29,955 nucleotides of DNA from a virus, in IMG/VR virus record IMGVR_UViG_3300042390_000402, positions 1 through 29,955 of that record, one strand, 5' to 3'. Shown piece by piece: positions 1 through 29,955 of the stretch (positions are counted from its first letter, which is position 1; every line of letters starts with the position of its first letter). The position numbers and the translations under genes are program-made. Below the pieces are notes generated by a model. That model had not been told where the DNA came from and did no database searches. It saw only the letters and a program-made list of their open reading frames with translations.

Positions 1-323
1 GCCCACCAAGCAGGAACGCATCGACGAGCTGGAGAAGCAACTCGCCCAGGTCAACGCCCTCAACACCCAACTCGCCCACGTCCTGAAGATGACCGAGGAC
101 GGGCAATGGGTCGTCATCTCGGAGACCGATTTGAACCGCTACCGCAACGGCATCGACATCCTCATCAAGGCCGGTGACGCGCTCAACGAACACCTAGGCG
201 AGTTCGACCCGACCGAGGCAGGCTTCGAGGTTCGGCAACTGTGGGCGAAGGCCAAGGCTTCGGATAACTTCTGACATGAACGACATGGACAAATCTGCAC
301 CCATGATGTGCGTCTTCATGCTC
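1..323. repeat. Left copy of imperfect terminal direct repeat
   Basis: Bases 1-323 align without gaps to 29633-29955. I count 19 substitutions, all between positions 25 and 196; bases 197-323 are identical to 29829-29955. The repeat covers the end of a coiled-coil gene and the start of a micro membrane protein gene. The simplest reading is that the contig has run once round a 29,632-bp genome and re-entered its own start through a strain variant. A true tandem duplication is the alternative. Confidence 0.95.
2..274 (+). CDS. Coiled-coil small protein, 5' partial (copy A)
   Basis: The reading frame is open from base 2 and ends at TGA 272-274, giving 90 residues without the start codon. It is the same gene as the complete one at 29622-29906: seven amino-acid differences, mostly conservative (D/E, K/R, I/V, N/D, T/K, T/K, H/D). 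The N-terminal half is a heptad-type coiled coil with leucines in ELEKQL and NALNTQL. The C-terminal half (TEDGQWVVIS, then LNRYRNGIDILIKAGDAL) looks like a short sheet followed by a helix. An internal ATG at 89 would give only the C-terminal half and is probably not the start. Function is unknown. It belongs to the early small-gene cluster that crosses the contig junction. Confidence 0.8.
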   Translation, partial: PTKQERIDELEKQLAQVNALNTQLAHVLKMTEDGQWVVISETDLNRYRNGIDILIKAGDALNEHLGEFDPTEAGFEVRQLWAKAKASDNF

Positions 324-407
324 GGAGTCATCGCGGCCTTCCTGTGGCTCGTCCTCGACCGCCTCGATTTGATTATCATATTATTGAAGGGGAGTCAGCC
401 AAACTGA
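276..407 (+). CDS. Micro membrane protein (43 aa)
   Basis: ATG 276 lies one base after the upstream stop codon, and TGA 405-407 overlaps the ATG of the next gene as TGATG, so the frame sits exactly in the operon. The product begins with a short polar segment (MNDMDKSAP) and then has a hydrophobic stretch at about residues 10-27 (MMCVFMLGVIAAFLWLVL). A second hydrophobic patch (LDLIIILL) follows before a polar tail. This predicts one membrane span. The 5' end of the same gene is repeated at 29908-29955. Function is unknown; candidates include a small inner-membrane regulator or a superinfection-type factor, but nothing in the sequence decides this. Confidence 0.6.
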   Translation: MNDMDKSAPMMCVFMLGVIAAFLWLVLDRLDLIIILLKGSQPN

Positions 408-931
408 TGGCAACCCCCACCGACGACGAACTGGCGGAGATGTCGAAGGCATGGGGGGTCTCCGTCGACCGCCTCCGCTTCCTCGCCACCTGCCCCCACT
501 ACGACAGCAAGCCCCACATCCGGGTCGACGACTACAAGGACCCGACGGAGAGGCACATCGCCAAGGCCATACGCGAGGCCATCCGTGGATCGTGGCTTCC
601 CTTGGACGCCGCCAAGATTGGCAAGGTGTCCTTAAAGGAGATTGAAGCCTTCGTCTGTCGGCATGGCATCATCTGGCCTCCGAACTGCCGACCTCGCCTT
701 GGGATGCACGGACGCAACCGCTCCAACCTCCTAGCCAATGGACGGCTCACGATGGCACAGGCCGCTGCCAAGGGCGTCGCCGAAGGGCTGACCGCCGGCG
801 AGACGGCGCTGAAGTACAACATGAGCGGTCCAGGGATGTACAACGCCGCCAACCGCCAAGGGCTGAAGTTCATCTCCCACATGGAGAAGTACGGCTCACG
901 CAAGGGACAGCCAAAGCACCCAAGCGTATGA
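407..931 (+). CDS. Hypothetical HTH-like protein (174 aa)
   Basis: I start this frame at ATG 407 rather than at an in-frame ATG at 308, because 407 overlaps the preceding stop (TGATG) and is preceded by a purine-rich GAAGGGGAG. The product is basic overall and contains a segment at about residues 117-150 (AAAKGVAEGLTAGETALKY, then NMSGPGMYNAANRQG) that reads like a helix-turn-helix of the resolvase/homeodomain type. A region with C/H residues (CRHGIIWPPNCRPRLGMHG) lies before it but gives no clear zinc-binding pattern. It ends in an ATGA overlap with the phosphoesterase. A DNA-binding role is an inference; no family is recognised. Confidence 0.65.
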   Translation: MATPTDDELAEMSKAWGVSVDRLRFLATCPHYDSKPHIRVDDYKDPTERHIAKAIREAIRGSWLPLDAAKIGKVSLKEIEAFVCRHGIIWPPNCRPRLGMHGRNRSNLLANGRLTMAQAAAKGVAEGLTAGETALKYNMSGPGMYNAANRQGLKFISHMEKYGSRKGQPKHPSV

Positions 932-1680
932 GCAAGCTCATCAAGTTCATCTTCGCCTCGGATAGTCACGGCGACATGGCTGACCCCGAAGCCCTCGCGG
1001 CCCTCTATGAGTTCACGAAGGACTTCAAGCCCGACATCCGCGTAGCTGGTGGCGATCACTACGACTTCCGCTCCCTCCGCAAGGGGGTAGGGTCGGACAA
1101 GGAAGGCGCCGAGTCGCTGAACGCCGACATCGATGCCGGCAAACAATTCTTCGACCGCTGGCGTCCCACCGTCTACCTCTGGGGAAACCACGAACACCGC
1201 CTAGACGCCATGCAGGGCCACGGGCAGGCCATCGTCCGAGACTATTGCCAAGGCATCAAGGACCACATCAACGCCCACGCGAGGAAGTGCGGGGCCAAGG
1301 TCATCCTGCCATACCACGCCGACAAGGGCGTCTATCGTCTCGGCCCTGTTGCGATGGTCCATGGCTACGCCCACGGCGCCAACGCCACCGTCGTCCAGGG
1401 ACTCCACTACGCCACGCAAGGCGGGGCAGTCATTCACGGTCACACGCATAACCTGTCTTCCATTGCCTTGACCAAGCACGGAGGCGGGAACGCCTTCTCC
1501 GCTGGTTGCCTATGCATCAAGGACATGGATTATAGCGCTCACAGATTGGCCTCAGCTCGCTGGGGCTCGGGCTTCGTCGCCGGCTTCGTGACCAAGGGCG
1601 GAGACTACAAGGCTTGGCTCGTCCACAAGATGGGCGGCGTCTGGATTTGGCAGACCGAACTCAAGACCTTCACCCCATGA
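928..1680 (+). CDS. Calcineurin-like metallophosphoesterase
   Basis: The 250-residue protein carries the metal-binding motifs of the metallophosphoesterase superfamily in order: SDSHGD near residue 11 (D12, H14), GDHYD at 42-46 (the GDxxD block), GNHEHR at 86-91, an HGYAHG histidine block at 145-150 and HGHTH at 170-174. These residues hold two metal ions and hydrolyse phosphomono- or diesters. The substrate cannot be told from sequence; phage members are usually proposed to act on nucleic acids or nucleotides. It starts in an ATGA overlap with the upstream gene and ends in another with the downstream gene, so it belongs to the early replication operon. No signal peptide is seen, so it should be cytoplasmic. 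Confidence 0.9.
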   Translation: MSKLIKFIFASDSHGDMADPEALAALYEFTKDFKPDIRVAGGDHYDFRSLRKGVGSDKEGAESLNADIDAGKQFFDRWRPTVYLWGNHEHRLDAMQGHGQAIVRDYCQGIKDHINAHARKCGAKVILPYHADKGVYRLGPVAMVHGYAHGANATVVQGLHYATQGGAVIHGHTHNLSSIALTKHGGGNAFSAGCLCIKDMDYSAHRLASARWGSGFVAGFVTKGGDYKAWLVHKMGGVWIWQTELKTFTP

Positions 1681-1940
1681 GCCGACGACCCGACCCGCTC
1701 CTGGTCAAGGTGATGGCCGCCATCCACCAGACCGCCGAGACCCCACCGAAAGGCTTCCGCACCATCAACGGCTGGGCCAAGGTCTGGAACATGGAGCGCA
1801 CGGCTGCACGCGTGACCCTGCACAAGGGCGTCAAACTCGGCCTCATCGAGAAACGCACCTATCGCATCGTCATCCGCAAGGACGCCAAACCCTACCCGAC
1901 CGCCCACTTCGGAGAAAAGACTCGACCTCGTAAGACCTAA
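1677..1940 (+). CDS. Winged-helix-like small DNA-binding protein
   Basis: The start at 1677 overlaps the phosphoesterase stop as ATGA; a longer in-frame start at 1614 would lie deep inside that gene and is not preferred. The product has 87 residues and is strongly basic. The segment at about residues 28-65 (INGWAKVWNMERTAARVTLH then KGVKLGLIEKRTYRIVIRK) has the helix-helix-strand-strand pattern of a winged helix: a recognition helix followed by GLIEKRTYRI as the wing. It sits directly before the replicative ATPase. It could be a replication accessory factor or an early transcription regulator. This assignment rests on pattern only. Confidence 0.65.
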   Translation: MSRRPDPLLVKVMAAIHQTAETPPKGFRTINGWAKVWNMERTAARVTLHKGVKLGLIEKRTYRIVIRKDAKPYPTAHFGEKTRPRKT

Positions 1941-1969
1941 GCACCTTAGTCCCCCCTCACCTCCAAGCC

Positions 1970-3325
1970 ATGGAACTCTCTAAAACCACCTCGGTCATCG
2001 AGGTAGAACGCTACTTGCTCGGCTGTTGCATCCGAGACGGTGTCGGTCTGCCCGAAGGCCTCCACCCCTACCACTTCGAAGAGCCGGCCCTTAGGCTGGT
2101 TTCCCAAGCAGTCAAAAAGCTCGACGAGCAAAGCCGAGGCGTCGACGAGCTGACCGTCAGCGCCTTCCTTGCGGAGATTAAGGGCGCCTATTCTACGCAC
2201 GAAATCAACTCCATGACCTCGGAGGTGGGCTTCACCCCCCTCAATCCGTCTTGGGGTAAGATGATCGTGAAGGCCGCCCGACTGCGGGAAATCGTCAAGT
2301 CGGCTGAATGGATTGCCCACGCGGCAAAGAACGGAAACGACCCGGACTTCCTCCGCGTCTCCCTGCAAGAGATGCTCCAGGAGGAGGAGAAGGCCACCGA
2401 AGCCCCCAAGGCCGACCCTGCCACCGAGTACTTCGACCTCGACTCGATGCTCTCCTTCGACCCCGCCGACGACAAGACCGTCCTCATCGGCGCCGAGCGT
2501 CGCTGGATTTGCCAAGGCTACCCGTTCCAGATCGTGGGCTTCTCCGGCACGGGCAAGTCCTCCCTCGCGGTACACCTCGCCGTCCATTGGGCACTCGGCA
2601 AGGCACCCTTCGGCCTAAAGCCCGTCCGCCCGCTCCGTATCCTCATGGTCCAAGCCGAGAATGACTTCGGGGACGCCGCCGAAGGGCTCAAAGGGGCGAC
2701 CGCCAAGCTCGTCGAACCCGAACGCCGTGCGCTGAAAGACAACCTCATCTTCGTCCGCCAGTCGTCCAAGATGGGCTTTGAGTTCGTCCAATACCTCGGG
2801 GAGATGGTCGAAAAGCACTCCATCGACCTCATCATCGCGGACCCCCTTCTGGCCTACGCGAACTTCGACATCGCCAAACAGGACGAGACCTCCGCCTTCC
2901 TCCGTGGCCCTGGAGGTGTCTTCGAGATGCTCCAGCGCACGAAGGCCGCCCTGCTGTATATGCACCATACGACCAAGCCCAAGTCGGCCGACGATCTGGA
3001 CGCTATGACCCCCCAGCAACTAGCCTACCTCGGTGCCGGCTGCGCCGAGTGGGTGAACTTCGCCCGCGACTCTGGCTACCTCTTCCGCACGAAGGCCAAC
3101 ACCTCGGACGGTCGCCCCGTCTACCGCTTCGGCTTCTCCAAGCGTCAGTCCCGCTCAGGCCTCAAGGACGCCAACGACCGCTTCGCCGGGCACGTCAACC
3201 TCTGCCATGCCGAGGACGGCACCATCCGCTGGGAGTACGCCCCGCCAGCCATGCAAGACGCCCAGCCGACCCAGAAGGCCCATTCCAGCCCCGCCAAGGG
3301 GTCGCCAAGGCCTTTTGACTACTGA
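1970..3325 (+). CDS. RepA/DnaB-like replicative ATPase
   Basis: This 451-residue protein has an N-terminal helical region (about residues 5-135) that resembles the DnaB N-terminal domain (VIEVERYLLGCC and following helices). A RecA-fold ATPase follows. Walker A is GFSGTGKSS at 190-198, Walker B is DLIIADP at 286-292, and MHHTTKP at 331-337 matches the sensor motif of hexameric RepA-type helicases. The arrangement fits a replicative helicase or initiator ATPase (RepA/AAA_25 group). No primase or DNA polymerase gene is visible, so the host must supply them. The start is ATG 1970, preceded by a C-rich leader ending AAGCC and no Shine-Dalgarno sequence. The Pro/Ser/Lys-rich tail (about 420-451) is probably disordered. 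Confidence 0.85.
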   Translation: MELSKTTSVIEVERYLLGCCIRDGVGLPEGLHPYHFEEPALRLVSQAVKKLDEQSRGVDELTVSAFLAEIKGAYSTHEINSMTSEVGFTPLNPSWGKMIVKAARLREIVKSAEWIAHAAKNGNDPDFLRVSLQEMLQEEEKATEAPKADPATEYFDLDSMLSFDPADDKTVLIGAERRWICQGYPFQIVGFSGTGKSSLAVHLAVHWALGKAPFGLKPVRPLRILMVQAENDFGDAAEGLKGATAKLVEPERRALKDNLIFVRQSSKMGFEFVQYLGEMVEKHSIDLIIADPLLAYANFDIAKQDETSAFLRGPGGVFEMLQRTKAALLYMHHTTKPKSADDLDAMTPQQLAYLGAGCAEWVNFARDSGYLFRTKANTSDGRPVYRFGFSKRQSRSGLKDANDRFAGHVNLCHAEDGTIRWEYAPPAMQDAQPTQKAHSSPAKGSPRPFDY

Positions 3326-3499
3326 GGGGCTACCTTCCCCCCAACCCCACCTTAAAACGCCTTTCACCCCCTTGACCCCCCTCACGGACAATCCGACAGA
3401 CAATCCGTCCTTACTTGTTTCACAAGAAGGTAGGTTCACTCCCTACGCTTCCCTGCGGTCGCTAGGTCGGAACCTTCCGACGCTCCCTACCCTACCGCG
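3326..3499. other. Structured intergenic region, candidate replication origin
   Basis: This 174-bp gap follows the replicative ATPase gene. It holds a 12-bp-spaced direct repeat of GACAATCCG (3387-3395 and 3399-3407). Three hairpins follow in a row: CTTGT/ACAAG (3414-3426), GTAGG/CCTAC (3430-3446) and GTCGGAA/TTCCGAC (3466-3481). Short repeats next to an initiator gene are typical of phage origins, but two copies are few. The hairpins could also act as terminators or RNA leader structures, although no U-run follows them. I see no coding frame that I believe in here. Confidence 0.4.
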
Positions 3500-3871
3500 A
3501 TGACCAAGTCGAAAAGAAGACGCGCCCCCCTACCCCTTAGGCAGGCCATCCTCTTCAAGCTGCAGATGACCCGGTGGCGTCAGAAGGCTTGGAGGGAGAA
3601 GCCCGACCACATGGAAGCCATCCGCAAACGGGCCACCGAACAAGCCAAGACAGTCAAGGAAGGGAAACACCAGAGACTGGTCGAAGCCCTCAAGGCCTTG
3701 CCTGATCGGATGACCACCCAGGAGCTGGATAACCTGTTTCTCACCTCGTACCTCACCCACAAGCAAGTCACCCGAGACTCGTTCTTTAAACGCGTCAAGC
3801 GCCGCAACGTGCTGGCCTTCGACCCAGCCGATGGGAGATGGGTAAACCTCACCAAGGAAACGAAAGCATAA
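3500..3871 (+). CDS. Hypothetical basic protein (123 aa)
   Basis: The product starts with a strongly basic tail (MTKSKRRRAP) and contains a long charged helix region (about residues 20-62, rich in K, R and E). A C-terminal segment with the order helix (TTQELDNLF), helix (THKQVTRDSFFKRVKRR) and strand pair (VLAFDPADGRWVN) is compatible with a small winged-helix DNA-binding domain. No family is recognised. It lies between the replication ATPase and the late-region genes, where phages often keep transcription switches, so a regulatory role is reasonable but only inferred. There is no Shine-Dalgarno sequence in front of ATG 3500. Confidence 0.65.
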   Translation: MTKSKRRRAPLPLRQAILFKLQMTRWRQKAWREKPDHMEAIRKRATEQAKTVKEGKHQRLVEALKALPDRMTTQELDNLFLTSYLTHKQVTRDSFFKRVKRRNVLAFDPADGRWVNLTKETKA

Positions 3872-3911
3872 TTTCCTTACGCTGTGCTAAAGTCCTCAAC
3901 AGTCTCCCCCT

Positions 3912-4058
3912 GTGTCCAAGAAGTCCAAGCCTCGCAAGCCGATGCCAAAGCCTTCGAGGTCTATGCCCTCACGCGTCGACAAGGAACGTCAACGGCGCTT
4001 CAACGCGTATCTCAAACTCTGGCGGACGATAACAGACAGGGAGGGAGAGACAGTCTGA
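3912..4058 (+). CDS. Small basic protein, GTG start (48 aa)
   Basis: An open frame starts after the in-frame stop at 3888 and ends with TGA 4056-4058, which overlaps ATG 4058 of the next gene as TGATG. The first usable start is GTG 3912; ATG 3942 is the alternative (38 aa). The product begins MSKKSKPRKPMPKPSRSM, then RVDKERQRRFNAYLKLWRTI. It is Lys/Arg-rich, with one amphipathic helix, and looks like a nucleic-acid binder. The exact coupling to the following gene and the biased composition favour a real gene. It competes with a longer frame (3884-4057) that would extend the next gene upstream; I judge that extension to be non-coding. Confidence 0.5.
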   Translation: MSKKSKPRKPMPKPSRSMPSRVDKERQRRFNAYLKLWRTITDREGETV

Positions 4059-4576
4059 TGGCTAAGCTGAATGACATGACGGCTCCGGCCAAGGACTCCA
4101 AGACCTTCGACGATTGGTTCTTCAAGCAGCCGAAGAAAGCCCAGGACAAGATGAGGGAGAACGGCGTGCTGCCATACCGCGAGATGGTGCCGAGCAAGCA
4201 CGTCTTCGACATCGACCCTAACCATCCCGCATGGGCGCACACCGACAACCCAAGCGTGCGCACCGAGGTGGACTCGTTCATCTCCCGCGATCACGTGGGC
4301 GTGATGCTCAAGGCCTTCATCGATGCCATCGCTTACTCCAACAACTTTGAGTTTCGCCGGCACGTCGAGCTGGTGCGGTGGGCGTTGTCCCTGCCCGGAT
4401 GCCTGGACTCCCGCACCATCGGGAAGATGCATGGCATCAGCCACTTCACCATGCGGTACCGAGCCCGAAAGATTATGCGCTTGGTGAACTCCGACGCGTG
4501 CGGTCTGTTCCCCCACGTCAACGTCCGCCGCGATAAACACCGCAAAACCCCCGATAAGCCGTGTACCCCCCCGTAA
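4058..4576 (+). CDS. HTH protein, candidate late-gene regulator
   Basis: I place the start at ATG 4058 because it overlaps the upstream stop and is preceded by a GGGAGGGAGA purine run. A longer frame from 3884 also exists. The product has 172 residues. Near residues 125-152, GCLDSRTIGKMHGISHFT followed by MRYRARKIMR forms a convincing helix-turn-helix of the sigma-70 region 4/LuxR type, with a basic recognition helix. The C-terminus is basic and polar. Its place directly before the packaging genes suggests control of late transcription or a role at cos. This is inference from position and motif; no named family is recognised. Confidence 0.65.
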   Translation: MAKLNDMTAPAKDSKTFDDWFFKQPKKAQDKMRENGVLPYREMVPSKHVFDIDPNHPAWAHTDNPSVRTEVDSFISRDHVGVMLKAFIDAIAYSNNFEFRRHVELVRWALSLPGCLDSRTIGKMHGISHFTMRYRARKIMRLVNSDACGLFPHVNVRRDKHRKTPDKPCTPP

Positions 4577-4667
4577 GACATCTATTTACCCCCCCCTATA
4601 CGCTTCGCGTGGCCCGACACCCCGGCTCTTTTTTACAAAAGAGACCCCCGAAAACCCTGTATTTACA
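4577..4667. other. Gap before terminase: candidate cos region with hairpin
   Basis: In lambda-type phages cos lies just upstream of the small terminase gene, which is where this 91-bp gap sits. It contains a twofold-symmetric ACGC-ttc-GCGT (4600-4610), typical of a nicking site. It also holds a perfect 7-bp hairpin CTCTTTT/AAAAGAG with a 4-base loop (4626-4643), and TATTTAC twice (4583-4589, 4660-4666), with a further TTTAC at 4632-4636. The hairpin could instead be a terminator for the early genes. Long C runs flank the symmetric site. Confidence 0.4.
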
Positions 4668-5219
4668 ATGCCCAGCCAAACCGACATCGCCGACGCCCTT
4701 GGTCTGACCCGCCAACGCGTCTCGGTCCTGGTCAAAAAAGGAATGCCCATCGACTCGGTCGAAGCGGCCGTCGCGTGGCGTCAAGCGCAGGACGATGCCC
4801 GCGTCCGAAGGGCACCCATCGCGGCGCCGGCGCAACTCGACGACGGCACCCTCGCCGACACCATCGCCGAACACCGCCGTCTTGTCGGTCGTGCCCGTGG
4901 CGTCTGGCTTGGGGCGATGGACTCCGGCGATCCAAACCAAGGCAAGTACCAGACGGCCTACAACCAATCCCTCAAAACCTTGGTGAACCTTGAGGAGGAG
5001 CAGGAGCGTCGGCTCATCCTCGCGAAGGAATACATCAGCTCCAAGGAGGCGAGCGAGGCGATGCGCCAGATGACGGGCGAGGTCGTCAACCGTCTCGACA
5101 AATTGGCGCTCGATGTCGCCGAGGCCTGCAACCCCGAGAACCCAGCCAAGGCCGTGAAAGCAATCGAGGCTTGGGTCCGCAAAACGAAGGCAGACCTTTC
5201 CGCGAATGACGAAGGATGA
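4668..5219 (+). CDS. Terminase small subunit (Nu1-like)
   Basis: This 183-residue protein matches the length of lambda Nu1 (181 aa) and begins with a winged-helix segment (TDIADALGLTRQRVSVLVKK, then GMPIDSVEAAVAWR) like the Nu1 cos-binding domain. A long helical region follows (about 60-150), which would oligomerise and bind the large subunit. The small subunit recognises the packaging site on concatemeric DNA and loads the large subunit. It overlaps the large-subunit start by 14 bases, as expected for stoichiometric coupling. The GpA-type partner downstream makes this call firm despite low direct similarity. Confidence 0.85.
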   Translation: MPSQTDIADALGLTRQRVSVLVKKGMPIDSVEAAVAWRQAQDDARVRRAPIAAPAQLDDGTLADTIAEHRRLVGRARGVWLGAMDSGDPNQGKYQTAYNQSLKTLVNLEEEQERRLILAKEYISSKEASEAMRQMTGEVVNRLDKLALDVAEACNPENPAKAVKAIEAWVRKTKADLSANDEG

Positions 5220-6999
5220 CCTCTTGGCGGTAGGTCGAAACGTGCTGCGTCCGTCCGACTCTGGCGACGTGGTGGATTGGCTTGAGGAGAACGTCCTCGC
5301 CATCCCCGACTCACCGATGCCCGGGCCGTTCCGCTCGGACCGCACGCCGTGGATCGCGGAAGCCTTACGCATCGCCGCCGACCCCGAGACGAAACTCCTC
5401 ACGGTTCTCGCCAGCATCCAATCGGGTAAGTCTCTCTTTGCCCGCCTGTTTACCTGTCACATCGTGGCGAACGCTCCAGGGCCGACGATGGTGCTGCAGG
5501 CGACCGACGCGGAAGCCAAGGACTTTTCAATCCGTTACCTTCGCCCCGTCTGGAACAACTGCCCGCCTGTAAAGGCTCGCCTATCGGCCGACGACCTTGA
5601 CCGCTCGACGACCGCTGACTTCGACCGCATGACGGTCTATTGCCGTGGCATCTGGAACGAGGCAAACCTTCAACGACTATCGCTCCGATATACAATTGCA
5701 GATGAATGTTGGATGGCACCGAGCGGGCACCTTGCGGAACTCAGCGCACGCGTCACGGCCTTCGGCTGGATGGGCAAACGCATCTTTATGTCGCAGGGCG
5801 GGACGGCTGGACAGGAGTTCCATCAGCTGCACGAGTCCACCGATCAGCGGGACTGGCATATGAAATGCCCATCGTGCGGTCATCTCCAGCCTTGGATTTG
5901 GGAGCAAGTCCGCTTCCCCGAGGAAGCCAAGGCAAGCGGCACATGGGACTTAGCCAAGGTGAACGACGGCACGACCTACGAGTGCGCTGGCTGTAAGACG
6001 CGACTGCCCGACACCAACGCGAGCCGCCTGCAGGCCAATGCCGGGGGGATGTTCGTCCCGACCGCCATCTCATCGAACAAGGGCCACATCGGTCTGCATT
6101 GGAACAGCCTTGCGACGATGTCCTGGGGAGAGCTTGGGGTGCTGATGCTCAAGGCGAAGGAGTCGTCGGACACCTACGGCCTCGATGACTTGCGTCGCCA
6201 ATTCAAGCAGAAGAGGTTGGCGATGGCATGGTCGGACGATGGCGGCTCAATGACCGCACCCGTCAACGCGTCAGACTACGCCCTTGCCGACGACTGGGCG
6301 GAGGAAGCAGTCATCACTCCGAAGGCCCAAATCGCTACCCGCGAGAATGCCCCCGCTGGGAGCATCCCCTTCCGTACGCTCGGCATCGACGTCCAGCGTG
6401 GTCACTTCTGGGCTGTGGTTCGGCGCTGGAGCCGTACTGGGCAAAGCCGTCTGATGGCCTTCGAGAAGATTGAAACGTGGTCAGGCCTCGACGACCTCGC
6501 CAAGAAGCACGGCGTCCACAAAGCCCTCGTCGCGGTGGACTCTGGGGATAACACCCAAACTGTCTACGCGGAGTGCTGTCGCCGTGGCTGGAAGGCCTTC
6601 AAGGGTTCGGGCGCCGAGGACTTCGCGATCACCTCGTCGAACGGCCAGACGACCCGCCGCTTCTACTCCGACCCGCAGGCCATCGTCGTCCCTGGACAGC
6701 CGACCCGCGTCTCTTTGATTGTCCACTCGGCCTCCGCCGGCAAAGACCTCCTGCACGGCCTCCGCGTCCGTAAACTGCACACCTACCCCCGTGACGCCGT
6801 CGAGGACTACGCCAAGCAACTGAACTCCGAGGTCCGCATCAAGGACAAGCGCACGGGGAAGCCTATGTGGATACTTCCCCAAGGCGTCTCTGACAACCAC
6901 GCCCTCGACTGCGAAATCCTCGCCATGCTCATCGCCGTCCGCTGGGGCGTCGTCGGTCGGGAGGCCACGACTACGGAAGCCGAAGCACCTACAACTTGA
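5206..6999 (+). CDS. Terminase large subunit (lambda GpA family)
   Basis: The 597-residue protein has the features of the GpA family. A Walker A-like ASIQSGKS lies at 69-76, and Walker B TIADE at 163-167 carries the catalytic Asp-Glu pair. A zinc ribbon (CPSC at 221-224 and CAGC at 260-263) sits between ATPase and nuclease. The C-terminal RNase H-fold nuclease begins at GIDVQRG (D395) and continues with VAVDSGD (D445). It cuts concatemers at cos and pumps DNA into proheads through the portal. Its length is close to lambda gpA (641 aa). GpA-type enzymes usually make cohesive ends, so the packaged genome is probably linear with cos ends even though the assembly is circular. Confidence 0.95.
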   Translation: MTKDDLLAVGRNVLRPSDSGDVVDWLEENVLAIPDSPMPGPFRSDRTPWIAEALRIAADPETKLLTVLASIQSGKSLFARLFTCHIVANAPGPTMVLQATDAEAKDFSIRYLRPVWNNCPPVKARLSADDLDRSTTADFDRMTVYCRGIWNEANLQRLSLRYTIADECWMAPSGHLAELSARVTAFGWMGKRIFMSQGGTAGQEFHQLHESTDQRDWHMKCPSCGHLQPWIWEQVRFPEEAKASGTWDLAKVNDGTTYECAGCKTRLPDTNASRLQANAGGMFVPTAISSNKGHIGLHWNSLATMSWGELGVLMLKAKESSDTYGLDDLRRQFKQKRLAMAWSDDGGSMTAPVNASDYALADDWAEEAVITPKAQIATRENAPAGSIPFRTLGIDVQRGHFWAVVRRWSRTGQSRLMAFEKIETWSGLDDLAKKHGVHKALVAVDSGDNTQTVYAECCRRGWKAFKGSGAEDFAITSSNGQTTRRFYSDPQAIVVPGQPTRVSLIVHSASAGKDLLHGLRVRKLHTYPRDAVEDYAKQLNSEVRIKDKRTGKPMWILPQGVSDNHALDCEILAMLIAVRWGVVGREATTTEAEAPTT

Positions 7000-7003
7000 C
7001 ACC

Positions 7004-7126
7004 GTGCCCGACCTTATCACTTTAAACGCAAGCGAGTCGGGGGTTTGTGGGGACCTACAATGGCTTGGAGGTTCGGATCGTTGGCCCTCGGCTCGCCCCC
7101 TTTCCTTCCAATCGGAGCAAGTTTAA
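7004..7126 (+). CDS. Possible 40-aa ORF between terminase and gpW-like gene
   Basis: GTG 7004 lies four bases after the terminase stop, and the frame ends with TAA 7124-7126, one base before the next ATG. It fills a gap that would otherwise be 128 bp with no gene. The product starts MPDLITLNASESGVCGDLQ and has no recognisable motif. Codon use is less biased than in neighbouring genes, so it may be chance. The alternative is an untranslated leader, or an N-terminal extension of the gpW-like gene from GTG 7047. Confidence 0.3.
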   Translation: MPDLITLNASESGVCGDLQWLGGSDRWPSARPLSFQSEQV

Positions 7127-7127
7127 C

Positions 7128-7388
7128 ATGGCTTCCGGCATCTTTATCGGCCTCACCGAGTGCGAACTCCTTGCAATCCGTACCAAAGCGGTGGCCCTTA
7201 TCACCGAAGGCAAGACCCTCATGTCCTACTCGGACAGCGGTTCGTCGGCGTCGAAGTCCATGGTCATGCCCGCCAAGGAGATGCTTGCAGAGGCTCAGTT
7301 CGCCCTCGGTATCCTCGACCCTCAGCAGTATCCTGGCTCGGTCCGCACCAAGGTCATCGCCGTCCGCTGGGATAACCGACAAATCTAA
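7128..7388 (+). CDS. gpW-like head-tail joining protein
   Basis: The 86-residue product lies between the terminase and portal genes, exactly where lambda has W (68 aa). The sequence fits the gpW pattern: an N-terminal helix with TECELLAIRTKAVALI, a central GKTLMSYSDSG hairpin, and a second helix MPAKEMLAEAQFALGIL. gpW closes the packaged head below the portal and prepares it for tail attachment. I chose ATG 7128 because an extension from GTG 7047 adds an unrelated Pro/Arg-rich leader. No Shine-Dalgarno sequence is present; the leader is A/T-rich (AGTTTAAC). Confidence 0.65.
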   Translation: MASGIFIGLTECELLAIRTKAVALITEGKTLMSYSDSGSSASKSMVMPAKEMLAEAQFALGILDPQQYPGSVRTKVIAVRWDNRQI

Positions 7389-7390
7389 AC

Positions 7391-8947
7391 ATGGCATTAC
7401 CCAAAAAGAAGCCCGCGATCAAGAAGCCAGCCCCTCCCGTCAAGGCGACGAAGGGAACGCCCAAGGCGTCGGCATGGTCGTCCAACTTCCAGAACGCCGG
7501 GATGTCGTTCGCCCGCCGTGCTTGGTACGGCTCGGCGCCTCAAGACGCCCGCAAGGACGTCAATTCCTACGACCGATTGCAGCTTCTCCAGAAAGCCCGC
7601 TACGCCGAGAAGAACTACCCTTCGATGGTGCAGTACGTCAACGACATGGTGATGTACGTCGTCGGCGATGGCATGAAGCCTACGAGCCACGCCCAAGACC
7701 CGCTCAAGGCGCGTCTCTACGAGGATTATTACTACCGCGAAACCCGTAAGGCAGACATCACGGGACGCTTCACGGGCGAGCAACTGCAACGGATTATCGT
7801 CCACACTTGGGCGGTCGACGGCGAGATGTTCGCCCTCAAGGTCCGTGACTCCGCCGGCAAAGCCAAGACTCAGCTCATCGAAGGCCACCGCGTCATTAGC
7901 CCGACCGAGGCCAAACAGATTACCCCAGACACTTGGGACGGTTTCGTCTTCGGTCCCTACGGAGAACTGAAGGGCATCTGGGTGCAAAACACAGACACGA
8001 CCTTCTCCTTCATCTCATCCGAGTCGGTCCTGCACATCGCCAACCAGCAACGTATCTCGGCAGCGCACGGCATCCCTCCGATGCAGCAGGCCTTGAACTC
8101 GATGCAGGACCAGAGCGAGATCATCGAGCTGGAGAAGCGGGCCGTCAAACAAGTGACGGACGTGCCTTCGGTGCTGACCAAAAATGGCGGTTTTGCTGAT
8201 AACAGCCTCGTCGCCGACCTCAACGGCGTGACCGCCTCCGATATGTCGAACATCAGTTCGCAGATGGGCGGGAAACTGCTGGTCCTTGAACCAGGAGAAG
8301 ACCTCAAGAGCGTCACCCCGAACTTCCCTCGCCAGTCGATGGATATGTTCAACACCATCCTCGCCCGCATGATCGCAAGCGGAGGCCTCCCCTACGAGGT
8401 GGTCGGAGACGGCAGCAAGGCCGGCTCGGCTTTGGTTCGTCTGGTCCTCGGCAAGGCTGACCGATATGTCGGTCAAATCCAATGCATGGTGCATGACGAA
8501 TACTGCGTGCCCGACTGGCAATGGCGCATCGCCGACGGCATCGCCAAGGGCGAACTGCCTGACGACCCGAATTGGGCGGACGTTGAGTTCAGCGTCCCGC
8601 AAACCCCTTCCATCGACAACGGCCGTGACTCTGCCAACGACCGCGAAGACCTCCGGGCTGGACTTACCTCCTTCTCTGCAATCTCGAAGAAGCGAGGCGG
8701 TGACTTCCGCAAGACCTTTAAGGAACTAGTCGAGGACATCGTCTTCGCCAAGGACATGACGGCCGCAACTGGCGGAAAGGTCTCCTTTGAAGAGGCGATG
8801 CAGCGCTTCACCAATATGCAACCAAAGCCCGAAATGGAGGAGTCTCCAAAGGACGAAGCCGAGGACGCAACGGAAGCGGTCGACGACCCTGAGGACGAAC
8901 CCTCTAACCTTGGGATGCCCGGCAACAACGACACGCTTCCCGCCTAA
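7391..8947 (+). CDS. Portal protein (lambda gpB family)
   Basis: This is a 518-residue protein of the lambda portal type (gpB is 533 aa). It starts with a very basic tail (KKKPAIKKPAPPVKATKGTPK), followed by the conserved start of the family: SFARRAWYGSAPQDARKDV, then a YAEKNYPSMVQYVNDMVMYVVGDG block. The central region contains IEGHRVISP, VLHIANQQR and the LPYEVVGDGSKAGSALVRL segment typical of portal stems. The C-terminal tail (from about 470) is highly acidic and probably disordered. Twelve copies would form the ring at the unique vertex for DNA entry and exit. It follows the gpW-like gene by two bases and precedes the protease, as in lambda. Confidence 0.93.
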   Translation: MALPKKKPAIKKPAPPVKATKGTPKASAWSSNFQNAGMSFARRAWYGSAPQDARKDVNSYDRLQLLQKARYAEKNYPSMVQYVNDMVMYVVGDGMKPTSHAQDPLKARLYEDYYYRETRKADITGRFTGEQLQRIIVHTWAVDGEMFALKVRDSAGKAKTQLIEGHRVISPTEAKQITPDTWDGFVFGPYGELKGIWVQNTDTTFSFISSESVLHIANQQRISAAHGIPPMQQALNSMQDQSEIIELEKRAVKQVTDVPSVLTKNGGFADNSLVADLNGVTASDMSNISSQMGGKLLVLEPGEDLKSVTPNFPRQSMDMFNTILARMIASGGLPYEVVGDGSKAGSALVRLVLGKADRYVGQIQCMVHDEYCVPDWQWRIADGIAKGELPDDPNWADVEFSVPQTPSIDNGRDSANDREDLRAGLTSFSAISKKRGGDFRKTFKELVEDIVFAKDMTAATGGKVSFEEAMQRFTNMQPKPEMEESPKDEAEDATEAVDDPEDEPSNLGMPGNNDTLPA

Positions 8948-8956
8948 TTTTACACC

Positions 8957-9751
8957 ATGCGCTTCCTCAATAACGGACTCAAAGGCCGCGAAGCCCTCCT
9001 CATCGACCCCGCCAAGGCGACCGACGCCAAGGCATTGGCCGAGAAGTACGCCTTCACGGATGTACTCGCCAAGCTATTCGGCGACCGCCCTCAAGCCTAT
9101 GTGCGTGCGGACGGCATCGGCGTCATCCCCGTGATGGGGGTCATCGGCAAGGGCGTCTCGCCCCTGGAGCGGATGATGGGCGCCGCCGACATCGACCAGA
9201 TTTCCGCCGACATTGACGCGATGGAAGCCGACCCTGCGGTCAAGCGGATTGCCTTCCACGTCATCTCCCCCGGCGGTACGGTGACGGGCGTGCCCGAACT
9301 CGCCTCCAAGATGCGCCGCATCAGCAAGCCGACCCGCTCTTTCGGCGAGGAAGCCAACAGCGCCGCCCTATGGATCGCGGCGGCTGCGGACAGTTTCGTG
9401 GCCCTGCCTTCGGGCTCCATCGGTTCCGTGGGCGTCTACATGGTCATCCCAGATTACAGCCAAGCCTACGCCGACGCTGGCGTGCGGATGGTGGTCATCA
9501 AGTCCAGCCGCTCCCCTCTGAAGGGCGCCGGCATTGAAGGCACGTCCTTGACCGCCGAGCAGATTGCCGACCTCCAAAAGCAAGTCGACGCCATCGACGA
9601 GGACTTCATCGAGTCCATCAAGATGACCCGCGTGAACGCCAAGGACGCCGCCTTCACGGGTGGTTCCTTCTCGGGCAAGGAAGCCGCGAAGCTTGGTCTT
9701 GTGACCGGGCTTGCCGACTCCCTTGAGGAAGCCCTCAAGACTTGGGCTTAA
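8957..9751 (+). CDS. S49-family prohead protease (gpC-like)
   Basis: The 264-residue protein is an S49 (SppA/ClpP-fold) serine protease. GVIGKGVSPLERMMG and the ISPGGTVTGVPELA block form the oxyanion region. The nucleophile is probably S135 in EEANSAALWIAAAAD, and PSGSIGSVGVYMV follows as in other family members. The general-base lysine is one of K182 (VVIKSS) or K189 (SPLKGAG). In lambda-type phages this enzyme degrades the scaffold and trims portal and capsid protein during maturation. It is shorter than lambda gpC (439 aa) and has no Nu3-like internal C-terminal extension; the scaffold is instead encoded by the next gene. Confidence 0.92.
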   Translation: MRFLNNGLKGREALLIDPAKATDAKALAEKYAFTDVLAKLFGDRPQAYVRADGIGVIPVMGVIGKGVSPLERMMGAADIDQISADIDAMEADPAVKRIAFHVISPGGTVTGVPELASKMRRISKPTRSFGEEANSAALWIAAAADSFVALPSGSIGSVGVYMVIPDYSQAYADAGVRMVVIKSSRSPLKGAGIEGTSLTAEQIADLQKQVDAIDEDFIESIKMTRVNAKDAAFTGGSFSGKEAAKLGLVTGLADSLEEALKTWA

Positions 9752-9785
9752 CCCCTCGTTTTATTCCAAACAAAGCATTATCAAG

Positions 9786-10226
9786 ATGACCATCGAAGAA
9801 CAGCTCTCGACCGTTGAAACGCTCGCCCAGGCGTTGACCGCCGAACGCGACGACCTCCGCTCCACCGTGGAGAAACTCACCGTCGGCGCCGCTGACGAAC
9901 TGACCGCCGTGAAGGCCGAAGTCGTCACCAAGGACGCCCGCATCTCCGAGCTGACCGTGGCCTTTGAGGCCGCCACCGCCGAGATCGCAACGCTCAAGGC
10001 TTTGGTCTCCGACCTCGAGGCCTCCAAGGTCTCCGCTTCCAAGGAAGCCGCCAACATCGTCGCCAAGACCGGCTCGCAGCCCGTCCTTGCGGAACAGCCC
10101 GCCGTGCAGACCGAGAAGTCGGTCGAGCAAATCCGCGAGGAGTACTCGACGATGAAGCCCAGCGGCGAACGTGTTGCCTTCCTCAAGAAGCATCAATCGG
10201 CCATCCTCTACGGCCGCACCAAATAA
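9786..10226 (+). CDS. Coiled-coil scaffold candidate
   Basis: The 146-residue product is predicted to be almost entirely alpha-helical up to about residue 100. Repeated heptads such as LAQALTAERDDLRSTVEKL and ISELTVAFEAATAEIATLK are rich in Ala, Glu and Leu and have no aromatic core. A short basic C-terminal segment (ERVAFLKKHQSAILYGRTK) could bind the capsid protein. Position between protease and major capsid protein, size and composition all fit an internal scaffold comparable to lambda Nu3. I chose ATG 9786; an in-frame ATG at 9711 lies inside the protease gene. It could instead be a head decoration or chaperone protein. Confidence 0.7.
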   Translation: MTIEEQLSTVETLAQALTAERDDLRSTVEKLTVGAADELTAVKAEVVTKDARISELTVAFEAATAEIATLKALVSDLEASKVSASKEAANIVAKTGSQPVLAEQPAVQTEKSVEQIREEYSTMKPSGERVAFLKKHQSAILYGRTK

Positions 10227-10259
10227 TTTCCCTTCACCCCTAAATACTAAAACACACCT

Positions 10260-11126
10260 ATGGCTAATTCTGGTTTCGACCTCGCTCCGGCCGCTCTCGC
10301 CGACATCATCGTCGCCGACGTCCGCCCGAAGCTCCCCATGCTCGACGTCTTCACGACCCTCGCGCAATCCCCTACCGATCGCGGTATCTCCATCGACGTC
10401 CCGTTCGTCGCTGGTGACGACGCTATCGTCTTCGACAAGGCTTCTGGCGGCTACCGCCAAACTGGAGACGCCGATGTCACCAAGGCCACCGTCAACCTCG
10501 TCCACTACCATGCGACCCGCTCGTTCGACGCGCAGGAACTCGCCGCTTGGGGCCCGGAAGGCGTCATCAACGCTTTCAAGGAAGAAGTCCAGGCCAAGAT
10601 CGTGAAGAAGGTCAACGCCGCCGTTGCCGCCCTCGTCACGAACGCCAACTACTCCAGCAACATCGTCATCGCCGCCGCTGACTTCGACTACAATGACGTG
10701 GTCGACCTCGACGTCGCCCTCGACGAACTGTATGCCCCTGAGCAGCGCGGTCTCGTCCTCAACTCCTCCTACATCGGCGCTCTCCGTAAGGACGCCAAGC
10801 TGACCTCCGCGTTCAACACGCAGGGCGAAAACAGCGTGGTCCGCACCGGCATCGTCGGCAACATCGGCACCCTGCAGATCATGCAGTACGCTGGTCTCCC
10901 GAACAACAGCGAAAACCTCGTCGGTTTCGCGGCCGCCAAGGACGCCATCGCTATCGGCACCGGCTCGGTCTGGTCCGCCGGCACGAACTCGGCCGTCGCT
11001 ACCATGGGTGGTCTCTCCATCCTGGTCGAGTCCGAGTACACGGGCGGCATCCTCTACTTGACCGCCGCTATTCGCTTCGGTGCCGCCAAGGGCCGTTCGA
11101 ACCTCAAGCGCATCAAGTCCGCCTAA
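10260..11126 (+). CDS. Major capsid protein (HK97 fold)
   Basis: The 288-residue protein follows protease and scaffold and is followed by a strong terminator, as expected for the most highly expressed structural gene. Its sequence fits an HK97-type shell protein: an N-arm (SGFDLAPAALADIIVADV), the E-loop region with DVPFVAGDDAIVFDKASGG, a long spine helix (EGVINAFKEEVQAKIVKKV), and the A/P-domain block LDELYAPEQRGLVLNSSYIG. GNIGTLQIMQYAGLP and VGFAAAKDAIAIGT then follow. It is shorter than lambda gpE (341 aa). Codon use is the most uniformly C-ending in the window. The 33-base leader is A/C-rich and contains no Shine-Dalgarno sequence. Confidence 0.88.
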   Translation: MANSGFDLAPAALADIIVADVRPKLPMLDVFTTLAQSPTDRGISIDVPFVAGDDAIVFDKASGGYRQTGDADVTKATVNLVHYHATRSFDAQELAAWGPEGVINAFKEEVQAKIVKKVNAAVAALVTNANYSSNIVIAAADFDYNDVVDLDVALDELYAPEQRGLVLNSSYIGALRKDAKLTSAFNTQGENSVVRTGIVGNIGTLQIMQYAGLPNNSENLVGFAAAKDAIAIGTGSVWSAGTNSAVATMGGLSILVESEYTGGILYLTAAIRFGAAKGRSNLKRIKSA

Positions 11127-11190
11127 GCGGTGCGGCCTTAGCCGCTTAACGAGACCCCCTTGGCTAATCCCTTGGGGGTCTTTCGTTTTC
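11127..11190 (+). terminator. Rho-independent terminator after capsid gene
   Basis: Directly after the capsid stop there is a 7-bp hairpin (TAAGCGG paired with CCGCTTA). A stronger one follows: AGACCCCC (11152-11159) pairs with GGGGGTCT (11174-11181), followed by TTCGTTTTC. The GC-rich 8-bp stem plus T-rich tail is a classical intrinsic terminator and the clearest one in the window. It would cap the packaging/head transcript and limit read-through into tail genes. Confidence 0.85.
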
Positions 11191-11208
11191 CTACCAAAGC
11201 GGGCATAT

Positions 11209-11592
11209 ATGATGAGCCTCTACGGAACCGAGTTTCTTAATGACGCAAAGGAGATGATTGCCGACTTCGGCGTGGCTGGTTCCGCCAACTCGGGGGCCAT
11301 CACCTTTCAATGCCTCATCTCCGACCCCGCCGTCCAGACCGTCCTCGAGGCAGGGGGGTATGTGGAGCGGACCCAATACACGGTAAGGGTTCCCGCTGTA
11401 ACGGCCTCCTGGAGCCTCCCAGATGGGTCTAATGGGGCATCGGCGGCCCTACTGTCCGCTGGCGTCCCCATCGCCTCCCTAGCCCAAGGGAAGAAAATCG
11501 TAGCCGGCGGGAAGAACGTCCGCATCACGACCCAGACCTACAAGCCTGCGTCGGCATGGATCACGCTCCTCGTCATCGACGATAACCAATAA
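11209..11592 (+). CDS. Putative head-tail attachment protein (FII position)
   Basis: The 127-residue product (ATG 11209; ATG 11212 is equally possible) follows the capsid gene, where lambda has FI and FII. It begins with a helix (LYGTEFLNDAKEMIADFGV) and then appears all-beta, ending in GKKIVAGGKNVRITTQTYKP and LLVIDDNQ. That is the layout of gpFII-like connectors, which bind below gpW and form the tail-docking surface. No direct family match can be claimed from sequence alone. It is the first gene after the terminator, so it needs either read-through or its own promoter. Confidence 0.6.
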   Translation: MMSLYGTEFLNDAKEMIADFGVAGSANSGAITFQCLISDPAVQTVLEAGGYVERTQYTVRVPAVTASWSLPDGSNGASAALLSAGVPIASLAQGKKIVAGGKNVRITTQTYKPASAWITLLVIDDNQ

Positions 11593-11595
11593 GCC

Positions 11596-12585
11596 GTGGT
11601 CAAGGTCTCCATCACGCCCGCCAGTCAGCAGGCCTTCGTGGACGCCATCCAGAAGTTTGCCGCCGCCTCCAAGCAAACCATCCGCGACGCCACCTTGGAA
11701 CAGGCCGCCCTCGCCTGCCAAGACGCCGCCACCTTCACCCCTCCCCTTGTCAAGGGCGGAGGCAACGGCCTATCTAACGACGCTAAGAAAGCCGGCCAAC
11801 GGGCTATTGACCGAGACGTGAACAAGGTCGTCACCCCTTTGACAGGCGGAGGTGCAGGAACGCAGGCCACCCGCGTCATCAAGCGCCTCGGCTCCTTGGC
11901 CTTGAACGATAACCAAGGCCTGTTCTGGAAGGTGGCCTCCAGCCAATCGACCATCATCTCGGCCAACTCCTTCGTGGCCCGTATGCTCTCCCCGCAGTAC
12001 AAGGGGTTCGGCACGGCCGAAGGCTTCAAGAAGGCTAAGAACTACTTCAGCCGCATCGGCACCCGGGTAGCCGCCAACGACATTAGCGGTGGCTTCCTTG
12101 ACGGCACGGCTGCCATCGACTCTGTCTTCAAGCCTGTCTATCAGCGCAACAACGGACGCCTCTGGAAGAACGGACGCAACGTGAGCGGCGTTAAGTCCTT
12201 CGACAAGCGGGTCGTCGAGAAGAAGGGCGACCTCGACACCTACATCCTGCAACGCCAGGAGACGGTCGGTGCCATCAAGTCGGGCTGGTTCAAAGCCCTA
12301 ATGTCCCTCCCCCGCCCCGTAATCAACGGCGTGGAGAAGAACGCTGGCTCCAAGCTGCGGACCGCTGGCTGGATTACCAAGCACAGTTCCGTTGCCGGGA
12401 ATAGCGTGACCTCCTTCTCTGACAAACTCGCCGACATCACCATCCGCAACCTTTCGGGAAACATCTTCGGCATCGCCGACCAAGCGGGAGTCCTCGGCCT
12501 AGTCTACGGCAACCGCGTCAAACAGATGCCCGCCAAAATCCGCAACCTCATCGACAAGGACGTCGCCAAGTTTAACCGCAAATAA
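11596..12585 (+). CDS. Neck/minor tail protein, unknown family (329 aa)
   Basis: The frame starts with GTG 11596, three bases after the preceding stop. The N-terminus (ITPASQQAFVDAIQKFAAAS, then EQAALACQDAATFTPPL) resembles the start of HK97 gp10/lambda Z-type tail-completion proteins, which sit between connector and tail terminator. The protein is however about twice their normal length and carries a basic, Gly/Asn-rich C-terminal part of about 200 residues with no motif I recognise. The order (connector, this gene, terminator-like gene, major tail) supports a tail-completion role. A fusion of a gp10-like domain to a second domain is one way to explain the length. Confidence 0.6.
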   Translation: MVKVSITPASQQAFVDAIQKFAAASKQTIRDATLEQAALACQDAATFTPPLVKGGGNGLSNDAKKAGQRAIDRDVNKVVTPLTGGGAGTQATRVIKRLGSLALNDNQGLFWKVASSQSTIISANSFVARMLSPQYKGFGTAEGFKKAKNYFSRIGTRVAANDISGGFLDGTAAIDSVFKPVYQRNNGRLWKNGRNVSGVKSFDKRVVEKKGDLDTYILQRQETVGAIKSGWFKALMSLPRPVINGVEKNAGSKLRTAGWITKHSSVAGNSVTSFSDKLADITIRNLSGNIFGIADQAGVLGLVYGNRVKQMPAKIRNLIDKDVAKFNRK

Positions 12586-12587
12586 CC

Positions 12588-13016
12588 ATGCCCGCCTCCA
12601 TCCGCCACATCGTAGAGTCCACCCTTGCGACCTACCTATCGACCCAAACGGGGCTGACCTCGGTCACCTTCCTCACGGGCGACAGTAACGCCACCCAGAC
12701 CTTGCCCAAGGCCGTCGTCCTTTGCGACTCTGCCCGCCCGCCCGGTAGCCTAGACGAGGGGGCTGGCAACTACGACTGCTCCGTCCGCATCACCCTTTTC
12801 TCGAACGCCGACGACACGACCCTCGCCGATCACCGCTCCCGCTGCGCCGCCTTGGTCGGCAATATGCGGGACATTGCCAGCATCAAGGCCGCCTTCGTCT
12901 CTGGCGGGGAAGCGACTTGCTACGACGTCAGCATCATCTCCGAGGACGAGGGTATCGACGAACGCTCCTGGGCGACCTCGTTTGCCTTCTCGGTCTGGAC
13001 CTGTCTGGCCCCGTAA
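12588..13016 (+). CDS. Putative tail terminator (gpU-like)
   Basis: The 142-residue protein starts with a helix ending in a dimerisation-type segment (IRHIVESTLATYLSTQTGL). A beta sheet with PKAVVLCDSARPP and CSVRITLFSNADDT, a helix (LADHRSRCAALVGNM) and a final strand pair follow. This alpha/beta layout, the size and the position right before the major tail protein fit gpU/gp11-type terminators, which stop tail-tube growth and join it to the head. The start is ATG 12588, two bases after the upstream stop. Confidence 0.6.
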   Translation: MPASIRHIVESTLATYLSTQTGLTSVTFLTGDSNATQTLPKAVVLCDSARPPGSLDEGAGNYDCSVRITLFSNADDTTLADHRSRCAALVGNMRDIASIKAAFVSGGEATCYDVSIISEDEGIDERSWATSFAFSVWTCLAP

Positions 13017-13040
13017 TTATTCCAAAACGGGCAAAGACAA

Positions 13041-13427
13041 ATGGCCGCCGTAACCAATGGAACTACCTGCCTCTTCGGTGTCGCGGGTACCGTCACGAAC
13101 CTCTTCGTCCAATCCTATACGGTCAATTCGACCTTTAACCTCTCCGCCATGGTCACCGATGAGACCGGCGTGACCAAGACGACCCGCTTCGACGACCGCA
13201 AGACCGAGATTACGGTGGACGGCATCTGCAAATTGGCCGCCGTTCCAGTCCTTGGCGCCGACTTCACCTTTACGATTAACACTCAGTCGGCCTATACGGG
13301 CGGCACGGCAACGGCTTCCTACGAAGGCACGGTCACGGCTGTTTCCGAAAAGGGTTCCAATAAGGACTTCGCTTCGGTCTCGGTTACGGCTATCTGCTAC
13401 GAGGGCGTTGACGTCACTCCTGCCTAA
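13041..13427 (+). CDS. Putative major tail (tube) protein
   Basis: The product is a short (128 aa), Thr/Ser/Val-rich, all-beta protein with alternating strands (for example SYTVNSTFNLSAMV, KTTRFDDRKTEITVDG, ADFTFTINTQ). It has one predicted short helix and no charged tail. It lies between the tail-terminator candidate and the tail-chaperone candidate, the usual place of the tube protein. A single small domain without the extra Ig-like C-terminal domain seen in lambda gpV is suggested. The flanking gaps (24 and 34 bases) are larger than elsewhere in the tail operon, which suits separate, strong translation. Confidence 0.6.
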   Translation: MAAVTNGTTCLFGVAGTVTNLFVQSYTVNSTFNLSAMVTDETGVTKTTRFDDRKTEITVDGICKLAAVPVLGADFTFTINTQSAYTGGTATASYEGTVTAVSEKGSNKDFASVSVTAICYEGVDVTPA

Positions 13428-13461
13428 TTGACCCAGCGGACGGCAGGGGTATAGTCCAGAA

Positions 13462-14031
13462 ATGGACGAACGCTTCCTAAACGCCTTCATCGACCCGGCT
13501 CCCTTCAAGTTGCTGGGTCGGTCTCTTTATCCGTGGTGCCTAAAGTACCGCGTGCGACTGATGGCCTTTAAGTCTCCGCTGATTACGGGGGAACGCGGCA
13601 TCACCCCCGCCGACCTTATCTTCGCCTGTCAGGTATGCGCCGAAGAACCCCTTGGGGAGATTGGCTTGGTGGATAGGTTGCGCATCCTAAACCTAAACCG
13701 AGACCCCGCTAAGTTTGAGCGCCTCCTCAAGGCCTTCTCTGGCTATGCTCTAATGCACGACTGGCCTAAGTTCTGGGAGCAGGACGGTAAGAAAAGCGGG
13801 GGGGACAACGGCGTCCCTTGGCCCTTGGCTATCGTCGCAAACCTGATCGCGTCGGGCATCGAGGAGAAGCGGGCATGGGAGATGCCGGAGTGCCAAGCCA
13901 TCTGGCTAAACTCGGTCTTCGCTATGCGGAAGGGGGCAGAGCTAAAGATTATGACACCCGAGGAGGAGGCCTATATGGCAGCCGAAGAGGCCGCGTCTGC
14001 TTCCAATCCAGCAAAGGAGAAGACCTCCTGA
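13462..14031 (+). CDS. Putative tail assembly chaperone
   Basis: The 189-residue, mostly helical protein lies between the major tail protein and the tape-measure candidate, the position of gpG/gpT-type chaperones. It includes SLYPWCLKYRVRLMAFKSPL, ITPADLIFACQVCAEEP and an acidic C-terminal helix (MTPEEEAYMAAEEAASAS), a feature of chaperones that coat the tape measure. In lambda the longer form arises by a -1 frameshift. I looked for one and found only a G7 run (13798-13804) without a convincing continuation in another frame, so a single product is likely. Confidence 0.5.
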   Translation: MDERFLNAFIDPAPFKLLGRSLYPWCLKYRVRLMAFKSPLITGERGITPADLIFACQVCAEEPLGEIGLVDRLRILNLNRDPAKFERLLKAFSGYALMHDWPKFWEQDGKKSGGDNGVPWPLAIVANLIASGIEEKRAWEMPECQAIWLNSVFAMRKGAELKIMTPEEEAYMAAEEAASASNPAKEKTS

Positions 14032-14032
14032 C

Positions 14033-14797
14033 ATGGCCCAATCCCTCGAAGTAAACATCAAGACGACCTCGGACGTCCCGCAGGCGATGGACAAGGCCAA
14101 GTCGGCTACGGCTAGTTTCGGCAAACAGGTCGAGGACATCCAAAAGAAGTTCAGCACCGCTTTTAAGGACGTTGCCTTGGGTTTCATCGCTCCGATGGTC
14201 ATCGTCCAGCAAGTAATCTCAACAATCTCTTCGCTCATTCAAGAAGCCAAACAGCTCGCTCAAGATGGCATTGGCATCATTTCAAAAGGTGAAAGCCAGT
14301 TCTCCACGATGGAAGAGGCAAAGATGGCTCAGTTCTTCAAGACGAGGGAAGCCCTTGAAAAGGAAGCAGCCGCCGTCGAGGCAGGCCGTCGGAAGATGAC
14401 CTTGGACTTCCTCAACAAGACCGAAGCCGGTCAAGCCCTGTTGAAGCAGGAACGCGCTAAGCTCGGCTTGGAGGATGTCCTTGAGCCTGGAGTGATGGCG
14501 ATGGTGCCTGAGTTCCAGAAGATTGCCTTGGATGCTTTCTTGAACTCGGAAGAAGGGCGTAAGTTTAAGCCAATCTTTGAAGACAAAAAACCAACGCAAG
14601 ACACAGGCTCAATGCTCGGCTCTGGCGTGATCGGCGTCGGCGCATCCCCTCAGATTGCCTTGGCTATGGAAGCCAACACAACCCTCTCAAGCATCGACTC
14701 TAAACTTGGTGAACTGGTCAACGCGGGCATCGACAAGGACCCGACCAAACCACTTAACCGCAAGTACCCACTCTATTCACCCGGCCTCCAACGCTAA
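14033..14797 (+). CDS. Short tape-measure-like tail protein
   Basis: The N-terminus (SLEVNIKTTSDVPQAMDKAK, then SATASFGKQVEDIQKKFSTA) reads like the start of phage tape-measure proteins, and a hydrophobic segment follows at about residues 47-68 (ALGFIAPMVIVQQVISTIS). The middle is helical and charged (about 80-170). A Gly/Ser-rich stretch (MLGSGVIGVGASPQIALAM) and a helix with LSSIDSKLGELVNAG close the protein. At 254 residues it is far shorter than usual tape measures (700-1500+). With the usual ratio of about 0.15 nm per residue it would specify a tail of only about 40 nm. It could instead be a tail-hub or membrane-interacting protein. ATG 14033 follows the upstream stop by one base. Confidence 0.5.
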   Translation: MAQSLEVNIKTTSDVPQAMDKAKSATASFGKQVEDIQKKFSTAFKDVALGFIAPMVIVQQVISTISSLIQEAKQLAQDGIGIISKGESQFSTMEEAKMAQFFKTREALEKEAAAVEAGRRKMTLDFLNKTEAGQALLKQERAKLGLEDVLEPGVMAMVPEFQKIALDAFLNSEEGRKFKPIFEDKKPTQDTGSMLGSGVIGVGASPQIALAMEANTTLSSIDSKLGELVNAGIDKDPTKPLNRKYPLYSPGLQR

Positions 14798-14803
14798 TTT
14801 CCA

Positions 14804-15676
14804 ATGGCACTCGTCAAGAACGGCAACGCACTTTCCACCGCCCTGCAACAGCCAGGAGCGACCGTCTCCAATGACGGCTACGGCCTGCTGACTTCAACGG
14901 TCATCTGGACTGCAGACGAAGACGCAACTCCAATTATGAAGGGGTCTGGCCACCCGGAGTTTTCCTTCATGAAGGCTTGGAAGATTACCCGCGAGTTTAA
15001 GGCCGCCGAGATGATTGGATATAAGGTGGACTATGTCGGCATCTGTTCCGAAATCGCAGAAGGCGAGGCGGGAGCTGGTGATTGGGTGGCGGCCACGAAT
15101 ACGGAAGCCAACATTAGCGGGGCAATCAGCCTCGGCACCGAGCGGATTGAGAGCCACCCCAAGTTCTTTAACGCTGAAGATGCCGAAGGCGAACCAGACC
15201 CCGATGCTATGATCGCCGGCTACGGCACGGGCACGCCGTCCGTCCCTGTCTATCCTGCGTCCACCTTGGTCTCTGGCGAGTACGTCGGTCTTAACGGCGC
15301 CCACTTCAAGAAGATTGGAACTACCTATCAGTTTACGGGCTTCAAGGACCCGAACTCATCCTATCGAGCCTTCTACGGTAAATCCAATTACCTTGCTCCT
15401 ACGACCGGTCTTTCTGGTATTATCTACACGACCTCGACTTCTGTTGTAAATCAGTTCTTGGCTAATGTCGGACGCTCGACATCCGTGCAAGGTTGGGAAT
15501 CTGGTCCAAAGTTAATCCCTGACTTTGTCGGTACTGACTTCGAGGGCGGCTTTGGTGGTCAAGTCCTGCTGGCTGGGGTGAACTTCGAGGAGTACGGCCA
15601 CGTTTATAAATGCTCCTATCAAATCCGAATTAATAAGGAAGGCTGGCCCACCCAAGTCTATCCTCTGTTCGTATGA
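14804..15676 (+). CDS. Distal tail/baseplate protein (290 aa), unknown family
   Basis: No family is recognised. The product is rich in Gly, Thr, Ser and aromatic residues and looks all-beta, with long loops and no signal peptide or coiled coil. The central region contains an acidic loop (NAEDAEGEPDPDAM) and a C-terminal strand block (KCSYQIRINKEGWPTQVYPL). Position after the tape-measure candidate is that of distal tail (Dit) and tip proteins. It ends in an ATGA overlap with a gene of nearly equal length, so the two probably form one substructure. Confidence 0.6.
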   Translation: MALVKNGNALSTALQQPGATVSNDGYGLLTSTVIWTADEDATPIMKGSGHPEFSFMKAWKITREFKAAEMIGYKVDYVGICSEIAEGEAGAGDWVAATNTEANISGAISLGTERIESHPKFFNAEDAEGEPDPDAMIAGYGTGTPSVPVYPASTLVSGEYVGLNGAHFKKIGTTYQFTGFKDPNSSYRAFYGKSNYLAPTTGLSGIIYTTSTSVVNQFLANVGRSTSVQGWESGPKLIPDFVGTDFEGGFGGQVLLAGVNFEEYGHVYKCSYQIRINKEGWPTQVYPLFV

Positions 15677-16548
15677 TGGGCGGCGTACAACCAGGCATCG
15701 GGTATAACGTCACCCAAACGGCTGACGGTTCATCCCTTGAAATCCTCTTCCCTGAGCAGGCCGCCTACGGCCCCGAGCAGTTCAAGGTAGAGATGTATGG
15801 GGACAACGTATGGGTCGCCAAGGGCCGCGTCATCGCGATGCAATCGGTCACGACCTCGCCGATGTATTCGTCCCAACAGGCCTTGACGGAATTCAATGTC
15901 CAAGGCTTCGCCATCTACCCGACCGACTCACGCACCGAGGGGTCCGACATCCCCAATTCCATCTGGGCCTCCGATGGCTATGTGACCATCCAGAAGTATA
16001 CCCCAGGAGAGAGCGAGGGATACCCAGCGACAGGCTCGGACACTTGGGGCGTCTACATCGTGCGCAATCAACTCAGCTCAAGCGGTGGCGACGGCACCCT
16101 CCCGCTGCTTGCCGTCATCGCGGACGGCTCTGATGCGTACACAAAATCGACGGCTTTCCCAACCGACACCGAGGGTCATTATAACTGGGATTGCTACCAA
16201 CAGGTCGCAGCGGTCACGGTCGAAGGGGAAGGTGGCGGGAGCGGCAACCTCATGGTCAGTATGCTCAACTATGCCTTGGGCAACTATGCCGCCGAGCGCA
16301 TCAAGATTGCCTCCATCGTCTACGAAAACGAGAATTGGAAAGTGACCCAGCTCCTGATCGGAACCCTTACCCTTCCCGGTTACATCGGGGGAGGTGAAAT
16401 TCAATGGGTTAGTACCCTGCCGTCCTACCCCTCCGCAACCCTGCCGGGCTTCAAGTCCACGACCGATGCTTGGTTCGGCACTTGGACGGGCTACACCAAA
16501 CTTTTGACCACGGGCAGCGGGTACACGACCAACATCGTGGCGTCCTGA
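15673..16548 (+). CDS. Tail tip/baseplate protein (291 aa), unknown family
   Basis: The 291-residue product begins at an ATGA overlap (ATG 15673) with the preceding tail gene. It looks all-beta and Gly/Tyr/Trp-rich, with segments such as SLEILFPEQAAYGPEQFKVE, SSSGGDGTLPLLAVIADGSD and KVTQLLIGTLTLPGYIGGGE. Nothing resembles the large lambda gpJ-type hub, which this genome lacks. A role in the tail tip, or as an adaptor holding the fibre proteins encoded next, is the best inference. The 37-base gap after it is C-rich and holds nothing I recognise. Confidence 0.6.
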   Translation: MMGGVQPGIGYNVTQTADGSSLEILFPEQAAYGPEQFKVEMYGDNVWVAKGRVIAMQSVTTSPMYSSQQALTEFNVQGFAIYPTDSRTEGSDIPNSIWASDGYVTIQKYTPGESEGYPATGSDTWGVYIVRNQLSSSGGDGTLPLLAVIADGSDAYTKSTAFPTDTEGHYNWDCYQQVAAVTVEGEGGGSGNLMVSMLNYALGNYAAERIKIASIVYENENWKVTQLLIGTLTLPGYIGGGEIQWVSTLPSYPSATLPGFKSTTDAWFGTWTGYTKLLTTGSGYTTNIVAS

Positions 16549-16585
16549 CACCCCCCCCTTCCAATCCCGCCATCATTAAGACGCC

Positions 16586-16900
16586 ATGACCTGCTCGACC
16601 TCTGTAACCTTCAAGCGCGGCACGACCTTCGCGGCGACTGTCACCTACACCCCCGAGGCCGGCGGCCCTGCTAATCTCCTTAGCACCACGGTCACCTCGT
16701 CCATCATCGACGCCGCCAATCAGGTCTACCCCTGCACGATCACGATGGCGGTGGACGGCCTTTCCTTCGTGGCCTCCTACAGCCCGACCGCCAACTGGTC
16801 GCTGGGCTCGGCCCGCTGGGACATCAAGTTCGCCTACGGCACGACGGTCTTCTACTCGGAGACCATGCGCCTCAACGTCATCGACCAAGTGACGGCCTAA
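16586..16900 (+). CDS. Small beta-sandwich baseplate protein
   Basis: The 104-residue protein is predicted all-beta: TSVTFKRGTTFAATVTYTPE, STTVTSSIIDAANQVYPCTI, then DIKFAYGTTVFYSETMRLNV. This resembles the N-terminal Ig-like domain of upper baseplate proteins (BppU) and of similar small adaptor proteins found just before fibre genes. The last part (YSETMRLNVIDQVTA) ends like those adaptors. It is followed three bases later by the fibre gene, so it probably anchors the fibre to the tail tip. The family match is from general pattern only. Confidence 0.6.
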   Translation: MTCSTSVTFKRGTTFAATVTYTPEAGGPANLLSTTVTSSIIDAANQVYPCTITMAVDGLSFVASYSPTANWSLGSARWDIKFAYGTTVFYSETMRLNVIDQVTA

Positions 16901-16903
16901 CCG

Positions 16904-18592
16904 ATGCCCATCTCCATCTCTTCGCAAGTCCTGGGGACGCTCTCGGTCACGGTGGCGGAGACGACGGGGACGCTTGAGGTCGCCGTCCTCGCAACGGCCC
17001 CCGCGGTCCTGTCGGTGGAACTCGGCACCCCCGGCCCTGCGGCGACCATCGCCATCGGCACGGTGACGGCCCTCGCCCCTGACGCCACCCCCACGGTCGT
17101 CAACAGCGGGACGAACCTGAACGCGGTCCTCGACTTCGGCTTCCCTTCCGGCTCGACGACCCAAGTGCGGGCACAGGTCCGCAACGAGACGGGGGCGACG
17201 CTGACCAAGGGGACTGTCGTCTACATCAACGGCGGGACAGGCAACAAGGTGACGGTCACGAAGGCCATCGCCACGGGCGAAGGGACCTCCGCCCAGACCT
17301 TTGGCGTCATCATCACGGACATCACGAACAACCAGAACGGGTATGTCTGCGTCCTCGGCTTGGTCGAGAACCTCGACACGACCGCCTACACCGAAGGCCA
17401 ACAGCTCTACCTCAGCCCGACCACGGCGGGAGCCTGGACGACCACGAAGCCGTCCGCCCCCTACCATATGGTCTATGTGGCCATCGTCGAGCGGGTCCAC
17501 GCCAACCAAGGGACGGTCCTCGTCCGCATCCAGAACGGCTACGAGCTGGAGGAACTGCACAACGTCGCCATCGCTTCGGTGGCAAACGGCGACCTCCTCG
17601 TCTACGAGTCCGCGACCGACCTCTGGAAGAACAAGACGGCGGCGACCGCTGGCATCCTCACGACCTCGCTTGCGGCTTCGACCTACCAGACCTTGGCGGG
17701 GATGTCGGCTTACTTGACGACGGCAAGCGCCGCTTCGACCTACTACCCGCTGACCAACCCTTCGGGCTTCATTACTTCCGCAGCCCTCTCCGGCTACCTC
17801 CTCGCATCGACCGCCGCTTCGACCTACCAAACGCTGGCAGGGATGTCGTCCTACCTGACCACGGCTTCTGCTTCCTCGACCTACCAGACGCAAGCGGCGA
17901 TGTCCGCTTACCTCACCAGCGCGACGGCGGCCTCGACCTATCAGACCATCGCGGGGATGTCGTCCTATCTGACTTCGGCGACGGCGGCCTCGACCTATCA
18001 GCCAATCGGCTCCTACCTCACGGACGCCCCCTCGGACGGCTCGACCTACGGACGCAAGGATGGGGCTTGGTATGCGGTCGCCTCGGGCGGTGGGACTTGG
18101 GGTAGCATCACCGGCACCCTCTCCGACCAGACGGATCTCCAGAACGCCCTCGACGCCAAGGCACCCTTGGCTGGTCCTGCCTTCTCGGGAACGGCGACCT
18201 TCACGGGTTCGGGTGGAACGGTCAGCCTCAACGATGTCGGTCTCGACCTGTCGGCCTCTACGGGTGGCGGTCTTGTCACGGTCGGAACTTCGGGCATCAC
18301 CTTCAGCGACTCGACCACCCAGCAGACGGCCTTCAATCCCGACCGAGCCATGGCGGACGCCATCGCCAACATCATCTACACGCAGTCCTCCGGCTCGACG
18401 GGCGACATCTGCTTCTCCAACGTCCCGCAGTTCATCTCGAACCTCACGACCAACTGGGGCATCGTGGACAACTCGGCGACCTACGAAAACTGCACGGGCT
18501 TCAGCGGCGCGACCTATAGCCTTTCCGGCTCCCTCGGTTCCGGCCCCTACAAGGTCCGCGTCAACGGCACCGACTCAGCCTTCACCTTCTGA
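16904..18592 (+). CDS. Tail fibre with 19-residue repeats
   Basis: The 562-residue protein has a beta-rich N-terminal domain with a short collagen-like GTPGPA and the fibre motif ALAPDATPTVVNSGTNLNAV. A second domain begins with RNETGATLTKGTVVYINGG. About six repeats of roughly 19 residues follow at about 258-372, based on AASTYQTLAGMSSYLTTAS. After these come DAPSDGSTYGRKDGAW and WGSITGTLSDQTDLQNALDA, modules shared with the protein encoded at 18771. The C-terminal domain (NVPQFISNLTTNWGIVDN onward) may be the receptor-binding tip. Such fibres are trimers that recognise the host surface. The stop overlaps the next start as TGATGA. Confidence 0.85.
   Translation: MPISISSQVLGTLSVTVAETTGTLEVAVLATAPAVLSVELGTPGPAATIAIGTVTALAPDATPTVVNSGTNLNAVLDFGFPSGSTTQVRAQVRNETGATLTKGTVVYINGGTGNKVTVTKAIATGEGTSAQTFGVIITDITNNQNGYVCVLGLVENLDTTAYTEGQQLYLSPTTAGAWTTTKPSAPYHMVYVAIVERVHANQGTVLVRIQNGYELEELHNVAIASVANGDLLVYESATDLWKNKTAATAGILTTSLAASTYQTLAGMSAYLTTASAASTYYPLTNPSGFITSAALSGYLLASTAASTYQTLAGMSSYLTTASASSTYQTQAAMSAYLTSATAASTYQTIAGMSSYLTSATAASTYQPIGSYLTDAPSDGSTYGRKDGAWYAVASGGGTWGSITGTLSDQTDLQNALDAKAPLAGPAFSGTATFTGSGGTVSLNDVGLDLSASTGGGLVTVGTSGITFSDSTTQQTAFNPDRAMADAIANIIYTQSSGSTGDICFSNVPQFISNLTTNWGIVDNSATYENCTGFSGATYSLSGSLGSGPYKVRVNGTDSAFTF
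17675..18021 (+). repeat. 57-bp tandem repeats in fibre gene
   Basis: The DNA coding for ASTYQTLAGMSAYLTTASA is repeated in frame with a 57-bp period. The first copy starts at 17675. The second is divergent and longer (GSG-type insertion around 17732-17816), and three close copies and a truncated one follow. Synonymous sites differ between copies, so the array is not a recent expansion. Confidence 0.85.
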
Positions 18593-18771
18593 TGACCACC
18601 CAAGGCACACACCCCTCCGACCGTTTCGTCGGCTATGTCGTCGGCAAGAAGGCTTTCGTCCAGGCCGTCCGCAAGGGCGACCGCTTCATCTACTTCGTCC
18701 CCGTGGACTTCGCCGCGACCCGTGAAGAACTCGTTGCCAAGTATGTGGCCCTCGGGCTGACTGTCGACTAA
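18592..18771 (+). CDS. Small protein between fibre genes (59 aa)
   Basis: ATG 18592 overlaps the fibre stop codon and the stop TAA 18769-18771 overlaps the ATG of the next gene (TAATG), so the frame is locked between two real genes. The product starts MTTQGTHPSDRFVG and contains YVVGKKAFVQAVRKGDRFIY and a C-terminal helix (ATREELVAKYVAL). It has a mixed alpha/beta look and is not hydrophobic. Its position suggests a fibre-assembly chaperone or a small tail adaptor. No family is recognised. Confidence 0.7.
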   Translation: MTTQGTHPSDRFVGYVVGKKAFVQAVRKGDRFIYFVPVDFAATREELVAKYVALGLTVD

Positions 18772-20162
18772 TGGCAATCAACCTCTACAGCAAAGCCTCG
18801 GTCGACTCGCTGCTTTCCCCGAAGCTCTCCATCTCGTCCCTGACCAACGCGGCGGCGACGACCTTGAACGCCACGGCCCCGACGACCGACCAAGTCCTGT
18901 CCTATGACGGCACGGAACTCAAGTGGGCGACTGTCGCTGGGGGCGGCGGCGCTGCATGGGGTGGCATCACGGGCACCCTGAGCTCGCAGACGGACCTTCA
19001 GAACGCCTTGGACCTCAAGGCACCCCTTGCGTCCCCTACCTTCACCGGCACCGTGACCATCCCAGCGGGTGCGTCCATCGATGGTTATCTGACCACCAGC
19101 ACGGCATCATCGACTTATCTCGCCAAGGCCAGCAACCTCTCCGATCTGGCGAACACCGGCACGGCCCGCACGAACCTTGGGCTAGGTGGCTTGGCTGTCC
19201 TCAACGATGCCCCTTCCAACGGCTCGCAGTACGCCCGACAGGACGGCGCGTGGGCTGTCGTGACAGGCGGTGGCGGTGGTGGCGGCGGCGTGGATATCCA
19301 GACCTTCGGCTCGTCCACGACCAGCGGGACTTTCACTTGGACGAAGCCTGCAGGGGCTAAAATGGTTGAGGTGTACCTTATGGGTGGCGGTTCTGGCGGC
19401 GGTTCTGGGGCACGATATGCCACTACTTCTGGAAGGTCTGGTGGTGGTGGTGGTGCTGGTGGTGCAATAATTCAAGCCAGAATTAATGCGGCGTTCCTTG
19501 GTGCCACCCAAGCCGTTGTGGTAGGTGCAGGCGGTGCAGGCGGTGCCTCAAGGACTACTGACAATGGCAACGGATTTAGTGGGTCAGTAGGAGGTGCTAC
19601 AAGTTTTTCTATTTTTCAAACTGGCTCTGTTGGTGGTGCTAGTGGAGGAAACACATCGTCCGGCTCTCAAGCCTTCGCTAATTCAGCGTCTCTATTCGGT
19701 ATTGCTGCAAATAATGTTGGTGCAGGGGCGCAAGGAAGAACTACCTCCGGGGGGTCGGGAAATTCCACTACAGGCACATATGCTTTTGGCTTGGGTGGCG
19801 GTGGTGGTGCTGGAGCAGTAGCATCTTCTGTAGTAGCCAACGGCGGTGGAACTGGTGGTTCGATTGTTGGAAATAGTGGTGCTGGATTAAATGTATCGGT
19901 TGCAGGAGGAACTGGTGGGCAGGGCTTAACTTCCACACCAGCAACCGCAGGGATTTCTGCTGGCACTCAATACTTCATCGGAAGCACAGGGGGCGGCGGT
20001 GGCGGCTACCGAACGGCCACAGGTGGTTCACTCCTTAACGGCGGCAACGGCGGCTGGCCTTCAAGTGGTGGCGGTGGTGGCGGTGCGTCCGACAACGGCT
20101 TTGCAAGCGGTGCTGGCGGTGCTGGCGCCAACGGTTTCGCCGTCATCATTACCTATTGCTAA
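18771..20162 (+). CDS. Glycine-rich tail protein, receptor-binding candidate
   Basis: The 463-residue protein starts with fibre modules (WGGITGTLSSQTDLQNALDL and NDAPSNGSQYARQDGAW) that are paralogous to those of the upstream fibre but in a different order. After a poly-Gly hinge (GGGGGGGGVD) comes FTWTKPAGAKMVEVYLMGGG, the start of a glycine-rich domain common at the C-terminus of phage tail proteins. From there to the end there are about a dozen Gly-rich loops (for example GGSGGGSGAR, GGGGGAGG, STGGGGGGY). Such domains fold into polyglycine-II sandwiches and decide host range in other phages. Bases of about 19360-19990 are clearly poorer in GC than the first third, which points to an acquired domain. 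Confidence 0.85.
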   Translation: MAINLYSKASVDSLLSPKLSISSLTNAAATTLNATAPTTDQVLSYDGTELKWATVAGGGGAAWGGITGTLSSQTDLQNALDLKAPLASPTFTGTVTIPAGASIDGYLTTSTASSTYLAKASNLSDLANTGTARTNLGLGGLAVLNDAPSNGSQYARQDGAWAVVTGGGGGGGGVDIQTFGSSTTSGTFTWTKPAGAKMVEVYLMGGGSGGGSGARYATTSGRSGGGGGAGGAIIQARINAAFLGATQAVVVGAGGAGGASRTTDNGNGFSGSVGGATSFSIFQTGSVGGASGGNTSSGSQAFANSASLFGIAANNVGAGAQGRTTSGGSGNSTTGTYAFGLGGGGGAGAVASSVVANGGGTGGSIVGNSGAGLNVSVAGGTGGQGLTSTPATAGISAGTQYFIGSTGGGGGGYRTATGGSLLNGGNGGWPSSGGGGGGASDNGFASGAGGAGANGFAVIITYC

Positions 20163-20167
20163 TCACC

Positions 20168-20386
20168 ATGCCTTACACCGATCACAACGGCCTCGTCTGG
20201 ACTCGCTCCGACGACCTCACCTCCATCACTTGCGAAGACGGACGCCAAGTCCTTGGTAACGCCGAGATGACCGACGAGTATCTCGTCAGCGTCGCCTACC
20301 AAGCCGAGACCCCCGCCAAGACCGACGCCGAGCGGATCGCGGAACTCGAGGCCCAGCTCGCCGCCCTCCTCGCTAAACTTTCCTAA
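20168..20386 (+). CDS. Small tail-associated protein with coiled-coil end
   Basis: ATG 20168 is chosen over an in-frame ATG at 20156 because the latter overlaps the fibre gene without need. The 72-residue product starts YTDHNGLVWTRSDDLTSITC and ends in a short coiled coil (DAERIAELEAQLAALLAKLS). Small proteins of this shape after the last fibre gene are often fibre chaperones or capping factors; here that is inference. A hybrid arrangement with the following membrane gene is unlikely, as a separate start is present four bases downstream. Confidence 0.65.
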   Translation: MPYTDHNGLVWTRSDDLTSITCEDGRQVLGNAEMTDEYLVSVAYQAETPAKTDAERIAELEAQLAALLAKLS

Positions 20387-20389
20387 CCT

Positions 20390-20530
20390 ATGTCCTACCT
20401 CATCCTCTTCATCACCGGCCTCCTCATCGGTTTCGTCGCTGGCCTTCTCGTTTACAGAAAGCACTCCGACCGCATCAAGTCCACCGAGGACAAGGGCAAG
20501 ACCATCATCGACGCGCTGAAGGGTCGCTGA
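20390..20530 (+). CDS. Micro membrane protein (46 aa), lysis region
   Basis: This short frame begins three bases after the previous stop. It has an N-terminal membrane span at about residues 3-21 (YLILFITGLLIGFVAGLLV) followed by a basic, polar cytoplasmic-type tail (YRKHSDRIKSTEDKGKTIID). The layout is like very small holin-like or i-spanin-like proteins, and it opens the lysis cassette. The tail is too short for a spanin that must cross the periplasm, so a holin-assisting or regulatory role is more likely. A 27-base gap with a weak CTTAA/TTAAG hairpin follows. Confidence 0.6.
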   Translation: MSYLILFITGLLIGFVAGLLVYRKHSDRIKSTEDKGKTIIDALKGR

Positions 20531-20557
20531 CCTTAAAACGGTTAAGACCAATTTACG

Positions 20558-21268
20558 ATGCATCGCATTTTGGTCATCTCTCTTCTCCTGGCTGGATGTG
20601 CCACGACTCCGCCTGTCCCTGAACCTGTCCCGCAGGAGGGGACGCTGGAGGTCGTCGGCAAGAAGGAGGACAAGTTGGAGTCCCGCACCTCCGCCGCCGT
20701 TGCCGTAGCCAAGGCCAACGCAGACCAGCCCGCCATCGTCCGCTCGGAGTTATCCGTCGCCGAGGCAGGCTTGCCTCCCCCTTCCGCTGCCGACCTCGCC
20801 TACGCCCAAGCCCGGGCCGCCAAGGCCGACCCTAAGGCCTACGAGTCAAGCATCGCCAACGCCGCCAAGGCCAAGGCCGACATCGACGCCATGTGGCACA
20901 AGCTCGAAGCCGAGCAAAAGCAGAACGCCGAGGTCATGTCGAAGATGCTCGGCGAAATCGACACGTTGAAGAAACAGGTCGATGAGGCAAAGAAGGAGGG
21001 ACAGCGCAACCTCTACGCCATGGTCGCCGCTGGGATGATGGTCCTCGGAGGGTTCGCCATCGCCTTCGGTCGCGTCATGATCGGGGCGGGCTTGCTGCTG
21101 TCAGGCGTCTGCATCGGCGCCGTCCCCTTCCTCCTCGACTCCGCTTGGTTCCTGCCGTCCGTGGGCGGCGTCTTCTTCCTTGGTCTGCTCATCGCCGGCT
21201 GGCACCTCTACAGCGGACACCTCAAATCCCATGGCCCTCAAGAAGAAGATAAAAATCAAGGAGGCTAA
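20558..21268 (+). CDS. Lipoprotein with C-terminal membrane spans, u-spanin candidate
   Basis: The 236-residue product has a lipoprotein signal peptide with lipobox LLAGC (C14), then a Pro-rich linker. A long Ala/Lys/Glu-rich helical and coiled-coil segment follows (about 35-150), and then three hydrophobic segments (about 152-170, 172-192, 198-217). An outer-membrane lipid anchor joined by a coiled coil to inner-membrane spans is the principle of unimolecular spanins such as T1 gp11, which fuse the two membranes at the end of lysis. Usual u-spanins have one C-terminal span and about 130-150 residues, so this is larger. It lies in the lysis cassette just before the holin candidate. The stop overlaps the next gene. 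Confidence 0.75.
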   Translation: MHRILVISLLLAGCATTPPVPEPVPQEGTLEVVGKKEDKLESRTSAAVAVAKANADQPAIVRSELSVAEAGLPPPSAADLAYAQARAAKADPKAYESSIANAAKAKADIDAMWHKLEAEQKQNAEVMSKMLGEIDTLKKQVDEAKKEGQRNLYAMVAAGMMVLGGFAIAFGRVMIGAGLLLSGVCIGAVPFLLDSAWFLPSVGGVFFLGLLIAGWHLYSGHLKSHGPQEEDKNQGG

Positions 21269-21488
21269 GATGCACGGGCATCTCCTGGGCCAAGCCATCA
21301 AGGAAGGGGACGACTATACCATCCTCATTTCCAAGAAGCACAAGACCGAGAAGTCCCGCCTCAACACGGTCGTCCATGAAGCCCTCCACGTCGGCGACTT
21401 TGAACTGACGGAAGCCGAGGTCCGCCGTCTCACCTCCGTCGTCACCGAAGTCCTTTGGCGGGAGAATTACCGCCGCACCTGCAAATGA
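21231..21488 (+). CDS. Small HExxH metallopeptidase-like protein
   Basis: The frame contains VVHEALHV, an HExxH zinc-peptidase motif, within 85 residues. The layout, strand-rich N-terminus with IKIKEAK, then ISKKHKTEKSRLNTVVHE, resembles small ImmA/SprT-type phage proteins in which the helix bearing HExxH is preceded by DTLIHEALH-like sequence. The start is open: ATG 21231 keeps the whole conserved region, but ATG 21270 has a perfect AAGGAGG (21258-21264) five bases upstream and would give 72 residues. The overlap with the lipoprotein gene is 38 bases if 21231 is used. Possible targets include peptidoglycan-associated or cytoplasmic proteins; this cannot be decided. Confidence 0.65.
   Translation: MALKKKIKIKEAKMHGHLLGQAIKEGDDYTILISKKHKTEKSRLNTVVHEALHVGDFELTEAEVRRLTSVVTEVLWRENYRRTCK
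21258..21264 (+). promoter_or_regulatory. Strong Shine-Dalgarno sequence
   Basis: AAGGAGG stands five bases before ATG 21270 and inside the end of the upstream lipoprotein gene. Most genes here have no such sequence, so it stands out and may set the real start of the HExxH gene at 21270 rather than 21231. Confidence 0.6.
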
Positions 21489-21856
21489 GTCCGCCCCCTG
21501 CCCCAGTCGACGCCGAGGCCACGCAGTCCATCGTCAAGGACGGGCTGGTGGCGTCTATCCTCGGGGGCCTCGCGATGACGGCCCGCTTGCTCCTCTCCAC
21601 GGAACCCGTCTCCCCGGGCTGGGTATTGCGACGCATCACGGCTGCGGCAATCACGGCGGCCTTGGTCGGCTACGGCATCCAAGACCATATCGCTTCCCCT
21701 GGACTACGCATGGCGGCAGTCGGCGCCGCTGGGTACGCCGCCCCCGAGGTCATGGACTACGTCCTCAAGTACATCAAGGCCCGGGGCGAGGCCGAGGTCG
21801 CCAAGGTCACGAAGAAACCCAATGGCAAAAAGAAACCCGCCAAGCGACGGAAGTGA
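21485..21856 (+). CDS. Holin candidate (LydA-like)
   Basis: The 123-residue product overlaps the previous stop as ATGA. It has an amphipathic N-terminus, hydrophobic helices at about 16-36 (SIVKDGLVASILGGLAMTAR), 48-65 (ITAAAITAALVGYGI) and 74-88 (AAVGAAGYAAPEVMD), and a strongly basic tail (KKPNGKKKPAKRRK). This pattern, in particular the G-L-A-R type first helix and the last GYAAPEVMDYVL helix, fits holins of the LydA/superfamily III type. Holins assemble in the inner membrane and trigger lysis. The endolysin is not adjacent but about 1.1 kb downstream. A pinholin or antiholin role is possible. Confidence 0.65.
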   Translation: MSPPPAPVDAEATQSIVKDGLVASILGGLAMTARLLLSTEPVSPGWVLRRITAAAITAALVGYGIQDHIASPGLRMAAVGAAGYAAPEVMDYVLKYIKARGEAEVAKVTKKPNGKKKPAKRRK

Positions 21857-21863
21857 GTCGAAC

Positions 21864-22148
21864 ATGATGTGGGCGACGGTGGCCCTGCTCATCTGCTCGG
21901 CGGTCGGGGCCATGAGCGTGGCCTACATCTCGGACTATATCCTCAGCTCTTTCCAAGACACGACCGCGATGGTCATGCTGATCACGGACGCCGGCACGAA
22001 GTCGGACGACGCGAACCTTGAGCGCCAACTGTCCGTCGCCACCTTGGGGCTGAAGGCCTGCCGCGACCTTGGGTGGGCGTTGGCGGTCGGGTGCTTAGGG
22101 GTGGGGGTGGCGGTCTTCCTACGCTTCCGCCGTCAAAACGCCTCCTAG
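21864..22148 (+). CDS. Two-span membrane protein of lysis region
   Basis: I chose ATG 21864 (94 aa), seven bases after the holin stop; an in-frame ATG at 21822 would overlap the holin gene by 35 bases. The protein has a membrane span at about residues 3-24 (WATVALLICSAVGAMSVAYI), a polar loop of about 40 residues with one possible amphipathic helix, and a second span at about 67-85 (LGWALAVGCLGVGVAVFL) followed by RFRRQNAS. A short N-terminus, two spans and a positive C-terminus would put both ends in the cytoplasm. It could be an antiholin or second holin. No family is recognised. Confidence 0.65.
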   Translation: MMWATVALLICSAVGAMSVAYISDYILSSFQDTTAMVMLITDAGTKSDDANLERQLSVATLGLKACRDLGWALAVGCLGVGVAVFLRFRRQNAS

Positions 22149-22320
22149 GGCAAGCCAGAGGGGTCAAATGGGGCAGTCCGTAGGCCGTCAAGGGTGGCGT
22201 CTTAGGGGCGGGATAGGGGGTTAACGCGTCACCTATGGCGTCTTTATAAATAGTTTAGATTGCTGTTGACGGGAAACCTAAAGACCTCATAACTCAATGG
22301 CGTACCCAATACACCAAGCC
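22149..22320 (+). promoter_or_regulatory. Intergenic region with promoter candidates and G-rich tract
   Basis: This is one of the two longest gene-free stretches. The first part is G-rich: GGG at 22192, then GGGGCGGGATAGGGGG at 22205-22220, which could form a G-quadruplex. An AT-rich block follows with TTAACG (22221) and TATAAA (22245-22250) 18 bases apart. A second pair, TTGACG (22266-22271) and CATAAC, is 16 bases apart. Both resemble sigma-70 promoters for the downstream operon (22321 to the lysin). The real core may follow a host consensus I cannot identify. Confidence 0.4.
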
Positions 22321-22503
22321 ATGAACACCACCCGCTCCCTCAACGAAATCCGCAACCGCGCCGCCGCTATCTTCGCCCAAGACGATGGCATCACCGGCGT
22401 CTCTCTCCAGACCTTCCTCGGTCTGGTCTTCGTCAACACGAAGCTCGAGATCATCGCCCACGCCGATGCTGTCCGCCGCGGCCTCACCGACCCTATCAAC
22501 TGA
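22321..22503 (+). CDS. Small hypothetical protein (60 aa)
   Basis: I take ATG 22321, which is preceded by ACACCAAGCC like several other starts here; the in-frame ATG at 22297 would add eight residues. The product is helical (RSLNEIRNRAAAIFAQDDGI, then VSLQTFLGLVFVNTKLEIIA) and ends VRRGLTDPIN. The first half resembles part of an HTH protein but no recognition helix is clear. It is the first gene after the promoter region. Function is unknown. Confidence 0.6.
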   Translation: MNTTRSLNEIRNRAAAIFAQDDGITGVSLQTFLGLVFVNTKLEIIAHADAVRRGLTDPIN

Positions 22504-22538
22504 TAGGGCTAACCTTTCACCCCAACCACCAACAACCC

Positions 22539-22640
22539 ATGAAACTCCTCCTCGCCCTCCTCGCCGGTCTTGCCCTGACCGCCTACATACTCGCCCTCGC
22601 CGACGGCCCGTCCCTCGTCGACATCATCAACAAGTACTAA
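22539..22640 (+). CDS. Micro membrane/secreted peptide (33 aa)
   Basis: The frame starts at ATG 22539 after the C/A-rich leader and encodes MKLLLALLAGLALTAYILAL followed by ADGPSLVDIINKY. The first 20 residues form an ideal membrane span or signal peptide. The short polar end is probably periplasmic. It is too short for most gene callers. It may be a lysis regulator or an envelope-stress peptide; the leader shared with other phage genes and the good codon bias support that it is translated. Confidence 0.5.
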   Translation: MKLLLALLAGLALTAYILALADGPSLVDIINKY

Positions 22641-22648
22641 TCACACCC

Positions 22649-22963
22649 ATGCCTGACCCACTCGCCCATTCCCCCGATATGCTGGCCTCCCCGGCCCATG
22701 TCATCCGTGGCCTTTCCTACCAAATCGCCTACGCTCGGGACCGCGTCCTGCAAGGCGATTGGACTGAGAAGTTCGCCCGTGAACGCATCCTCTTCTGCGG
22801 CGCCGTCGCCGAGGAGAACCTCCAACAGCTGCACGGGTGCAAACTCGTCAGCATCTACGCCAACCTCACGACGGGCTGTCGTGCCTTGCTTACTTGGTCT
22901 TATGTGGATCGCAACGGCGAGAAGGACGCCGGCTCGGTTCACCCGACCATCGACGGACGATGA
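22649..22963 (+). CDS. Hypothetical protein before lysin (104 aa)
   Basis: ATG 22649 follows the previous stop by eight bases; a longer frame from 22385 overlaps the preceding genes and is not used. The product starts with a Pro/His-rich segment, then helices (VIRGLSYQIAYARDRVLQG, ARERILFCGAVAEENLQQL), and a strand pair (LVSIYANLTTG, LTWSYVDRNGE). No membrane span is present. The stop overlaps the lysin ATG as ATGA, so it should be coupled to lysis. Its role is unknown; a lysin inhibitor or chaperone is a guess from context. Confidence 0.65.
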   Translation: MPDPLAHSPDMLASPAHVIRGLSYQIAYARDRVLQGDWTEKFARERILFCGAVAEENLQQLHGCKLVSIYANLTTGCRALLTWSYVDRNGEKDAGSVHPTIDGR

Positions 22964-23403
22964 GACTGCTGGCCTTCCTCCTTGCGGCGACCTCCCTGCA
23001 CGCCATCACCCCTGGACAGGTCGAGGCCGTCATCTTCGTCGAGTCCTCCGGCAACCCTAAGGCCATCGGGCGTCTCGGGGAGCGTGGGCTCGCTCAGTTC
23101 TTCCCATCTGCGTGGGCCGATACGACCCGCTGGCGAGCCCGCCACGGCCTCCCGACCTACGGGTACAGCACTTGGTCCACGGACGAAGGGGTCGGGCGGG
23201 AATACGCCACCTCTTGGCTGACCCTCCTTGAGGAACGGCTGACCACGGCGCTGGGCCGACAGCCTACCCTTGGGGAAGTCTACGCCGCCCATCAACTCGG
23301 CTTCGCGGGCTTCAAGTCTAAAGGGTTTGACCTAAGGAAATGTCCCGCCATCACTCGCATCGTGGTCGCTCGCCTCAACCGAGACCCACGCACCAAACAA
23401 TGA
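22960..23403 (+). CDS. Exported lytic transglycosylase (endolysin)
   Basis: The 148-residue product (147 aa) starts with a signal peptide or SAR-type segment (MRLLAFLLAATSLHA) and contains the SLT-lysozyme pattern: VIFVESSGNPKAIG with catalytic Glu28, then RGLAQFFPSAW and a C-terminal helix (AAHQLGFAGFKSKGF). It would cleave the glycan chain of peptidoglycan non-hydrolytically. Length is short for the family but covers the catalytic core. A cleavable signal, not a holin-dependent release, fits a Sec route with holin acting as the timer. I chose ATG 22960; the longer frame upstream (22837) reads through another gene. It ends in an ATGA overlap with the resolvase gene. Confidence 0.85.
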   Translation: MRLLAFLLAATSLHAITPGQVEAVIFVESSGNPKAIGRLGERGLAQFFPSAWADTTRWRARHGLPTYGYSTWSTDEGVGREYATSWLTLLEERLTTALGRQPTLGEVYAAHQLGFAGFKSKGFDLRKCPAITRIVVARLNRDPRTKQ

Positions 23404-23870
23404 CCAAGCCCTTCCTCGTCGCCGTAGACCCTGGCGTTAATGGTGGCGTCGCCTACTTCGACCACGGGGAAGGCGTCGTCACCGTCCACAAGATGCCCGG
23501 CACGGATTACGAAGTCTGCCAACTGCTCGCCGACATCTCCATCAAGGCCCGCGAGGTCGAGCTCTTCCTTGAGGAGCCCCCGCTCTTCGCCGGCAAAGGC
23601 ATCCCCGGGTCCGCCATCGGGAAACTGATGTGGAACACGGGCATCCTCTACGGCGCCGCGATCGCAATGGGCTGGAAGGTCCACCGCATCCGTCCCGCCA
23701 TCTGGATGAAGGCCCACTCCGTCGGCACGAAGGGCGAACGCTCGACGACCGAATGGAAGAACGTCCTCAAGTCACGGGCCGCCGAACTCTTCCCCTCCGT
23801 GGACGTCACCCTCTGGAACGCCGACGCCCTCTTAATCCTCGACGCCGCCAAGCGTGGCGCCATCAACTAA
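23400..23870 (+). CDS. RuvC-like Holliday junction resolvase
   Basis: The 156-residue product matches the RuvC fold: strand 1 with AVDPGVNGGVAYF (D10), a second acidic site ELFLEEPP (E58/E59), and the C-terminal acidic helix LWNADALLILDAAKRG (D142, with D148 nearby). The central ATPFAGKG-like loop is here LFAGKGIPGSAIGKL, and KVHRIRPAIWMK follows. Phage RuvC-type enzymes cut branched DNA before packaging. The order with ERF annealase, RecE-like nuclease and ssDNA-binding candidate makes a recombination/packaging role probable. ATG 23400 overlaps the lysin stop. Confidence 0.82.
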   Translation: MTKPFLVAVDPGVNGGVAYFDHGEGVVTVHKMPGTDYEVCQLLADISIKAREVELFLEEPPLFAGKGIPGSAIGKLMWNTGILYGAAIAMGWKVHRIRPAIWMKAHSVGTKGERSTTEWKNVLKSRAAELFPSVDVTLWNADALLILDAAKRGAIN

Positions 23871-23880
23871 CACCCATCCC

Positions 23881-24099
23881 ATGCTTAAGAAACAACCCAA
23901 GCCCACCCCTGAAGTCAAAGTCCCCGCGACCTACCGCGAACTCTCCGGCTCCTCTTACATCGTCCTCTCCGACGGCACGGTGGCCCGCAAGCTGAAGCCC
24001 CGCCCCGCTGGGCAGACCCGCTATTGGTTCCTCTCACACGATAACCGCCTCCGCTGCGTCTCGCAGAAGACGGTGGACGAGATGACTTCCTTCCCCTAA
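23881..24099 (+). CDS. Small basic hypothetical protein (72 aa)
   Basis: ATG 23881 follows the resolvase by ten bases and a CACCCATCCC leader. The product starts LKKQPKPTPEVKVPATYREL and then has a beta hairpin (SYIVLSDGTVARKL, RYWFLSHDNRLRCVSQKTV). The middle resembles small KH/AbrB-like or HTH-free folds but no family is recognised. It is basic, so nucleic-acid binding is possible. Confidence 0.6.
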   Translation: MLKKQPKPTPEVKVPATYRELSGSSYIVLSDGTVARKLKPRPAGQTRYWFLSHDNRLRCVSQKTVDEMTSFP

Positions 24100-24132
24100 T
24101 CCTTCCCAACCCAACCCACACCAAAACAAGCC
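24100..24132 (+). promoter_or_regulatory. C/A-rich leader before ERF gene
   Basis: The 33-base gap is almost free of G (one G) and consists of CCCAACCCAACCCACACC followed by AAAACAAGCC and the ATG. It has no Shine-Dalgarno sequence. Similar leaders stand before 22539, 26810, 27079 and 28280. Confidence 0.55.
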
Positions 24133-24729
24133 ATGAGCAAAAAAGAAACCGCCACCGCAGTTAGCCAGGAGCAGTCGAACCCTTACTTCGACCTGATCAC
24201 CGCCCTCTCCTCGATGGAGAACGTCGGGGCCAACCGACTGAACCCCGCCTTCAAGGCACGCTATGTCTCGCTCGACGCCCTGCTCGACGCGGTGAAGCCT
24301 GTCCTGCAAGCGAACAACCTCGCCCTCGTCCAAGTCCTAGAGACCGAGGAAGGCAAGGTCGGGGTGTCCACCTCCCTGCTGCACACCTCGGGCCACCTCT
24401 TCGCCTTCGGGAAACTGATGGTCAAGGCTGACGGCCTTACGGCTCAACAGGTCGGGGGAGCCATCACCTACATCCGCCGGCAGTCCATCCAGACGGCTTG
24501 CGGCATCTCGGTGGACCTCGACGACGACGGGCATCAGGCCTCCGCACCAAAGCCCCAAGCCCCCAAGGTCTTCATGGGCGAACTCCGCTTTGAGAAGGCC
24601 GCCGTGGAAATCCTGATCACGAAGGGCTGGCTCAAGCCTGGACAAGGTTTGAAAGACCTCAGCGCTGAACACCTCGCCGCCATCAACACCCACGCCTTCG
24701 AGCAGGCCGTCCGCAACGCCGCAAAATGA
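24133..24729 (+). CDS. ERF-family single-strand annealing protein
   Basis: The 198-residue product is a clear ERF-superfamily recombinase: ARYVSLDALLDAVKPVLQ at about 42-59, then NNLALVQVLE, SLLHTSGHLFAFGKLM, and the signature QQVGGAITYIRRQSIQ plus TACGISVDLDDDGHQ at about 105-135. ERF proteins anneal complementary single strands and work with a 5'-3' exonuclease in phage recombination and concatemer formation. A Pro-rich linker (APKPQAPKV) is followed by a small helical C-terminal domain (to 198) that might bind a partner. A RecE-like nuclease is encoded about 2.3 kb downstream rather than adjacent. Confidence 0.93.
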   Translation: MSKKETATAVSQEQSNPYFDLITALSSMENVGANRLNPAFKARYVSLDALLDAVKPVLQANNLALVQVLETEEGKVGVSTSLLHTSGHLFAFGKLMVKADGLTAQQVGGAITYIRRQSIQTACGISVDLDDDGHQASAPKPQAPKVFMGELRFEKAAVEILITKGWLKPGQGLKDLSAEHLAAINTHAFEQAVRNAAK

Positions 24730-25229
24730 ACATCGACGACATCATCGAGAACGCCCAGCTGAAGGGCCGCATTATCGCCCTCGACGCTGAAGTGAAGTGC
24801 CTTGAGGCCGTCATCCGTGCGCACGAACGCGTTGACTGCCTGTCGGTGACCAGCCTTAAGAAACAACTGGTGGAGGCTGAAGCCGAGAACGCCCGCCTCA
24901 AGGCCGAGTGCCAAGCCCGCCAAGCGGAGAACAGCGTGCTGGCAGTCGAGTGCGATAGCCTCAAGGCCGAGGTCGAGCGGCTGGAAAAGGAGGTTTGGCG
25001 TATGAAGGTCTTTAAGGGTATTGACGAGGATACCACCGCCACGCTGAAGGATGCTCTGAACACAGTCCCCGAATGGGCTAAAGTCTTGGAGACTGAAGCC
25101 GAGAACGCCCGCCTCAAGGCAGATGTCGAGCGGCTCCGCAAACTCGGCACCGAGATGGGCAAACACCTCCCCGACACCGACGAGGCGAACCGGGCTTATA
25201 TAGACTTTGAAGCGGGAGGTAAGTCGTGA
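24726..25229 (+). CDS. Coiled-coil protein (167 aa)
   Basis: ATG 24726 overlaps the ERF stop as ATGA. The product is predicted to be almost fully coiled-coil: NAQLKGRIIALDAEVKCLEA near the start, then repeated EAENARLKAECQ, CDSLKAEVERLEKEV and EAENARLKADVERLRK. The ENARLKAEVERL unit occurs repeatedly and is shared with the next genes. Apart from being a structural or protein-binding rod, nothing suggests activity. It could serve as an adaptor of the recombination genes or as a decoy or anti-defence factor; both are guesses. Confidence 0.7.
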   Translation: MNIDDIIENAQLKGRIIALDAEVKCLEAVIRAHERVDCLSVTSLKKQLVEAEAENARLKAECQARQAENSVLAVECDSLKAEVERLEKEVWRMKVFKGIDEDTTATLKDALNTVPEWAKVLETEAENARLKADVERLRKLGTEMGKHLPDTDEANRAYIDFEAGGKS

Positions 25230-25303
25230 GCGAGCAAGTCCGCAGGAAACTCAAGGCGGCTATGCAGGAGAACGCCCGCCTGCAGGCCGAGGTCGAGCGG
25301 CTG
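24876..25303 (+). repeat. Dispersed ENARLKAEVERL-coding DNA repeats
   Basis: Four copies or partial copies of a DNA repeat around GAGAACGCCCGCCTCAAG and AAGGCCGAGGTCGAGCGGCT stand at about 24876-24907, 24961-24982, 25092-25137 and 25267-25303. They lie in frame in two neighbouring genes. Such repeats can recombine and lengthen or shorten the coiled coils. Confidence 0.75.
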
Positions 25304-25492
25304 ACCTACGTCGATGACTTCATCGTCATCACCAAGCCATCAATCAAGCAACTCATCGAGCAGGGCGCTCAAAACAAGCCCGGGCGATACGATGAGCAAT
25401 ATCTCATCCAAGTGGACAGGGAGTGCTACCTCAATGTCTTGAAGCACATGGCGGAGTTTTGGGACAAAGCCAAGGAGGGCAAGCAGCCGTGA
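25226..25492 (+). CDS. Small coiled-coil protein, GTG start (88 aa)
   Basis: GTG 25226 overlaps the upstream stop as GTGA. The first third is a coiled coil with the shared unit (ENARLQAEVERL). The rest (VDDFIVITKPSIKQLIEQGA and the end LNVLKHMAEFWDKAKEG) looks alpha/beta. No family is recognised. The GTG starts of this and the next two genes are unusual in this genome and suggest tuned, low translation. Confidence 0.65.
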   Translation: MSEQVRRKLKAAMQENARLQAEVERLTYVDDFIVITKPSIKQLIEQGAQNKPGRYDEQYLIQVDRECYLNVLKHMAEFWDKAKEGKQP

Positions 25493-25845
25493 GCGACCGC
25501 TACAAAGAAATGTGGGAAGATGCCTTCCACGATAATCTCGAAAAGAGGGATGAAATCTCCGAACTCAAAGCGGAGGTCGAGTTATGGAAACTTCGTTCTA
25601 ACAATTGGCAGAAGTTTTGCGGACTTACTCGCCCAGAAATGACTGACGAACTTAACCGTCTCAAGGACGAAGTTGAGCAACTGACTGTAGCAAGAAACTA
25701 TTTTATTCGTAAAATGATGCAAAAGATAAAAGATGTCGATAGGCTGACCAAGGCGGGGGATGCGATGGCAGATGAATGCTCAAACTTCCAAGGTGCTTGG
25801 CCCTTGATAAAGGACTGGCACGCCGCCAAGGGGGTGCAGTCGTGA
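25489..25845 (+). CDS. AT-richer coiled-coil protein, GTG start (118 aa)
   Basis: The GTG at 25489 overlaps the previous stop (GTGA); an in-frame ATG at 25423 lies inside the previous gene. The product begins MSDRYKEMWEDAFHDNLEKR and has a coiled coil with EISELKAEVELWKLRSN and RLKDEVEQLTVARNYF. The DNA is poorer in GC than its neighbours; for instance bases 25681-25740 contain 18 G or C of 60. This suggests recent acquisition or relaxed codon choice. Function is unknown. Confidence 0.65.
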   Translation: MSDRYKEMWEDAFHDNLEKRDEISELKAEVELWKLRSNNWQKFCGLTRPEMTDELNRLKDEVEQLTVARNYFIRKMMQKIKDVDRLTKAGDAMADECSNFQGAWPLIKDWHAAKGVQS

Positions 25846-26183
25846 CCACCTCGACCACCTCCGAGCGGGATGCCCGGCAACCCATCAACGTCATCCTCCT
25901 CGACCACACCATCGTCCTCATGTGGATCGTCAAGACGGAGGCCGTCCGCCAGTACTCGCTCCAGGACATGAAACAGGCCGAGGTCGAGCTCGCGGACTTC
26001 GAGGCCGTCATCCTGTCCAAGCAGCGCAAGCACATCCCCGAACTGACCGGGGCGACCTTTGAACTGAACGGAAACGCCTACGTCATCGACGCCGTCAGCC
26101 AATCGGTCGCCGACAAGATAAACAAAAAATCTGTTTATCTGACCCCTATTTGGCTCTCCGCACGCTCTTTCTTCCCAAGATGA
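25842..26183 (+). CDS. Hypothetical protein, GTG start (113 aa)
   Basis: The GTG at 25842 overlaps the stop of the preceding gene (GTGA). The product begins TTSTTSERDARQPINVILLD, followed by HTIVLMWIVKTEAVRQYSL, an acidic helix (EVELADFEAVILSKQRKH) and a strand pair (ATFELNGNAYVID). No motif is recognised. The GC-rich codon use fits the phage backbone. It ends with an ATGA overlap. Confidence 0.6.
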   Translation: MTTSTTSERDARQPINVILLDHTIVLMWIVKTEAVRQYSLQDMKQAEVELADFEAVILSKQRKHIPELTGATFELNGNAYVIDAVSQSVADKINKKSVYLTPIWLSARSFFPR

Positions 26184-26449
26184 ACGCCAAATCCGTCCCA
26201 TCTTCCGTCTACAAGACGGCCCAAGCCTACGTCGACCAGCGAAAACCCTTCGCCCTAATCATCCTTCTGGACTCCATGCTCTACGTCGAAGTGTCCGCCA
26301 AGACGGCAATCGTCTTTGAGCGCCTCCTCAAGGACTGGACCGCCGAGACCATGCCCACCCTCTACCGTTCCAACCTCCGCACCTTCCTAGTCCTCAAGGG
26401 CGAGGTCAAGGAGGTCACCCTTAACCGCATCCGCACCATCCTCAAATGA
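26180..26449 (+). CDS. Hypothetical alpha/beta protein (89 aa)
   Basis: ATG 26180 overlaps the stop of the preceding gene. The product (NAKSVPSSVYKTAQAYVDQR, then ALIILLDSMLYVEVSAKTA, AIVFERLLKDW and FLVLKGEVKEVTLNRIRTIL) has an alternating alpha/beta pattern. It is basic with a pI-raising C-terminus. The adjoining gene products at 25842 and 26180 have similar size and both contain an ILLD strand (VILLDHTIVLMW versus IILLDSMLYVEV), so they may be distant paralogues. Function unknown. Confidence 0.6.
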   Translation: MNAKSVPSSVYKTAQAYVDQRKPFALIILLDSMLYVEVSAKTAIVFERLLKDWTAETMPTLYRSNLRTFLVLKGEVKEVTLNRIRTILK

Positions 26450-26781
26450 CCTCCCAAGACCGCCTAGCCGCCACCCTCCGACGGCTCCAGAATGAGGCCC
26501 GCAGCCTCTCCGCCTACCAGACGACCTTCGTGACCCAGCACGATATCCACCGCGTCAGCATCGACGCCGACCGCCTGCTGTCCGTCCTTGCGATCACGGA
26601 CGCGACTCACATCGACGACCCGGCAGACTTGGTCGAGCTGCGGGAACGGCTCAACATCGTCCGAGCCGACCTTGCCTCACTCCTGGTCAGCGTCCAGAAC
26701 CTCCACGAGAAGGCCGAGGACATGGACAAGACTTTGAATGATGCGGAGAACCTAGTCGACAACCCCGACGAGGTGCTGTAA
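26446..26781 (+). CDS. Helical hypothetical protein (111 aa)
   Basis: ATG 26446 overlaps the stop of the previous gene (ATGA). The product is all-helical: LAATLRRLQNEARSLSAYQT, IHRVSIDADRLLSVLAITD, LVELRERLNIVRADLASLLV, and a final coiled coil (NLHEKAEDMDKTLNDAENL). It is acidic at the end, which could mimic DNA or bind a partner. No family is recognised. It is the last gene of the overlapping run that began at 24726. Confidence 0.65.
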   Translation: MTSQDRLAATLRRLQNEARSLSAYQTTFVTQHDIHRVSIDADRLLSVLAITDATHIDDPADLVELRERLNIVRADLASLLVSVQNLHEKAEDMDKTLNDAENLVDNPDEVL

Positions 26782-26809
26782 CCCTTTCCCACCAACCCAC
26801 CACAACACC
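26782..26809 (+). promoter_or_regulatory. C/A-rich leader
   Basis: The 28-base gap before ATG 26810 contains CCCACCAACCCACCA (26788-26802), identical over 15 bases to the leader before 27079 (27058-27072). There is no G and no Shine-Dalgarno sequence. Confidence 0.6.
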
Positions 26810-27055
26810 ATGAAACAAATCAAAGAAATCAAAAGCCAACTCAAAGACGCGGAGTACGAGTCTGAGTTCTACAAGCGTAAGTTCCTCGATGAACGTGAAG
26901 AAATGAAGCACGCCCAAGAGTTCATCCGTGATCAGTTACTCATTGTAGACCTTCTGCTTCACGCCGCCGACTCTCTTGCGAAAGAAGTACCGGCTAACAG
27001 CCTGTCACTACTCAAGTACAAACAGATTAAGGGTAACTTAGGCATCAAAGAATAA
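26810..27055 (+). CDS. AT-richer helical protein (81 aa)
   Basis: The product begins MKQIKEIKSQLKDAEYESEF and is rich in Lys and Glu up to residue 40 (coiled-coil type, with YKRKFLDEREEMKHAQEF). A more hydrophobic helix (DQLLIVDLLLHAADSLAKEV) and a basic end follow. Codon use is less GC-biased than in flanking genes, like the other AT-richer cassettes. It stands alone between two copies of the C/A-rich leader, so it may be a self-contained gene insertion. Function unknown. Confidence 0.65.
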   Translation: MKQIKEIKSQLKDAEYESEFYKRKFLDEREEMKHAQEFIRDQLLIVDLLLHAADSLAKEVPANSLSLLKYKQIKGNLGIKE

Positions 27056-27078
27056 CACCCACCAACCCACCATAAGCC
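27056..27078 (+). promoter_or_regulatory. C/A-rich leader before nuclease gene
   Basis: The leader repeats CCCACCAACCCACCA (27058-27072) and then ATAAGCC and the ATG. It shares 15 bases exactly with the leader of the preceding gene, so the gene between may have been inserted with a duplicated leader. Confidence 0.6.
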
Positions 27079-27909
27079 ATGTATACCATCGCACAGTTCA
27101 ACGAACGCATCGCCGCCCGCACCCGAGCAGAGTACGACGCGATTGACGCCCTCAACCAGACCTCCGCCAAACTGCTCCTCAAGGCGCCGGCGAAGTACGC
27201 CCACGACAAGGCCAACCCCCGCAAGGACTCCAAGGCCCTCCGTGAAGGCATCATGACCCACGCCGCCGTCCTCGACCCCGAGGCCTTCGCCAAGTTCAAG
27301 CCCGAACCCGAAGCCGACAAGCGCACGAAGGAAGGCAAGGAGGTCCACGCCTACTGGGCGTCCACCCTCCAGCCCGACGACATCCGCTGCAAGGCCGACG
27401 AGTACGACAACGCCCTGTCCTACGCCGACGCGGTGAAGCAGGCGATGGCCCGCTACAACATCGTGCCGGTCGCAACTGAAGTCATGCTCAAGGCCGACTA
27501 TATCGTCCCCATCAAGGGGTCCATCGACCTGATTGCCGAGGACGGTTTCATCTATGACATCAAGACTACGATGGAAGAGGCCACGCCCAAGGGTTTCGGC
27601 AAGCAACTGATTTGGTCGGACGACTTCAAGCTACAGGCCGCTTGGTATCTCCTACTCTGCAAACTCAACTTCGGTGTCCGCCCCAAGGGGTTCCGTTTTC
27701 TGGTCGTCGAGAAGGAGGCGCCGTTCCTCACCGCCGTCTTTGAACTGCATCCCGACCTCATCGCCGAAGGGGAAGCCTTGATGCTCTCCGCGATGAAGGC
27801 CTATGAGGTCTGCAAGTCCTTTAACGAGTGGCCCGCCTACCCGTCCGAGGTCATCACGATTGCCCGCCCGACCTCCACCGCTCCCCTCGCCCCTATCAAC
27901 TTCGCCTAA
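27079..27909 (+). CDS. RecE-like PD-(D/E)XK exonuclease
   Basis: The 276-residue product fits the PDDEXK group used by RecE/exonuclease VIII-type phage proteins (DUF3799-like). It has the N-terminal NQTSAKLLLKAPAKYAHDK, the REGIMTHAAVLDPEAF block (about 55-70), the catalytic core GSIDLI (D150) and YDIKTT (D160, K162), and the QAAWY helix (Q186). Such enzymes degrade the 5' strand and hand the 3' tail to an annealase, here the ERF protein encoded at 24133. The C-terminal ALMLSAMKAYEVCKSFNEWP closes the domain. It could alternatively be a Cas4-type nuclease, but no four-cysteine cluster is seen. Confidence 0.88.
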   Translation: MYTIAQFNERIAARTRAEYDAIDALNQTSAKLLLKAPAKYAHDKANPRKDSKALREGIMTHAAVLDPEAFAKFKPEPEADKRTKEGKEVHAYWASTLQPDDIRCKADEYDNALSYADAVKQAMARYNIVPVATEVMLKADYIVPIKGSIDLIAEDGFIYDIKTTMEEATPKGFGKQLIWSDDFKLQAAWYLLLCKLNFGVRPKGFRFLVVEKEAPFLTAVFELHPDLIAEGEALMLSAMKAYEVCKSFNEWPAYPSEVITIARPTSTAPLAPINFA

Positions 27910-27913
27910 TTCC

Positions 27914-28705
27914 ATGTCATTCAAAGAAGGCCTGCCTTACTACCAATGCACCATTGCTTGGCACTTTGAAAAGCCAGAGCTGAAGTATTATAAGTTCATT
28001 TGCCCGAACTGCAAACAGGTCAGGACTCACGGCGCCGGAAACGGCAGTCGTATTGCTCATTGTAATGACGAAACCTGCCCAAAGGAATATAACATATGGG
28101 CAGACCCTTCGCATCCTTTGTACGATAGGGAAGAAATGGGTCCTGACTATATTCACGGAGAAACCGACGAGGAATTAAGCAACCAACCAATCGACCCTTA
28201 TCACGCGCTGACTTCGCTTAGCCAACATTGCATCAAACAAAAAACTTCCCCAACAGAAACACTCTCACCCACAACCAACATGGAAAACCAAAACGACCGC
28301 CCGCCCCTCACCACCATCGCCGCCTCCGGCAAGTACGTCCTGAAGATGTCCATCCCCAAGGAGGACAAGGTCAAGGTCTACGACGACGGCGTCTCCGCCC
28401 GACTGTTCTTCAAGACCGCCGAGGGCCTCTGCTTCTCGAAGTCCTACGGCACGAAGTACGGCAAGTCCCTCGCCATGCTCGTCGGCAAGATCAGCGGGAA
28501 GTTCGTCTCCGAACCGAAGGCCGACCTCTCCGTCCCCGACTTCCTGGACTACCTTCGCCCCGCGACCAACGTCTACTTCGAGGTAGAGGTGGAAGTGACC
28601 CCCGATGGCGAATGGCAAGGCAAGCCGCAGTTCAAATACAAGATGAACTTCCCCAAGGGCAAGGGCGTCGCCGCGTCGACCATCCCGACCCCGACCGACT
28701 GGTAG
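27914..28705 (+). CDS. Fusion ORF: zinc-finger-like part plus ssDNA-binding candidate
   Basis: From ATG 27914 the frame is open to 28705 (263 aa). The first 115 residues include CPNCKQVRTHG and CNDETCPKEY, a four-cysteine zinc-ribbon pattern, with AT-richer DNA. The second part starts at an internal ATG (28280, MENQNDRPPLTTIAASGKYV) preceded by the C/A-rich leader seen before other genes. It has 141 residues: all-beta with EDKVKVYDDGVSARLFFKTA, FEVEVEVTPDGEW and a polar end. Its place beside the nuclease and annealase suggests ssDNA binding, but this is inferred. Either two proteins are made by internal initiation, or the first gene lost its stop and fused to the second. Both readings are in the same frame. 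Confidence 0.6.
   Translation: MSFKEGLPYYQCTIAWHFEKPELKYYKFICPNCKQVRTHGAGNGSRIAHCNDETCPKEYNIWADPSHPLYDREEMGPDYIHGETDEELSNQPIDPYHALTSLSQHCIKQKTSPTETLSPTTNMENQNDRPPLTTIAASGKYVLKMSIPKEDKVKVYDDGVSARLFFKTAEGLCFSKSYGTKYGKSLAMLVGKISGKFVSEPKADLSVPDFLDYLRPATNVYFEVEVEVTPDGEWQGKPQFKYKMNFPKGKGVAASTIPTPTDW
28280..28705 (+). CDS. Internal-start form: ssDNA-binding candidate (141 aa)
   Basis: If translation starts at ATG 28280, the product is a 141-residue protein that is a stand-alone beta-rich domain with basic loops (KYGKSLAMLVGKISGKF) and a C-terminal Pro/Thr/Asp tail. The leader (TCTCACCCACAACCAAC) resembles those of other genes, codon use becomes strongly GC-rich from here on, and the translation of the leader region within the fused form (KTSPTETLSPTTN) looks like non-coding sequence. 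This start therefore is likely the ancestral one. A single-stranded DNA-binding role fits the operon but no family motif is seen. Confidence 0.65.
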   Translation: MENQNDRPPLTTIAASGKYVLKMSIPKEDKVKVYDDGVSARLFFKTAEGLCFSKSYGTKYGKSLAMLVGKISGKFVSEPKADLSVPDFLDYLRPATNVYFEVEVEVTPDGEWQGKPQFKYKMNFPKGKGVAASTIPTPTDW

Positions 28706-28708
28706 TCC

Positions 28709-29275
28709 ATGCGCCGCATCATCAAAGCCCCGCAGACCATCGTCCTCCTCTCCGGGTACGCCCGCAGCGGGAAGGACACCTTTGCGGAAGGCATGACCCG
28801 CTATAGCCAAGACATCAAACGCATCGCCTTCGCTGACGCCCTCAAGGACGCCGCCAACGACTTCGCCTATCAGCTCGGGCTGACGGCTAACTTCTTTGAC
28901 GAGACCTTCAAGAAAGAACACCGCGACACCTTGGTCGCTATGGGTCGGTTCGCCCGCTCCATGCATAAGGATGTCTTCATCTTCAACTTGACCGAGTCCG
29001 CCAAGAAGGAACGGGGCCACGTCGTCGTCCCAGACACCCGCTACATCAACGAGGTGGTCGTGACCAAGCAACTGATGGGCGAGGTGCGTGGTTGGCGCGT
29101 CATCCATCTGCACATCGAGACCGAAGGGGTCGGCCCGGCTAACGAGGAAGAGGCCGCCAGCATCCGCGAGATGCTCGAAGGCACAATCCCCGACCAGACG
29201 TACGTCTTCAAACCTAACACCGCCGTGACGATCCGCGAGGTCGCCGCCTCGGTCGCCAAGCACCTCCAACTATGA
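28709..29275 (+). CDS. Deoxynucleoside monophosphate kinase-like
   Basis: The 188-residue product has a P-loop GYARSGKDTF at 16-25, which is the form found in phage dNMP kinases such as T4 gp1 (GxxRSGKDT). It continues with KRIAFADALKDAANDFAYQL, an R-x-x-M-x-K type helix (GRFARSMHKDVFIFNLTE), VVVPDTRYINEV (Walker B-like, with D) and a C-terminal VFKPNTAVTIREVAASV. It would phosphorylate dNMPs to dNDPs for phage DNA synthesis, perhaps including modified bases. No base-modifying enzyme is visible here. It starts four bases after the previous gene and ends in an ATGA overlap. Confidence 0.82.
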   Translation: MRRIIKAPQTIVLLSGYARSGKDTFAEGMTRYSQDIKRIAFADALKDAANDFAYQLGLTANFFDETFKKEHRDTLVAMGRFARSMHKDVFIFNLTESAKKERGHVVVPDTRYINEVVVTKQLMGEVRGWRVIHLHIETEGVGPANEEEAASIREMLEGTIPDQTYVFKPNTAVTIREVAASVAKHLQL

Positions 29276-29625
29276 GCGAGCATACATTTGAGGACATCTA
29301 TAAGTCCGTTCAAAACCTTGAGGCTGGAAGTTTTGTGACCTTCAACGGTTTCCCAATGGTTGTAGAAACTCAAACAACTACATACAATCGCTACTATGGT
29401 GAGTTGCGATGGGTGAACCAGTTGGACGGCAAGTTGCAAATAGATGTAACGGTTCGTGTTGGCATCAATCTTGACTCTGAAGTGACACGCCTCAAGGCAG
29501 AGATTGAGTGCTTAAAGGATGAGGTCGGACTAATGAACCAACTTTGGGAAAAACATCTCACTCCCAAAATCAGAAAGGCTATGGTTGAAGCCTGCAAAAA
29601 GCAGACCAAACACTTTAACCAATGA
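29272..29625 (+). CDS. AT-richer small protein with coiled coil (117 aa)
   Basis: ATG 29272 overlaps the kinase stop. The first half (SEHTFEDIYKSVQNLEAGSF, VTFNGFPMVVETQTTTYNRY, LQIDVTVRVGINLD) looks beta-rich. The second half is a coiled coil with SEVTRLKAEIECLKDEV, a relative of the ENARLKAEVERL unit, and a basic tail. The DNA is markedly poorer in GC than the kinase gene (23 of 60 bases at 29341-29400 versus 39 of 60 at 29101-29160). It looks like a recently acquired cassette in the early operon. Function unknown. Confidence 0.65.
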   Translation: MSEHTFEDIYKSVQNLEAGSFVTFNGFPMVVETQTTTYNRYYGELRWVNQLDGKLQIDVTVRVGINLDSEVTRLKAEIECLKDEVGLMNQLWEKHLTPKIRKAMVEACKKQTKHFNQ

Positions 29626-29906
29626 GCAAGAAGCCCACCAAGCAGGAACGCATCGAGGAGCTGGAACGGCAACTCGCTCAGGTCAACGCCCTCAACAAGC
29701 AACTCGCCGACGTCCTGAAGATGACCGAGGACGGTCAATGGGTCGTCATCTCCGAGAAGGACTTGAACCGCTACCGCAACGGCATCGATGTCCTCATCAA
29801 GGCCGGCGACGCCCTCGACGAACACCTGGGCGAGTTCGACCCGACCGAGGCAGGCTTCGAGGTTCGGCAACTGTGGGCGAAGGCCAAGGCTTCGGATAAC
29901 TTCTGA
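29622..29906 (+). CDS. Coiled-coil small protein (copy B, complete)
   Basis: ATG 29622 overlaps the previous stop as ATGA. The 94-residue product starts SKKPTKQERIEELERQLAQV, a leucine-heptad coiled coil (also NALNKQLADVLK), followed by MTEDGQWVVISEKDLNRYRN and a helix IDVLIKAGDALDEHLG with an acidic patch, ending FEVRQLWAKAKASDNF. It is the complete version of the partial gene at the left end. The C-terminal 127 bases of the shared stretch are identical, while the rest differs at 19 sites yet keeps the frame intact, so both versions are under selection. Function unknown. Confidence 0.75.
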   Translation: MSKKPTKQERIEELERQLAQVNALNKQLADVLKMTEDGQWVVISEKDLNRYRNGIDVLIKAGDALDEHLGEFDPTEAGFEVRQLWAKAKASDNF

Positions 29907-29955
29907 CATGAACGACATGGACAAATCTGCACCCATGATGTGCGTCTTCATGCTC
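29633..29955. repeat. Right copy of imperfect terminal direct repeat
   Basis: This is the partner of 1-323. It is gap-free, with 19 substitutions within its first 196 bases and 127 identical bases at its end (29829-29955). It marks the joining point of a 29,632-bp circle or concatemer unit. Confidence 0.95.
29908..29955 (+). CDS. Micro membrane protein, 3' partial (same gene as 276)
   Basis: The frame starting at ATG 29908 is identical to the first 16 codons of the gene at 276-407 and runs off the end of the window inside the hydrophobic segment (SAPMMCVFML). On a closed molecule it is the same gene. Confidence 0.6.
   Translation, partial: MNDMDKSAPMMCVFML

Follow-up and report, generated by a model that had tools for sequence, protein, structure and literature searches.

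The window analysed here is the whole of virus record IMGVR_UViG_3300042390_000402, 29,955 bases in length, and its tail genes run from a candidate tail terminator to a pair of tail fibres (Table 1). A sequence-only reading of this DNA had placed just three proteins, of 254, 290 and 291 residues, between a tail-chaperone candidate and the fibre genes. All three open reading frames are present between the TAC candidate and the block formed by g104 and the fibres, and they are genuine genes, since the same order (g125, MTP, TAC, TMP, P290, P291, g104, fibres) is kept in about 100 viral contigs and in three MAG contigs.

Table 1. Tail genes of the window with the basis for each assignment.
Feature	Coordinates	Strand	Basis
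g125, candidate tail terminator/completion protein, 142 aa	12588..13016	+	position; kept in relatives
Major tail (tube) protein (MTP) candidate, 128 aa	13041..13427	+	position
Tail assembly chaperone (TAC) candidate, 189 aa	13462..14031	+	directly upstream of tape measure
Short tape measure protein (TMP), 254 aa	14033..14797	+	C-terminal homology to L013 slot protein
P290 (290 aa), putative tip adaptor with a tube fold, of mini-hub or Dit class	14804..15676	+	model and VIA-align
P291, putative baseplate receptor-binding-type protein, 291 aa	15673..16548	+	model, VIA rows, hypervariability
g104, 104-aa beta protein, possible fibre adaptor	16586..16900	+	precedes fibres, conserved
Tail fibre 1, 562 aa	16904..18592	+	phrog_25379 tail protein, E 9e-14
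Tail fibre 2, 463 aa, glycine-rich C-terminus	18771..20162	+	phrog_25379, E 2e-12; Pfam Gly_rich_2, E 3e-10

The genes that flank the three proteins were characterized by profile comparison. The g125 family was the only one in the window with a profile link to the siphovirus P8625 (gp15; hhalign E 5e-4). The MTP candidate showed a mean column identity of 65% over 26 relatives, and in two relatives it matched phrog_1407 'major tail protein' with E down to 0.004. The TAC candidate matched no family, and g104, with a mean column identity of 78% over 25 relatives, gave weak Pfam matches only. Profile searches with the 254-aa protein, P290 and P291 returned zero matches in PHROGs, and in Pfam the one match, to P290, was below threshold and due to chance; the P290 and P291 profiles had no match among PDB sequences, nor had the TMP alignment profile, and single relatives of P290 or P291 matched unnamed PHROGs only. 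The earlier statement that no described family fits these proteins therefore holds at the level of PHROGs and Pfam, but not for the plan of the tail, for which P8625 and RcGTA provide precedents.

Searching viral contigs with P290 and with the capsid protein yielded 14, 38 and 80 loci, partly overlapping between scans, with 327 matching stretches in all in the last scan. P290 identity among the relatives sharing the module ranged from 25% to 89%. A tblastn search of 50,697 phage records with P290 found no match, and MCP had the same outcome. In the genome collection, three contigs carried P290 relatives, all of them in Opitutae/Verrucomicrobiota MAGs. These module-bearing contigs (L055, L056 and L057) could serve for host assignment, with moderate weight because they resemble phage contigs that were binned with the MAGs. 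Among isolates, the P8625 portal was the most informative relative (22%, E 1e-10), and the host class of P8625, Opitutae, agrees with the assignment from the MAGs. Overall, this is a freshwater phage, probably with a host in the Verrucomicrobia (Opitutae). A sister clade (L024, L026, L030, L036 and L049) has rulers of 421–428 aa and a 252-aa P290 without the central insertion, and carries one or two additional proteins ahead of g104.

We then compared the proteins in the slot between orthologous TAC and P290, which were 248–438 aa long (median 265) at 102 loci; the window tape measure is less than one third as long as that of lambda. Its last 59 residues were 69% identical (E 8e-21) to the 360-aa slot protein of locus L013, and this longer homologue matched the tape measures of phrog_8462, phrog_9483 and phrog_8125. 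Matches to PHROGs tape-measure families were obtained for 7 of 32 aligned slot proteins, with single relatives down to E 2e-15. The window protein also carries a hydrophobic stretch at residues 47–65 (mean hydropathy 1.9). The C-terminal 59 residues shared with the tape-measure-family protein of L013 identify the 254-aa product as a genuine tape measure, and the candidate put forward by the sequence-only reading is thus assigned, by homology, to the tape-measure lineage. Profile searching, which that reading had proposed as a check, placed longer slot proteins in tape-measure families.

The two ends of the ruler tracked different neighbours. Across 101 loci, C-terminal similarity of TMP followed that of P290 (rank correlation 0.58; partial correlation 0.47 given TAC; 0 of 300 permutations), whereas N-terminal similarity followed TAC (rank correlation 0.78, partial 0.72). 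This pattern would fit a ruler whose C-terminus docks on P290; in RcGTA, likewise, the TMP C-termini face the tip (PMC7296036). Adjacent genes are expected to behave in this way in any case, and we treat the co-variation as supporting only. As to length, P8625 has a 521-aa ruler and a 71–75 nm tail, or 0.14 nm per residue (PMC4642752). On this scale, the window ruler would span about 35–37 nm, and 38 nm at 0.15 nm per residue. RcGTA manages with a ruler of about 216 residues, and its tail is 49 nm long with five tube discs (PMC7296036). A siphovirus tail with a ruler segment of 35–38 nm is most likely. The proposal of a very short siphovirus tail, with a short tape measure and no gpJ, is supported.

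To the right of the ruler lies P290. Its AlphaFold2 model, built with 35 relatives, was all-beta (pLDDT 84, pTM 0.63). In VIA-align, the best 21 rows were all phage-tail, tail-like-particle or T6SS chains, namely tail-tube, initiator, T6SS or VgrG-hub chains with Z of 4.9–7.1, and the first unrelated chain appeared in row 22. Residues 97–284 aligned with the tube/initiator chain 9b45_S (Z 7.1, rmsd 3.5, 85 aligned) and with other chains of this kind (8eon_A, Z 6.8; 7yfz_a, 6.7; lambda gpV, 5.0), and residues 11–79 aligned with VgrG (4mtk, Z 6.3, rmsd 2.6, 68 aligned; 2p5z, Z 5.8). Every Z was below 8, a range that a common arrangement can reach, so the fold match is suggestive; it points to P290 as a tube-fold tip protein of the Dit/hub class, and a Dit-like fold was among the outcomes that the sequence-only reading had named as support for its idea. 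Foldseek found no significant match in the PDB, mostly Ig-like noise, and on BFVD all strong links led to unnamed proteins from uncultured phages. One BFVD entry, A0A0E3M0K0 (334 aa, rank 12, E 4e-6), equals P8625 gp20 in length and carries no weight here. An hhalign test of the two halves of P290 detected no internal repeat, and the P290 profile did not match those of MTP, g125 or P291.

The P291 model was of middling confidence (pLDDT 71), and only 19 of 998 chains reached a VIA-align Z of 2 or above. The first eight rows comprised the phi812 baseplate (Z 5.2), the 1358 RBP (4.8 over 114 residues, a weak match), TssK (3.5–4.2) and the HFTV1 baseplate (4.0). The shoulder domain of the p2 and 1358 RBPs is common to TssK (PMC7291167), and the P291 model bears a weak resemblance to this shoulder and to TssK (Z 3.5–5.2). 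P291 is a hypervariable cassette between conserved flanks. In L003 and L004, its identity to the window was 43–48% while TAC and g104 were at about 86–93%; for L004 the values were 94% for TMP, 79% for P290, 43% for P291 and 93% for g104. In L022, TMP, P290 and P291 were all replaced (46%, 37% and 28%, respectively), while TAC (90%) and g104 (97%) stayed. At three further loci (L007:3452-5761, L011:3136-4968 and L059:4349-5370), an in-frame TAA closes the P291 frame after 113 aa, and a long in-frame ORF (> 490–650 aa) with several P291-like and fibre-like repeats follows immediately. These long ORFs would be an alternative, much larger receptor-binding module.

Two readings of P290 were weighed against these data. 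It is plausible, if short of probable, that P290 forms a hexameric Dit-like ring, its single tube-fold domain being supplemented by another domain at the N-terminus and by an insertion gripping the P291 trimers; such a tip would have no hub, and the TMP would plug the tube. Consistent with this, residues 97–284 match tube/initiator folds with an insertion of about 70 residues left unaligned, the insertion is missing in L024-type relatives, and in p2 and 1358 it is a Dit extension that holds the RBP shoulder domains (PMC7291167), the 1358 shoulder being the one that P291 resembles. The match of the N-terminal part of P290 to hub chains of VgrG (Z 6.3, Z 5.8) argues against a Dit-like ring, as it suggests two barrels per chain, the hallmark of a hub; no named Dit chain stood out among the VIA rows, although absence from them is not evidence. 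Two tube-like barrels in one chain let gp27/Tal trimers meet the sixfold tube (PMC7291167). We also raise, tentatively, the possibility that P290 is smaller than any other known gp27-type hub, with both tube-type barrels within 250–290 residues. The whole siphovirus tip, including tube start, symmetry change and the mount for the receptor-binding protein, would then be made from two proteins of fewer than 300 residues in widespread freshwater Opitutae phages.

We consider it likely that these genes make up the entire distal tail module of a small siphovirus, one whose tip is pared down to a small tube-fold adaptor and receptor-binding proteins. Gene content, ruler lineage, conservation and the lack of a large tip gene are shown; we infer the folds of P290 and P291 (from models), the stoichiometry and the tail length. 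In the assembly that we propose, chaperone-bound trimers of the 254-aa TMP would dock by their C-terminal 60 residues onto a P290 ring. P290 would cap the tube and start polymerisation, one 290-aa chain doing the job of Dit and/or a gp27-like hub. MTP would polymerise over the ruler until the ruler ends, giving a tube of about 6–9 rings (35–38 nm at 0.14–0.15 nm per residue), and g125 would cap the finished tube. P291 trimers and fibres would attach to P290 or g104, with P291 exchangeable for host range, and g104 and the two fibres would complete the adhesion device. The suggestion of a tail built on a different plan found no support, as the tip looks like reduced known parts (a tube-fold adaptor and an RBP of the p2/1358/TssK type) and has precedents in P8625 and RcGTA.

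A podovirus or another non-siphovirus short tail, in which the three proteins would be tail needle, adaptor and spike, is disfavoured, and we regard it as very unlikely. Small proteins without family matches would suit such a tail, and the short tape measure of RcGTA resembles the P22 needle (PMC7296036). However, the longer proteins in the TMP slot are tape measures, a tube-protein candidate and a chaperone precede the three proteins, and lambda-type terminase and portal go together with a siphovirus in P8625, the tail of which was measured at 71–75 nm.

The completeness of the record bears on the lack of a large tip gene. Its ends (1–323 and 29633–29955) repeat each other with 94.1% identity over 323 bp; the record is therefore essentially closed, with a phage genome of about 29.6 kb, and the contig probably represents a closed map put together from two slightly different strains. 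The genes at 2–274 and 29622–29906 are near-copies at the two record ends. The head genes are of the lambda type (gpA terminase, lambda-family portal and S49 protease), and the longest products of the window are, at 597 aa, the gpA-type terminase, followed by a fibre (562 aa) and the lambda-family portal (518 aa). The relative G006, closed at 27,669 bp by a perfect end repeat of 127 bp, has no ORF > 597 aa, and six other relatives of 26–30 kb had no intact ORF > 637 aa, where the ORFs of long relatives were read in two pieces split near base 15000 and an ORF spanning base 15000 may appear shortened. No gpJ- or megatron-type protein of about 1000 aa or more was thus found in the window (largest 597 aa) or in the seven relatives (≤ 637 aa), and because the record is near-closed, the earlier claim that nothing like gpJ exists in the window extends to the whole genome. 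That a large tip protein exists outside the record or was split by an assembly error is largely refuted and extremely unlikely: the window is a metagenome contig with non-identical ends, but the map is closed by end overlap, the perfectly closed G006 (27.7 kb) and the six long relatives agree, and the largest ORF of P8625 is 644 aa.

We next compared the module with known systems. P8625 (NC_029047; L054 12530-15561), a siphovirus of Puniceicoccales IMCC8625, shares the lambda-type portal, the gpA terminase and the Opitutae host with the window. Its tail genes follow the same order, with TMP, then 334-aa and 145-aa proteins, then fibres, and it too is without a gpJ-size protein; no remark on this was seen in the parts of its description that were consulted (PMC4642752). 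It differs in the longer TMP and tail given above, and profile comparison detected no sequence similarity between its TMP and tip proteins and TMP, P290 and P291 of the window. RcGTA has a short ruler (about 216 residues) and a 296-aa hub, similarly small to the parts found here (PMC7296036), but possesses separate Dit, hub and peptidase proteins and a 1304-aa megatron, a size that no protein in the window genome reaches. In the p2 and 1358 baseplates (Dit-Tal-RBP), the RBP shoulder resembles the P291 model; p2 uses Dit, a 398-aa Tal and the RBP, whereas the window phage has one putative tube-fold protein and P291. Lambda shares the type of head genes with the window, and its tail tip (gpM, gpL, gpI and gpJ) differs in having the gpJ-size host-specificity protein that is lacking here. 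A literature search on the shortest siphovirus tail found nothing usable.

These results indicate that a well conserved minimal siphovirus tail is real. What is surprising is how little tip protein it contains, and that a single 290-aa chain may replace both Dit and hub. Public viral contigs contain hundreds of relatives of this group, for whose proteins PHROGs and Pfam have no annotation. With its natural series of 248–438 aa rulers in otherwise matching genomes, the group would allow the ruler rule to be tested close to the lower limit. If our reading is right, ruler, tube-fold adaptor and receptor-binding protein, together with fibres, would be a near-minimum parts list of a long-tail tip, and these phages would show, as a natural experiment, which parts of the tip can be dispensed with, besides being a small and favourable target for cryo-EM.
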